This document shows, piece after piece, positions 1-47,260 of a stretch of 47,260 nucleotides of DNA (the stretch's first letter is position 1; each line of letters begins with the position of its first letter). A program made the position numbers and the translations under genes. Where the stretch lies: positions 1-47,260 of the forward strand of contig JAKOVI010000075.1 in the NCBI GenBank assembly GCA_029782135.1, in the 5' to 3' direction. The notes under the pieces were generated by a model. That model had not been told where the DNA came from and did not search any database. It saw only the letters and a program-made list of their open reading frames with translations. The stretch comes from Bacillota bacterium. Its GTDB lineage: Bacteria; Bacillota; UBA4882; UBA10575.

Positions 1-18
1 CTGAATATCCGGTACTGA
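1..18 (+). CDS. 3' end of an upstream gene, possibly an outer-membrane beta-barrel (TonB-dependent receptor)
   Basis: The first six codons read L-N-I-R-Y-stop in the frame opening the window, and the TGA ends one base before the GTG of tonB. Alternating hydrophobic residues ending in an aromatic residue match the last strand of outer-membrane beta-barrels. A TonB-dependent receptor directly before tonB-exbB-exbD would be a natural arrangement. Only five residues are visible, so identity is an inference. Confidence 0.3.
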   Translation: MNIRY

Positions 19-19
19 G

Positions 20-1012
20 GTGAGTTCTTTGTTCGCCCGGGCTTTATTCATCTCCATCCTCCTCCACCTGCTCTTCTTTGGTTTGAGCGAAGCCGGGTTG
101 TTCTCCCTTTTTTCCCGCCCGCCGGTTCCTCCCCCGGAACCGTCCAGGCTGGTGATCAACCTGGTTAAACCCCTGAGCACCACAGCGACGGTCGGGGAGG
201 AGGGTCTGGTCCTCACCGCTCGACCAGCGGGAGCCAAGACGGTCCGTCAAGGCGTTCAAGATATAAAGCCCGGGCACGAACCAAATCCACCTGTCAATGA
301 ACGGTTAACAAAAGAAGAAGGAAAAGGGCCGGATTCCCCGGCCCGCTCTTCCCTCCCGTCCGCCAACGGGAAGAAAATTGTCACAGAAGATTATAAGGTT
401 CTCCCTTCGTTACCGGCGGAAACACCGCCGGTACTTGAACCGTCCTTAGCCGTCCCGCTGCCGGATGCTAACCCCGCCGGTAATTTCCCGGTGCCGGAGG
501 GAACTCCAGCCGTCGCGGAAGAAGAACCGGAAAGCAAGGAGCTCCCGGTTGATGAAGAAACCCGCCGGGGCAAAGGAGCGACGATTCCTGAAGATGAAGC
601 ATCCGGTGAACCCGGGGCGGCTCCGGCTCCATTCCTTCCTGCCGTATCAGAGACCGCGACGCAAGCAGGAGTGGACAATCAGGTTAGCGGCGGGGTTGGT
701 GACCGGCCGGGCCATCCTTCCGTTACCCCGGGGAACGTCCCGTCAACCGGTCCGGTCCAAGCCTACCATCAAGCCCCGGTCTATCCCCGCCAAGCCCGGC
801 GTCAGGGTTGGGAGGGTACGGTTTGCCTGGAAGCTTTGATTAACCGGGAAGGCAACGTGATCAATGTGGCGATTACCGCCTCTTCCGGATATGAACTCCT
901 CGATCAAGCAGCCCGGAAAGCGGTTGAAAAGTGGCGTTACACCTGGCCGGTTGATGAACCGCCTAACGAGTATCTCCTTTCGATCAAAATAACCTTTCAA
1001 CTGGAGGAATAA
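20..1012 (+). CDS. tonB: TonB-family energy transducer
   Basis: Periplasm-spanning protein that would couple the ExbB-ExbD proton channel to outer-membrane receptors. The 330-residue product has a short N-terminal cytoplasmic end, one hydrophobic anchor (about residues 6-30) and a long Pro/Glu-rich linker (about 35-240). Its C-terminal domain (about 245-330) has the typical YP.QAR..GW.G.V and A..A...W.Y features of TonB. The GTG start lies one base after the preceding stop with little Shine-Dalgarno sequence, which suggests translational coupling. exbB follows after 2 bases. The linker is Pro/Glu-rich rather than the Glu-Pro/Lys-Pro repeats of E. coli TonB. A TolA or generic TonB C-terminal protein is the alternative. 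Confidence 0.85.
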   Translation: MSSLFARALFISILLHLLFFGLSEAGLFSLFSRPPVPPPEPSRLVINLVKPLSTTATVGEEGLVLTARPAGAKTVRQGVQDIKPGHEPNPPVNERLTKEEGKGPDSPARSSLPSANGKKIVTEDYKVLPSLPAETPPVLEPSLAVPLPDANPAGNFPVPEGTPAVAEEEPESKELPVDEETRRGKGATIPEDEASGEPGAAPAPFLPAVSETATQAGVDNQVSGGVGDRPGHPSVTPGNVPSTGPVQAYHQAPVYPRQARRQGWEGTVCLEALINREGNVINVAITASSGYELLDQAARKAVEKWRYTWPVDEPPNEYLLSIKITFQLEE

Positions 1013-1014
1013 AG

Positions 1015-1458
1015 ATGTACCTGCTTGAACAGGGCGGCTTTTATATGTGGCCTTTACTGATCTGCTCCGTTGTAATGGTCGCCATTATTATTGAGCGCTT
1101 TTCTGTTTTTACCGCTTATCTGAAAAAACCCTTGTCCGCTTATGAAGCCCCGGAGTTGGTCGTGGAGGCCCTGCGCCGGCACCTCATAATGCTTAGCACC
1201 ATTATCACGATCGCTCCGATGCTCGGACTCTTAGGCACGATCTCCGGCTTAATGAAATGCTTTCAGTTGTTGGGCACCAAGACCACTCTTTATAATCCAC
1301 AGGAGATTAGCCTGGGGATCAGCGAAGCCCTGCTCACGACAGGGGTGGGTTTGGTGATCACCGTGATCGGCCAGATCTTTTATAGCTATTTCTCCGCCCG
1401 CCTGGAACGCTATGTCAGCCACTACAATCGCTGGCTGAAGGAGGGTGCCGATGAATAA
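1015..1458 (+). CDS. exbB: ExbB/TolQ/MotA-type proton channel subunit
   Basis: Inner-membrane subunit that forms the proton channel with ExbD and energises TonB. The 147-residue protein has a hydrophobic segment at about 10-32 ending in IIERF, the conserved stretch between TM1 and the cytoplasmic loop. The pair TM2/TM3 follows at about 58-80 and 100-125, with the family signature APMLGLLGTI and a TTGVGLVI segment. It is shorter than typical ExbB (about 200-240) because the cytoplasmic loop is reduced. The 3' end overlaps exbD, so the three genes form one operon. The neighbours make ExbB a better call than MotA. Confidence 0.88.
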   Translation: MYLLEQGGFYMWPLLICSVVMVAIIIERFSVFTAYLKKPLSAYEAPELVVEALRRHLIMLSTIITIAPMLGLLGTISGLMKCFQLLGTKTTLYNPQEISLGISEALLTTGVGLVITVIGQIFYSYFSARLERYVSHYNRWLKEGADE

Positions 1459-1867
1459 GCAGCCGCTTGCCATACCGCCCCTCCCGAAGCCGCGGGTGGA
1501 GATGATCAACCTGATCGATGTCATGATTACGCTGGTCGCTTTTTTCATGCTGACTACCGTCTTCGCCGGGCAGCAACAACATTTGGAGATTGATCTCCCG
1601 GCCGCCGACAGTAACGGGCACCACCCGGCCATGCCGGAAAACGAATTTCTCTTGCTCGAATTGGCGCACGACGGAAAGCTTTCTTTCCAGGGTTCCCTCC
1701 TCCCGTCCTCCGCCCTCCCAGCCGTCCTGCAGGAGCAGAATCCGGCCCGGCCGGTCCTCCTGCGGGCCGACCGCACTTGCTCTTATGAAATGGTCGTCCA
1801 GCTTATTGACCAGCTCAAGACGGCCGGTTTTTCCCAATTGGCACTGGAGGTAAAGACTAACCCTTGA
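1451..1867 (+). CDS. exbD: ExbD/TolR-type proton channel subunit
   Basis: Partner of ExbB in the TonB motor. The 138-residue protein has one transmembrane helix near the N-terminus containing NLIDVMITLVAFFML, in which the Asp is the family's conserved proton-carrying residue, followed by a periplasmic domain (about 45-138). The ATG at 1451 overlaps the exbB stop. A GTG at 1445 in the same frame would add two residues, but the ATG is the more normal start. The gene ends the left-hand operon and meets the phosphorylase gene convergently 12 bases later. Confidence 0.87.
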   Translation: MNKQPLAIPPLPKPRVEMINLIDVMITLVAFFMLTTVFAGQQQHLEIDLPAADSNGHHPAMPENEFLLLELAHDGKLSFQGSLLPSSALPAVLQEQNPARPVLLRADRTCSYEMVVQLIDQLKTAGFSQLALEVKTNP

Positions 1868-1879
1868 GTTTTCCAATTT

Positions 1880-3493
1880 TTAATAGAGGCGCTCATAATA
1901 TTCGTTCAGCATCCGTTCGGCGGAAAATTTTCGCTGCGCCATTTCGATGCTGGCGCGCATCATTCTTTCCCATTGCTCACGCCGCTCGTAATAAGTGGGG
2001 ATGATATCCTGCAATAAAGTGTGGTACAGCGACTCCAGATCCACCTGATCCTGCCCCGGTCCTTCGTACCCATCGCCGATCTGCCAGCCTGTCTCCCCCG
2101 GCTGATACCCTTCCGGCCACCAGCCGTCCAAGACGCTGAAGTTAAGAACCCCGTTCATCGCCGCTTTCATCCCCGAAGTCCCGCTCGCTTCCATCGGCCG
2201 GCGCGGGTTATTGAGCCACAGATCACAGCCTCTGGTCATCAGTTTCGCGATCTTCATATCATAATCTTGCAGGAAGACCACGCTCTCCGGATAACGCGCG
2301 GCAACCTTGTAGATCCGGGCGACGATCTTTTTCCCTTCCAGGTCATTGGGGTGGGCTTTCCCGGAGAAGATCAACTGGAGCTTCCCCGCGGTCAGGAACG
2401 GCTCAATCACTTCCAACTCCCGGAAGATCAGGTCGCCCCGTTTATACGGCGTCATGCGCCGGGCAAACCCGATCGTCAAGACCTCGTCCCTTAAACGCAC
2501 CCCGTTCCGCAGGTAGACTTCTTCCAGCAATCGCCGTTTCGCTGCCATGTGGACAGCCCAGAGACTTTCCCCCCGCTGGTAGGCAAGGAGAATCTCCGGA
2601 TCCTGCCAGGTCCCGCGGTGTACCCCGTTCGTAATCCCGATAATCTCCGGAATCCCTGATACCCCGCTCCACATCTTCGTCGCGGTCGCCGCATGTAATT
2701 GGGCGACGGCGTTTACCTTTTTCGCCAGCCGCATCCCGGCCACCGTCATACTGAAGGGCTCGCCCCCCAGTTTTAACATCTCACCGTAGGTCAGCCCGTT
2801 ATAAGCACCCATATACCGGAGGAGTTCATGCTCGTGAACCTCGTTCCCCTCTTTCACCGGGGTATGGGTCGTGAAGACAATCTGTTTCTTCGTTTCTGCC
2901 AAGGCCTCCTCAAAGGACATACCCTGCCCTTCGATCTTCTCCCGCAGTAACTCAAGGCCGGCCGGCACCGGATGACTGTCATTAAAATGATAGATATCCA
3001 CCTGGATCCCCAGCTTTCTAAGGGCGCGGACCCCACCGATCCCCAAAATCATCTCCTGGGCGATCCGCTCCTCGGAAAACCACCCATAGAGCTGCCCGGT
3101 GATCAGGCGGTCATCATTCTCCGGCAGGTTGGCATCAAGGAGATATAAAGGGGCGTTTTGAAAGGCCGTACACTTCCAGATCTTACAACGGACCTGCCGC
3201 CCCCTGATCCGCACCAGAACCGTCTCTTCGGTATCCTCCAGAAAGTCGTATTGATGTTCGTGATAACAATCATAGACCAGTCCATGACGGTCAATTAACT
3301 GCCGGGTATACCCCTGGCGCCAGAGGATCCCGACACCGACCATCGGGAAATTACAGTCCCGGGCGGCTTTCAAGATATCGCCGGCGAGAATCCCCAAACC
3401 CCCGGAATAGATCTTAAAATCCTCATGGAGCCCGAATTCCATGCAAAAATAGGCGACGCGAGGCCGTTTGACTTCTTCATAGCCGTTTTTCAC
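1880..3493 (-). CDS. glgP: alpha-glucan phosphorylase, short form
   Basis: Releases glucose-1-phosphate from the non-reducing ends of glycogen or maltodextrin using pyridoxal phosphate. The 537-residue product carries the N-terminal FCMEFGL and YSGGLGILAGD motifs and, near residue 435, EASGTSGMKAAMNG, the phosphorylase signature containing the PLP-binding Lys. It belongs to the compact alpha-glucan phosphorylase type rather than the 800-residue GlgP/MalP type. The start is GTG at 3493 behind an AGGGG ribosome-binding site, overlapping the upstream stop as GTGA. An in-frame extension to 3577 would run back into the neighbour and is rejected. It is translationally coupled to the GH13 gene, which points to joint alpha-glucan breakdown. 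Confidence 0.9.
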   Translation of the reverse strand: MKNGYEEVKRPRVAYFCMEFGLHEDFKIYSGGLGILAGDILKAARDCNFPMVGVGILWRQGYTRQLIDRHGLVYDCYHEHQYDFLEDTEETVLVRIRGRQVRCKIWKCTAFQNAPLYLLDANLPENDDRLITGQLYGWFSEERIAQEMILGIGGVRALRKLGIQVDIYHFNDSHPVPAGLELLREKIEGQGMSFEEALAETKKQIVFTTHTPVKEGNEVHEHELLRYMGAYNGLTYGEMLKLGGEPFSMTVAGMRLAKKVNAVAQLHAATATKMWSGVSGIPEIIGITNGVHRGTWQDPEILLAYQRGESLWAVHMAAKRRLLEEVYLRNGVRLRDEVLTIGFARRMTPYKRGDLIFRELEVIEPFLTAGKLQLIFSGKAHPNDLEGKKIVARIYKVAARYPESVVFLQDYDMKIAKLMTRGCDLWLNNPRRPMEASGTSGMKAAMNGVLNFSVLDGWWPEGYQPGETGWQIGDGYEGPGQDQVDLESLYHTLLQDIIPTYYERREQWERMMRASIEMAQRKFSAERMLNEYYERLY

Positions 3494-5583
3494 CTGTTTT
3501 CCCCTCCAGTAAACTTGTTGGCAAACCCAATCAGCACTTCGCCCGGCTGCAGGAGGCGTTTCTCTTTTAAAGTCCACTGCTCTTCAGTCAAGCCTCCGGC
3601 CGTATGCACCAGTGTCACGGTGGAAAAGCGCCGGCGGAGCTCCCCCGGCAACAGTTCCGCCCCGGTCACTTTGGCCCGGTTCCGGAAGTCACGGTTGGCG
3701 ATAAAGAGTAACAATTCCCCTGGCTCCGGCTTGAAATAAGCGAAATGAACCAGTTGCTTTCTGGTCAGCCGCAGACTGGCCTGCACTAAATACTCTTCCT
3801 CCAGGAGATGAAGGAAACGCCGGCGCAAAGCGGCGGCCTTGCGCAGCAGCGTGAGCATGAAATCCCGCTCGGGGTTCAACCAATGCAACCGGTAGAAGTC
3901 AAAGAAGGCCAGTTTCCCGTACATCGGATCATCTTTCGCCAGCACATACCGGCCGGCCGCTGTATTGTCCAACCCCAAATTCATCGGTTGCTTCTCCATG
4001 AGTTCCATGCCGTTATTGAGCAGCGGCACCACCTTGGGGAGAAAATAGTTTAAGAGGACCAAAAGCTCCAATTGGTGTTTCTCCGGATAATACCAGGCCG
4101 CCCGCGGTGTGTCCGGGAGCTCAAGGGCGCCGGTTAAGGGGAGTTTGGCTGATTGTAACAGTGCAAAGAGTTTACGGCTGAACCCCTTTTTCCCAACCTC
4201 CTTATACTTAAGCCACAGGTCGCCGGTGATAAAGTCGTAACCGCATTCCTTAGCCGGCGCTGAATTTTCCACATTGAACTCTTCCGACCAGAGGATAAAA
4301 TCAGCCCGGCCGGCCCGGGCTTTTTCAATAATCGCCCGGTTCAAGGCTGCCGGCAAGGCATGTCCCATGTCGATGCGGGCGCCGTCAATCCCGAATTTCT
4401 CCCGGTAATAGGGGATGATCTTTGTAATATACTCCCATAACTCCCGATTGGGGACTTCGCCCGGATAGCGGTTCAGACGGGCAATATCCTGTAAAAAATA
4501 AGGAGGTTGTTCCGGGGTAATGTATTTCCGCGCCTTCGGATGATGGTCAAAATAATACCGGAGGTAAGTCACATCTTCCCACGGCGGCTGCGGGTCGCCG
4601 ATCACATCGGAAAACCCCGGCACCGTGGTCACCCCAAACTCTTCTTCAATCAGGGTGAGGGGATTTTTCATCCTTTGACCGTATTCTTCCTGGAAAGCCT
4701 TCCACCGCTTGGGGTCCGCCTCTGACGGGGCAGGACGGAACTGCGCCAGGTAACTTTGGATCGCACTCGATTTATATAAAACCTCGACCTCTTGCCGGTC
4801 GTGCCCGGCCGCCTGCTTCACTTTCTTCACGAACGGGGGAGTAAAACCGGCATTCGCGGCAAGGTCAATCCAGTAGAACCATTCCGGGTGCCCGCTGATC
4901 AAATCATTATCGCGGGAGGCGGTCCGGAAGACAAAATCGAGCATCACCTGACAACCCATCAAGTGGCAGGCTTCCACAAAAGCGCCAAACTCCGTCGCCA
5001 GTAAGGGCGGGGTCATCTCGCCCAGTAACGGATCATGAAGGAGCGGATCCAACTGGTAAAAATTCTTAATCGCGTACGGGCTCCCCACCTCTCCCTTCTT
5101 GTATTTTTCACCGGTGGCAAAGATCGGCAATAAGTAAATAATGTCAACGCCCAAACTCTTTAGGAAAGGAAGCAGCGCAATCGCTTTTAAAAAAGTCCCG
5201 GGCATGATCGGTTCGCCCGGATAGTGGTCCCAGGCGGTCAAGGTCCGTAACAAGGTGCTATAAATAATCTTCCCGCAGAGCTTGTCGCCGGCGCTTGCGG
5301 GTTTTCCCCTTGCCTTCCGGCACCGTTCATCTTTTTCCGTGGCCGGACGGGCGTTTCCGCCTTGGCCGGTTTCGCTTGGAACGTTTTGACCCTGGGCGCA
5401 GATCGCCTCTAAAGCCGCCAGGAAGTAGCGGACGGGATGAACACCAATCTCGCCCGGCCGTGTTGGCGCGGTCGTATAATCCGTATAGCCAAAACTATTC
5501 CAGACCGCCGGGAGGAAATATGGCCTTTCGGCACTCCCCTCTTTCTGCTGCAACAGCTTGATCAGGGTTTTAAGGTTTGTCAT
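3490..5583 (-). CDS. GH13 alpha-amylase-family protein
   Basis: A 697-residue alpha-glucan-active (beta/alpha)8-barrel protein. Recognisable pieces are a barrel start with IIYLLPIFATGE, a region-I-like VMLDFVF, the nucleophile region DGARIDM (about residue 405), the acid/base region ILWSEEFN (about 435), and a shortened region IV around ELPDTPRA. Region I lacks the usual DxxxNH, so substrate specificity cannot be read. No signal peptide is seen, so it is probably cytoplasmic. A hydrophilic insert at about residues 68-105 (Gln/Gly/Lys rich) interrupts the N-terminal part. The glgP start overlaps its stop. Hydrolase, transferase and isomerase roles all remain possible. Confidence 0.8.
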   Translation of the reverse strand: MTNLKTLIKLLQQKEGSAERPYFLPAVWNSFGYTDYTTAPTRPGEIGVHPVRYFLAALEAICAQGQNVPSETGQGGNARPATEKDERCRKARGKPASAGDKLCGKIIYSTLLRTLTAWDHYPGEPIMPGTFLKAIALLPFLKSLGVDIIYLLPIFATGEKYKKGEVGSPYAIKNFYQLDPLLHDPLLGEMTPPLLATEFGAFVEACHLMGCQVMLDFVFRTASRDNDLISGHPEWFYWIDLAANAGFTPPFVKKVKQAAGHDRQEVEVLYKSSAIQSYLAQFRPAPSEADPKRWKAFQEEYGQRMKNPLTLIEEEFGVTTVPGFSDVIGDPQPPWEDVTYLRYYFDHHPKARKYITPEQPPYFLQDIARLNRYPGEVPNRELWEYITKIIPYYREKFGIDGARIDMGHALPAALNRAIIEKARAGRADFILWSEEFNVENSAPAKECGYDFITGDLWLKYKEVGKKGFSRKLFALLQSAKLPLTGALELPDTPRAAWYYPEKHQLELLVLLNYFLPKVVPLLNNGMELMEKQPMNLGLDNTAAGRYVLAKDDPMYGKLAFFDFYRLHWLNPERDFMLTLLRKAAALRRRFLHLLEEEYLVQASLRLTRKQLVHFAYFKPEPGELLLFIANRDFRNRAKVTGAELLPGELRRRFSTVTLVHTAGGLTEEQWTLKEKRLLQPGEVLIGFANKFTGGENR

Positions 5584-5995
5584 CTCCGGCTGCTGCTACT
5601 CCCCTCTTTGTAACTGCTCCTGCCAGCCAGGTGAACAAGGCCAAATTCCTTCCTCTTCTGTCGCCTGTTGGCTTTGGGAAAAACCATTACCTTAAGGATC
5701 TTTTCCTGATCTAGTCTAACCTTTATCCTCCCTCTTTACTAATTACGTTAACCGTCCGCACCAATCGTCCACCACTTTCAACCTGGATTTGCCCTGTTTG
5801 CCGCAGGCTTAAACCACGCCTTTCCCTGCCTGTCGCTCTTTTTGCCCCTCCCTTGACAAAATTTCTTTCCCGTAACGACTGCCCTTTTATCCCATGTCCC
5901 CGTTATTTATATCGCCTGTACAGGGCTCTTTCTCTTTATCCTCCGCCCGGCCGCACTGGTTGTTAGCGTCTTTACAAGATTCCCTTACCGGTCAT
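5584..5995. other. 412-bp gene-free stretch
   Basis: It separates the PiT transporter from the GH13 gene and must contain the promoter of the GH13-phosphorylase operon. I see pyrimidine-rich + strand sequence and an isolated TTGACA at about 5853 on the + strand without a good -10 box 17 bases later. I found no convincing promoter pair, long hairpin, RNA gene or supported ORF. Confidence 0.5.
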
Positions 5996-7012
5996 TTAAA
6001 ACAGATTTTGCAGGAGAAAAACTGTCGTAAACCCGATTAAGCCACAGACCGGGAAAGTTAGAAGCCAGGCCAGCACCAACTCTCTTACCACTCCCCAGTT
6101 CACCGCCTTCAGCCCTTTAACCGCCCCCGCCCCCATCAGTGCGGTATTGATCGTATGGGTCGTACTGAGCGGGATCCCGAGATGGGAAGCGAAAAGAATG
6201 GAAGCGGCCGCGGCGGTTTGCGCGGCAAACCCCTGGTCCGGCTCAATCTTCACCATTTGCGTCCCCACCTTCTCGATGATCCGCCAACCGCCGGTCGAAG
6301 TCCCGACACCCATCACCACCGAACAAAGGATAATCACCCACGGGTGCACCGTAAAAGACGGAATAACACCGGTTAAAAGCAGCGCCAAGGTAAAAAGGCC
6401 AATAAACTTTTGGCCGTCATTACTCCCGTGGCTGATCGCCATTCCCCCGGCCGCGATCACTTGCAGGGTATTAAAAACGCGGCGGCTGGCCTGCGGGGTG
6501 AGATCGCCAAAGAGCACCCGGAGCACCCAGGCGGTGGCCCACCCGCCGGCCGCCCCGAAGCATGACGAGATCACCAAACCAAGGAAGACCTTTTTCCAGC
6601 CGGTGAGGAGCAAAACACCGGGCCCGGCGGTCGCCAGCCCCGCACCGGCCAAGCCGGCGATCAAGGCATGGCCTTCACTGGTCGGAACCCCCGCCCGCGC
6701 GGCCGCCGTCGACCAAATGACGACCGCAACCATCGACGCGCTCAGGGTGACCAGATTAACGGCTTCCGGGCGGACAATCTCCGTCCCGATCGTTTTTGCC
6801 ACTGCCCGGCCGTAAAAAGCGCCAACCATATTCCCCAGTACCGCCAGGGCAACTGCTGCTTTCGGTTTAAGGGCCTTCGTTGCCACCACCGTGGTGATCG
6901 CATTCGGTGCATCGGTCCACCCGTTGACAAATTCCGCCGCCAGGATCAAACCCAAGATGATCAAGAGACCGCGATCGATGTTTTTCCCCTCCATCCTGTA
7001 CCGGTTGCTCAC
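5996..7012 (-). CDS. pit: PiT-family inorganic phosphate (or sulfate) permease
   Basis: Membrane symporter of the PiT/PHO4 family, 338 residues with about ten hydrophobic segments. The two inverted family signatures are visible: GWTDAPNAITT near residue 32 and ISHGSNDGQKFIG near residue 195, whose Asp/Asn residues coordinate the ions. The start is GTG at 7012 without a clear ribosome-binding site; an ATG seven codons in is an alternative. Only about 45 bases separate it from the terminator that overlaps the scfB stop, so expression may depend on read-through or on a weak local promoter. No PhoU-like Pit accessory gene is adjacent. Phosphate is the usual substrate, but some relatives carry sulfate. 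Confidence 0.88.
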   Translation of the reverse strand: MSNRYRMEGKNIDRGLLIILGLILAAEFVNGWTDAPNAITTVVATKALKPKAAVALAVLGNMVGAFYGRAVAKTIGTEIVRPEAVNLVTLSASMVAVVIWSTAAARAGVPTSEGHALIAGLAGAGLATAGPGVLLLTGWKKVFLGLVISSCFGAAGGWATAWVLRVLFGDLTPQASRRVFNTLQVIAAGGMAISHGSNDGQKFIGLFTLALLLTGVIPSFTVHPWVIILCSVVMGVGTSTGGWRIIEKVGTQMVKIEPDQGFAAQTAAAASILFASHLGIPLSTTHTINTALMGAGAVKGLKAVNWGVVRELVLAWLLTFPVCGLIGFTTVFLLQNLF

Positions 7013-7057
7013 CTAAATATATTAAAGGCGGACGGGGAAAATCACTATAAAAGAAAA

Positions 7058-7081
7058 ACACCCCGTAAGTTTACGGGGTGT
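7058..7081 (-). terminator. intrinsic terminator overlapping the scfB stop codon
   Basis: An 11-bp perfect stem (ACACCCCGTAA / TTACGGGGTGT) with a 2-base gap is followed on the minus strand by TTTTTCTTTT. The scfB TAA (7071-7073) lies inside the 3' arm on the + strand. Confidence 0.85.
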
Positions 7082-8429
7082 CATCCTGCCCGGCAATTTG
7101 GGCGGCGTTCAAGGCTAGTGCGCATTCCAGCCGTTTTTGGAGTAAACGGCAGGCTAAGCGATCGGGTTTTAAGATATCGCCATTGGCGAAGTACGCATGG
7201 GCGTGGCAACCGCCGCTGCAGTAGTACCGCGCCCAACACGTCCGGCATCCTTCCTTTTCGTAGAAGCGCGCCCGGCCGAAGGTCTCCCGAATCTCCGGCG
7301 CGGTGATCCCGGTAAAAACATTGCCCACGAGAAACTGTTTCTCCCCAACAAACTGGTGGCAGGGGTATAATTCGCCCTGGGGCGTCACCGCCAGGTAATC
7401 AAAACCGGCCCCGCAACCCAACAGGCGCTTCGGCAAGCAGGGCCCTTTCTCCAAGTCGACGACAAAGTGGAAGAAACGGAAAGGATCCCCCGCCTGCTGC
7501 CGTTCCCAATAAAACGCGGCCAACCGCTCGTATTCTTCATCAATCCGGGGCAGATCTTCCTCACGGAGGGCATAAGGGAACTCCGGGGCGCAAACTACCG
7601 GTTCGACAGAGATCGAGCGCATCCCAAGTTCGTAAAGGTGCTTGACATCTTCACTAAAGTCCAGGTTGTACCGGGTAAAGGTCCCGCGCACGTAGTAGTT
7701 TAACTCCGGAAAGTCGCGGATCACCTCTTTGATCCGTGGAACAATCCGTTGATAGGTACCCTTCCCCCGCATCCGGTCATTGACGGCTTCCCGACCGTCC
7801 AAACTCAAGACCAGACCCATCCGGTGTACGCGCAAGAATTCCAGGAGTTTACGGTTTAACCCAAGGGTATTGGTGGTCAGGGTAAAATGCATCTTTTTGC
7901 CGGCCGCGGCCGCTTTCTCCTCCCCGTATGCCACCAGCTCCAACATTAAACCGGTATTGAGGAGCGGTTCCCCACCGAAGAAATCCACTTCCAAGTGGTC
8001 TTTCGCCCCGGAGCTGGCAATCAGAAAGTCAAGCGCCGCCCGTCCAACCGCCGGCGCCATGATCCCCCGGTCGCCGCCGAAGGCACCGCCGCCGGCAAAA
8101 CAGTAGACACAGCGTAACTGGCAATCATGGCTCAAATGGAGACAGAGCGCTTTGAGCTCCGGTTTTAAGTTAAAGACCGGCGCTTCCAGGAAGGGGTCCC
8201 GTTCCGGCAGGTAACCCGCTTCTTTTAAAGCAGCCAGTTCCTCCTCTACTTCCGCTCTGACCGCCGGAGAACAACGGCGCGCCAACAATTCCCGGTACGT
8301 AGCAGCCTCCGCCGGTTCCTCCTCCGCCCGGAGCCGCCAAAAAGTCGGCTCGTCGATCTGAAAGAGCGAATTGGAAGGGGTGTCAAAGAGATAATACTGA
8401 TCGAAGAAAGCGAAAACATGCCAGTTCAT
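7071..8429 (-). CDS. scfB: SCIFF peptide maturase, radical SAM/SPASM protein
   Basis: Installs the Cys-Thr thioether in the SCIFF precursor by radical SAM chemistry. The 452-residue product has an N-terminal peptide-recognition (RRE-like) part (about 1-90), then the radical SAM motif CQLRCVYC with Cys at about 103, 107 and 110. The C-terminal SPASM region has clustered cysteines (CGAGFDYLAV, PCHQF, CRTCWARYYCSGGCHAH and a final ACR) for auxiliary Fe-S clusters. I chose the ATG at 8429 because GGTGA precedes it at good spacing; the ATG at 8444 lies in the U-tract of the upstream terminator and has no ribosome-binding site. The neighbouring peptide gene settles the identity. Confidence 0.93.
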   Translation of the reverse strand: MNWHVFAFFDQYYLFDTPSNSLFQIDEPTFWRLRAEEEPAEAATYRELLARRCSPAVRAEVEEELAALKEAGYLPERDPFLEAPVFNLKPELKALCLHLSHDCQLRCVYCFAGGGAFGGDRGIMAPAVGRAALDFLIASSGAKDHLEVDFFGGEPLLNTGLMLELVAYGEEKAAAAGKKMHFTLTTNTLGLNRKLLEFLRVHRMGLVLSLDGREAVNDRMRGKGTYQRIVPRIKEVIRDFPELNYYVRGTFTRYNLDFSEDVKHLYELGMRSISVEPVVCAPEFPYALREEDLPRIDEEYERLAAFYWERQQAGDPFRFFHFVVDLEKGPCLPKRLLGCGAGFDYLAVTPQGELYPCHQFVGEKQFLVGNVFTGITAPEIRETFGRARFYEKEGCRTCWARYYCSGGCHAHAYFANGDILKPDRLACRLLQKRLECALALNAAQIAGQDDTP

Positions 8430-8445
8430 TTTTTCACCATCCATA

Positions 8446-8473
8446 TAAAAAGAAAATGCCCGGTCATCCGGGC
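8446..8473 (-). terminator. intercistronic terminator between SCIFF and its maturase
   Basis: On the minus strand the sequence GCCCGG-ATGA-CCGGGC is followed by ATTTTCTTTTT. It sits between the peptide gene and scfB, so maturase expression should come from partial read-through, giving far more peptide than enzyme. Confidence 0.8.
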
Positions 8474-8486
8474 TTCTCTGTCATGT

Positions 8487-8624
8487 TTATTTCTCGCAAA
8501 CCTGGTTTCCTACGGTGCAAGAAGTTTTACAAGCCGATTGACAAGAGTTGGCGCAACGCCCGCAACCACCGGTTTGGACAGTCGCTTGCAATTTCTTTAA
8601 AACCACCGGTTTGATATGTTTCAA
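8487..8624 (-). CDS. scfA: SCIFF ribosomal peptide precursor
   Basis: Six-Cys-in-forty-five peptide, a near-universal Clostridia RiPP precursor modified by the adjacent radical SAM enzyme. The start is TTG at 8624 behind GGGGGAG, giving exactly 45 residues beginning MKHIKPV. Cysteines fall at 21, 24, 28, 32, 36 and 43, and the family core SCQSACKTSCTVGNQ is intact. An upstream in-frame ATG (8684) would give 65 residues but has no ribosome-binding site and does not fit the family length. It has its own strong promoter and a terminator directly downstream. Confidence 0.95.
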   Translation of the reverse strand: MKHIKPVVLKKLQATVQTGGCGRCANSCQSACKTSCTVGNQVCEK

Positions 8625-8725
8625 AACTCTCCCCCCATTTCCTCTGGATTGTCCGGATAATTTATGTTGAAAGATTTGGGACAAAACACCGCTTATCCCC
8701 GGCTAACCAGGGATTGCGCCTTTTT

Positions 8726-8754
8726 AGTATATGATTTAATCCCGGTTTTGTCAA
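8726..8754 (-). promoter_or_regulatory. Near-consensus sigma-A promoter of scfA
   Basis: On the minus strand TTGACA (8754-8749), a 17-base spacer and TATACT (8731-8726). It gives a leader of about 95 nt containing a small hairpin (ATCCC...GGGAT). The -35 box starts only about 35 bases after the stop of the phosphofructokinase gene. Confidence 0.8.
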
Positions 8755-8788
8755 TGCCCAAAGCACCTAGGAAGCGTTGCCCACCGCG

Positions 8789-9868
8789 TTACACCCCGAA
8801 CGAAATCCCGATGCTCCGCGCTGTTTTCACCAGTTCGCCCGCTGGCGGAACCGTTTTTAATTCTTTAATCGCTTCGGCAAGCGGAACCGCACCGATCTCC
8901 CAGCCTTGAAGACTGGTCATCATCCCAAACTTGCCGGCCAGCGCCAGTTCAACCGCAGCCACGCCATACCTGCTCGCCAGGATCCGGTCAAAAGCCGACG
9001 GTTTCCCGCCCCGCTGGAGATGGCCGAGGACGGTCACCCGCGTTTCAAACCCGGTCGCCGCTTCCAAATCGTTCGCCACTTTCTGGCCAATCCCGCCTAA
9101 CCGCACCGGTTCCGGACTCCCCTCGACGATCCGCTTTACAACCTGCGCGCCGTCTTTTGGCTTCGCTCCTTCGGCAACGACGACAATACTGAAATGGCGG
9201 CCGCGGTTCTTCCGCTCCATAACCTTCTCCACCACCCGGTCCAGGCAATAAGGGATCTCCGGGATCAGCACCACATCCGCACCGCCGGCAATCCCGGCTT
9301 GTAAAGCGATCCAGCCGGCATTTCTCCCCATGACCTCCAAGACCATAATCCGGTGGTGGGATTCGGCCGTGGTATGCAACTTTTCCAGGGCCTCCGTCGC
9401 CGTATCGATCGCGGTCATAAAACCAAAGGTCAGGTCGGTGGCGTTTAGATCGTTATCAATCGTCTTCGGCACCCCGATGATCTTGACGCCTTTCTTGATG
9501 AAATCATTCGCACAGGACAAGGTCCCGTCACCGCCGATCACGATCAAACAGTCCAGTTGGTGCGCTTCGAGATGCCGGACCGCCTGGTCGGAAAGGTCGG
9601 CATAGGTTACTTGCCCGTCCTGTTCGGTCCGGAAATGAAACGGATTGTCCCGGTTGGACGACCCAAGAATAGTGCCCCCCTTAATCAGAATCCCCACCAC
9701 TTCTTTGGGGGTCAATTGGAGATAATCGTTGAGCACCACCCCGCGGAAACCGTCACGGAAACCAATCACTTCGATTCCGTGTTCATCCGCCGTTTTGACA
9801 ATCGCCCGTAAAACCGCATTTAAGCCCGGGCAATCTCCTCCTCCCGTTAAAACGCCGATTCTTTTCAC
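8789..9868 (-). CDS. pfkA: 6-phosphofructokinase (ATP or PPi 'mixed' group)
   Basis: Phosphorylates fructose-6-phosphate to fructose-1,6-bisphosphate. The 359-residue product has GGGDCPGLN at the N-terminus, GGDGTLSCA near residue 104, PKTIDND near 124 with the catalytic Asp, and MGRNAGWIAL near 170. The donor site combines Gly (as in ATP enzymes) with Lys in PKTIDND (as in PPi enzymes). That pair is known from the actinobacterial-type ATP enzymes, so donor choice cannot be decided from sequence. The start is GTG at 9868 behind GGGAGG; the longer in-frame TTG at 9886 overlaps that ribosome-binding site. The MATE gene ends 29 bases upstream. Confidence 0.9.
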   Translation of the reverse strand: MKRIGVLTGGGDCPGLNAVLRAIVKTADEHGIEVIGFRDGFRGVVLNDYLQLTPKEVVGILIKGGTILGSSNRDNPFHFRTEQDGQVTYADLSDQAVRHLEAHQLDCLIVIGGDGTLSCANDFIKKGVKIIGVPKTIDNDLNATDLTFGFMTAIDTATEALEKLHTTAESHHRIMVLEVMGRNAGWIALQAGIAGGADVVLIPEIPYCLDRVVEKVMERKNRGRHFSIVVVAEGAKPKDGAQVVKRIVEGSPEPVRLGGIGQKVANDLEAATGFETRVTVLGHLQRGGKPSAFDRILASRYGVAAVELALAGKFGMMTSLQGWEIGAVPLAEAIKELKTVPPAGELVKTARSIGISFGV

Positions 9869-9897
9869 CGGATCTCCCTCCCCCAAGGCGTAATACT

Positions 9898-11322
9898 CTA
9901 ATTTTCTCCGGTATTGGCGGCCTGATCAACCTTTCCCACCCGGGCCCGGACATATTGCCATTTCCCGGAGGTGAACCGGAAGAAAATGAGGAATGAACGG
10001 GTATATTGGTCCAGGACAAAGGCAACCCACGCCCCAATCAGGCCCCAGTTGAAAACATGCACGAAAATATAGGCAATCAAGACCCGGAAGAGCCAGATAC
10101 TGGAGGCGGATGCAAACAAGGGAAAGACCGTATCACCGGCCCCCCGCAAGGCCCCGGCCAACGTAAACTGGGTGGACTGCCCTGGTAAGGAAAGGGCAAA
10201 GATCTTCAGAATGGTCCCCGCCATCCCGGCCACGACCAGATCGGAGGTGTACAAGCGGGCTAAAGAATGGGAAAAAAGGATAAACAAGCACCCAACAAAA
10301 CACGCAACCGCGACAGCAATCCGGTGAACCGTATGGGCACACCGTTCCGCCCGGGGTACATCGCCGGCGCCCAGGCTCTGCCCGACCAGCGTGGTCGAAG
10401 CAACCGAAAAGGCCATGCTCGGAGCAAAGGCCAAACTACTGATATTTATGCCAATCTGGTGGGCGGCAAAACTTAAAGTCCCCAGGGCGGAAACGGTCCG
10501 GGCGAACATCATGATCCCGCTCTGGAGGACAAACTGTTCCAGGGCCGCCGGTACACCGATCTGGAATATTTTCCTGATGAGCGCCAGATTTGGCCGGTAA
10601 TTATCTTTAAACCGCAACTTGATCTTCGTTTGCGGCAAAAAATAAACGACAAACAAACCGGCCAGGCAAGCCAGCAAGCGGGAAAGCGAAGTGGAAAGCG
10701 CCGCCCCGGCCACTCCCAATTGCGGGAAACCCAATTTCCCATAGATCAGTACATAATTGCCGAAAACATTCAGAAGGTTGCTGCCGACATTGTAGAGCAT
10801 CGGGATTCTGGTTTCGCCCGCACCCCGGAGCGACGCGGTAATCCCCATCGTCATCGCCTGGAAGAGCAACCCGCCGGCCACAATCCGAAAGTATGCCACC
10901 GCCATCCCCATCGTATCAGGGCCGGCGCCCATGAACCGGACAATCGGGCGGGCACTGCAGAACCCAACCGCACTCATGATAATCCCCAACAACAAGTTAA
11001 CGACAAGCGTTTGGCGTGTAACGGCACACGCATCATTAATGTTTTTTCCCCCGATATTCCAAGCCACCAAAGTAGTGGTCCCGATATTAACCGCCGCAAA
11101 AACTGCCAGGAGAAGCATAAAAGGCTGACGGGTCAAGCCAACCGCCGCAATTGCCGCCGGACCCAACCCCCCCACCATCATCATATCCACCATCTCAAAC
11201 AAGGTCGACATGACCAATTCAATAAACGCCGGAGCAGTGATGGTAATGATCTCTTGCCATAACGGCTGCGAACGGAAACTCAAACCTGCCTGGATTTTTG
11301 CTCTCAACACTGGTTGCTTCAA
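9898..11322 (-). CDS. MATE-family multidrug/cation exporter
   Basis: Inner-membrane exporter of 474 residues with about twelve hydrophobic helices in two similar halves. MATE hallmarks include an early P-A-F-I-E-L segment, VDMMMVGGLGPAAIAAVGL, and the half-two VGQSLGAGDVPRAER. The start is TTG at 11322 with GGAGG eight bases before it; an in-frame TTG at 11337 overlaps that ribosome-binding site. It is probably co-transcribed with the phosphofructokinase gene. Upstream is an extended -10 (TGATATAAT on the minus strand) at about 11380-11390. Substrate is not readable. Confidence 0.9.
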   Translation of the reverse strand: MKQPVLRAKIQAGLSFRSQPLWQEIITITAPAFIELVMSTLFEMVDMMMVGGLGPAAIAAVGLTRQPFMLLLAVFAAVNIGTTTLVAWNIGGKNINDACAVTRQTLVVNLLLGIIMSAVGFCSARPIVRFMGAGPDTMGMAVAYFRIVAGGLLFQAMTMGITASLRGAGETRIPMLYNVGSNLLNVFGNYVLIYGKLGFPQLGVAGAALSTSLSRLLACLAGLFVVYFLPQTKIKLRFKDNYRPNLALIRKIFQIGVPAALEQFVLQSGIMMFARTVSALGTLSFAAHQIGINISSLAFAPSMAFSVASTTLVGQSLGAGDVPRAERCAHTVHRIAVAVACFVGCLFILFSHSLARLYTSDLVVAGMAGTILKIFALSLPGQSTQFTLAGALRGAGDTVFPLFASASSIWLFRVLIAYIFVHVFNWGLIGAWVAFVLDQYTRSFLIFFRFTSGKWQYVRARVGKVDQAANTGEN

Positions 11323-11483
11323 CCCGCTTTCCTCCAATTGTTAACATAATGAAAGCTGTATACGATGTTACATTACCACCATTATATCACCTTTTTCTCT
11401 ACTTTTTTGGAGTAAAACACTTCTTTAGGTTACTACTGGGTTAACAAGTTCGGGTTGACATTCGTTGCCAAGGCACGAAGACA

Positions 11484-11510
11484 TAAAAAAAGGCTACCCC
11501 TGGGGTAGCC
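11484..11510 (-). terminator. Terminator of the queuosine operon
   Basis: A GGCTACC/GGTAGCC stem (11492-11510) is followed on the minus strand by seven T residues, about 10 bases beyond the queF stop. Confidence 0.85.
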
Positions 11511-11520
11511 CCGTTCCTGT

Positions 11521-11919
11521 TCACGCGTCTGTTTGCCGATCCACTCTCGCTTTGGCGACCAGTTTAATCCCGCCCCGCGGTTTTTGCGTCACTGTTACTT
11601 CCACCCAGAAAGGTTGGCAGGCGGCCGCTATGTCCTTGGCGATTTGCGCTGCCAACGCTTCACAGAATACCCCTTCCTCCCGGAAACTCCACAGATAAAG
11701 CTTCAAACTCTTACTCTCAATACAGGCCTGATCCGGCGCATACTCAATCGTCACCGTCTCCCAATCAGGCTGGCCGGTGACCGGGCAAATGCTGGTCACT
11801 TCATCGCTCTCCATCACCACCGTCTCAACCCCGTCCGGCTTCGGAAAGGTATCAAGGTTCCGGGAAGGTTGCCGCACCGTTTTTCCCAAAACGGCAAAAT
11901 CACTTTTCGGCTTCGTCAT
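11521..11919 (-). CDS. queF: NADPH-dependent preQ0 reductase QueF (unimodular type)
   Basis: Reduces the nitrile of 7-cyano-7-deazaguanine (preQ0) to preQ1 in queuosine synthesis. The 132-residue product has the catalytic motif SICPVTGQPD with the nucleophilic Cys45 and general acid Asp52. Next come ESKSLKLYLWSFR, which binds substrate and dimerises, and a C-terminal KPRGGI segment. Length and layout match the short YkvM-type enzyme. The ATG overlaps the upstream stop as ATGA, so it is coupled to the transporter and shares its riboswitch-bearing leader. Confidence 0.95.
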   Translation of the reverse strand: MTKPKSDFAVLGKTVRQPSRNLDTFPKPDGVETVVMESDEVTSICPVTGQPDWETVTIEYAPDQACIESKSLKLYLWSFREEGVFCEALAAQIAKDIAAACQPFWVEVTVTQKPRGGIKLVAKARVDRQTDA

Positions 11920-12623
11920 TTATCCCGCCTCCAGTTTAAGCTAAATGGATTATACTCGACATCATAATCAAAAACGTCCAGCTGTTCCCGGCGCTTAATC
12001 CAGCGTACCACCACATAGGTTAAGGGAGTAACGGCAATTTCATACGCCACTTTCCATAAATACTGCGCCAGCATCAGCGCCCAGAGCACCGTCTGGGGCA
12101 TTGTTCCGAAAAAGGCCACGGTGATAAATAAGAAGGTATCGATCCCTTCCCCGACGATCGTCGAGGCGATCGTACGCAACCATAACCAGCGCCCTTTCGT
12201 TTTCACCTTGAGCTTGGAGAGGAGCACCGCATTGATCAGCTCGCCAACAAAATAGGCCGCGATCGAAGCAGCCACCAGCCTGGGCGTCGTCCCCAAAACG
12301 GTCCGGTAAGCCGGTTGGGCTTGCCAGAACTCCGGATAAGGCAATGCCAGGGTTAAGGCAAAGACCAACGCCATGAATATATTGGCGAATAAACCGAGCC
12401 AGATGGTGAAGCGCGCTTGCTTAAACCCGTAAACCTCAGTCAAAATATCACCGGTAATGTAGGTTAAAGGAAAGAGAAAGACGGCCGCGGGCAGTGTTAC
12501 CCCAAAGAAAGTCGCCATCTTACCGGCAACGATGTTGGAGAGCAAAAGGGTGGTAATGAAAAAAGAGGAGAGAAAAAGATAACAAGGGGTTAAAGTGGAT
12601 CTTTGTTCTTGTTGGTTCAACAT
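11916..12623 (-). CDS. Queuosine precursor transporter, COG1738/YhhQ family
   Basis: Membrane protein of 235 residues with about six hydrophobic helices, expected to import preQ0 or preQ1. Family features include GVTLPAAVFLFPLTYITGDILTEVYG near residue 50 and a later GEGIDTFLFI. The ATG at 12623 follows GGAGGTGTTA; the longer in-frame start at 12662 lies inside the proposed riboswitch and is rejected. The 3' end overlaps queF. Its product would supply QueF with preQ0, so the two genes make a salvage-and-reduce unit controlled by the end product preQ1. Confidence 0.9.
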   Translation of the reverse strand: MLNQQEQRSTLTPCYLFLSSFFITTLLLSNIVAGKMATFFGVTLPAAVFLFPLTYITGDILTEVYGFKQARFTIWLGLFANIFMALVFALTLALPYPEFWQAQPAYRTVLGTTPRLVAASIAAYFVGELINAVLLSKLKVKTKGRWLWLRTIASTIVGEGIDTFLFITVAFFGTMPQTVLWALMLAQYLWKVAYEIAVTPLTYVVVRWIKRREQLDVFDYDVEYNPFSLNWRRDK

Positions 12624-12628
12624 TAACA

Positions 12629-12668
12629 CCTCCAGTTTTGTTGACGCGGGTTTTCTGGACAACCGCGT
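12629..12668 (-). promoter_or_regulatory. Probable preQ1-I riboswitch
   Basis: On the minus strand a 6-bp stem ACGCGG (12668-12663) / CCGCGT (12649-12644) encloses a 13-base loop, followed by the A-rich tail CAACAAAAC and the ribosome-binding site. CCAG in the loop (12658-12655) can pair with CTGG (12635-12632), which overlaps GGAGG, making an H-type pseudoknot that hides the site. This layout and the AACAAAAC tail closely resemble class I preQ1 aptamers such as that of Thermoanaerobacter. Two overlapping TATAAT boxes (12685-12675) put transcription start a few bases before the stem. A transporter and QueF downstream are the expected cargo. Confidence 0.72.
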
Positions 12669-12809
12669 AGGTTTATTATATTATAACCTTTTTCTCTTTT
12701 CCAGCCTGAATTCATCAGTTTTATTTGCATAGTTTTTAAAGATCAATGTTCGAACACACCTACGCCAAGCAATGCGCGAAATATATTCACCCAAGTTTTG
12801 ACGTTTAAA

Positions 12810-12838
12810 TTGCCTCCCGTCGCCGCTTGGTGTATTAT
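12810..12838 (+). promoter_or_regulatory. Promoter of the LiaF-like gene
   Basis: TTGCCT, a 17-base spacer and TATTAT. The leader of about 130 nt contains a GCCGGT-ATTT-ACCGGC hairpin around 12889-12904. This and the divergent riboswitch account for the gene-free stretch 12686-12972. Confidence 0.5.
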
Positions 12839-12972
12839 GGTATTGGGGCGTCGGTAGCTACCTTTATCAGTCGCGTTCCCTCTTTTATTGCCGGTATTTA
12901 CCGGCCTATAAATCCCAGTCAAAAGAACACCTGGTCATTGGTTAATGAAAAGGGAAAGACGGAGGAATCTGA

Positions 12973-13893
12973 ATGAAACCAGTTAACTTTCTGCTGGGTC
13001 TTTTTCTGCTTTTATTGGGTACCGTTTTCTTCATGAACAGCTTGGGCTACCGTTCATGGATTATGCTGCGCCTGTTGCCGCTCATCGGACCGATCTTCCT
13101 CATCCTGCTCGGCCTCGGCCTCCTCTGGAGAGGGACCATTCCCCGGGGAATTGCCGTGCTGCTTATCCTCCTCTTCGTCGGCACGACAGTGGCCTTATTT
13201 TTAGTCGATCCCCGGTTTAGTCCGGTCCAGAAGGCTGAAACTCACTTGCAGATCGACTTCGCCACTTACCCGGAACTCTCCGCCGGCAAACTAAATCTTA
13301 AATACGGAGCCGGGGAATTAACGTTCGGAACCACTACTGAATACTGGGCGGAAGCCCGCTTCCGGGGATTACCCGCCGTCACCGGTGTCGCGGAGAAAAA
13401 CCGGAAACTCCACCTTGATTTGAAGCCGGAAGTGGATACCGGGTGGCCATGGCGCACTGTCCGCCCACGGCCGGTCTGGGAAGTTAAGCTCTCACCCCAA
13501 CTGCCCTGGGAGATTGAGCTCAAAACCGGCGCGGTCAAAGGAGACCTGAACTTGACGGGGATTCCCCTCCGCCAACTAGACCTGAAACTTGGCGCCGGCG
13601 CGATGACGCTCAAACTGGGCGGTAATGGGCAACAAGCTTTGGTAAAAATCAAAGCAGGGGCCTCCTCGCTCCGGATTGTCGCCCCGACCAATACAGGCTT
13701 AAGTGTAAAACTGGACGGGGCGGTCAACAAAACCAACATGGAAGCGTTCGGACTCATCCTCACCAATCAACGCTATGTTTCCGATAATTACGAGACCGCA
13801 ACCGAGCGGATCGATCTTGAACTCGCGATCGCGGTCAGTAATTTGGAGATTATCCGGATCCCGGACCCGGCAGACACGGGATCAGATATTTAA
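12973..13893 (+). CDS. LiaF/DUF5668-like membrane protein with beta-rich C-terminal domain
   Basis: A 306-residue protein with three to four N-terminal hydrophobic helices (about 5-80) followed by a soluble domain. That domain is rich in short beta repeats (LNLKYGAGELTFG, LDLKLGAGAMTLKLGG, KAGASSLRIVAP), typical of 'toast-rack'/cell-wall-active antibiotic response proteins. Such proteins often sense envelope stress with LiaRS-type systems, but no two-component pair lies next to this gene. It starts at ATG 12973 behind GGAGG, has its own promoter and ends at a strong terminator, so it is monocistronic. The precise role is unknown. Confidence 0.75.
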   Translation: MKPVNFLLGLFLLLLGTVFFMNSLGYRSWIMLRLLPLIGPIFLILLGLGLLWRGTIPRGIAVLLILLFVGTTVALFLVDPRFSPVQKAETHLQIDFATYPELSAGKLNLKYGAGELTFGTTTEYWAEARFRGLPAVTGVAEKNRKLHLDLKPEVDTGWPWRTVRPRPVWEVKLSPQLPWEIELKTGAVKGDLNLTGIPLRQLDLKLGAGAMTLKLGGNGQQALVKIKAGASSLRIVAPTNTGLSVKLDGAVNKTNMEAFGLILTNQRYVSDNYETATERIDLELAIAVSNLEIIRIPDPADTGSDI

Positions 13894-13930
13894 GAATCAT
13901 AAGCTCTGAAAAAGCGAGCAACAGATCATG

Positions 13931-13961
13931 AAAAAAAGACTGCCTAACGGCAGTCTTTTTT
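13931..13961 (+). terminator. Intrinsic terminator, probably bidirectional
   Basis: AAAAAGACTGCC-TAAC-GGCAGTCTTTTT: a perfect stem flanked by A and T runs, between the LiaF-like gene and the convergent metallo-hydrolase remnant. Confidence 0.85.
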
Positions 13962-14062
13962 ACTCTGTATTCCCCGGCATTTGCAGACAAGTCATCAAGC
14001 ATCCTTACTGAGCAGCAAGTTTACGCCTCATCTAAGAAGCACTTTACTTTTTAATTTCTTAT

Positions 14063-14578
14063 CTAAGCTATTGTTCCATCAGGATATTTCTCCCACAGCA
14101 TCCAGTCATGCCCCGGAATTATGAAATCTCCACGTTGTCTGATGACCCGGTGGGCGGTCACCAATTCACCGATATTCCAAATGTTGCCTGCGGGGCCTGG
14201 CCAATCATAGTTCCAGTTATCATACTTACAGATGACATCACCAGTTATGACGGCTATTCCCTTGTCTGTCTTCACGGCAACCACTTGGCTCCCCGGAGTA
14301 TGGCCACCGACTTTCCAAACTTCTACTCCATCGACGATTTTGGCGTCTCCGTCTAAAACAGTAGTACGGTCAGCGACTTCGGTAATACAACTTCTCATTT
14401 CATCAAAGAAATGAGGGGCATACTTTGGAGCGGTTAAAGCCAGGTGAATATCCTCTTTTTGCATATAAAACCGGGCTTTTTTGAAGAGTTTGTTTCCGCC
14501 GACATGGTCCCAATGCAAATGGGTATTAATTACGATCTCGATTTCATCCGGACTGAAAGCCGCCGTTGCTCGATGCAA
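14063..14578 (-). pseudogene. 5'-truncated metallo-beta-lactamase-fold hydrolase (AHL-lactonase-like)
   Basis: The frame opens inside the terminator hairpin of the upstream gene and carries INTHLHWDHVGGN at about residue 20. Full-length members of the lactonase-like family have this HxHxDH motif near residue 100, so roughly 80 N-terminal residues (first beta-sheet) are missing. Later metal ligands remain: a GHTPGS stretch, TGDV and IIPGHDW. The ATG belongs to the hairpin and no ribosome-binding site precedes it. The sequence from AAFSPDEIEIV onward looks native, so the junction lies near 14555-14560. It is most simply a deletion remnant; weak expression of a shortened protein cannot be excluded. 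Confidence 0.75.
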
Positions 14579-14585
14579 CGGCGGC
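14559..14585. terminator. Terminator hairpin at the deletion junction
   Basis: A 10-bp perfect stem GCCGCCGTTG / CAACGGCGGC with a 7-base loop is followed on the + strand by six T residues and on the minus strand by only TTTC. It lies just past the stop of the PanE-like gene, so it is probably that gene's terminator whose T-tract was lost when the hydrolase fragment was joined. Confidence 0.7.
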
Positions 14586-14603
14586 TTTTTTATTAGGTCA
14601 GCC

Positions 14604-15521
14604 TCATGCCCGGTATGTTTTTTCCAAAGTCTGAATCATCCGTAGCAAACAATCATTCACCGGTGTTGCCACCCCGTATTCCTTGCCTAAAGCCACGACC
14701 GTCCCGGCGAAAATCTCGACTTCCGTTTTCCGGCCGGCCTCAACATCCTGCAACATGGAGGTCTTTCCCTCCGGCGCCAGCTTGGCAATCGCCTCCCGGT
14801 AACCACGGATATCATCTTCGGTCAGGTTAATCCCTTTTTTCTCTGCGATCGGGAGCACTTCACGGCAGGCCATCTCCATTAATTCCCGCGCCTCCCCGAT
14901 CGTTTGGAAGACACCGTAAGGGGCTTTCAACACGGCGGATACCTGGTTCAGGCCGACATTCAGCATGAATTTCCACCATTGTTCCCGCAGCATGTCTCCG
15001 GGAACCCGGTGCGGAATCCCGGTCCGCGCAAACACTTCCTTCACCGCTTGCACCCGCGGCGAATAGGTCAAATTCTGTTTCTCCCCGAAGACCAGCGTGC
15101 CATAGGTTGTAAACCGGGTAGCCCGCCCTTCCCGCGTCGCGTCAATCCCCACCACAAAAGCATAGAGTAACTTCTCCATTCCAAACGCCCGCCCCAGGAT
15201 CTCTTCACTCATGATCCCGTTCAGGAGGGAAAGAATGATCGTCTGCTCGCCAATGAAGGGGCGCATCAGTTCGATTGCGGCGGGTAAATGATGCTGCTTG
15301 ACCGCCACAAGCATCAGGTCAACCGGTCCGGACGCCATCGCCGGCGTCACCAGATTAAACCGGTACGCGGTTCCGTTCACGAACACACCCTGCGTGCGAT
15401 ATTCTTCATAACGGGCAGGATCAACAATTACTTTCACCAGATCCGGTTCGACGCTCTGCATTTTGGCCGCGTATACGCTGCCCACCGCACCCAGCCCAAT
15501 CAGTCCAACACTTTGAATCAA
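14604..15521 (-). CDS. panE: Ketopantoate reductase-family protein
   Basis: NADPH-dependent reductase of the 2-dehydropantoate 2-reductase (ApbA/PanE) family, which makes pantoate for coenzyme A. The 305-residue product has the Rossmann GLIGLGAVGSVYAAK at the N-terminus, VKQHHLPAAIE near residue 75, and the C-terminal helical domain with EQWWKFMLNVGLNQ, which carries the catalytic Lys region, near 170. The start is TTG at 15521 with AAAGGAGA about 12 bases upstream. No panB or panC is adjacent, so the reaction could be on a related 2-keto acid. The family call is firm and the exact substrate is not. Confidence 0.85.
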   Translation of the reverse strand: MIQSVGLIGLGAVGSVYAAKMQSVEPDLVKVIVDPARYEEYRTQGVFVNGTAYRFNLVTPAMASGPVDLMLVAVKQHHLPAAIELMRPFIGEQTIILSLLNGIMSEEILGRAFGMEKLLYAFVVGIDATREGRATRFTTYGTLVFGEKQNLTYSPRVQAVKEVFARTGIPHRVPGDMLREQWWKFMLNVGLNQVSAVLKAPYGVFQTIGEARELMEMACREVLPIAEKKGINLTEDDIRGYREAIAKLAPEGKTSMLQDVEAGRKTEVEIFAGTVVALGKEYGVATPVNDCLLRMIQTLEKTYRA

Positions 15522-15645
15522 TGCCCTTAACAGTCTCCTTTCATAGAAAATCCAGTTTGTCGTCTTGGCTTGGGACCTTACGCCAACTTCATAAAACCTT
15601 CCTTGCTAACCATTTCCAAAGTGAACGAAGATTAAAGATCCTAAC

Positions 15646-15679
15646 GGGGCATTGCGAAAGCCCCTTCCCTTTTTCGCAA
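15646..15679 (+). other. Two mutually exclusive hairpins
   Basis: GGGGC (15646-15650) pairs with GCCCC (15660-15664), while TTGCGAAA (15652-15659) inside that loop pairs with TTTCGCAA (15672-15679). The two helices cannot form together. The element lies 125 bases upstream of the EamA exporter; a TAAAAT box follows at about 15687, so it may be promoter-proximal DNA or a leader switch. Confidence 0.35.
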
Positions 15680-15803
15680 GCTATGGTAAAATAATGCTTA
15701 TCATGTTTCTCCGGCGTGAACATTCTTTCAAAAAAAGGAACACGGGAAAATTACTGCTTCATTGCCATCACAGACATTATTTATAGATAGGAAGTGTCAC
15801 CGC

Positions 15804-16703
15804 ATGAAGATCCGTCCTTACGCAGCTGCCGGCCTTTCATCGATCATCTTTGGTTTTTCTTTTATGTTCACGAAAGGCGCTCTGAAATATGTCACACCCA
15901 ATCAGTTACTGGCCTTCCGCTTCACGGTGGCGGCCCTCGTCATGACTCTCTTCTGGGCTCTCCGCCTCATTAAACTTGATTTCCGGGGCCGCAACTTAAA
16001 GGGTGTTCTTCTTTTGGCATTCGTCCAACCGGTTCTTTATTTTTGTTTTGAAACAACCGGGGTCAACCTGACCACCGCTTCGGAAGCCGGGCTGATGATC
16101 GCCCTGATTCCGGTCTTCGTTACACTCCTGGGGGCCTTGTTCCTCAAAGAGATTCCCACCCTCCGCCAACTGTTTTATATCATCCTGTCCGTGGTTGGGG
16201 TCGTAACCATCGTCAGCGGTGGAAAGGGAATCACCGCCTCCGGTCATACCATTGGTCTCCTGGCGCTCCTGGGAGCAGTCCTTGCAGCGGCGGTCTATGA
16301 TATCCTTTCCCGGTGGCTCTCCGCCCAATTCCGCCCGGTCGAGCTCACCTTTGTCATGATGTGGTTCGGCGCCCTCTTCTTCGACGCTGCTGTCCTGCTT
16401 GAAATATGGCGGATAGGAGAGCCGCTCCAACTCTTGTCCTTACTCCAAAGAAGAGAGGTCTGGTCGGCCGTCTTCTATTTGGGGATCTTCTCCTCAATTG
16501 GCGCTTTCTTCTGCACCAACTATGCACTTTCTCAGATCGAGGCTTCCCGGACGGCGGTCTTTGCCGATCTTTCCACGATTATCTCGGTCGTGGCCGGCAT
16601 CGCTTTCCTGGGGGAACCTTTCTATCTGTACCACCTCGCCGGCGGCGCGCTGATCCTGGTTGGCGTCTGGGGGACCAACCACTTCGGCCGTCATTTAAAG
16701 TAA
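15804..16703 (+). CDS. EamA/DMT-superfamily permease
   Basis: Drug/metabolite transporter-type exporter of 299 residues with ten hydrophobic helices in two EamA repeats (about 5-140 and 150-295). Typical features are FGFSFMFTKGALKYVTPNQLLAFR in helix 1-2 and a second-half AVFADLSTIISVVAGIAFLGE. I chose the ATG at 15804 (MKIRPY) behind GGAAGTG; the in-frame ATG at 15762 adds 14 residues unlike the family. Substrate cannot be read; relatives export amino acids or metabolites. A GCGGAAA...TTTCCGC hairpin at about 16709-16747 lies between its stop and the convergent gene. Confidence 0.85.
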   Translation: MKIRPYAAAGLSSIIFGFSFMFTKGALKYVTPNQLLAFRFTVAALVMTLFWALRLIKLDFRGRNLKGVLLLAFVQPVLYFCFETTGVNLTTASEAGLMIALIPVFVTLLGALFLKEIPTLRQLFYIILSVVGVVTIVSGGKGITASGHTIGLLALLGAVLAAAVYDILSRWLSAQFRPVELTFVMMWFGALFFDAAVLLEIWRIGEPLQLLSLLQRREVWSAVFYLGIFSSIGAFFCTNYALSQIEASRTAVFADLSTIISVVAGIAFLGEPFYLYHLAGGALILVGVWGTNHFGRHLK

Positions 16704-16762
16704 GAACAGCGGAAACGCAAATTACCCAGCGTGAAACGCGCTTTCCGCCTTACTTTTCTCGC

Positions 16763-17506
16763 TCATTTTCTTTCTTCATCCCCTTGCTCTGCCAACAAAC
16801 TATAATAGTACGCAACCGGTTCCGGGAATGCTTTAAGTTCTTCTTCGCCCCGCGGGCAAAGTTGATAGAGCCCGCGCTCCACCCGTTCAAACCAGCCATA
16901 GTAGTTGTTATATAAAATCGAAGTGGTTTTTGGGCCGCACCCCATGGTTCTTAACTCCTTGGGCGTCAGCGGCCCGTACTTCCGGAGGCAACAGGCGATC
17001 TGGATCGCCTGTTCTTTATAGGCGGTCATCAGTTTTTTCCCCGTACTGCCGCCAATGTTCCAGCTTCCGTGCCGCCCCGCCAGCTCTGCCTGCAGCCCTT
17101 TTAACTGGCGACGGCTTGCCTGCCGGCTCTTTGCCCGGTCAAAGGGGGCGGGAAAGACCGGAATCTCGACCCGGGGACTGGCTCCCTGAAAAAAAACGGT
17201 AATTAATCCGAGTTCCAACCGCCTTACCAATAGGCAGAGGTCTTTCCACTTCCGCGCGGGCAGGCTTCCGTCCGGCCTGGGCACGGCGATATAAACCTCA
17301 CTAGTCAACCGTTGCCGCTTCACGGCTTGAATCAGCAACTCAAGGCTGATCCGGCGTTTTAACTCCACAATGATTATTTCTTCACCCTTCGAAGCAGTTA
17401 AATCGCATCCCTTTACTTCCCCGTGCACTTCATAGCCGAGCTGTGTGAAAAAGTCGTGGACTGGCTGGTATAAATCCGTCTCCAGGATTTTTACTGCTGT
17501 CTTCAT
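16763..17506 (-). CDS. DUF2161-like putative PD-(D/E)XK nuclease-fold protein
   Basis: The 248-residue product begins MKTAVKILETDLYQPV. At about residues 40-55 it has CDLTASKGEEIIIVELKRR, which fits the D-x(n)-E-x-K core of the PD-(D/E)XK fold, followed by an Arg-rich helix (LLIQAVKRQRL). The C-terminal third (about 165-245) looks like a winged-helix DNA-binding part. I recognise it as DUF2161-like; its function is not established. The ATG at 17506 overlaps the stop of the HD-domain gene as ATGA, so the two are translationally coupled. A longer frame to 17548 would run into that gene and is rejected. Confidence 0.7.
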   Translation of the reverse strand: MKTAVKILETDLYQPVHDFFTQLGYEVHGEVKGCDLTASKGEEIIIVELKRRISLELLIQAVKRQRLTSEVYIAVPRPDGSLPARKWKDLCLLVRRLELGLITVFFQGASPRVEIPVFPAPFDRAKSRQASRRQLKGLQAELAGRHGSWNIGGSTGKKLMTAYKEQAIQIACCLRKYGPLTPKELRTMGCGPKTTSILYNNYYGWFERVERGLYQLCPRGEEELKAFPEPVAYYYSLLAEQGDEERK

Positions 17507-18024
17507 AGGATTCCGGCCTGCTCCATTTCTCGAATAACCACCGGCCATTCGCTAAGATATTTTTGGACCAGTGCAATCTGCTCACGCTTTTTGGGCCACC
17601 GCTCATGCAAACTGCGCCACTCGTTATTGAGAATTGCCGCTTTAAGCAAATCCTGACCAACACTGGCCTGTAAATTAATAAAATTGTCGGCAAAGACCAG
17701 CGCTTTTGCGAGCGTCGTCGTTGCCGGGATGCCGGTATGCGGATCATGCGCCATAATCGCCTCTATCACTTCCGGCGGCACCAGTCCTCTCAATTTTTCC
17801 CGGGCGACGATCCCGTGCTGTTCAAGGTGATTAATTGTTTCGGGAAGATCGATGTCATGGAGTAAACCGGTCAGGTACCATTCTTCCGGATCGGCATTCA
17901 ACAAATCCGCCAAAAGTACCATTAGCGCGGCAACCGCCTGCGCATGCGCAACCCGCTTCTCCTCTTTCACCTCTTTTTCCAATAAAGCAAGGGCTTCCGT
18001 TCGTCCAACCATCCTGCCGGTCAC
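17503..18024 (-). CDS. HD-domain phosphohydrolase-like protein
   Basis: The 173-residue protein has a metal-dependent HD-domain arrangement. It contains an AHAQAVAALMVLLAD histidine region, GLLHDIDLPE at about residue 55 (the HD pair), HGIVAREKL, and MAHDPHTG with a later ALVFADNFINL. Related proteins are annotated as HD-domain phosphohydrolases acting on nucleotides. The start is uncertain: GTG at 18024 sits too close to AAGGAG, while the ATG at 18012 lies 13 bases from it. Its stop overlaps the start of the DUF2161-like gene. Substrate unknown. Confidence 0.75.
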   Translation of the reverse strand: MTGRMVGRTEALALLEKEVKEEKRVAHAQAVAALMVLLADLLNADPEEWYLTGLLHDIDLPETINHLEQHGIVAREKLRGLVPPEVIEAIMAHDPHTGIPATTTLAKALVFADNFINLQASVGQDLLKAAILNNEWRSLHERWPKKREQIALVQKYLSEWPVVIREMEQAGIL

Positions 18025-18090
18025 ACTCCTTCCGTCTTCGACGGTCTTCTCCGTCTCCCCTTAGCTCAAGCCTCCCGGACCGGGCCTCTG

Positions 18091-18723
18091 TTATTCCTGC
18101 TCTTTAATTTCAACCCGGACTTTACCCGCAAGCAACTCTTTCAACCGGTGCGCGTCGTCGACTGTCCCAACCACGCCGGCTCCATAATGCATTGGGATGA
18201 CAACTTTTGCTTTGAGATCGAGGGCGGCGTCGGCGGCCTCTTCCGCCGTCATCACGTAAGTTCCTGAGACCGGCAGTAAAGCGATATCAGTCCTGATCGT
18301 CTGCATCTCCGGTATCCGGTCAGTATCGCCGGTGTGATAGATCCGCTGCCCGGCAACGGTGAGCACATACCCGACCCAATTCTTTTCCTTGGGATGAAAT
18401 TTCTTGTTGGTATTGTAAGCCGGAACAACCTCTAGCTCAACCCCAAGCACCGTGATCTTATCCCCCGGCCGGACCGCTTTGGTCTCCCCCTCGAGTTTCT
18501 CCACACAGTCCGGCGGTCCAACGACAATGGTCCGGGCCCCCCTGATCTTCGCAATGTCTTCCGGGGAAAAATGATCATAGTGGGTGTGCGTGACCAGGAT
18601 CAGATCGGCGACTTCCCCTCCGTTCAGCTGAAACGGATCAATGTAGATTACCTGGTCTTGATCGCCAATGATCCGGTAAGCATCATGCCCCAGCCAGTGA
18701 ATCCGTGCTAAAGCCTGCTCCAT
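18091..18723 (-). CDS. UPF0173-like metal-dependent hydrolase (cytoplasmic MBL-fold)
   Basis: A 210-residue metallo-beta-lactamase-fold protein with IYIDPFQL near residue 27, VTHTHYDHF (the HxHxDH metal site) near 47, a central HTGDTDRIPEM near 130 and a C-terminal VIPMHYG near 175. It has no signal peptide. Function of this family is largely unproven. It is clearly related to the exported protein at 27916-28629, sharing NWVGYV, GDT..IPEM and PVSGTY/PVDGVY segments. An AT-rich promoter-like region with TACAATATATAAA lies just upstream on the minus strand at about 18770-18785. Confidence 0.85.
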   Translation of the reverse strand: MEQALARIHWLGHDAYRIIGDQDQVIYIDPFQLNGGEVADLILVTHTHYDHFSPEDIAKIRGARTIVVGPPDCVEKLEGETKAVRPGDKITVLGVELEVVPAYNTNKKFHPKEKNWVGYVLTVAGQRIYHTGDTDRIPEMQTIRTDIALLPVSGTYVMTAEEAADAALDLKAKVVIPMHYGAGVVGTVDDAHRLKELLAGKVRVEIKEQE

Positions 18724-18935
18724 TCCTGAAATACACCTCCACTTGATTCCGTATCATTTTTCACTTTGTTTTTATATATTGTACCATAATCTGCCTTCCC
18801 CTACATCCCCCGGCATCCCTGTTAACCGCCCGCCCCCGGAGCATTCCTCCTCTATTTTCCGGCAGCAGATGACCCAGTGTCCGTGGCTGCTTGGATCAGA
18901 TCTCCATCTCCCTGTCCGCCGCTCCGCTATTCCCC

Positions 18936-19724
18936 CTAGAGTCCGAGGAGCCGTTGGGCGTTTCCACCCAAGATTTTTTGGAGTTCTTCCTCTGTCAGCC
19001 GGAGCGATTTTAACTTCGCGATCTCCGCTTCCGGATCGGTCCAAGGGGTATCACTGCCGAACAGGATCTTCTCCACCCCATGGGCCCGGATGAGCTTTTC
19101 CATCCGCGCGGCGCCGAGTTCGCCAAAAGAATAGGCCGTATCAAAATACAGTTCCCTCCCGGCCAGTTCCTCCTCGACCGCTTCCCAGGACCGGAAGCCT
19201 CCCATATGGGCGGCAATGATGGTTGCCCCGGGGAAGGTCGTCAGCAATTTCTTGATCTGCCGGGGATGTCCTTGGCTGCTGTCGGGATACCACAGATCGA
19301 CCCCGGTATGGAACAAGGCGATGAGTCCGGCCGCAAAGATCGCTTCATAGAGTGGAAACATCTTCGGGTCGGCAATATAAAAATCCTGGTAGTTCGGGTG
19401 AAATTTCACCCCTTTGATCCCCGCATCCACCAACCATTTCAGCTCATCCCGCCACTTTGGATAATCAGGATGGATGCTCCCGAAACTGATGATCCGCTCA
19501 TCCTGTGCTTGCACCGCCCAGCGGTTTACTCCCACCGTCTGTTCAGGTTTGGTCGCAATCGGCTGCAGGACCGCCCGGTCAATGCCGGCGCGCTCCATTA
19601 CGCTTTTCAACTGAGCGACCGTCCCGTCAAAATGGGGCGCCGTCCCGGCGCGCTGCGCTAAAATCGATAACGCCCGCGGCGCCAAGGTCTCCGGAAAACA
19701 ATGAACATGCATGTCGATCAGCAT
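18936..19724 (-). CDS. Amidohydrolase (amidohydrolase_2-type TIM barrel)
   Basis: A 262-residue TIM-barrel protein of the group that includes 2-pyrone dicarboxylate lactonase and ACMS decarboxylase relatives. It opens with IDMHVHCFPE, the metal-binding HxH. Later motifs are GVKFHPNYQDF near residue 110, FHTGVDLW near 140, IIAAHMGGF near 172 and KILFGSDTPW near 225, whose Asp is the catalytic metal ligand. I placed the start at ATG 19724 with GAGGTG six bases upstream; the ATG at 19727 is equally in frame. A hairpin separates it from the kinase gene upstream, so the two may share a transcript. Substrate unknown. Confidence 0.85.
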   Translation of the reverse strand: MLIDMHVHCFPETLAPRALSILAQRAGTAPHFDGTVAQLKSVMERAGIDRAVLQPIATKPEQTVGVNRWAVQAQDERIISFGSIHPDYPKWRDELKWLVDAGIKGVKFHPNYQDFYIADPKMFPLYEAIFAAGLIALFHTGVDLWYPDSSQGHPRQIKKLLTTFPGATIIAAHMGGFRSWEAVEEELAGRELYFDTAYSFGELGAARMEKLIRAHGVEKILFGSDTPWTDPEAEIAKLKSLRLTEEELQKILGGNAQRLLGL

Positions 19725-19749
19725 CATCCACACCTCATCTTAATTTACA

Positions 19750-19781
19750 AAGCGGGAATTACCAACCGGCAATTCCCGCTT
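19750..19781 (-). terminator. Hairpin downstream of the hybrid kinase gene
   Basis: AAGCGGGAATT / AATTCCCGCTT, an 11-bp perfect stem with a 10-base loop, followed on the minus strand by TTTGTAAATT. The T-tract is weak, so it is a partial terminator or a stabilising 3' hairpin. Confidence 0.55.
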
Positions 19782-19815
19782 GTGCTCCTGCAATCGCTTG
19801 GCGCATCACCGGCAA

Positions 19816-22608
19816 TCAAGCACCAACCCGGCAAAGCACATGCTGCAATACTTCGAGCAACTCATCGATCTTGTATGGTTTACTGACGACCCCGGAAAAA
19901 CCATACTTTTTATATTCTGCCATAATCGGGTCATCAGCATAGCCGCTCGAAACGATCGCTTTGATCTCGGGATTAATCCGCCGGAGATGGTCAATCACTT
20001 CAAGGCCGCCCATCCCGCCGGGGATCGTTAAATCCAAAACGACCACGTCAAAAGGTCTCCCCTCCTGGCGGGCACGGGTAAAAGTCTCAATCGTTTCCTG
20101 TCCGTCACCGGCCAGGACAATCTCGTAGCCATAACTTTGGAGCAGCGAACCAACCGCATTCCGGATATTAAATTCATCATCCATCAGTAAAATTCTTGCG
20201 TCCGCGCAGGTAGTCGCGGTCTCCCGGACTGTTTCCTCCTGCGGCGCCACGGTAGTGGTTGCCGGTAAATAAATCATAAAACTGGAACCGACGCCGACTT
20301 GCGATTCGACCTCAATTTCACCATCATGTTGGCGGATGATCGAAAAAGCGGTGGCCAGCCCGAGGCCGTTCCCCGTTTCTTTGGTCGTAAAGAAGGGATC
20401 AAAGATTTTATCGATTATATCGCTACTGATTCCGATCCCGTGATCTTTAATGGTTACTTTCACATATTTACCCGGCTTGAGTTTACCACCCGGAGGGATT
20501 TCGACGTTCTCCGCAATAATTTCGATAATCCCCCCGTTCGGCATCGCCTGCTTGGCATTGATGACCAGGTTATGGATGACCTGGCTGATCTGCCCTTCAT
20601 CGATCGAAACCGCCCACAAATGTTCCGCAATCTGATAATGCGCTTTAATCTTGGAGCCGCTCAGGACGAACTCCGTCGTATCCTTGATCAAACCGATCAG
20701 GGTGGCATCTTTTTTGATCGGCGCCCCTCCTTTGGCAAACGTCAACAATTGCTTCGTCAACCCGGTGGCCTTATGTGCGATTTCGACAATTTCCCGCAAG
20801 GACGGCCTGATATCCTCATTCCGGTCGAAATAAAAAGCCGCCAATTGAATATTGGAGATGATTGCCGTCAAAATATTATTGAAATCGTGGGCAATTCCCG
20901 CCGCTAAAACCCCTAATGATTCCAGTTTTTCTGTCTTTAGGAGCTCCCGTTCCGCCTGGCGTTGCTCCGAGATATCCAAAAGAACGGTCACGGTCCCAAT
21001 CCGTTTACCGTTCTGCAGTTTAATCGGTGAACTTTCCACAAAAACCGGAATTTCCCGGAGATTCCTGTTCACCAGGATGTGGTTTTTATAGCTCACCCCC
21101 GGTTCGATCATGGTAATCGGTTCACTGGTCCGGTCATTTAAGAGATAAAGGATTTCCTGGACGGGTCTTCCCAACGCCTCCGCTTCAGTATAACCGGTCA
21201 GCCGGCTGGCCGCCTCATTGAAGAAAATCATCCGTCCCTTATTATCAGTCGCCACCACTCCTTCAGTCAAGGAATTTAAGGTAACCCGGAGCAACTCCCG
21301 TTCCGAAGCCAGGTTTTCCTCTTCCATCCGCTTGCGTTCGGTAATATCGACATTAATCCCCATTAACTTTACAACCTGATCATTCTCCTTGCAGACAAAG
21401 CCTTTTGCCAGCAGCCAACGTTCCCGGTTCTCCTGCCTAATCCGGAATTCAACTTCAAAATTCTGACCGTTCGCCATCGCCTGTTCCAGCTTCTCTCTGA
21501 CCATTCTCCGGTCGGCGGGGTGAATTTTTTCGATGTATTCCACCATCGGCTGGCTCTGATAGACTTCCTGCCCGTCAGGGTTCAACCAGGTGACAACTTC
21601 GGAGCCAACTTCCCAACTCCAACTTTGGATTCCGGTCGTAGCAAGCGTCAAATGCAATTGCTTTTCACTCTGGCGCAACTCTTCCGCGAGCAATATGTTC
21701 TCGTAGGCTAAGGCCACCTGTTTGCTCAAGGCCATCACCATCTCTTCTTCCTCAGCCGTAAAAACCAAACCGGCCAGTTTATCGCTGAGGCAAAGCCAGC
21801 CGTAAGTCCGGCTGGGCGAAGCCAACGGCACGAGCATCCAGGATGTACAACTTTCCCTTCCTTGCAAACCGATGGCGAGCGCCTGGCCGGTATTTTGCCG
21901 CCACCGCACCGGAACACCTTTCTCCATCACTTGGCGGATCACATTCGCCGGCGGCAGCAGTTCCACCGGGCAAAAAAGGGAGGGATCGTTTCCGTCTCCG
22001 CGATAAAAATAGGATTTTCCCTTTTCATCTTGGAGTGTCAACAGCGAATGGGTGCAGTTCAAAATTTCACGAACGGCACGGCAGAATGTGCTCAGCAAAT
22101 TAACCGGGTTGCGCACCATTACCATACTCAAACTGAGCTCCATGATCATCGCCAGTTTTAGTCCGGCATCATGGAAATAATTAGACGAGCTGGCATAGAG
22201 CAGGTGCCCGGTGGCCGGTAAGGGAACCGTCTTTTGGGATGGAACCCCGAGTACTTCCTCAACCGTCTGGATGATAAAGGAGGGATCGGAGGGTTTGGGA
22301 ATCACCCGGCAATTCCCGTTCAACTCGTCCTGTTGAATAATTTCGGGCAAACGATAGAGTGCCGTATAAAAGATCACCGGGATTTTGGGCAAGGCCGTTT
22401 CTTGTTGAAGGCGGCGGACAAATTCAACCCCGTCCATCCCCGGCATGACGATATCACAGATGATTAAGTCCGGTTCTTCTTTCTGGGCTATACTTAACGC
22501 CGTCAAACCGTCTCCCGCTTCAAAAAGCTGATGGCCTATTGACCCCAACAAGGTGACAAGCATCTGCCGGCTCAAGGCATGGTCTTCAACAATCAAAATC
22601 TTCGCCAT
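19816..22608 (-). CDS. Hybrid sensor histidine kinase with two receiver domains
   Basis: A 930-residue cytoplasmic signalling protein. Order: receiver (about 1-120, phospho-acceptor Asp52), GAF-like domain (about 155-305), PAS (about 315-425), PAS (about 440-550), dimerisation/phosphotransfer with His574 in GIAHDFNN, and HATPase_c (about 640-785). The ATPase shows NLVINAKQAM (N box), DHGIGIS (G1) and GNGLGLA (G2). A C-terminal receiver (about 803-925, Asp859) follows. No transmembrane segment is visible, so it senses an intracellular or partner signal. Two receivers flanking the kinase, and no separate output regulator alongside, suggest a phosphorelay to an unlinked partner. Confidence 0.93.
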   Translation of the reverse strand: MAKILIVEDHALSRQMLVTLLGSIGHQLFEAGDGLTALSIAQKEEPDLIICDIVMPGMDGVEFVRRLQQETALPKIPVIFYTALYRLPEIIQQDELNGNCRVIPKPSDPSFIIQTVEEVLGVPSQKTVPLPATGHLLYASSSNYFHDAGLKLAMIMELSLSMVMVRNPVNLLSTFCRAVREILNCTHSLLTLQDEKGKSYFYRGDGNDPSLFCPVELLPPANVIRQVMEKGVPVRWRQNTGQALAIGLQGRESCTSWMLVPLASPSRTYGWLCLSDKLAGLVFTAEEEEMVMALSKQVALAYENILLAEELRQSEKQLHLTLATTGIQSWSWEVGSEVVTWLNPDGQEVYQSQPMVEYIEKIHPADRRMVREKLEQAMANGQNFEVEFRIRQENRERWLLAKGFVCKENDQVVKLMGINVDITERKRMEEENLASERELLRVTLNSLTEGVVATDNKGRMIFFNEAASRLTGYTEAEALGRPVQEILYLLNDRTSEPITMIEPGVSYKNHILVNRNLREIPVFVESSPIKLQNGKRIGTVTVLLDISEQRQAERELLKTEKLESLGVLAAGIAHDFNNILTAIISNIQLAAFYFDRNEDIRPSLREIVEIAHKATGLTKQLLTFAKGGAPIKKDATLIGLIKDTTEFVLSGSKIKAHYQIAEHLWAVSIDEGQISQVIHNLVINAKQAMPNGGIIEIIAENVEIPPGGKLKPGKYVKVTIKDHGIGISSDIIDKIFDPFFTTKETGNGLGLATAFSIIRQHDGEIEVESQVGVGSSFMIYLPATTTVAPQEETVRETATTCADARILLMDDEFNIRNAVGSLLQSYGYEIVLAGDGQETIETFTRARQEGRPFDVVVLDLTIPGGMGGLEVIDHLRRINPEIKAIVSSGYADDPIMAEYKKYGFSGVVSKPYKIDELLEVLQHVLCRVGA

Positions 22609-22626
22609 TGTGCCATGCCCCCTTTC

Positions 22627-22884
22627 TTAGGTAGCGCTTCCGACCTCCGCAGGGTTTGGCTTGTTCTTCAGAAAATGCCTATTCGGTTGGAACGTTTGTC
22701 CAGGAACGATTAGCTTACCGTTGTAACCGCCAAAACCTGCTGTCAATGGCCTTTTTTCTCCGGCTGCTTCGTCCTTGCTTTTTCCACCGCGGGTAAAAAC
22801 AGGGTTTGAGATAGCCCATAATAAACCAGCTATTGTTCCTGTATTACTTTGGTCGTCCTCATTCACCTGAATCCGCATTCTCAA
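22627..22884 (-). CDS. Unrecognised small ORF
   Basis: An 85-codon frame starting at TTG 22884 (or ATG 22878) and overlapping the upstream ORF's stop by four bases (TTGA). The product is hydrophilic, Gly/Asn/Lys rich, with no motif, signal or helix I recognise. The overlap and same direction argue for an operon with its neighbour, but composition gives no strong coding signal. It may be a spurious frame. Confidence 0.25.
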   Translation of the reverse strand: MRMRIQVNEDDQSNTGTIAGLLWAISNPVFTRGGKSKDEAAGEKRPLTAGFGGYNGKLIVPGQTFQPNRHFLKNKPNPAEVGSAT

Positions 22885-23159
22885 GCCATCATCCCCCTTT
22901 TTATAAGTTGGCGTTCCTTGATGACCGGCAGTGAAGACACTTCCCTCCCCTCTATAAACCTGTAAAAATCATTGAATTTCGACAAAAAAAACGGCTCGTC
23001 AGAGTCGTTATCCAAGATCCTTAACTCCACGAACCGCGTTTTTTCAAAAACCAAAATACCATCCTTCATACGCTCCAGTTTTAAACGATTATTGTCAGCT
23101 AGTCCTTCTCCATTTTTTAATAGTTCTGCAAATAAGAAAAAAAACCTTTCATTCCTCAA
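22881..23159 (-). CDS. Unrecognised small ORF behind a promoter, with a T8 tract at its start
   Basis: A 92-codon frame that looks protein-like in its middle (KDGILVFEKTRF, ELRILDNDSDEPFF, FYRFIEG), with alternating charged and aromatic residues, but I do not recognise it. The TTG start at 23159 has no ribosome-binding site. An ATG 9 bases downstream in another frame would enter this frame if the run of eight T just after it were one base longer. It could be a phase-variable gene, a 5'-damaged remnant or an assembly-level indel. Confidence 0.4.
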   Translation of the reverse strand: MRNERFFFLFAELLKNGEGLADNNRLKLERMKDGILVFEKTRFVELRILDNDSDEPFFLSKFNDFYRFIEGREVSSLPVIKERQLIKRGMMA

Positions 23160-23188
23160 TAATTATGTCTTCACTTTTACCCGGTTAA

Positions 23189-23217
23189 TTTATATAATAG
23201 TGATACGTTCTTAACAA
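23189..23217 (-). promoter_or_regulatory. Promoter-like pair before the small ORFs
   Basis: TTGTTA (23217-23212), 17-base spacer, TATAAA (23194-23189) on the minus strand, about 30 bases ahead of the 22881-23159 frame. Confidence 0.45.
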
Positions 23218-23290
23218 AATATGAACAATCCGCTAACACCTGTCCACTTCTTCTCATGCCGGGGAAAAGGGTGACAAACAGTCCGCTTTC

Positions 23291-23384
23291 AATAAGTGAT
23301 GGGACGGGCGGTATGAAAAGGCGCCATTTGGAAAAGATGAAAAGACCAACTACTTGCTGTTGGCTTCGGCGCCAAGCACTTATT
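23291..23384 (+). ncRNA. Structured leader RNA of the DUF438 gene (candidate cis-regulatory RNA)
   Basis: Three nested helices are visible. P1 is AATAAGTG (23291-23298) with CACTTATT (23377-23384). P2 is GGCGCC (23320-23325) with GGCGCC (23368-23373). P3 is CCAAC (23346-23350) with GTTGG (23359-23363). Internal loops hold purine-rich sequence (GATGGGACGGGCGG and a GAAAAG stretch). P1 ends four bases before the ribosome-binding site GGGAGG, so folding could control translation. It matches no riboswitch class I recognise. Confidence 0.5.
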
Positions 23385-23400
23385 AACGGGAGGGAAGAAA

Positions 23401-24630
23401 ATGAGTGAACTGATTAACAATCGCGAGTATCGTCAGGAAGTTTTAAAAGAGATCATCAGCGAACTGCACCGCGGAAAAAGTGTCGATGAAGTTAAAGCCA
23501 AGTTTGAAGAGGTATTCCAGAGCGTTTCCGCCGCCGAGATCGCGGAGATGGAGCAAGCCTTGGTCCGGGAAGGATTACCGGTCGAAGAGATTCAACGGTT
23601 ATGTGATGTCCATGCCTCCGTCTTTAAAGGTTCAATTGAGGAGATCCACCAACCGCCGGCCGCTGACCAGCCTGGGCACCCGGTTCATACCTTCAAACAG
23701 GAAAACCGGGCGTTGGAAGAACTCATCCGCACGCAGATTAAGCCGCAGTTGGCCGCTTTTCTCCAAGACAATTCTCCCCAAGCACTTGAGCAGTTGACCG
23801 GTTCGCTGAACAAGTTGGCGCAGGTCGAAAAGCATTACACCCGGAAAGAAAACCTCCTCTTCCCCTTCCTTGAAAAATACGGGATTACTACTCCCACCCA
23901 AGTGATGTGGGGGGTCGATGATCAGATCAGAGCGGCGATTAAAGAAGCCCAAAAGGCACTCGCCAACGACACGGGCTCTCCTGAACAAGTAAAGGCGAAA
24001 GTTGAAGCCGCCGTCTCCCAAGTCAACGAGATGATTTTTAAGGAGGAAAATATCCTCTTCCCAATGGCCCTCGAGACCTTAACTGAAGATGAATGGGTAA
24101 AGGTTGCCGAGGAAAGCACCGCGATCGGCTTTTGTCTGATCCAGCCGCCCCCAGTTTGGAAACCACGGCGGGTGAATGTCGAAGCAAAAGCCCAAGCCGA
24201 AGGGGAAAAACCGGCCGACGGGTATCTTCGCTTTCCCACCGGGATCCTTTCCCCGGAAGAAATCCAGTATATCTTTGATACCCTGCCCGTTGATCTGACA
24301 TTTGTTGACCGTGACGGGATCGTTAAGTATTTCTCCGGCAAGGACCGGATCTTCTCCCGTACTAAAACCGTGATCGGGCGGAGCGTTAAAAACTGCCATC
24401 CCCCGGCCAGCGTCCACATTGTCGAGAAAGTGATCGAGGATCTGCAGAGCGGCCGCAAAGACCATGAAGACTTCTGGATTCGCATGGGCCCACGTTATGT
24501 TCTGATCCGTTACTTCGCCGTCCGCAACGATCAGGGCGAGTATCTGGGCACCTTGGAAGTCACCCAGGATATCCAGCCACTCCAGGAAATTTCCGGTGAA
24601 AAAAGACTGTTGGATGAAGATCCGAAGTAA
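23401..24630 (+). CDS. DUF438 / hemerythrin / PAS sensor protein
   Basis: A 409-residue cytoplasmic protein with three parts: a DUF438 helical domain (about 1-75), a hemerythrin-type four-helix bundle (about 98-240), and a PAS domain (about 285-400). The bundle has candidate di-iron ligands H-T-F-K-Q-E-N at its start, KHYTRKENLLFP in the middle and KEENILFPMALE near its end. The PAS domain has LPVDLTFVDRDGIVKYFSG near 302. Such proteins are common in anaerobes and are thought to sense oxygen or NO or redox state; no kinase or output domain is attached. ATG at 23401 follows GGGAGG, directly after the structured leader. Confidence 0.88.
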   Translation: MSELINNREYRQEVLKEIISELHRGKSVDEVKAKFEEVFQSVSAAEIAEMEQALVREGLPVEEIQRLCDVHASVFKGSIEEIHQPPAADQPGHPVHTFKQENRALEELIRTQIKPQLAAFLQDNSPQALEQLTGSLNKLAQVEKHYTRKENLLFPFLEKYGITTPTQVMWGVDDQIRAAIKEAQKALANDTGSPEQVKAKVEAAVSQVNEMIFKEENILFPMALETLTEDEWVKVAEESTAIGFCLIQPPPVWKPRRVNVEAKAQAEGEKPADGYLRFPTGILSPEEIQYIFDTLPVDLTFVDRDGIVKYFSGKDRIFSRTKTVIGRSVKNCHPPASVHIVEKVIEDLQSGRKDHEDFWIRMGPRYVLIRYFAVRNDQGEYLGTLEVTQDIQPLQEISGEKRLLDEDPK

Positions 24631-24720
24631 GCCCCTTTTTTAACACTTTTAGCCTTTACTATCTTGTAATTTTCAAGTACAATTAGCTTATGTATATTAA
24701 TTCTAAAGGGGCGATTATTT

Positions 24721-25527
24721 ATGAAACGGTCTTTTACCTTGGGACTGTTACTGGTGACTGTCCTGGTGTTCCTCTTTGCGGGCTATGTCGGCGCCGCGAA
24801 AGATAATTCCTGGACGAAAGTGAAAGAAAAGGGCCAATTCATCCTCGGACTGGATGACAGCTTCCCGCCGATGGGTTTTCGCGATGAAAAGGGGCAGATC
24901 GTCGGTTTCGACATTGACCTGGCCCGCGAAGTCTGCTCCCGGCTCGGGGTGACGCTGAAACTCCAACCGATCAACTGGGATGCGAAGGAGCAAGAGCTTA
25001 ATACGGGAAATATTGACTGTATCTGGAATGGTCTCACGATTACCCCGGAGCGCCAAAAAACCATCCTCTTCTCCAAACCTTACATGAATAACCGCCAGGT
25101 TTTGGTGGTGCGGGCGAATTCCGGTTATACCTCCCTCTCCCAGCTGGCCGGGAAAAAACTTGGCATCCAGGCCGGATCCAGTGCGCACGATGCCTTAAAC
25201 AGCGCACCCGAATTCAAGGCCAAGCTGGCAGCGGTTGTTGAGTTTGATGACAATATGACCGCGCTCATGGATCTCGAACTGGGCGGGCTTGATGTTGTGC
25301 TGATGGATGAGATCGTCGCCCGTTATTATATCCAACAAAAAAGCAAAAACTTTGCCGTGCTTGATGAAGCCTTGGCTTCCGAGGAATACGGGATTGGCTT
25401 CCGCAAAAACGACCAGGAGTTAAGGGATAAAGTTCAGGAAACCTTAGAAGCAATGCATAAAGACGGTACGCTCGCCAAAATCTCCACCAAGTGGTTCGGG
25501 CGGGACATCACGGTCCTTGGTCAATAA
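24721..25527 (+). CDS. Polar amino-acid ABC transporter substrate-binding protein
   Basis: A 268-residue periplasmic binding protein of family 3 (His/Gln/Cys type). It has an N-terminal signal sequence (about 1-26, ending near VGA-A), then FILGLDDSFPPMGFRDEKGQIVGFDIDLAREV, the conserved ligand-binding entry, and IDCIWNGLTITPER near 100. No lipobox Cys is apparent, so it is either soluble or anchored by the uncleaved N-terminus. ATG at 24721 follows AAAGGGG. A terminator separates it from the permease gene, consistent with excess binding protein over membrane subunits. The amino acid is not readable. Confidence 0.9.
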   Translation: MKRSFTLGLLLVTVLVFLFAGYVGAAKDNSWTKVKEKGQFILGLDDSFPPMGFRDEKGQIVGFDIDLAREVCSRLGVTLKLQPINWDAKEQELNTGNIDCIWNGLTITPERQKTILFSKPYMNNRQVLVVRANSGYTSLSQLAGKKLGIQAGSSAHDALNSAPEFKAKLAAVVEFDDNMTALMDLELGGLDVVLMDEIVARYYIQQKSKNFAVLDEALASEEYGIGFRKNDQELRDKVQETLEAMHKDGTLAKISTKWFGRDITVLGQ

Positions 25528-25632
25528 GCAGGAGGACCGGCACTCACTATCGAACTAATACTTAGTCCCCGCGAACAGCCGGGTGAGAGTAAGGTCACAA
25601 TTGTGTTTTGTTGTCTGTAAACGATCATCTCC

Positions 25633-25674
25633 AAAAAGGGTTGTGAGTTCTTCGCAAATCTCATAGCCCTTTTT
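25633..25674 (+). terminator. Intercistronic terminator between binding protein and permease
   Basis: AAAAAGGG pairs with CCCTTTTT, with an inner GTGAG/CTCAT helix. The 3' arm provides the T-tract. Partial read-through would give lower permease and ATPase levels. The 25528-25773 gap otherwise holds no gene I can support. Confidence 0.7.
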
Positions 25675-25773
25675 CACTAATTGCGCAAAAGATAAACACT
25701 TATCAGCCAATTATTGATTGCCACGGTATATGATCGATTGCAACGGAACAATATAGAAAAAGGGGTTTTCATC

Positions 25774-26448
25774 ATGCTTTCTTTCTGGGACAGCGCTAGT
25801 TTTTTCCAGATGCTTCTGCTCCTTTGTAACGGGGCGCTCACCACATTACAGGTATTCTTTCTCACCCTGCTTTTCTCCTTGCCCTTAGGGCTGCTTATCA
25901 CGCTTGGACGCATGTCGCCAATTATTTTGATTAACGCCCCGATCAGATTTTTCATCCTGATTATGCGCGGGACCCCGCTCATCCTGCAACTGATCTTCTT
26001 CTATTTTGCTCCCTCATCTATGCTCCCGGAAGGTCTGAAGTTCAATTTGCCCCGTTTTACAGCGGCGATCGTTGCGTTCTCCCTTAATTACGCCGCCTAT
26101 TTTGCCGAGATTTACCGCGGCGGGATCGAATCAATTCCCCGCGGGCAATATGAAGCCGCCGCCGTCTTAGGTTTCACCAGGAGGCAGACTTTTTTCCGGA
26201 TCATCCTTCCGCAGGTGATCAAGCGGATTCTCCCCCCGATCAGCAATGAGGTGATCACCTTGGTAAAAGACACCGCGCTCGTGCAGATCCTCGGGATCTC
26301 CGAACTGTTCCGCGTCGCCAGAAATGAAGCCAATCGGGTTTTTTCCACCGTCCCACTCTTCGTCGCCGGCTTCTTTTACCTCATTATGAACTGGGTGGTA
26401 ACCAAGGTCTTTGAGAAAGCCGAGAAAAAACTGAGTTATTACCGGTAG
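25774..26448 (+). CDS. Polar amino-acid ABC transporter permease
   Basis: A 224-residue inner-membrane permease of the HisM/GlnP type with about five helices. It has GALTTLQVFFLTLLFSLPLG in the first part and the ATPase-contacting EAA loop (YEAAAVLGFTRRQTFFRIILPQ) near residue 130. The ATG at 25774 is preceded by AAAGGGG; an in-frame ATG at 25714 has no ribosome-binding site. The ATPase gene follows after 12 bases. A single permease would function as a homodimer. Confidence 0.92.
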   Translation: MLSFWDSASFFQMLLLLCNGALTTLQVFFLTLLFSLPLGLLITLGRMSPIILINAPIRFFILIMRGTPLILQLIFFYFAPSSMLPEGLKFNLPRFTAAIVAFSLNYAAYFAEIYRGGIESIPRGQYEAAAVLGFTRRQTFFRIILPQVIKRILPPISNEVITLVKDTALVQILGISELFRVARNEANRVFSTVPLFVAGFFYLIMNWVVTKVFEKAEKKLSYYR

Positions 26449-26460
26449 GAGGGTGCAAGC

Positions 26461-27234
26461 ATGCCGATTCTCGAAGTAAAAAACCTCGTTAAAAATTTTG
26501 ACGGTCTGGAAGCCGTGAACGACGTCTCCTTTACGATCTCGCAAGGTGAAGTCCTGGCCGTAATTGGTCCTTCGGGCTCGGGGAAAAGCACCCTCTTGCG
26601 CTGCCTGACCTTGCTGGAAAAGATCGACCGCGGCACCGTGGTCTTTGCCGGGAAAACCATAATCGAAACAACCGCAAAAGGCCAGGTCCGCTATGCTCCG
26701 GAGGAAGAACTCCGGAAGATCCGGCCGCGTTTGGGGATGGTCTTTCAAAGTTTCAATCTCTTTCCCCATTTTTCCGTCCTGCGCAATATCACCGAGGCGC
26801 CGGTCCATGTGGCCGGCCTGACGGAGGAAGCCGCCCAGGCGATCGCTTTTGAACTGCTGGCGAAGATCGGCTTAAGCGATAAAGCCCATGCTTATCCTTA
26901 CCAACTTTCCGGCGGTCAAAGCCAACGGGTGGCGATTGCCCGCGCCCTGGCGATGAAACCGGATATCCTCTTTTTTGATGAACCCACATCGGCGTTGGAT
27001 CCGGAATTAACCGGCGAAGTCTTAAAAGTAATCCGGACCCTCGCTGAGGAAAAGATGACGATGATGGTTGTGACGCACGAGATGGGGTTCGCCTATGAAG
27101 TCGCCGACCGTGTTCTCTTTATGGACAAAGGCCAGATTATTGAGGAAGGCAACCCTGAACAGATTTTCCGGCAACCAACCAATGAGCGGACAAAGGCCTT
27201 CCTGAAAAATTTCAATTATGGGTCCAGGTTTTAA
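26461..27234 (+). CDS. Polar amino-acid ABC transporter ATP-binding protein
   Basis: A 257-residue ATPase energising the importer. Walker A is GPSGSGKST (about 37-45), the Q-loop is VFQSFN, the signature [14 protein letters not shown] (about 150) and Walker [16 protein letters not shown] (about 170), followed by the H-loop VVTHEM. ATG at 26461 sits behind TAGGAGGGTG. It closes the operon. The first signature position is followed by QSQR rather than the more usual QQQR, a minor variation. Confidence 0.93.
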
Positions 27235-27364
27235 CCGCCGGCCGGTGCGGTAACCGCCCCGGCTACGGGCAAGAAAGACTCCGCCAAACACCGCCTTGCA
27301 TAGAAAGACGTTAACAACTCATACTAATGGTATCACCGGAAAGTAACTAAACAATGAGTGTATT

Positions 27365-27826
27365 ATGCAGATGAGATTTGAAGCGGAAAACGAATTCATT
27401 AGAGGAGCAGCTTCCGGAGCCATTAGCGCCATCGCGATCTGTTTGCTTTCCGAACTTCTTGAACTGCTCAGCCTCACCAAATTCTGTTGGCTGTACTTAG
27501 CCGGACAAGCGGTTATGAATTTTCAACATAGTTTTTGGCAGTCCGTCTTTTCCTTTCTTATCCATCTTGGGGTCGGTTCCTTTTGGGGTGTCTTCATCGC
27601 CTTTCTCTTTTCCAAGGTTTTTACCGGCCGTTATTACCTGCTTAAAGGGTTGGCCATCGGGTTTGCCATCTTCTTTCTGCACTTTGGATTGTTGGCGCAG
27701 CCTTTTCACTACCGGCCGGATTTACGGACAGACTTCCCGACCCTCCTCACTCACTTCCTTAGTTATCTCCTTTATGGCAGTTTGACTGCTTTTCTCCTCC
27801 ACAAACTGCCCTTCAAGCCACATTAA
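27365..27826 (+). CDS. Small integral membrane protein (DUF1440/YqhR-like layout)
   Basis: A 153-residue protein with four hydrophobic segments (about 12-38, 62-85, 92-115 and 128-148), a hydrophilic N-terminus and a basic end. The pattern resembles YqhR/DUF1440-type small membrane proteins, but I cannot identify it with confidence. Two in-frame ATGs (27365 and 27371) lie 6 bases apart with no strong ribosome-binding site. It stands alone between the amino-acid importer and the convergent hydrolase gene. Confidence 0.6.
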   Translation: MQMRFEAENEFIRGAASGAISAIAICLLSELLELLSLTKFCWLYLAGQAVMNFQHSFWQSVFSFLIHLGVGSFWGVFIAFLFSKVFTGRYYLLKGLAIGFAIFFLHFGLLAQPFHYRPDLRTDFPTLLTHFLSYLLYGSLTAFLLHKLPFKPH

Positions 27827-27846
27827 GCGTTCCCTTAATAAAAACT

Positions 27847-27875
27847 GAGAGGAATAGCAAGGCGCCTTTCCTCTC
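27847..27875 (-). terminator. Terminator of the exported hydrolase gene
   Basis: GAGAGGAA / TTCCTCTC stem, followed on the minus strand by AGTTTTTATT, between two convergent genes. Confidence 0.7.
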
Positions 27876-27915
27876 CAGTAAGAAGTTTGCTATAAAGGAC
27901 CGGGGTTGTACCGGT

Positions 27916-28629
27916 TTATTTCCCCTGGATGATTTCCCCTTTGATCTCCGCCGGCAGGAGGCTGACAAATTTTTCGGCATCCGTGCGGCTCCCGGCAACC
28001 ACGCCGAAATGGATCGGGACGGCCACCGCCGGCTTAATGAGTTTTGCCGCCTCCGCCGCTTCCTGGGCTTTCATTGTGTAGACCCCATCCACCGGTAAAA
28101 ATGCCACATCCGCCTTGATCTCCTCCATCTCCGGAATCAATCCGGTATCGCCGGCAATATAGTAATTCACACCCTTCAGGGTCACCACATAACCGACCCA
28201 ATTGTTTTTCCGCGGGTGATAGCTTTTATCGGGATTATAAGCCGGGACGGTTGTAAAATTGACACCTTCCACCTGATGCGCCTGGTTGGGCTCCACCGCC
28301 AGGATGTTTTGGTACCCTAGATTTTTCAGGCGATTAACCCCATCAGTGGTGATAACAACCGCCCCGCCATCCTTGAGCACCTTACGGATGTCGGAGGGTA
28401 TGAAATGATCGTCATGCGTATGCGTGATGAAGACGATATCGGCATCCCGCGGTTCCCCCTTAATCCCGTAAGGGTCAAAATATACCACCTTTCCCCCCTC
28501 AATTCGAAGCGAAGCGTGCCGGAAATGGGTCACCCCGTCCAGATATCCCTCAACGGCCGCAACCACCGAGCCGGTTACGATGATTAGCATCCCCGCGACA
28601 ATAAGTAAAACGATCAGTCTAAATTTCAC
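27916..28629 (-). CDS. Membrane-anchored or exported MBL-fold hydrolase (UPF0173-like)
   Basis: A 237-residue protein with an N-terminal hydrophobic helix (about 3-26), absent from the related cytoplasmic protein at 18091-18723, then the MBL fold. Motifs are VVYFDPYG near 50, ITHTHDDHF (metal site) near 70, NWVGYVVTLKG near 145, IAGDTGLIPEM near 160 and a terminal AVPIHFG near 207. The N-terminus predicts action outside the cytoplasmic membrane. It is alone, with its own terminator. No lipobox Cys is seen. Substrate unknown. Confidence 0.85.
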   Translation of the reverse strand: MKFRLIVLLIVAGMLIIVTGSVVAAVEGYLDGVTHFRHASLRIEGGKVVYFDPYGIKGEPRDADIVFITHTHDDHFIPSDIRKVLKDGGAVVITTDGVNRLKNLGYQNILAVEPNQAHQVEGVNFTTVPAYNPDKSYHPRKNNWVGYVVTLKGVNYYIAGDTGLIPEMEEIKADVAFLPVDGVYTMKAQEAAEAAKLIKPAVAVPIHFGVVAGSRTDAEKFVSLLPAEIKGEIIQGK

Positions 28630-28819
28630 CGGAACCCCTCCTGTAACGATGAATTTTCTTTACTATAATTTATAATTCAACTGCCGGTTAATGGAAGGGG
28701 AAAATTCCGCTCATTCGTGTTAAATATTCCGGCAAAATATCTTTTATCCCGAAGCCTTCACGTCTGTCCAGCTTCATTACTACGCTTTATCGATTCTGTG
28801 TCATTGTTTTTGGCAAAAA

Positions 28820-28847
28820 GAGGCCAGACTCCTTGGAGTCTGGCCTC
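28820..28847 (-). terminator. Terminator of the DUF3798 transporter operon
   Basis: A 13-bp perfect stem GAGGCCAGACTCC / GGAGTCTGGCCTC, followed on the minus strand by TTTTTGCC, 34 bases after the last permease gene. Confidence 0.9.
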
Positions 28848-28880
28848 ACACTGTATTCAGGGTATTCAGTGATCAATTCC

Positions 28881-30017
28881 TTATTCCTTCTCCCTGCTCG
28901 CCGCCTTTTTCTTCGTCTGCCAGGCATGAAGGGCCAGGGCAACGGCAATGATCCCATAAGCAAGGAAACTGCGGAAGTACTCACCAACCTGCGGGATCCC
29001 CAGGATCCTTTGGCCGGCCAGAGGCGAGACCACAAACAGGGTATGGAAGAGCAAGACGCCAACCAGGGCGTTCCAGATCGTTGCCTTCGAGATCGAAGCA
29101 CCGCCGATTAAAATGGCCGCAATCGAAAACATCCCAACCTGTTCGTGGCTGTTGTAGGTGTTAAAGGTACCGATGTTTTGGAGATAAATCAACTGCCCCC
29201 AAGCACCCAGGACCGTCGAGATCATAATCGCGATCAGCCGGATCCGGTCGACGTTAATCCCGGAAACCGCGGCAATGTGGCGGTCCTGACCGACGGCCCG
29301 CATTTGTTGCCCCAGTTTCGTCTTGGTAAAGTAGGAAGTAAAGAGGCACAAGAGGCCGATCGCCAGGAAAGTCGCCCAGGGGATCTTGAAAGCGCCCAGT
29401 CTTACCGAACTGAGCAGGGCATTATCCAGCGCTTTGTTGATCGCAATTAAGTCAATGGTATTCCGGAGCCCAATCCCGGAAGAAAGCATCATCTTCGGAT
29501 TCGACATCGGAATCAGAGTGCCGACCAAGACCAAAAAGATCAACTGGTAAACACCGTTTGCAAAGAACCCCAGGATATACCCGGTCACCATCTCCCGCCC
29601 TTTGGCCCGGTTCAGGACCAACCCGGTTAAATAACCGGTAATGAGCGCGAATGGAACCGAAATGAGGGCGGCCAGGAGAAATCCGGGCAATCCCCCGATT
29701 TCCAGATGGGTGATGATAATCAGGGCCGCTTGTCCCGACATCGCGCCAATCACAATTCCAAAGTTCAAGCCCAACCCAGCAATCACCGGGATGATCAGCG
29801 ATAAAACAAGGAATGAGTTTCTCGCCAGACGGATAATGATCTCATTCAGGAGAAAGCGAGGATTCAGACCGGCGGCAACGATCCCCAGCAAACAGAGTAC
29901 AGCAAAGAAGAGCGGAACATATAACTCGCCCATGATCCCTTCAAATTTCTTTCCCGTTTTTACTTGACCTGCTGTTTTCTCCGGCAAGGTTTGTGGTGTA
30001 ATTTTTGGTTCGTTCAT
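28881..30017 (-). CDS. ABC transporter permease (sugar/nucleoside type), second subunit
   Basis: A 378-residue inner-membrane permease with about ten helices and a hydrophilic N-terminal tail (1-30). It belongs to the BPD_transp_2 group (RbsC or BmpC-like). Motifs include LGLNFGIVIGAMSGQAALI and a conserved GQDRHIAAVSGINVDRIRLIA loop, plus IAAILIGGASISKATIWNAL near 305. ATG at 30017 follows GAGAGGGGGTAAAAAA. It pairs with the permease 30022-31098, 4 bases away, as the two non-identical membrane halves. The operon terminator follows. Confidence 0.88.
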   Translation of the reverse strand: MNEPKITPQTLPEKTAGQVKTGKKFEGIMGELYVPLFFAVLCLLGIVAAGLNPRFLLNEIIIRLARNSFLVLSLIIPVIAGLGLNFGIVIGAMSGQAALIIITHLEIGGLPGFLLAALISVPFALITGYLTGLVLNRAKGREMVTGYILGFFANGVYQLIFLVLVGTLIPMSNPKMMLSSGIGLRNTIDLIAINKALDNALLSSVRLGAFKIPWATFLAIGLLCLFTSYFTKTKLGQQMRAVGQDRHIAAVSGINVDRIRLIAIMISTVLGAWGQLIYLQNIGTFNTYNSHEQVGMFSIAAILIGGASISKATIWNALVGVLLFHTLFVVSPLAGQRILGIPQVGEYFRSFLAYGIIAVALALHAWQTKKKAASREKE

Positions 30018-30021
30018 TTTT

Positions 30022-31098
30022 TTACCCCCTCTCGGTCCTCGTTAACGCATAGAGGATCATGCCATTACTGATGATCATCCGGGCGATTTCACTGATATCC
30101 GTCCCCTGCAGCACAGTTTGGGTGATCGGTAAGGCAATGGTCAAGAGCGTTTGGAAGAGAACCACCCCGATGATGATATGACCAACCGTTGCCTTCTTGA
30201 GGGTCGCCCCGCCAATCAGGGCGGCAGCTACGGCCGGAAAAGCCATATAAAGTGGTGCTGTATATAACTGTAAAAAGCCGTAACTTTGGGCATAGACAAT
30301 CGCCCCGATCGCCGCCAGGGTGTTCGAGAGCATGACACTGATATACCGCATGCGACGGACGTTAATCCCGGAAGACATGGCATACATCGGATTGGCGCCG
30401 GTGGCAACCATGGCCATCCCGGTCCGGGTCCGGAAAAAGAGATGGGCCAGCCAGCAGAAGAAGCCAAAGAACAACAATAAACCAGTCGGAATCGTCACCC
30501 CAAAGAGTTTAAAGGCAAGGAAATCATTGAGGATTCTACTGTAATGCTCATACAAAGTAATGGTGACGCGCACCCCCGTTCCCCCGATCGCCCAGACCAT
30601 GGACGGATTCCTAAAGGGAGCCGTCAGCCAGAAGATACACATCCCGGCCACCACCGCAAAACCGACATAGGTCCCGACCATCATCTCCTGACCGCGGACC
30701 CGTTCCAGCAGGGCGGCATATAGATAACCCGTCAGGATTGCCAGGGGCAGGGCGCAGAGCATGGCGGTAAACAGCCCGGTGAAACCGGTTAAATTATACT
30801 CCAGACTGATGACCCCGCCGACCAGGCCGCAGACAAAACCGACCGGGAGGCCGAAGTTGAGGCCAACCCCCGTCACCAGAGTGGGGAGCATCGCCAAGAC
30901 CAACAGACCGTTCATTCCGATCCGGTCCAGGGAAGCGCTAAGGAGAATGGTCAGATCCATCTTCATAATGAAGGCCAGAATAAAGAGGCCCAAAAGGAAA
31001 AGACTGATAATCAGACGCGGCAAGCCAAATTTCTCATAAAAGTTTCTGAGATGGTCAGGGCTGCAGAGCCTCTTAATTTTCGACATGTTCAATTCCAT
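30022..31098 (-). CDS. ABC transporter permease (sugar/nucleoside type), first subunit
   Basis: A 358-residue permease homologous to its neighbour, with about nine to ten helices. It has GVGLNFGLPVGFVCGLVGG near 75, the coupling loop ATGANPMYAMSSGINVRRMRYIS near 240 and PAVAAALIGGATLKKATVGH near 290. The ATG at 31098 lies one base past the ATPase stop, with AAAGGAGG nine bases upstream; the ribosome-binding site is inside the ATPase's last codons. A TTG at 31107 in frame is rejected. Together the two permeases form the channel of the DUF3798 transporter. Confidence 0.88.
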   Translation of the reverse strand: MELNMSKIKRLCSPDHLRNFYEKFGLPRLIISLFLLGLFILAFIMKMDLTILLSASLDRIGMNGLLVLAMLPTLVTGVGLNFGLPVGFVCGLVGGVISLEYNLTGFTGLFTAMLCALPLAILTGYLYAALLERVRGQEMMVGTYVGFAVVAGMCIFWLTAPFRNPSMVWAIGGTGVRVTITLYEHYSRILNDFLAFKLFGVTIPTGLLLFFGFFCWLAHLFFRTRTGMAMVATGANPMYAMSSGINVRRMRYISVMLSNTLAAIGAIVYAQSYGFLQLYTAPLYMAFPAVAAALIGGATLKKATVGHIIIGVVLFQTLLTIALPITQTVLQGTDISEIARMIISNGMILYALTRTERG

Positions 31099-31099
31099 C

Positions 31100-32701
31100 T
31101 CAACCAACCTCCTTTACCGGCTGCTTACCGGAGATCATTAAACCGAAGTCCACATCGGAGGCATCCGGTTTCAGGATTCCGGCAACCTTCCCTCTATAAA
31201 CTAAGGCGATGCGATCGCAGATTCTTCTCAATTCATTAAGTTCGCTGGAAGTCATGATAATCGTCATGCCATATTCCCGGTTAAATTGCACCAGGAGATC
31301 AAGAACCAGTTGTTTCGCACCAATATCAATCCCCCGCGTCGGTTCGGAAACCCAGAGGATCTCGGGTTGCAAAGAGAAGGCGCGGGCCAAACAGACTTTT
31401 TGTTGATTACCGCCGGAAAGCCGGCGAACCGGTTGATTCGGACCGGTGCAGCGGATATCCAAGTCTTTAATGATTTTCATCGCGTACTCGCGTACGGCTT
31501 TCTGGTCAAGCAGACGGACGCCGGGAATGATTGTCCGCCGCAGGAACTTGTTCTGCGCTTCCACACTGGATAAAACAATATTAACCGCCACTGATTCATC
31601 CAATAACAAACCAACACCCCGCCGGTCTTCGGAGACAAAGGCCATCCTTGCATCCAAAGCGGCTTTCGGGTCATTAAGCTTAAGGGCTTTCCCGTCGATG
31701 ATGACCTCTCCGGTCGCCGGATATAACCCCATCACCCCGTTGGCAATCCCGACCTTACCTTGACCGGCCAGGCCGCCGATGCCTAAAATTTCGCCCCGGC
31801 GTACTTTCAGGTCTAAACCACGGACCCGCTCACCCGGCATCTCAACGGTCAGATCTTTTAACTCCAGGATAATATCATCGTCACTGGGTTCAACGGAGCG
31901 GGGCGGCAGATGACCGCGTTCCACTTTCCGGCCGACCATCAACTCGGCGATCTGTTCCACACTGGTTTCCTTCCGGACCAGGGTCTTCACCAATTCACCA
32001 TCCCGGAGAATCGTGATCGTATCACTGCACGCCATCACTTCATCCAAACGGTGGGTAATAAAGAGAATCGCGATTCCTTGTTCCGCCAGGCGTTTCATCG
32101 CCGCAATCAGATGTTCCGCCTCACTCTCGGCCAAAACAGCAGTCGGTTCGTCAAACACAATTAAACGGGCATTCTTTTTATCGATTTCCCGGGCAATCTC
32201 CACAAATTGCATATAGCCAACCGGCAGGCGGGAAACATAAGCACTTTCATCGATCTCCAAACCTAGTTTCTCCAGAGCCGTTTTGCTGTCGTGGCTCATC
32301 GCCTGATAATCCAAGGTCTCCATCGATGGGCCAAGGATTTTACTGACCGGATTGGGTTTGGTCGGTTCGCGGTTCAGTTTAATATTTTCCATTACGGTAA
32401 AACCCGGAATCAACATAAACTCCTGGTGAACCATCCCGATGCCCAACTCCATCGCCTGCCGGGGGGAGTCAATCTTCACGGCTTGTCCATCCATGAAAAT
32501 CTCGCCCTCAAAACCGCCGGTCTCGTGAATCACGGGCATCCCGAAGATCAAATTCATTAGAGTGGATTTTCCAGCGCCGTTTTCTCCGACGACAGCATGA
32601 ATCTCTCCTGGCTTGACGGAAAGGTTGATCCCTTTCAGGACAGTATTGCCGAAATAACTTTTGGTAATATTTTTGAGTTCGAGCACTGAATTTCCAGGCA
32701 A
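31100..32701 (-). CDS. Double ATP-binding cassette protein (RbsA/YufO-like)
   Basis: A 533-residue ATPase with two cassettes. The N-terminal half has Walker A GENGAGKST near 39, signature-like LPVGYMQFVEIAREI near 152 in place of LSGGQ, and Walker B LIVFDEPTAVL. The C-terminal half has GIGGLAGQGK (degenerate Walker A) near 300 and LSGGNQQKVCLARA near 428. Such asymmetry is normal in RbsA-type ATPases. TTG at 32701 follows GAGAGGGG at eight bases; the longer frame to 32740 runs into a hairpin. The product energises the two permeases. Confidence 0.9.
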   Translation of the reverse strand: MPGNSVLELKNITKSYFGNTVLKGINLSVKPGEIHAVVGENGAGKSTLMNLIFGMPVIHETGGFEGEIFMDGQAVKIDSPRQAMELGIGMVHQEFMLIPGFTVMENIKLNREPTKPNPVSKILGPSMETLDYQAMSHDSKTALEKLGLEIDESAYVSRLPVGYMQFVEIAREIDKKNARLIVFDEPTAVLAESEAEHLIAAMKRLAEQGIAILFITHRLDEVMACSDTITILRDGELVKTLVRKETSVEQIAELMVGRKVERGHLPPRSVEPSDDDIILELKDLTVEMPGERVRGLDLKVRRGEILGIGGLAGQGKVGIANGVMGLYPATGEVIIDGKALKLNDPKAALDARMAFVSEDRRGVGLLLDESVAVNIVLSSVEAQNKFLRRTIIPGVRLLDQKAVREYAMKIIKDLDIRCTGPNQPVRRLSGGNQQKVCLARAFSLQPEILWVSEPTRGIDIGAKQLVLDLLVQFNREYGMTIIMTSSELNELRRICDRIALVYRGKVAGILKPDASDVDFGLMISGKQPVKEVG

Positions 32702-32728
32702 CTTGCAAAACCCCTCTCGGTAAGAATT

Positions 32729-32785
32729 ATGGCGCCGCAAGGGGCGCCATAAGGGCGAAAAGGCGGGCGCGTTCGCCCCGCCTTT
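32729..32785 (-). terminator. Two hairpins between binding protein and ATPase genes
   Basis: ATGGCGCC/GGCGCCAT (32729-32750) and AAAGGCGGG/CCCGCCTTT (32759-32785). The second is reached first on the minus strand and is followed by TTTTCG, a weak terminator giving read-through control. The first covers the leader of the ATPase gene. Confidence 0.6.
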
Positions 32786-32816
32786 CCGTCTCCTCTGGAC
32801 AAGTTAAAAAGCGCTT

Positions 32817-33953
32817 TTATTTCCCAAAGATATGAGAATCGACAATATACATATAGAAATTACCGTTATTGCTGAGCCGTTCCATCTTGATTTCCGTGCC
32901 GGCAACCTCACTGATCACAGCAGCAACGGCATCGATATCGTTAAGATCCAATTTGCCTTCGAGGGCTAACTTCGCGACTTCAACACCACCAAGCGAATGG
33001 AGGTAACCGGTTGCCACCGGCCAAGTCGCAAAACGGCCAGCCCGTCCGGATTCGACGACCTTCTTATCGATGGCTTCCATAATCGCGGGGAAGTTACCTC
33101 TGATCTCATCGGTAATTTCAAGCGCCAAGGCACCCGGGTAACCATGGGTCGGGCTCGGGCAGCATTGTTCCGGGAAAATCGCGCCGGTCTTCATCGCGGC
33201 GGCAATTAACGGCTCCTGCATCGCACAGTTGGTGGAGAAGAGGGCGATATCCTTGCCGTATTTCGCAACCTGACGGGGTACGTCTTCCAAAATAAACTGC
33301 TGGGCGGCAGGGATTCCGCCTTCGCCCATCGGGTCGGGCGCATTGACAAACACGAATTCGATCCCTAATTTTTCGCATTCTGCTTTCATCAGGTCACGCC
33401 GTTCAGCCAATTGCGCATAGGACATATGCCGCGGGAAGGAGTAGTGGAGCAGCGCTTTGGCGCCCATCTCTTTCGCCAGTTGCGGGATTGTCTTACCCCG
33501 GGCCGGCTGGTTCGGAATGAGGGATACCTCAACCTCCCGCTCGAGCAGCGGCGGATCTTCGTGCGGTTCACCGGTGATGAAGATCATATCCGGGCGGGTT
33601 TCACGAACCCGGCGGACAGCAGCGATCGTACCGGGAACAGCCTGGTTGACCACAATGGCTTTCACTTCCGGATCAGCAGCTAAACCGGTGATTTGTGCAA
33701 TGTAGGTCTCTTGTTCCTGCATGAAATTGTCGGGGTAGGTAACGTGTTTGAGCAGACCAGGATATTTGGCAATGGCCGCTTCTGCCCCCCGGTACTCGTC
33801 TTCGTTCTGGGAGACCGTACCGGTGATGATGCCGATTTTAAAGCCTTTGGCACCACCCGCGACCTCAGGAGCGGAAGTTCTGGTAAAATAAACAGCGGCA
33901 AGTGCCACTACCACAACTACCGCAATGATAAGGATGAGAACCTTTTTGGACAC
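32817..33953 (-). CDS. DUF3798 family protein, substrate-binding component
   Basis: A 378-residue exported protein with an N-terminal hydrophobic helix (about 4-23) followed by a Rossmann-type bilobed fold. The segment FKIGIITGTVSQNEDEYRGAEAAIAKYP opens the domain, and later pieces include FITGEPHEDPPLL near 150 and LFSTNCAMQEPLIAAAM near 255. I recognise it as DUF3798, a family found beside RbsA/BmpC-type transporters in anaerobes; the ligand is unknown. No lipobox Cys is visible, so anchoring is by an uncleaved helix or secretion. GTG at 33953 follows AAGGAGG. It is first in the operon and sits behind the palindrome at 33989-34011. Confidence 0.87.
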   Translation of the reverse strand: MSKKVLILIIAVVVVVALAAVYFTRTSAPEVAGGAKGFKIGIITGTVSQNEDEYRGAEAAIAKYPGLLKHVTYPDNFMQEQETYIAQITGLAADPEVKAIVVNQAVPGTIAAVRRVRETRPDMIFITGEPHEDPPLLEREVEVSLIPNQPARGKTIPQLAKEMGAKALLHYSFPRHMSYAQLAERRDLMKAECEKLGIEFVFVNAPDPMGEGGIPAAQQFILEDVPRQVAKYGKDIALFSTNCAMQEPLIAAAMKTGAIFPEQCCPSPTHGYPGALALEITDEIRGNFPAIMEAIDKKVVESGRAGRFATWPVATGYLHSLGGVEVAKLALEGKLDLNDIDAVAAVISEVAGTEIKMERLSNNGNFYMYIVDSHIFGK

Positions 33954-33988
33954 AACAACTTACCTCCTTAAAATAACCTATAAAATTT

Positions 33989-34011
33989 CAGAACGTAACG
34001 TACACGTTCTG
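33989..34011 (-). promoter_or_regulatory. 23-bp inverted repeat, likely operator of the DUF3798 operon
   Basis: CAGAACGT, 7 bases, ACGTTCTG: perfect 8-bp arms. A TATACA box (34015-34010 on the minus strand) with TTTCAT 18 bases upstream may be the promoter, so the repeat covers its -10 and start. The symmetry suggests a dimeric repressor of LacI/GntR-like type, but no such gene is nearby. Confidence 0.6.
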
Positions 34012-34159
34012 TATACAAAAATAAGTATTCTCCATGAAAAAATATTCTCCTGCTTCTTTGATCGTATTATAACCATTATGAATAATGCCAATAAGCGGCA
34101 GCAGTTTTCCAAAGTATTTTAAATCATATAAAAAAGTTACTGGAAGTTACGATGAAAAA

Positions 34160-34197
34160 ACACCCCTTGTTTCACAAGCCGCCGAAACAAGGGGTGT
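34160..34197 (-). terminator. Terminator of the TipA-like gene
   Basis: A 14-bp perfect stem (ACACCCCTTGTTTC / GAAACAAGGGGTGT) with a 10-base loop, followed on the minus strand by TTTTTTC. Confidence 0.88.
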
Positions 34198-34239
34198 CAA
34201 GAACGTTACCCGCTAAAACAAGTAAGATAAACATCAGGG

Positions 34240-35003
34240 TTATTTTTTCGCTCCCGTATAAACAAGAATCGCATCACGCAGGAAAACCGCCGCTCCGGGT
34301 TGTACCTTGTCATAGTAAGCGGCGAAACGCGGATCATCAACATACATCCTGGCCAATCCGGCATGGGCCTCTTGATCATACTGCCCCCACGTATAAGTTA
34401 ACCACTGCCGGTGCAGATCCGCCGCTTTCTGCCCGAGTTCGCCGGCCGGATCGCCGGTCGCCATTGCCGCCTTTAAAGTCGACAGGACTTCTTCGCCCAG
34501 CTTCTCAAAGCGCTCATAATCCTCTTTTGTCATTTTGAGAAATGCCCGGTTGGAGGCTTCAACCGCTTCTGTGCCGTATTTTTCCCGAATTCCTTGCCGT
34601 ACTTGCGCTCGTTCTCCTCAATCAGTTTCTCTTTGAAACCCTCGAATTTTTCTTGGTCCGTCATCGTTATCCTCCCTTCTCTCGCCGCGATTGTCTTGTC
34701 GACATTCGCGATTAACAGTTCCAATTGGCTTTTCTTATCAAGAAGCTGTCGGCGGTGTTCTTTAAGGGCTTGTAAACTGTCAAAGGTGGGGGCGTCAATG
34801 ATCCGCTTGATCTCGTTCAGATTGACCCCCAACTCCCGGTAGAAGAGGATCTGCTGCAGCCGGTCAACCTCCGTTTGGCCATAGACCCGGTACCCGGACG
34901 CATTGATGCGGGCCGGTTTAAGCAGGCCGATTTGGTCGTAATAACGAAGGGTCCGGGTACTGATCCCCGCCAATTTCCCGAGTTTTTGCACCGTATATTC
35001 CAT
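34240..35003 (-). pseudogene. TipA-like MerR-family regulator disrupted by a one-base frameshift
   Basis: The upstream frame (34530-35003) has a MerR DNA-binding domain (residues 1-75, KLAGISTRTLRYYDQIGLL) plus a coiled coil. It continues as EENERKYGKEF, then loses homology. The downstream frame (from 34533) holds a TipAS effector-binding domain ending FLRDAILVYTGAKK. Just before it, codons for KYGTEAVEASNRAFLKMTKE are present in the other frame. One extra base near 34588-34592 (GAATTC) restores a 254-residue protein of normal family length. As read, the first frame stops at TGA 34530-34532, overlapping ATG 34533, so both halves might still be translated. Whether the shift is real or an assembly error cannot be told here. 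Confidence 0.85.
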
Positions 35004-35026
35004 GTTCTCAGCCTCCTGACGATCAC

Positions 35027-35057
35027 ACTATACACCTTGACGTAACGTCAATGTCAA
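35027..35057 (-). promoter_or_regulatory. MerR-type promoter with palindromic spacer
   Basis: On the minus strand TTGACA (35057-35052), a 19-base spacer and TATAGT (35032-35027). The spacer holds TTGACGT-A-ACGTCAA (35037-35051). An overlong 19-bp spacer carrying the operator is diagnostic of MerR regulators, so this gene probably regulates itself. Confidence 0.85.
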
Positions 35058-35202
35058 GCCGTATTTATAATTTTATGCTTTCCTTTTATAATCCTGTTTT
35101 CTCCGGCTTTCTGCGCCTGATTATGCCTTCAAAGACGAACCGCTCCCGCGCGAGGGAGCGGCACACAGGCAAACCCTTTGTTCTTTGCACGACTGGTCTT
35201 CC

Positions 35203-35430
35203 CTATTTTACTTGCGATTTTTGCACTTCATAACCGAGGGCGGTGATTGCCTCCGCGATTTGGGCGATTGAGATCTTTTCCTCGTCAAAGTTTAGCTTTA
35301 CTTTGCTGGCGTTAAAGAGGACACTCACGCTTTCCTGCTCCACGCCGGCCAATGCTTTTACGGCTTTCTCGATCTTCTGCGCACAGGAAGGACAAGTCAA
35401 GGTCTCCAATTGAAGCGTCGCTTTTTTCAT
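35203..35430 (-). CDS. Heavy-metal-associated (HMA) domain protein
   Basis: A 75-residue single-domain protein with a beta-alpha-beta-beta-alpha-beta ferredoxin-like layout and the metal motif LTCPSCAQKIE, Cys13 and Cys16. A LNFDEEKIS strand and GYEV end are typical. ATG at 35430 follows GAAAGGAGAG. It is 104 bases downstream of the P1B ATPase, which itself lacks the usual N-terminal HMA domain, so it may be that ATPase's detached metal-delivery domain. The metal could be zinc, cadmium or copper. Confidence 0.85.
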   Translation of the reverse strand: MKKATLQLETLTCPSCAQKIEKAVKALAGVEQESVSVLFNASKVKLNFDEEKISIAQIAEAITALGYEVQKSQVK

Positions 35431-35534
35431 TTTCCCACTCTCCTTTCAGATTATTTCCTCTGTGACGTCTATAGTTAGCGACTTGGGGGCGGGCACAGCT
35501 CCTGACCCGTTCAACCTCAACCGCCAAGGGTCGA

Positions 35535-37388
35535 TCAGCGTAATTTATACCGCAGCAGGCGCATCCCGTTTAAGATGACAGCTAAAATGCTCCCTTCGTG
35601 CACCAACATTCCAATCGACATGTTCATCCAGTCACTGAAGAGGAGACTGGCCAACAAGACCAAGACCACACCGACGGCGATGACAATATTCTCTTTCATA
35701 TTCCGCGCCGTCGCTTTGGCTAATCCGAGCGCATGCGGGAGACGGCTAAAATCGGAGTTCATTAGGACCACATCGGAGGTTTCAATCGCCACATCGGTCC
35801 CCCCGCCCATCGCGATCCCGATGTTGGCAAAAGCCAAAGACGGGCTGTCATTAACTCCATCGCCGACGAAGGCGACAATTTGCCCTTCCTCCTCGATTAA
35901 CCGCTTGATATAGGCTGCTTTATCCTCCGGGAGCATATTACCGTGTGCTTCGGTAAGGCCGAGTTCCCGGCTGACCAGATCGACCGTTCCCTGATTATCA
36001 CCGGATAGCATCACCAGGTTCTTGACGCCCAATATCTTCAGCCTTCGGAGGTCCTCTTTCACCCCCGGCCGGATCTGATCCCGTACCCCCAGCAATAGCT
36101 TCAGTTCCCCATCCACGGCCGCCAGGACCAGTGAATTGCCGTTCTTTTCGAAACGTTCCATATCCGCGCGGGCTTTTTCATCAAGTTCGACTTTTTCCCG
36201 TTCCATGAGGGCGCGGTTGCCCACCGCCACGCGGCGCCCCTTTACCCGCGCGACAATGCCGGCCCCCTTCACCACTTCGGTCTCCTCAACCGTTGCGAAT
36301 TTCGCCGGACCAAGCGCGGCAAGCACCGCCTTGGCCAACGGGTGGTCCGACTCCCGTTCCACACTGGCCAGAAGGGCCAATGCTTCCTCTATATTCTCCC
36401 CGTAATATTCCTTTTCTGCCACCGCCGGGCGGCCGGCCGTCAGCGTTCCGGTTTTATCAAAGACAATGGTCTCCACCCGGCTGAAGTCACTGATCACTTC
36501 ACTGCCTTTGAGGAGCACCCCATGCTTGGCGCCGTTACCGATCCCGGCAACATGCGAGACCGGAACGCCGATCACCAGGGCGCCCGGGCAACCGAGCACG
36601 AGAATCGTAATCGCCAGTTCCAGCCGGCGCGAGAATAACCAGACGAGCACAGCGAGGACAAGGACCACCGGGGTGTAATATTTGGCGAAGCGGTCGATGA
36701 ACCGCTCGGCCGCCGATTTGGCGTCCTGTGCTTCCTCAACCAGTTCTATGATCTTCGCAAAGGTCGTATCTTCACCCACCCGGTCGGCAACAATTTGGAG
36801 TGTGCCATTATCCAGGATCGTCCCGGCATAAACCTTTGACCCTTTTTCTTTGGCCACGGGAAAGGATTCCCCGGTAATGCTGGCTTCGTTGATACTGCCT
36901 TCCCCGGCGATCACTCTCCCGTCAACAGGAACTTTCGACCCCGTTTTCACCAGCAAGACATCACCGACATCGACCTCTTCCACTGCGACCTCGGCAAATT
37001 CGCCATTCTCCATCCGTTTGAGAGCGCTTTCCGGGGCCATCTCCGTCAATTCTTTGATCGCGGAACGCGTTTTGTTTAAGGTACGCTGCTCCAAATAAGC
37101 GCCGAAGAGGAAGAGGAATGTGACAATAGCCGCTTCTTCGTAGTTTTGAATGAAAAACGCTCCAATGACGGCGATTGTAACTAAAAGATCGATACTCACC
37201 ACTATTACTTTGAGCGCTTGATAAGCCTGGATCGCAATCGGCGCCACCCCAAAAAGCGCGGCAATGATTAAAGCCCCTTCGAAGATCGCTGCCTGGTCCA
37301 GCATCCACTCGCTCAGAAAGCCAACGGCGAGCAAAAGACCACTAACCAGGGCAATCTTGTTTTTACTGCGCAAAATCAACCGCTGCAT
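35535..37388 (-). CDS. P1B-type heavy-metal-translocating ATPase without N-terminal HMA domain, CPG motif
   Basis: A 617-residue pump with the phosphorylation motif VFDKTGTLT, actuator motif SITGES, hinge GDGVNDSPSLA and a C-terminal segment with HEGSILAVILNGMRLL, which suits the zinc/cadmium group. The transmembrane metal motif is GCPGALVIG, so Gly replaces the second Cys of CPC. It begins directly with a membrane helix (ALVSGLLLAVG) with no HMA domain. I chose ATG 37388 with AGGTGGTGA upstream; longer frames overlap the preceding gene. It lies in an operon with the 37430-37729 gene and the HMA protein. Substrate specificity is uncertain. Confidence 0.88.
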   Translation of the reverse strand: MQRLILRSKNKIALVSGLLLAVGFLSEWMLDQAAIFEGALIIAALFGVAPIAIQAYQALKVIVVSIDLLVTIAVIGAFFIQNYEEAAIVTFLFLFGAYLEQRTLNKTRSAIKELTEMAPESALKRMENGEFAEVAVEEVDVGDVLLVKTGSKVPVDGRVIAGEGSINEASITGESFPVAKEKGSKVYAGTILDNGTLQIVADRVGEDTTFAKIIELVEEAQDAKSAAERFIDRFAKYYTPVVLVLAVLVWLFSRRLELAITILVLGCPGALVIGVPVSHVAGIGNGAKHGVLLKGSEVISDFSRVETIVFDKTGTLTAGRPAVAEKEYYGENIEEALALLASVERESDHPLAKAVLAALGPAKFATVEETEVVKGAGIVARVKGRRVAVGNRALMEREKVELDEKARADMERFEKNGNSLVLAAVDGELKLLLGVRDQIRPGVKEDLRRLKILGVKNLVMLSGDNQGTVDLVSRELGLTEAHGNMLPEDKAAYIKRLIEEEGQIVAFVGDGVNDSPSLAFANIGIAMGGGTDVAIETSDVVLMNSDFSRLPHALGLAKATARNMKENIVIAVGVVLVLLASLLFSDWMNMSIGMLVHEGSILAVILNGMRLLRYKLR

Positions 37389-37429
37389 CCTGCTCACCAC
37401 CTTTCCCCACTTATTTCCCCGGAATACCT

Positions 37430-37729
37430 TCAACTCTGATACGCTTCGTCCAACTCCGCCAGCATCCGGTAGACTGCTTCATAGCTTTCGCAGACATCGC
37501 CGGGCACGGTATAGTTGGCTGTAATTTCCCGTAATTGCTCGAATTCGCGCTCCAATTCCGGTCTTGCCCCGCCGGCTGCTTTAATCTTCTGGTTAATCGC
37601 TACGAATAATTTATGGACTTCATGAAATTCCGGGTGACTTTTCCCATGCACACGGTCGACCACCGGCACATATTGTTCGAGTGTTTTTAAATGCTCGTTT
37701 TTTACCTGTTCAAAAGATTTCTTTGCCAT
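37430..37729 (-). CDS. Small helical His-rich protein (hemerythrin-like, not assigned)
   Basis: A 99-residue, strongly helical protein with histidines at about 13, 28, 32, 36 and 39 (NEHLKTLEQYV, HGKSHPEFHEVHKLF) and a conserved-looking NYTVPGDVCESYEAVY near the end. The His/Glu spacing suggests a metal-binding helical bundle, but I cannot place it in a named family. ATG 37729 follows AAGGGAAAAGC. It is first in the operon with the metal ATPase and HMA protein and sits behind an FNR/CRP-like promoter, which suggests a role tied to metal or redox stress. Confidence 0.6.
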   Translation of the reverse strand: MAKKSFEQVKNEHLKTLEQYVPVVDRVHGKSHPEFHEVHKLFVAINQKIKAAGGARPELEREFEQLREITANYTVPGDVCESYEAVYRMLAELDEAYQS

Positions 37730-37762
37730 GCTTTTCCCTTCTTTCTTTTTTATGTCGCTTTC

Positions 37763-37804
37763 ATTATAGCAGAAGGCCGCAATTATTAATTTGACCTGGA
37801 TCAA
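37763..37804 (-). promoter_or_regulatory. Promoter with FNR/CRP-type site centred at -41.5
   Basis: On the minus strand TTGATCC-AGGTCAA (37804-37791, half-sites TTGAT and GTCAA against FNR's TTGAT-N4-ATCAA) lies 22 bases upstream of TATAAT (37768-37763). With transcription starting near 37756, the centre is -41.5, the class II activator position. A -35 hexamer is absent, as expected for an activated promoter. Confidence 0.6.
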
Positions 37805-37906
37805 AAATGGGATAAAATAAGGCCCGATAGTCTTAGCCTCTCCGGAAACGATCCAAGAAATATTTCCTAATAGCTTCCAGGTTTAGCACGGCTACCGTAA
37901 AAAAAA

Positions 37907-37931
37907 GAGGGCTTCCCGGCCGAAGCTCCTC
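37907..37931 (-). terminator. Terminator of the AEC transporter gene
   Basis: GAGG, one bulge, GCTTC pairs with GAAGC, CCTC on the minus strand, followed by a long T run (T9). Confidence 0.7.
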
Positions 37932-38027
37932 CTTACTAACCAACAAGTTCCACTTCTGAATTAACCTCTATTCTTCGTGCTTTTCTTCCCTATTTTACGG
38001 ATCATCTACGCTTCCGTTATGCACCCT

Positions 38028-39002
38028 TCAAACCAGCAGAAAATACTGGAGCGGCACAACAATAAAGGTCGACAGGGCGGTGGTCACCAGCCAGCAAGTA
38101 TTGGCCAGATCGACGTCCAAATCGTAGATCGTGGGCGGTACCATCGCCGTAAAGCCGACAGGCATCGCCGACAAAACAGCCACTACTTTTAAAGGCAGCC
38201 CATTATAAACCCTCCCCAAGCCCGCCAAGGTTCCAAAACCAAACGCGAGCAAGGGAACGACGATAAATTTAATCGCCGCCACCAAAAAACCGGGTTTTAA
38301 GTATGGGCCCATCCGCCGAAACTTTAAGGCCATGCCAATCGAAACCAAGAGCAAAAAGGAGCTGAGAGGAATCACAATAAAATTAATCTGCTGATAGAAT
38401 GCGGGCCGCGGAAGACCGCTAAGATTAAGGGCAAAGCCTAGAAAGATACTGCTCAACAGAACCAGGACAAAAAGATCGGTCAGGATCGTCTTCAATCGTT
38501 TAATGAACCTTTCGCCCCCGGCCGCCGACGTGCTGAAGGATTTGGCGACTGGGAAACCGACAGCATAATAGAGGAACTCTTCCAGAAGTTTATAAAAGGA
38601 AACCAAAGCAAAACCAGGCTCGCCAAAGAAATAGTAGCAAACCAGTCCCCCGACGGAACCGATATTGGCAAACGAACCGCAAACAATATAGGCCCCCGTT
38701 TGGTACCGGGTCATTTTTAAAAGCCTGGCCATAAAATAAGCCAGAATCCCTCCGGTCAACAGATTGACCATTCCGATCAACGGCATCGCCGCCACTTCAA
38801 GATGCCGCCACTCCACCACCCAGATTGCCCCGATGAACGCAACCGGGTTCAAACCTAATAAGGCGATTTTTTGCAGGATTTTCCGAATCTCACCCACCGG
38901 GCGGCCAGGCCGAATCAGGTTGTGGTCAATCATCAGACGAAACAGATAACCGGTTATAAGTCCGCCAAGCACGATCCCAACTGAAGACAGGAGTCTGCTC
39001 AC
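38028..39002 (-). CDS. AEC-family (auxin efflux carrier-like) transporter
   Basis: A 324-residue permease with about nine to ten helices arranged in two inverted halves. It has the membrane layout of AEC/YfdV-type carriers, including GSFANIGSVGGLVCYYFFGEPG near 135 and the second-half VVAVLSAMPVGFTAMVPPTIYDLD near 275. GTG at 39002 follows AGGAGGGGTAAA. It is monocistronic with its own terminator. Relatives export amino acids or organic acids; the substrate here is not readable. Confidence 0.78.
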   Translation of the reverse strand: MSRLLSSVGIVLGGLITGYLFRLMIDHNLIRPGRPVGEIRKILQKIALLGLNPVAFIGAIWVVEWRHLEVAAMPLIGMVNLLTGGILAYFMARLLKMTRYQTGAYIVCGSFANIGSVGGLVCYYFFGEPGFALVSFYKLLEEFLYYAVGFPVAKSFSTSAAGGERFIKRLKTILTDLFVLVLLSSIFLGFALNLSGLPRPAFYQQINFIVIPLSSFLLLVSIGMALKFRRMGPYLKPGFLVAAIKFIVVPLLAFGFGTLAGLGRVYNGLPLKVVAVLSAMPVGFTAMVPPTIYDLDVDLANTCWLVTTALSTFIVVPLQYFLLV

Positions 39003-39099
39003 TTTACCCCTCCTAATTCCTGAATTTTTAATTTTGTATTCATTATATTAAAGTGTATTCCACCAACCCGAAAACACCTTCTTTTTGAAAGCATAAAAA

Positions 39100-39132
39100 A
39101 CACCTCCACTTAAGGATTTTCCCCGTGGAGGT
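39100..39132 (-). terminator. Terminator of the rhodanese operon
   Basis: ACACCTCCAC... pairs with GTGGAGGT across a 15-base loop, and the minus strand continues GTTTTTTATG. Confidence 0.75.
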
Positions 39133-39184
39133 ATAAGATCGCCTCGCATGTTTAGACTGAAGAACAATTCAATCTGCACAACAA

Positions 39185-39670
39185 TCAATCGGTGACAACC
39201 GAATAGCCCATCTTTAGCCATCCATTATTCATCCCGCCATTTAGAGAACGGGCTTGGTAACCGGCTAAGTTTAAGGCAGCCGTCGTCTGGCCTCCGGTTT
39301 GACCGGTATAACAGTAGACAATGATCATCCGGTCGGCCGGGAGTTTATTCAGGTTCCTCCCTATTTCGGCAAAAGGAATATTGACTGCGCCTTTGATATG
39401 ACCGGCCGCATAATCCGCTGCCCCGCGGATATCGAGAATGAAAATGTCCGGATCATCCTGATCAATTAATGCTTTTAACTCGGCCTCCGGGATCTTATAG
39501 AGATCATCCGGCATTCTTTCAAAATAGGCGGCCACCGCTGCCTTGATCACCTGGCGTTCATCCTCACCGGCACCGGCTTGCGGCCAGCCACCTCCGATGA
39601 TGGCAATCACCAGAAAAACAAGGATTGTTACCGCCAGATACACAACGGCTTGCTGACGATTTTTAAGCAC
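39185..39670 (-). CDS. Exported rhodanese-like sulfurtransferase
   Basis: A 161-residue protein with an N-terminal hydrophobic helix (about 8-27) and one rhodanese domain. The active-site loop reads YCYTGQTGG, in which the Cys would carry the persulfide; it follows LDIRGAADYAAGHIKGAVNIPF. It probably faces the extracytoplasmic side. The start is at 39670, adjacent to the YeeE/YedE stop at 39671, so it is the third gene of an operon with two YeeE/YedE proteins, an arrangement linked to sulfur-compound handling. Confidence 0.88.
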   Translation of the reverse strand: MLKNRQQAVVYLAVTILVFLVIAIIGGGWPQAGAGEDERQVIKAAVAAYFERMPDDLYKIPEAELKALIDQDDPDIFILDIRGAADYAAGHIKGAVNIPFAEIGRNLNKLPADRMIIVYCYTGQTGGQTTAALNLAGYQARSLNGGMNNGWLKMGYSVVTD

Positions 39671-40219
39671 TTAAACCCCTCCTTCATTTCTCTGTTCTTT
39701 TCTTTTTTCTTCCCAGTAATCCAGGGTATAAACAAGACCGCCCAGCGCCACGCTGAAAAGGACGGCGGTTGTAAAGGCATTGAACGGAAGGAGATCAATC
39801 AGACTAATTTCCCCAGAATTGGTGCCGGATCGTAAACCTGATTGTTGCAATAACGTATAAACCAACACGCCGAGCAAACCGCCGAGGATCGTATAGCCGG
39901 CGTCTTTCTTACCCTCCGCCCAAGCACCGATACTCGTCCCCGGACAGTAACCGGCAAGGGCAAAACCCACCCCGAAGATCAGGCCCCCGGCCAGATTCGC
40001 CCAGGGATTGGTGGGAATTAAGTCCAATGAGACCAAGCCGAGCGCGCGCAGACTAAAGATCCCCGCTGCACTGATCGCCACGCTAAAGAGCATAAATTTG
40101 GCAATCGTCAAATCTTTCAGCCGCAGAGTATTGATAATATTGTGGAAATCCAAAGCGCCAACCCGGTACAAGATATAACCAAAGCCGAGCCCAAAGATAA
40201 TCGCCGGTACTGGATTCAT
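39671..40219 (-). CDS. YeeE/YedE-family (DUF395) membrane protein, C-terminal-half type
   Basis: A 182-residue protein with about five hydrophobic segments. It contains the family hallmark GFALAGYCPGTSIGAWAEGKKDAGYTILGG near residue 90, in which the Cys is the conserved residue of thiosulfate-type transporters. The upstream gene encodes the other half-size unit. ATG at 40219 overlaps that gene's stop (ATGA). Role: probable import of a sulfur species for the rhodanese, by analogy with YeeE/TsuA. Confidence 0.88.
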   Translation of the reverse strand: MNPVPAIIFGLGFGYILYRVGALDFHNIINTLRLKDLTIAKFMLFSVAISAAGIFSLRALGLVSLDLIPTNPWANLAGGLIFGVGFALAGYCPGTSIGAWAEGKKDAGYTILGGLLGVLVYTLLQQSGLRSGTNSGEISLIDLLPFNAFTTAVLFSVALGGLVYTLDYWEEKRKEQRNEGGV

Positions 40220-40746
40220 CTGGCGCCCCCCTTTCGATAGAGCAGTAACGCAACCGGAATCGCTGCGGCAAATACAGCGCCGCCGAAGAACAGGCCGCTG
40301 ACCGCCAGCTGACTCATCCCGCTAATCACGTGCGAACTGGTATAACCCCCGGCAATTCTCGCGCCGAAAAGCAGCAAAAATCCGCCGGCAAACGCATGCA
40401 GGTAACGCAGACGGGGGCGAAAACCAAACCTCTCCTGCCACAGCTTCGGGACGGAGTCCGCTTTTTGCTTCCCATGGAGCAATCTTGCCGTTAATCCGCC
40501 CAAGAAAATCCCTAATACCAAATACCACTGCCAACTAACGCCCAGCGTGCTTCCCGTCCCGCAAGTTCCGGCCGTCCAGGCGCTAACCGGGATCACAGTG
40601 GTAAAAAACTGGGTAAGATACCCGGTGGTCTGCGCATAAGCGGTCGTTGTTCCTAAGTGATTTCCGCTTAAAAAAATCAGGATGTTCCATAAACCAAGGA
40701 TTAATCCGCCTGTTACCCATGACCACTTGGTCTTCATCTTCTCCAA
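40216..40746 (-). CDS. YeeE/YedE-family (DUF395) membrane protein, first half
   Basis: A 176-residue protein with about four hydrophobic segments and the SAWTAGTCGTGSTLGVSWQW segment near 55 plus GARIAGGYTSSHVISGMSQLAVSG near 130, whose GxxxSxHxISG pattern is typical of the family. With the next gene it would make a two-component YeeE/YedE unit. ATG at 40746 follows TAGGAGGGATT. It is first in the operon, directly behind the promoter and operator. Confidence 0.88.
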   Translation of the reverse strand: MEKMKTKWSWVTGGLILGLWNILIFLSGNHLGTTTAYAQTTGYLTQFFTTVIPVSAWTAGTCGTGSTLGVSWQWYLVLGIFLGGLTARLLHGKQKADSVPKLWQERFGFRPRLRYLHAFAGGFLLLFGARIAGGYTSSHVISGMSQLAVSGLFFGGAVFAAAIPVALLLYRKGGAR

Positions 40747-40768
40747 TCCCTCCTAGTTAAGTATACTC

Positions 40769-40784
40769 ATACCCGTATAGGTAT
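40769..40784 (-). promoter_or_regulatory. CsoR/CstR-like operator of the YeeE/rhodanese operon
   Basis: ATACC-N6-GGTAT perfect inverted repeat just downstream of the predicted start (about +2 to +17). It resembles operators of the CsoR/CstR/FrmR repressor family. CstR responds to sulfane sulfur, which suits a rhodanese operon. No CsoR-type gene is present in the window. Confidence 0.55.
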
Positions 40785-40792
40785 CTATGATG

Positions 40793-40821
40793 ATCATAAA
40801 CTTCCTTTCGCCCACTGTCAA
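40793..40821 (-). promoter_or_regulatory. Sigma-A promoter of the YeeE/rhodanese operon
   Basis: TTGACA (40821-40816), 17-base spacer, TATGAT (40798-40793) on the minus strand. Confidence 0.8.
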
Positions 40822-40840
40822 GTAGAAATTTTAAGCAAAA

Positions 40841-40869
40841 AGGCCGCTCCCGTTAAACGGAAACGGCCT
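40841..40869 (-). terminator. Terminator of the AraC/GyrI regulator gene
   Basis: AGGCCG/CGGCCT outer stem with CCGTT/AACGG inside, followed on the minus strand by TTTTTGC, just beyond the stop at 40875. Confidence 0.85.
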
Positions 40870-40874
40870 GCGGA

Positions 40875-41834
40875 TTAGCAGATAATCTTATAAATGAATC
40901 TTGTTGACTCTTCCTCTTTCATGTTCAACGGCCTGACCGGCCGGGCTTCAATATACCCCCGGTATCCCATGGGAGCCAGTTGAAACCTGGGTCCGTCCTC
41001 GTCAGCCCAGCGGAAACCATAAAGTTCCGGGTTATAACTCTTTATCGCTGTCCACACATCCCCGATCGCCTTTTCAGACTCTTCATCGTTATAGGGCGGT
41101 CCCTGAAAGACCATCATCTTACAGGGTGGCAATTCCATAACCTCAAACCCTTCCGGAATAGCCCCGTTATAATCAACCGGAACCTCAACTCCTTGTACAT
41201 ACTCCGAGGTCCCCGGCCGGCGGAATTTCTCCGGCAGCCACATTCCGACCGGTTCATATAAGGCTTCTTTGATCCCGGACAGGATTTCCCAAACCTCGCA
41301 ACCAACTTCTTCGCAGTATTCAAAGTAATGAGTCGCTTTCACCCCCCGCTTTAGAATCACCTTGCGGGCCGGGCGATCAACCACCTGCACAAAGACCGTA
41401 TTAATGTTCGCGTTTTTCGGCATTTCCTCCACTCCTCTTTGTAATTTGCGGTAATAATCGCGGAGCCGGTCCGGCATAAACAGCTTCACCCCGTGGTTGC
41501 CCTTCTCACGGGCAAACCGCTGCGGTGATACGCCAAATTCCCGTGAAAACGCCCGCGTAAACCCTTCATGAGAGTCAAAGACAAAATCGAAAGCCACATC
41601 GATAATCTTTGGCTTTTCGCTCGCTTGCAGCTGAAGAGCAGCCTGGGTTAAGCGCCTTGCCCGGATGTAGGCAAAAGGCGATTTGCCGGTTAACTCTTTA
41701 AAAATGCGCCCGGTATGCCATGGCGAATACCGGGCGACATCCGCAAGCATTTTTAGGGTAATTGGTTCGGTGATATGTTCTTCGATAAAATCCTGCATCC
41801 GTTGGACCGCCAACACCTTATCCCGGCTTTCCAC
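40875..41834 (-). CDS. AraC-family regulator with GyrI-like effector domain
   Basis: A 319-residue transcription factor of Rob/BltR type. The N-terminal part (about 5-105) has two AraC helix-turn-helix motifs (LADVARYSPWHTGRIFKEL and FTRAFSREFGVSPQRF). The C-terminal part (about 150-310) is a GyrI-like small-molecule domain (VQVVDRPARKVILKRGVKATHYFEYC). GTG at 41834 follows CAGGAGGTGAGATC. It could regulate efflux or detoxification genes; the divergent neighbour is the lipoprotein gene, but no drug pump is adjacent. It is monocistronic. Confidence 0.9.
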   Translation of the reverse strand: MESRDKVLAVQRMQDFIEEHITEPITLKMLADVARYSPWHTGRIFKELTGKSPFAYIRARRLTQAALQLQASEKPKIIDVAFDFVFDSHEGFTRAFSREFGVSPQRFAREKGNHGVKLFMPDRLRDYYRKLQRGVEEMPKNANINTVFVQVVDRPARKVILKRGVKATHYFEYCEEVGCEVWEILSGIKEALYEPVGMWLPEKFRRPGTSEYVQGVEVPVDYNGAIPEGFEVMELPPCKMMVFQGPPYNDEESEKAIGDVWTAIKSYNPELYGFRWADEDGPRFQLAPMGYRGYIEARPVRPLNMKEEESTRFIYKIIC

Positions 41835-41959
41835 GATCTCACCTCCTGGTACAGCATATCATTAATGAAAGGAGTTTACTTGACCGCTTTTGCTCTCATT
41901 TTAAAGAAGGGTTTTACTTTAACCCAAGACAAACCCATATCCACCGAAATGCATACATG

Positions 41960-41989
41960 TTGAGAATTTGTTGAGTTTCTTAGTGTAAT
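41960..41989 (+). promoter_or_regulatory. Promoter of the lipoprotein gene
   Basis: TTGAGA, 18-base spacer, TGTAAT, about 45 bases upstream of the ATG. Confidence 0.5.
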
Positions 41990-42032
41990 ATCTAAATGTT
42001 AAATATTAACAAAAAGGAGGTATGGATGCCGG

Positions 42033-42899
42033 ATGCGTAAATCAAGACTTACTATATTGATCTTTTCGTTGACGCTCAGCCTCTTTATTTTTTCCGGCTG
42101 CGGTAAAAGCGGCGGTAGCGGTGGAAACGGAAATGGTACGATTCTCAAGGTTACGGTAGCTCCAAAGGTGGTGGCTCTTATGCCAGAAGGTACTGTGCAA
42201 TTTGATGCGACCGTCACAAAAACAGGTTCGATCAGTACCGATGTCACCTGGAGCGTGATTACACCCAACGGCGGAACAATTGATCCAGATACCGGGTTTT
42301 ATCAAGCCCCGGATGATCCCGGTGTATATTATATCAAAGCCACCAGCGTCGCTGACCCGGCAAAGAGCGATCAAGCGAAAGTAATCGTGGGCGGTGGAGG
42401 TGCTAAACAATACAAAGGGGAGATTTTTATAAAAAACACCGGTACCGGTACTGCGCCAAACGGGGAAATAATTACTATTAACCAGCAAGCTTCGTTCAAA
42501 GTCACCATCCCGGAAGTAGACCCGGAGGCGGAAAAACCCCTAGTGTTGATCCTCCATGTAGATGAAGTTACCGCCAGTATAGAGGATTCCCACGCTTTAG
42601 ATGATGATTCATGGACGATAGAGGGGTCTGTCTCTTCCGCTAAAATGGATTGGTATATTCGTCTGGAGATAAAAGAAGACACCTACGATTTATGGGTCGG
42701 CACAAATTTGATTCCTTGCCTATGGACTTTCGATGATGGCAGTACTAACCAGATGGATGGCCAGTTTATGGGAAAATACATAGCCAATTACGAATTACCT
42801 GTCGATCCTAGCCGTTTAACAGGCAGTATTAGTGAAAAAATGTATTATTATACCTTCGTCGATCAAGAGGTTACTTGGGATCTAGAGACCAGTTTATGA
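42033..42899 (+). CDS. Secreted lipoprotein with bacterial Ig-like domain
   Basis: A 288-residue protein with a lipoprotein signal peptide ending FSGC at Cys23, a Gly/Asn-rich linker, then an Ig-like (BIG_2-type) domain at about 36-118 (LKVTVAPKVVALMPEGTVQFDATV, VTWSV, GGTIDPDTGFYQAP, AGT/VYYIKATS). The C-terminal 170 residues are acidic, rich in Asp and Trp, and unrecognised. AAAGGAGG precedes the ATG by 12 bases. It is followed by a terminator and has its own promoter. Role: surface or periplasmic adhesin/binding protein, inferred. Confidence 0.8.
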   Translation: MRKSRLTILIFSLTLSLFIFSGCGKSGGSGGNGNGTILKVTVAPKVVALMPEGTVQFDATVTKTGSISTDVTWSVITPNGGTIDPDTGFYQAPDDPGVYYIKATSVADPAKSDQAKVIVGGGGAKQYKGEIFIKNTGTGTAPNGEIITINQQASFKVTIPEVDPEAEKPLVLILHVDEVTASIEDSHALDDDSWTIEGSVSSAKMDWYIRLEIKEDTYDLWVGTNLIPCLWTFDDGSTNQMDGQFMGKYIANYELPVDPSRLTGSISEKMYYYTFVDQEVTWDLETSL

Positions 42900-42931
42900 T
42901 TACGCTCCATGCACGGCTCGTCGCTAAAAAG

Positions 42932-42964
42932 GAGCGCCTTCCTCCTCTGTCAGGAACGGCGCTC
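42932..42964 (+). terminator. Terminator of the lipoprotein gene
   Basis: GAGCGCC/GGCGCTC stem with a 19-base loop followed by five T. Confidence 0.75.
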
Positions 42965-43045
42965 TTTTTATACTTATAGATTTCGTTAATGCTTAATCGT
43001 GTACAAATTGGGGCTCCTCTTAACTTCCTTTCGCCAACCCAAATT

Positions 43046-43852
43046 TTAACCTCCAAAAGGTTGGGCATAGCCTACCGCTATCGTTTGGAAAGGAGTTTTG
43101 GACATTTGCTGGATCCGCTTGGGCAAGTTCGGATGGGTCGAAACGATCTCCGCAAACCATTTCCAGAAACCCCGTTCTTCATTGGCCGATAATAAATACT
43201 CGGGAGTATTAACCTTTTTATATAGCTGTTTCCCGGCGGCCAAGACAAGTAGTCCGGAAATAGCCCCGGCAGGGGAAAACGCCAACCCAATCTGATCACA
43301 TGTGTATTCACAAGCCCGCGAGTAAGCTTTTGCCAAAAAAGGAATGAATGCTGAAGGGAAAAGGAGGAGATTTTTCGTCATATGCTTTCTTTTGATATGT
43401 CCAAGTTCGTGGGCGATAATGAATTCAATCGCTTTATTGCCTTCTTCGAAGGCTGTTTCAAGTATATCGGAATAAAGCACAACATAATTCCGGCCGAAAA
43501 ATCTGGTAGCATAAGCATTAAGCAACCCGCCTGCTTGTACCAGATAAACCGTGGGGATTTTCTCCAGCCCCAATTTTTTACTGCACTCTTCAACTACCGC
43601 ATAGATCTCCGGAAACTGGTTTTGGTTTATCCGGATCGCATTTCCTTTAAGATACCCTATTAGAATGCCATGGTTAAATAAAATATACAGGCCAAATATA
43701 GCTACATAAATGATTATTACAATCAGATCCGGCATCCTTGTCGCCTCTAGAAGCATTGAAATTAATAGGAAATAAATCAAGATCGAAACAACAAGACGGA
43801 TTCCAAAATACAACCTCTCTTTTGGATGAACCTGATATTCCAAAGATTCCAA
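43046..43852 (-). CDS. M48-family zinc metalloprotease (membrane)
   Basis: A 268-residue HtpX/M48-type protease with two N-terminal hydrophobic helices (about 15-37 and 43-65), the zinc site FIIAHELGHIKRKH (His148, Glu149, His152) and a downstream third ligand region at Glu182 in CEYTCD, with a further hydrophobic segment near 160-175. TTG at 43852 follows AAAGGAGGG. It is probably involved in membrane protein quality control. It is monocistronic. Confidence 0.9.
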   Translation of the reverse strand: MESLEYQVHPKERLYFGIRLVVSILIYFLLISMLLEATRMPDLIVIIIYVAIFGLYILFNHGILIGYLKGNAIRINQNQFPEIYAVVEECSKKLGLEKIPTVYLVQAGGLLNAYATRFFGRNYVVLYSDILETAFEEGNKAIEFIIAHELGHIKRKHMTKNLLLFPSAFIPFLAKAYSRACEYTCDQIGLAFSPAGAISGLLVLAAGKQLYKKVNTPEYLLSANEERGFWKWFAEIVSTHPNLPKRIQQMSKTPFQTIAVGYAQPFGG

Positions 43853-43879
43853 CCCAAACCCTCCTTTGTTTTTTAACTC

Positions 43880-43896
43880 TCGCCAATAATTGGCGA
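43880..43896. promoter_or_regulatory. 17-bp palindrome between protease and flavodoxin genes
   Basis: TCGCCAAT-A-ATTGGCGA, perfect 8-bp arms. It lies upstream of the flavodoxin promoter and immediately in front of the M48 gene's ribosome-binding site. A shared operator is possible. Confidence 0.5.
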
Positions 43897-43907
43897 TCTT
43901 TATTTTG

Positions 43908-43936
43908 TTGACTATTTCGACAATTATCTTTATAAT
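43908..43936 (+). promoter_or_regulatory. Promoter of the flavodoxin-like gene
   Basis: TTGACT, 17-base spacer, TATAAT, giving a leader of about 150 nt to the ATG at 44094. Confidence 0.65.
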
Positions 43937-44093
43937 TCCTTTTCCAAAGATTATTTAATAATGAACTGAGTTTTGCACTAATACCCTTCTCGCGTTCCCG
44001 ACTTGTTTGGGTAATTATTTTTTGTATCAAAGGATATTTATGGTAAAGATGGAATAAGTAATAGGTAATGATCTTTTAAGGAGATGACCATCA

Positions 44094-44789
44094 ATGAAGA
44101 TTACCGTCATCCATGGACAAGAGCATCATGGCAGTACTTACAATATCACCAGGCTGTTCTTGGATAAACTGGCCGGTGAAAAAACGGAGATCGTTGAATT
44201 TTTTATGCCGCACGACACCCCTCCTTTCTGTGTCGGTTGTTTTAATTGTTTCGTCAAAGGCGAACTTTTCTGCCCCCATGCCGAGATTGTGCAGCCGGTG
44301 GTCAGGGCGATTGAGGAAGCCGATCTGGTGGTCCTTGATTCCCCATGCTATGTTTTCGGGATTACCGGCCAGCTCAAGACCTTCCTCGACCATATGGGAT
44401 ACCGGTGGATGGGGCACCGGCCTCATCCGCACATGTTCCGGAAAATCGGACTGGCCGTTTCAACCGCAGCGGGCGCCGGGGCAAAAAAAGTGACGGAAGA
44501 TCTGCGGCGGCAGTTTTTCTTCTGGGGGATACCCCGCAGTTACGGCTATGCGAAAAACATAAGGGCGATCAATTGGGAGGGGGTTCCGGCCAAAAAGAAG
44601 GCCCGGATCGAAAAAGAAGTTACTCGTTTGGCAAAGAAGATTGTGAATAGCCTGGGGAAAGTTAAGCCGGGAATAAAGACGAAAGCAGTCTTTAAAGCAA
44701 TGGGAATGATGCAAAAAACAGACTTGAACCCGACCGATCGGGAACACTGGGCGAAATACGGCTGGCTGAGCGGGAAAACGCCTTGGTAG
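44094..44789 (+). CDS. Flavodoxin-fold NAD(P)H-dependent FMN reductase-like protein
   Basis: A 231-residue protein of the FMN-red/flavodoxin-2 type with a flavin-binding N-terminus (VIHGQEHHGSTYNITRLFLD). A Cys-rich loop (CVGCFNCFVKGELFCPH) at about 45-62 is typical of iron-sulfur flavoproteins and NAD(P)H reductases, and SPCYVFGITGQLKTFLDH near 83 contacts flavin. Four Cys between 43 and 61 could hold a [4Fe-4S] cluster. ATG follows AAGGAGATGACC. A hairpin overlaps its stop. Role: electron transfer or oxidative defence. Confidence 0.85.
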   Translation: MKITVIHGQEHHGSTYNITRLFLDKLAGEKTEIVEFFMPHDTPPFCVGCFNCFVKGELFCPHAEIVQPVVRAIEEADLVVLDSPCYVFGITGQLKTFLDHMGYRWMGHRPHPHMFRKIGLAVSTAAGAGAKKVTEDLRRQFFFWGIPRSYGYAKNIRAINWEGVPAKKKARIEKEVTRLAKKIVNSLGKVKPGIKTKAVFKAMGMMQKTDLNPTDREHWAKYGWLSGKTPW

Positions 44790-44808
44790 GTCTACCAAGC
44801 AGGTTTTT
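44782..44808 (+). terminator. Terminator overlapping the flavodoxin stop
   Basis: CTTGGTAG-GT-CTACCAAG followed by CAGGTTTTTCT; the TAG stop (44787-44789) lies inside the 5' arm. Confidence 0.75.
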
Positions 44809-44809
44809 C

Positions 44810-45117
44810 TAAATTTTACTGATTTTATATTGAGTTTAGTATGAAGGATTTGGTGAACAAATTAGAATTATCCCTCATTGATGTCCTGATGCAACACAAA
44901 AGCTATACTTTTAAAAACAACCGTTACAATCTTATACAAAGTCCCTCCGTTAAAGAATTTACGATTTTTTTACTTTGTCTATACATTTGCTTTATATTAT
45001 TTTTGCATTTTATTCACATTATCTTGACAAAAAGTAACCTATAGGTTATATTAATAATAGCTCATCTACCATGTTGTAGAAGGAGACGTGCCGGCATTCG
45101 CAAAGCGAGAGCCGGTA
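44810..45117. other. AT-rich gene-free stretch
   Basis: Base composition falls well below the flanking regions. A 67-codon frame at 44841-45044 lacks a ribosome-binding site and overlaps the small-RNA promoter; I do not support it. The only convincing element is the small-RNA locus at 45024-45128. Confidence 0.6.
45024..45052 (+). promoter_or_regulatory. Consensus promoter with internal palindromic operator
   Basis: TTGACA (45024-45029), 17 bases, TATATT (45047-45052). The spacer and -10 contain TAACCTATAGGTTA (45035-45048), a perfect 14-bp palindrome, so a repressor bound here would block the promoter. Confidence 0.75.
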
Positions 45118-45128
45118 TTATTTTTTTT
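45059..45128 (+). ncRNA. Candidate small RNA, about 70 nt
   Basis: The transcript would begin about 45059 and hold a small CTAC/GTAG hairpin (45066-45079), an AGGAG stretch (45081-45085), and a final hairpin CCGGC...CGC-AAA-GCG...GCCGG (45091-45115) followed by TATTA and eight T. The final hairpin and T run form a strong terminator. It ends on the 3' end of the minus-strand gene 45118-45753. A GTG at 45088 after AGGAG could start a short peptide, but it would run into the terminator. It is either a stand-alone sRNA or a stranded leader. Confidence 0.55.
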
Positions 45129-45753
45129 CAGCATTGGCAGCTGTTTGCATAGCGGTTTTAGATGCTTGATAATCTGCATATTGTGTATCGCAAATTTGCT
45201 TTTTATTTACATAGAAAAGAGGAAATGCACTTACAAACAAAAATCCAGTTTTTCTCACAGATAAGACAACTAAATAGTCGGTATTCTCATGCTCAAAACG
45301 AACATTATAGTCCTTTCCTTTTCCCTTATGCTCCCATTCCCATTCCTTTATAAAAGGATCTATATTGTTAGCCAATTCAATAATTTTTTTAATCCAATGA
45401 ATCCGGATTCCTCTGTAGAAACATATGTTTCTTTTTTTCCCATTTGGTAATATAATAAAATTATTTTGGGTAAGACAATTTTGATCAGAACATTTAGTAT
45501 ATGAAATATCATTATTACACGGTAACACATTAAACTTTTCTGATTCTGAAAGACTTATTAGATGCCAAAAAAATAGAAATTTATCGTTGTGTAGATTTCT
45601 AAAATCAAAAAAAATCCTTTTCCCATGCAAATATAGTATATTTTGGGGACCTGTATATTCCTTCTTAAAGCTATCATATAAAAACTCAATAATATCTTCT
45701 GTCGAAGTCAAATTAGAAATATCAAGAACAGGGGGAAGTTTAGACGAATTCAT
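45118..45753 (-). CDS. Unassigned protein with RelE/EndoU-like (PBECR-type) C-terminal region
   Basis: A 211-residue protein. The N-terminal half contains three cysteines near 85-98 (LPCNNDISYTKCSDQNC) and a CFYR near 119. The C-terminal half, from RIHWIKKIIELAN to YPLFYVNKKQICDTQYADY, has alternating helices and strands (DYLVVLSVRKTGFLFVSAFPLFY) that resemble PBECR nuclease-fold toxins of phage and mobile elements; this is my recollection, not a search. ATG at 45753 overlaps the preceding stop (ATGA) with AAGGGGG upstream. Very AT-rich. Could be the effector of a defence or toxin-antitoxin module. Confidence 0.55.
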   Translation of the reverse strand: MNSSKLPPVLDISNLTSTEDIIEFLYDSFKKEYTGPQNILYLHGKRIFFDFRNLHNDKFLFFWHLISLSESEKFNVLPCNNDISYTKCSDQNCLTQNNFIILPNGKKRNICFYRGIRIHWIKKIIELANNIDPFIKEWEWEHKGKGKDYNVRFEHENTDYLVVLSVRKTGFLFVSAFPLFYVNKKQICDTQYADYQASKTAMQTAANAEKK

Positions 45754-46472
45754 CTTGCACACCCCCTTGGGACCCATATAAAAACATTGAACTTTTCTTC
45801 TGATCTTTTCGTACTCAATTGCAAATTTATGCCTTTTTCTCTTAAATGTTCAATTATTACATTTTTACCTTTATTACTTCCTGGACGATTATATAGGTTT
45901 CGATGAACATAAGACAAAGCTCCATTAAATAAATCAGCTATTTGTAGAACTTCTGATTCTTGAGAACGAATTTGCTTTACATCTTTAATAACTTCATGTT
46001 TAAAGTCATATTTATTATTACATAAAACTTCATGGAGTTTCCAAATTTTAGGGCCACCTTGGGTATCTTTTATATCAATAAAGATTCGATACTCTTCTAA
46101 AGGATCTATAATAGGATCAAGCAATAAGAAATACATTTTGTAGTACCACAGATTATAATCGCCACAATTATAAAGAATGTGGTCTAACCTTTTTTTATTT
46201 GTTGCAACAACACCTCGATAGCTTAATGCCGAGTCCCTAAAAAAATAATCGATTATATCAAGATAAAAGTTGATCTTTGCTATAGATACTTTTGTCCATT
46301 TAATTTCAAACCATGAACTTAATCCGTGTTTTATTTTAATATCTCTTATGTTGTTAATGATCCTTTTTTTTAAATTATCTTGACATTTAACTGCTCCTAG
46401 AACCATTACATTCGAGTTGTCATATGGTAAGTGACAGCTTTCATCGCAATATATATTATAGAGACTATTCAT
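45750..46472 (-). CDS. DUF3800-domain protein
   Basis: A 240-residue protein. The N-terminus reads NIYCDESCHLPYDN followed by VMVLGAVKC, and later pieces are WFEIKWTKVS near 55, YRIFIDIKDTQGGPK near 130 and EVLQIADLFNGALSYV near 180. Acidic residues in these strands fit the RNase H-like fold attributed to DUF3800, a family often found in mobile and defence regions. The ATG at 46472 follows AGGAAG; a GTG at 46481 in frame is less likely. It overlaps the next gene by four bases (ATGA). AT-rich, unlike its neighbours. Confidence 0.78.
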   Translation of the reverse strand: MNSLYNIYCDESCHLPYDNSNVMVLGAVKCQDNLKKRIINNIRDIKIKHGLSSWFEIKWTKVSIAKINFYLDIIDYFFRDSALSYRGVVATNKKRLDHILYNCGDYNLWYYKMYFLLLDPIIDPLEEYRIFIDIKDTQGGPKIWKLHEVLCNNKYDFKHEVIKDVKQIRSQESEVLQIADLFNGALSYVHRNLYNRPGSNKGKNVIIEHLREKGINLQLSTKRSEEKFNVFIWVPRGCAR

Positions 46473-46831
46473 AATTATCACTTCCTAACCAAAGATTGTT
46501 TCTATATAACGTTAGTTTTGAAATATTATAGATAAACAACATATAAAAATTCTATTGTATCTTTTCCATTCTACAACTATTATTAATACCCATCAGCGCT
46601 ATTCGCTTCTGACCTTATTTCTTTATTTTTCAGAATATATGTCATTAATGCTTCAAAATCTAGTTTAATGTAACATTCTATCTACTTACGGAATCTTCCT
46701 TCTCTGAGCTTGATTCCCAGACCTTTTTCAGAAAACTATGTCCACAATTACTGATAACCGAAAACAGAAAAAAACCTCCTCACCTGAGTCCTGCACTCAA
46801 GGGAGGAGGTTTGTTTTACTGGAATGAACAC
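46473..46831. other. 359-bp AT-rich upstream region of the DUF3800 module
   Basis: It probably holds the module's promoter: on the minus strand a TATAAT lies near 46525-46533, without a clear -35. A partial inverted copy of the small-RNA start region (TATTAATAATAG, then TTGTAGAA) lies at 46569-46588. A terminator occupies its right end. No gene is supported. Confidence 0.5.
46772..46812 (-). terminator. Terminator of the uridine kinase-like gene
   Basis: AAACCTCCTC/GAGGAGGTTT outer stem with TGAGT/ACTCA inside, followed on the minus strand by TTTTC. Confidence 0.85.
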
Positions 46832-47260
46832 CTACTCAATTATTACATCCGCCCGCTCTTTGATGTGTTCCGCTTTGAAGTACTGCTCTTCCATGGGGAT
46901 CCATCGTGTTGCATAGACCGCCGCTATCTTCGTTCCGTTTCTTTTGAAGATCCTCTTCATCTGTTCGTTGGCAGGGATATCACAAAACACCCGGCAGTCC
47001 ATATAGTCCCCAAAGGCCGGATGGCAACTGTAGGAGCCCTCGACGATCCGCCAGGGACGGCTTTGGATCACGCGCGCCTCCGCATAGTCCATGGTCCTGC
47101 AATCGAAACGGCGGTAGGAAAAGCTCTCTTTCTTCTTGAGATACGGAAGCACTTCGGAGCAGAAACGTTCATAATGGATATTCCCGCCGCTTTGCGCCAA
47201 CCGCTCGGCTGTTCTCAGTTCCGCGGGGAGGAAGAAATCATCCATCCGGACCACATCGGC
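46832..47260 (-). CDS. Uridine kinase-like protein, 5' end beyond the window
   Basis: The frame is open to the right edge (ADVVRMDDFFLP... ), so the start and P-loop lie outside. At least 142 residues are visible. VVRMDDFFLP corresponds to the strand-2 region of uridine kinase/phosphoribulokinase-type P-loop kinases after the Walker A. NIHYERFCSEVLPYL, RRFDC and RPWRIVEGSYSCHPAFGDYMD follow the family's layout. The substrate is likely a nucleoside or a related small alcohol. It ends at a strong terminator. Confidence 0.75.
   Translation of the reverse strand, partial: ADVVRMDDFFLPAELRTAERLAQSGGNIHYERFCSEVLPYLKKKESFSYRRFDCRTMDYAEARVIQSRPWRIVEGSYSCHPAFGDYMDCRVFCDIPANEQMKRIFKRNGTKIAAVYATRWIPMEEQYFKAEHIKERADVIIE

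Follow-up and report, generated by a model that had tools for sequence, protein, structure and literature searches.

A bacterial copy of the phage P1 gene pair rlfA-rlfB is accompanied by a convergent small RNA gene whose relatives also stand alone in phages

Our results indicate, from sequence comparison, that an AT-rich gene pair on a contig of a Bacillota bacterium is a bacterial copy of rlfA-rlfB from phage P1, and that a small RNA (sRNA) gene converges on its 3' end. The protein pair is of a kind already known and is not new; the sRNA gene is absent from Rfam 15. The window, that is, the whole stretch of DNA analyzed here, spans 47,260 nucleotides, and the features discussed below are collected in Table 1. 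A first-pass annotation of this DNA had stopped at the stop codon of the second gene and had therefore missed the sRNA gene.

Table 1 Features of the rlfAB-like cassette and its sRNA gene (window positions)
Feature	Position	Strand	Basis or remark
AT-rich inserted cassette, 30% G+C	44790-46830 (about)		Composition; filled and empty sites in relatives
Sigma-70 promoter of the sRNA gene, TTGACA-N17-TATATT	45024-45052	+	11/12 matches; best site of the cassette
sRNA gene, ~70 nt, convergent, ending at the stop codon of B	45058-45127 (about)	+	R1 match, folding z score, locus conservation
Conserved hairpin, CUC-A-UCUAC-(loop)-GUAGA-AG-GAG	45061-45085	+	Covariation, G.U strand test
Second, GC-rich hairpin and U-run, intrinsic terminator over the last codons of B	45088-45128	+	Fold, U-run
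Gene B, RlfB/PDC-M04B homolog, 211 aa	45118-45753	-	PDC-M04B match (E = 1.8e-54), alignments, AF2
ATGA, overlap of the stop of A and the start of B	45750-45753	-	4-base overlap or small gap (a few bases) in the majority of homologous loci
Gene A, DUF3800, RlfA/PDC-M04A homolog, predicted RNase HII-like nuclease, 240 aa	45750-46472	-	Profiles, AF2, fold search

Both genes, designated A and B, were confirmed as real by the list of open reading frames and their translations. A matches the PADLOC model PDC-M04A (PDLC04353; E = 2.4e-84) and B matches PDC-M04B (PDLC04362; Table 1), and RlfA and RlfB of P1 match the same two models (1e-95 and 1e-51, respectively). A is 47.7% identical to P1 RlfA across 98% of its length. 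The pair, which had been considered impossible to name on first pass, can thus be named as P1 RlfA/RlfB and PDC-M04. A scan of viral contigs identified 57 further loci, almost all of them with B directly behind A, with an overlap or a short gap; the conserved pairing that the first-pass annotation had put forward as a check is kept far beyond chance. The ATGA overlap that it had noted is present, and translational coupling of A and B via this overlap is likely. B is too divergent for some searches: it yielded no matches when used by itself against whole-genome contigs, and alignment A1 yielded none against viral contigs. L020 is an RlfAB locus of Bacillus. In one genome (G283), a single reading frame (L207, 1570-2568) matches both the A and the B profile and is possibly a fusion or a frameshifted pair.

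The P1 locus (rapA-rapB in P7) has homologous genes in the same order, with the same convergent RNA after rlfB. In P1, rlfAB comes after repL/oriL and carries the annotation "possibly associated with lytic replication." A C1 operator is marked there, and the genes are controlled by the phage C1 repressor. Knockdown by CRISPRi classified rlfA and rlfB as nonessential for P1 (PMC10695390). P1 RlfB is a short form without a four-cysteine insert, whereas B of the window is a long form, and the window copy, unlike the P1 genes next to repL, is chromosomal as far as its flanks show. PDC-M04 is a two-gene candidate defense system whose role in defense is unproven, and the PADLOC models span only the two proteins and no RNA. 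The searchable literature yielded neither a published phage-defense test of an RlfAB pair nor a paper naming PDC-M04. The defense module proposed on first pass thus agrees with the listing of the pair as a candidate (PDC-M04), but its protein-only composition does not stand, as the sRNA belongs to it.

A matches DUF3800 (Pfam PF12686; E = 7.7e-13), the family to which the first-pass annotation had assigned it. A structural model of A (AF2, 38 homologs; pLDDT of 93.6) retrieved RNase HII (1eke; E = 9.6e-6) as its best match in a fold search of the PDB, together with 1io2, 3p83, and others at E values of 1e-5 to 1e-3. A thus has an RNase H type 2 fold in the model, in agreement with the RNase H-like character expected on first pass and with a published account in which DUF3800 is an RNase H fold that has undergone catalytic rearrangement (PMC10910872). 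Among the 38 homologs, E56, K58, D133, K135, D136, and D180 show no variation, and at least 90% keep D10 and E11. The conserved acids lie at the end of strand 1, at the end of a central strand, and in a helix, which are the places of the D-E-D-D residues of RNase HII, a correspondence mapped by secondary structure. The model therefore suggests that A is a nuclease with a D-E...D...D catalytic site.

The structure prediction proposed earlier as a check gave a confident model of B as well (AF2, 37 homologs; pLDDT of 90.2), which had no significant match in the PDB; the sole strong match in the fold search was an uncharacterized phage protein. F62, H64, R108, R114, R117, W120, Y160, and A176 are conserved positions. 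The four-cysteine insert of B, which is found in the long Bacillota forms and is probably a zinc site, is missing from P1 RlfB. The first-pass annotation had described B as PBECR-like, with a C terminus resembling RelE/EndoU-type RNases. B had no Pfam match, PBECR3 was reached by only 1 of 10 B homologs (E = 0.06), and the C-terminal half of B, a helix plus four strands, gave only weak RelE-like and NendoU matches (E values of 0.5 to 0.9). Pfam, NCBIfam, PDB sequences, and fold comparison lent no support to a PBECR identity, and a PBECR/RelE link of B is at best tentative.

The G+C contents of A and B (0.297 and 0.296, or 30%) differ from that of window positions 1-44799 (0.518, or 52%), as the first-pass description of an AT-rich pair in a balanced background had indicated. 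The cassette is bordered by an FMN-reductase gene on one side and a kinase-like gene on the other. The same site holds the same insertion in one relative (G403, locus L015) and is empty in two others (G375 and G266), where the FMN-reductase and kinase-like genes are only ~113 to 157 bp apart. Horizontal gain of the cassette is therefore most likely. Its open reading frames include no recognizable transposase gene. A 12-nt inverted repeat (45049-45060/46577-46588) was considered as a pair of transposon ends and was rejected, as it reflects a partial, inverted duplicate of the RNA promoter region and could not be seen upstream in L015. This copy, TTCTACAACTATTATTAATA (46569-46588, plus strand), lies at the other end of the cassette, corresponds to the sRNA promoter/hairpin region from 45049 onwards, and has 13 nt missing.

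Conservation of the DNA 3' of B extends to loci with proteins just ~50% identical. In 42 sequences, 99.1% of cells in the hairpin are paired, and 7 of its 8 pairs have changes on both sides; none of 500 shuffles that keep the relatedness of the sequences reached the observed values, and sliding the partners abolished the signal. G.U pairs occupy 21 cells on the RNA strand (which would be A.C on the strand of B) versus 2 on the opposite strand, and the RNA strand of the second hairpin is the more stable one in 32 of 40 loci. These counts, together with the promoter, place the sRNA on the strand that does not encode A and B. A 3'-untranslated-region hairpin of the rlfAB transcript was rejected, as 21 G.U cells would turn into A.C and both the promoter and the U-run point in the opposite direction. 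In most loci, TTGACA-like boxes are present and the -10 element ends 8 nt upstream of CTC. The Bacteroidota copies have a promoter of their lineage type (TAnnTTTGC) instead, and the P1 copy has a TTGAAA-N17-TAGATT promoter and a terminator.

The window sRNA (folding z score of -5.1) matched none of the 4,227 models of Rfam 15 on its own strand at E values of 5 or below, and the P1 copy matched none at E values of 1 or below. The models of the DUF3800-I to DUF3800-XI RNAs gave no match on either strand, and a known Rfam RNA was thus rejected, with no credible family for either copy. A mention of the sRNA outside Rfam could still stand in the original paper on the DUF3800 RNAs by Weinberg and colleagues. 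From these comparisons, the sRNA looks like a member uncatalogued in Rfam that accompanies the RlfAB branch as its partner.

R1, a covariance model built from the hairpin and giving rough E values, recognizes a single site in the window (45057-45094; E = 9.3e-7) and no other in the genome. Of 56 RlfAB loci with intact B, P1 among them, 55 have an RNA recognized by R1 that converges on the 3' end of B, and in the remaining one (L061) a divergent RNA copy is visible by eye. Two further loci (L047 and L049) have a truncated B that an insertion seems to have cut short. When 398 genomes from the phylum were compared, strong RNA matches came from four, which are also the four with the best B matches, and in each the RNA is convergent with B and lies near it. 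A fifth genome, G150, matches B only through a fragment interrupted by stops. G403 provides one more case of the RNA with RlfAB. Weak R1 matches in genomes comprise a seemingly real RNA with no A or B within 1.5 kb (L212) and two matches that look like chance (L211 and L213). One locus (L068) carries two RNA copies (7345-7368 and 7571-7594) downstream of a single RlfAB pair.

Similar arrangements are found at other DUF3800 genes. A DUF3800-VIII RNA lies convergent downstream of other DUF3800 genes in L012 and L013, and a DUF3800-VII RNA lies convergent downstream of another in L014. A DUF3800 gene with a convergent sRNA thus looks like a general plan, as far as gene order tells. Just past the stop codon of an M04A-like DUF3800 gene without B (L011, genome G001), we observed a different convergent structured RNA with a TTGACA-N17-TAATCT promoter, a minimum free energy (MFE) z score of -4.6, and no matching Rfam family. 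Three loci represent a related prophage site: L064 has RlfAB and the RNA, L131 retains a nearly identical RNA next to an exonuclease-like gene, and in L157 the RNA faces a different, single-gene DUF3800.

The RNA is also found away from the pair. The exact hairpin pattern, which was built from paired loci and thus samples copies resembling them, occurs in at least 120 places in viral contigs, versus far fewer than 1 expected by a simple base-count estimate. Among 80 viral copies examined, 14 are accompanied by A/B, 52 stand alone, and 14 could be assigned neither way; a copy was called stand-alone when no A/B was present in at least 1.5 kb of sequence on that side, and some of the records are fragments. 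No DUF3800 gene at all is present in 41 of 44 RNA-bearing virus records. The complete SPbeta (134 kb) and the Vibrio phage 1.121 record (146 kb) have the RNA and no DUF3800 gene. Many stand-alone copies sit among phage tRNA genes, and in one such tRNA region of a large phage (L108), a ROOL RNA (2879-3444) was observed as well. The second hairpin is retained in stand-alone copies (mean z score of -2.8, versus -0.2 for upstream DNA). On Escherichia coli chromosomes, prophage-like and satellite-like loci carry P1-type RNAs whose stem changes are compensated, and they lack rlfAB.

Of the 31 stand-alone loci that were scanned, 6 have a DUF3800-VII, DUF3800-VIII, or abiF RNA within 140 nt on the same strand. 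A DUF3800-VIII RNA follows ~95 nt after the RNA in SPbeta (L202), L097, L102, and L137; the RNA comes after a DUF3800-VII RNA in L085; and in L092, a viral contig of 121.7 kb, an abiF RNA (10230-10266) precedes the RlfAB-type RNA by 138 nt. A search of the array-bearing records (SPbeta-like, L085, and L092) found no DUF3800 and no Abi_2 genes. A second SPbeta RNA of the same scaffold with another stem, CUCAUGUACC..GUACAAGGAG (L202, 4063-4087), was observed between the first copy and the DUF3800-VIII RNA and is also present in 21 other SPbeta-like contigs. The RNA cluster of SPbeta occupies about 59.4-59.66 kb of NC_001884. These arrays raise the possibility, which we advance tentatively and with somewhat more doubt than confidence, that they are compact, general anti-defense cassettes of structured RNAs, each copied, without the proteins, from a different RNA-restrained nuclease (RlfAB, DUF3800-VII, DUF3800-VIII, and AbiF).

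Resemblances to known systems are partial. The Rfam DUF3800-VII and DUF3800-VIII RNAs likewise face a DUF3800 gene from its 3' side and are likewise solitary in SPbeta-like and other phages, but they are separate families from the window sRNA. Classical type III antitoxins are tandem repeats located upstream of the toxin and cotranscribed with it. The window RNA, which is single, convergent, and driven by its own promoter, does not have this layout, which speaks against the RNA-restrained nuclease proposed below. AbiF/RCd22 and ToxIN also combine a protein effector with a structured noncoding RNA (PMC12373285, PMC3475682), but their proteins are unrelated to RlfAB and their RNAs are upstream and repeated. 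RNA anti-CRISPRs (Racrs) are, like the copies described here, solitary phage copies of the RNA of a defense system (PMC10651486); they mimic CRISPR repeats, whereas the cognate system of the window RNA is a DUF3800 nuclease pair.

We propose that A, B, and the sRNA form a three-part module in which the RNA restrains a nuclease, in a toxin-antitoxin-like or abortive-infection-like manner, and that the phage copies are mimics; in our judgment this reading is evenly poised between right and wrong. The sRNA would be transcribed constitutively from its own promoter, towards B, and its hairpin would bind the A-B complex and hold the nuclease silent. Recognition of GGAG in the manner of T4 RegB was also considered. 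When the sRNA is lost or diluted during phage attack, or when the locus is lost, the nuclease would be freed. Phages and satellites with the RNA alone would carry a mimic that disarms the RlfAB of their hosts or of rival prophages. The data show the layout of the module, its conservation, the strand and fold of the RNA, the promoter, the distribution, and solitary copies near other defense-linked RNAs; an inhibiting rather than activating RNA, catalysis by the nuclease, its trigger, and what the phage copies do are the parts that we infer.

That a restraining RNA has been copied by phages is suggested by two observations: intact B is always found with the RNA while the RNA is often found without the pair, and the neighbors of the RNA in arrays are DUF3800-VII, DUF3800-VIII, and abiF RNAs. 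This asymmetry is the pattern that a toxin and its antidote would be expected to give. Experiments have shown the AbiF RNA to be an antitoxin (PMC12373285), and phage PhiTE escapes ToxIN through an RNA mimic of the ToxI antitoxin (PMC3475682). Several points weigh against RNA restraint. The C1 operator by the P1 rlfAB promoter would silence the genes in the lysogen, and P1 was unharmed by knockdown of rlfA or rlfB (PMC10695390). The array argument is weakened by the low number of arrays, 4 of the 6 belonging to one SPbeta-like phage group, and the stand-alone argument by fragmentary contigs, where the apparent absence of the pair is no proof.

The main alternative, which we consider unlikely though it deserves serious weight, is that the sRNA is an essential activating cofactor or guide of an RlfAB effector ribonucleoprotein, with the phage copies acting as dominant-negative decoys. 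The constant company of the RNA at intact RlfAB would fit such a cofactor, as would the presence of DUF3800 proteins beside the RNA-guided Cas12a2 and VI-F systems (PMC10910872, PMC12669027). However, no variable guide region was seen in the sRNA, whose 5' hairpin is nearly invariant, and the RNA alone in many phages is hard to explain unless it is a dominant-negative decoy. A role of RlfAB and the RNA as accessories of lytic replication, for example, in the processing of RNA primers or hybrids, is less likely than an activating cofactor and improbable overall: the location and annotation of P1 rlfAB and the RNase HII fold of A favor it, but rlfAB is nonessential in P1, the pair also occurs on bacterial chromosomes beside ordinary genes, at sites that are empty in relatives, and the RNA is also found in tRNA arrays and near an abiF RNA. 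Most improbable is the protein-only module of the first-pass annotation, two RNases (RNase H-like and PBECR/RelE-like) with the RNA as an incidental terminator, for although A is RNase H-like and B has weak PBECR3, RelE-like, and NendoU matches, a covarying hairpin of 24 to 25 nt with a promoter at a fixed distance, kept from Bacteroidota to P1, is unexpected for a mere terminator, which moreover would not stand alone in other phages, and the conserved convergent sRNA is instead a third part.

With an RNA-restrained nuclease as the working proposal, P1 rlfAB would gain a testable function beyond its present annotation, and the candidate defense system PDC-M04 gains an RNA partner. For DUF3800 nucleases more broadly, a common plan of a protein effector and a convergent sRNA is suggested. 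Unannotated RNA stretches in model phages, such as the yonN-yonK region of SPbeta, may be anti-defense cassettes. If our reading of the arrays is true, the window sRNA would be an uncatalogued member that ties P1 rlfAB to the RNA-restrained nuclease defenses.
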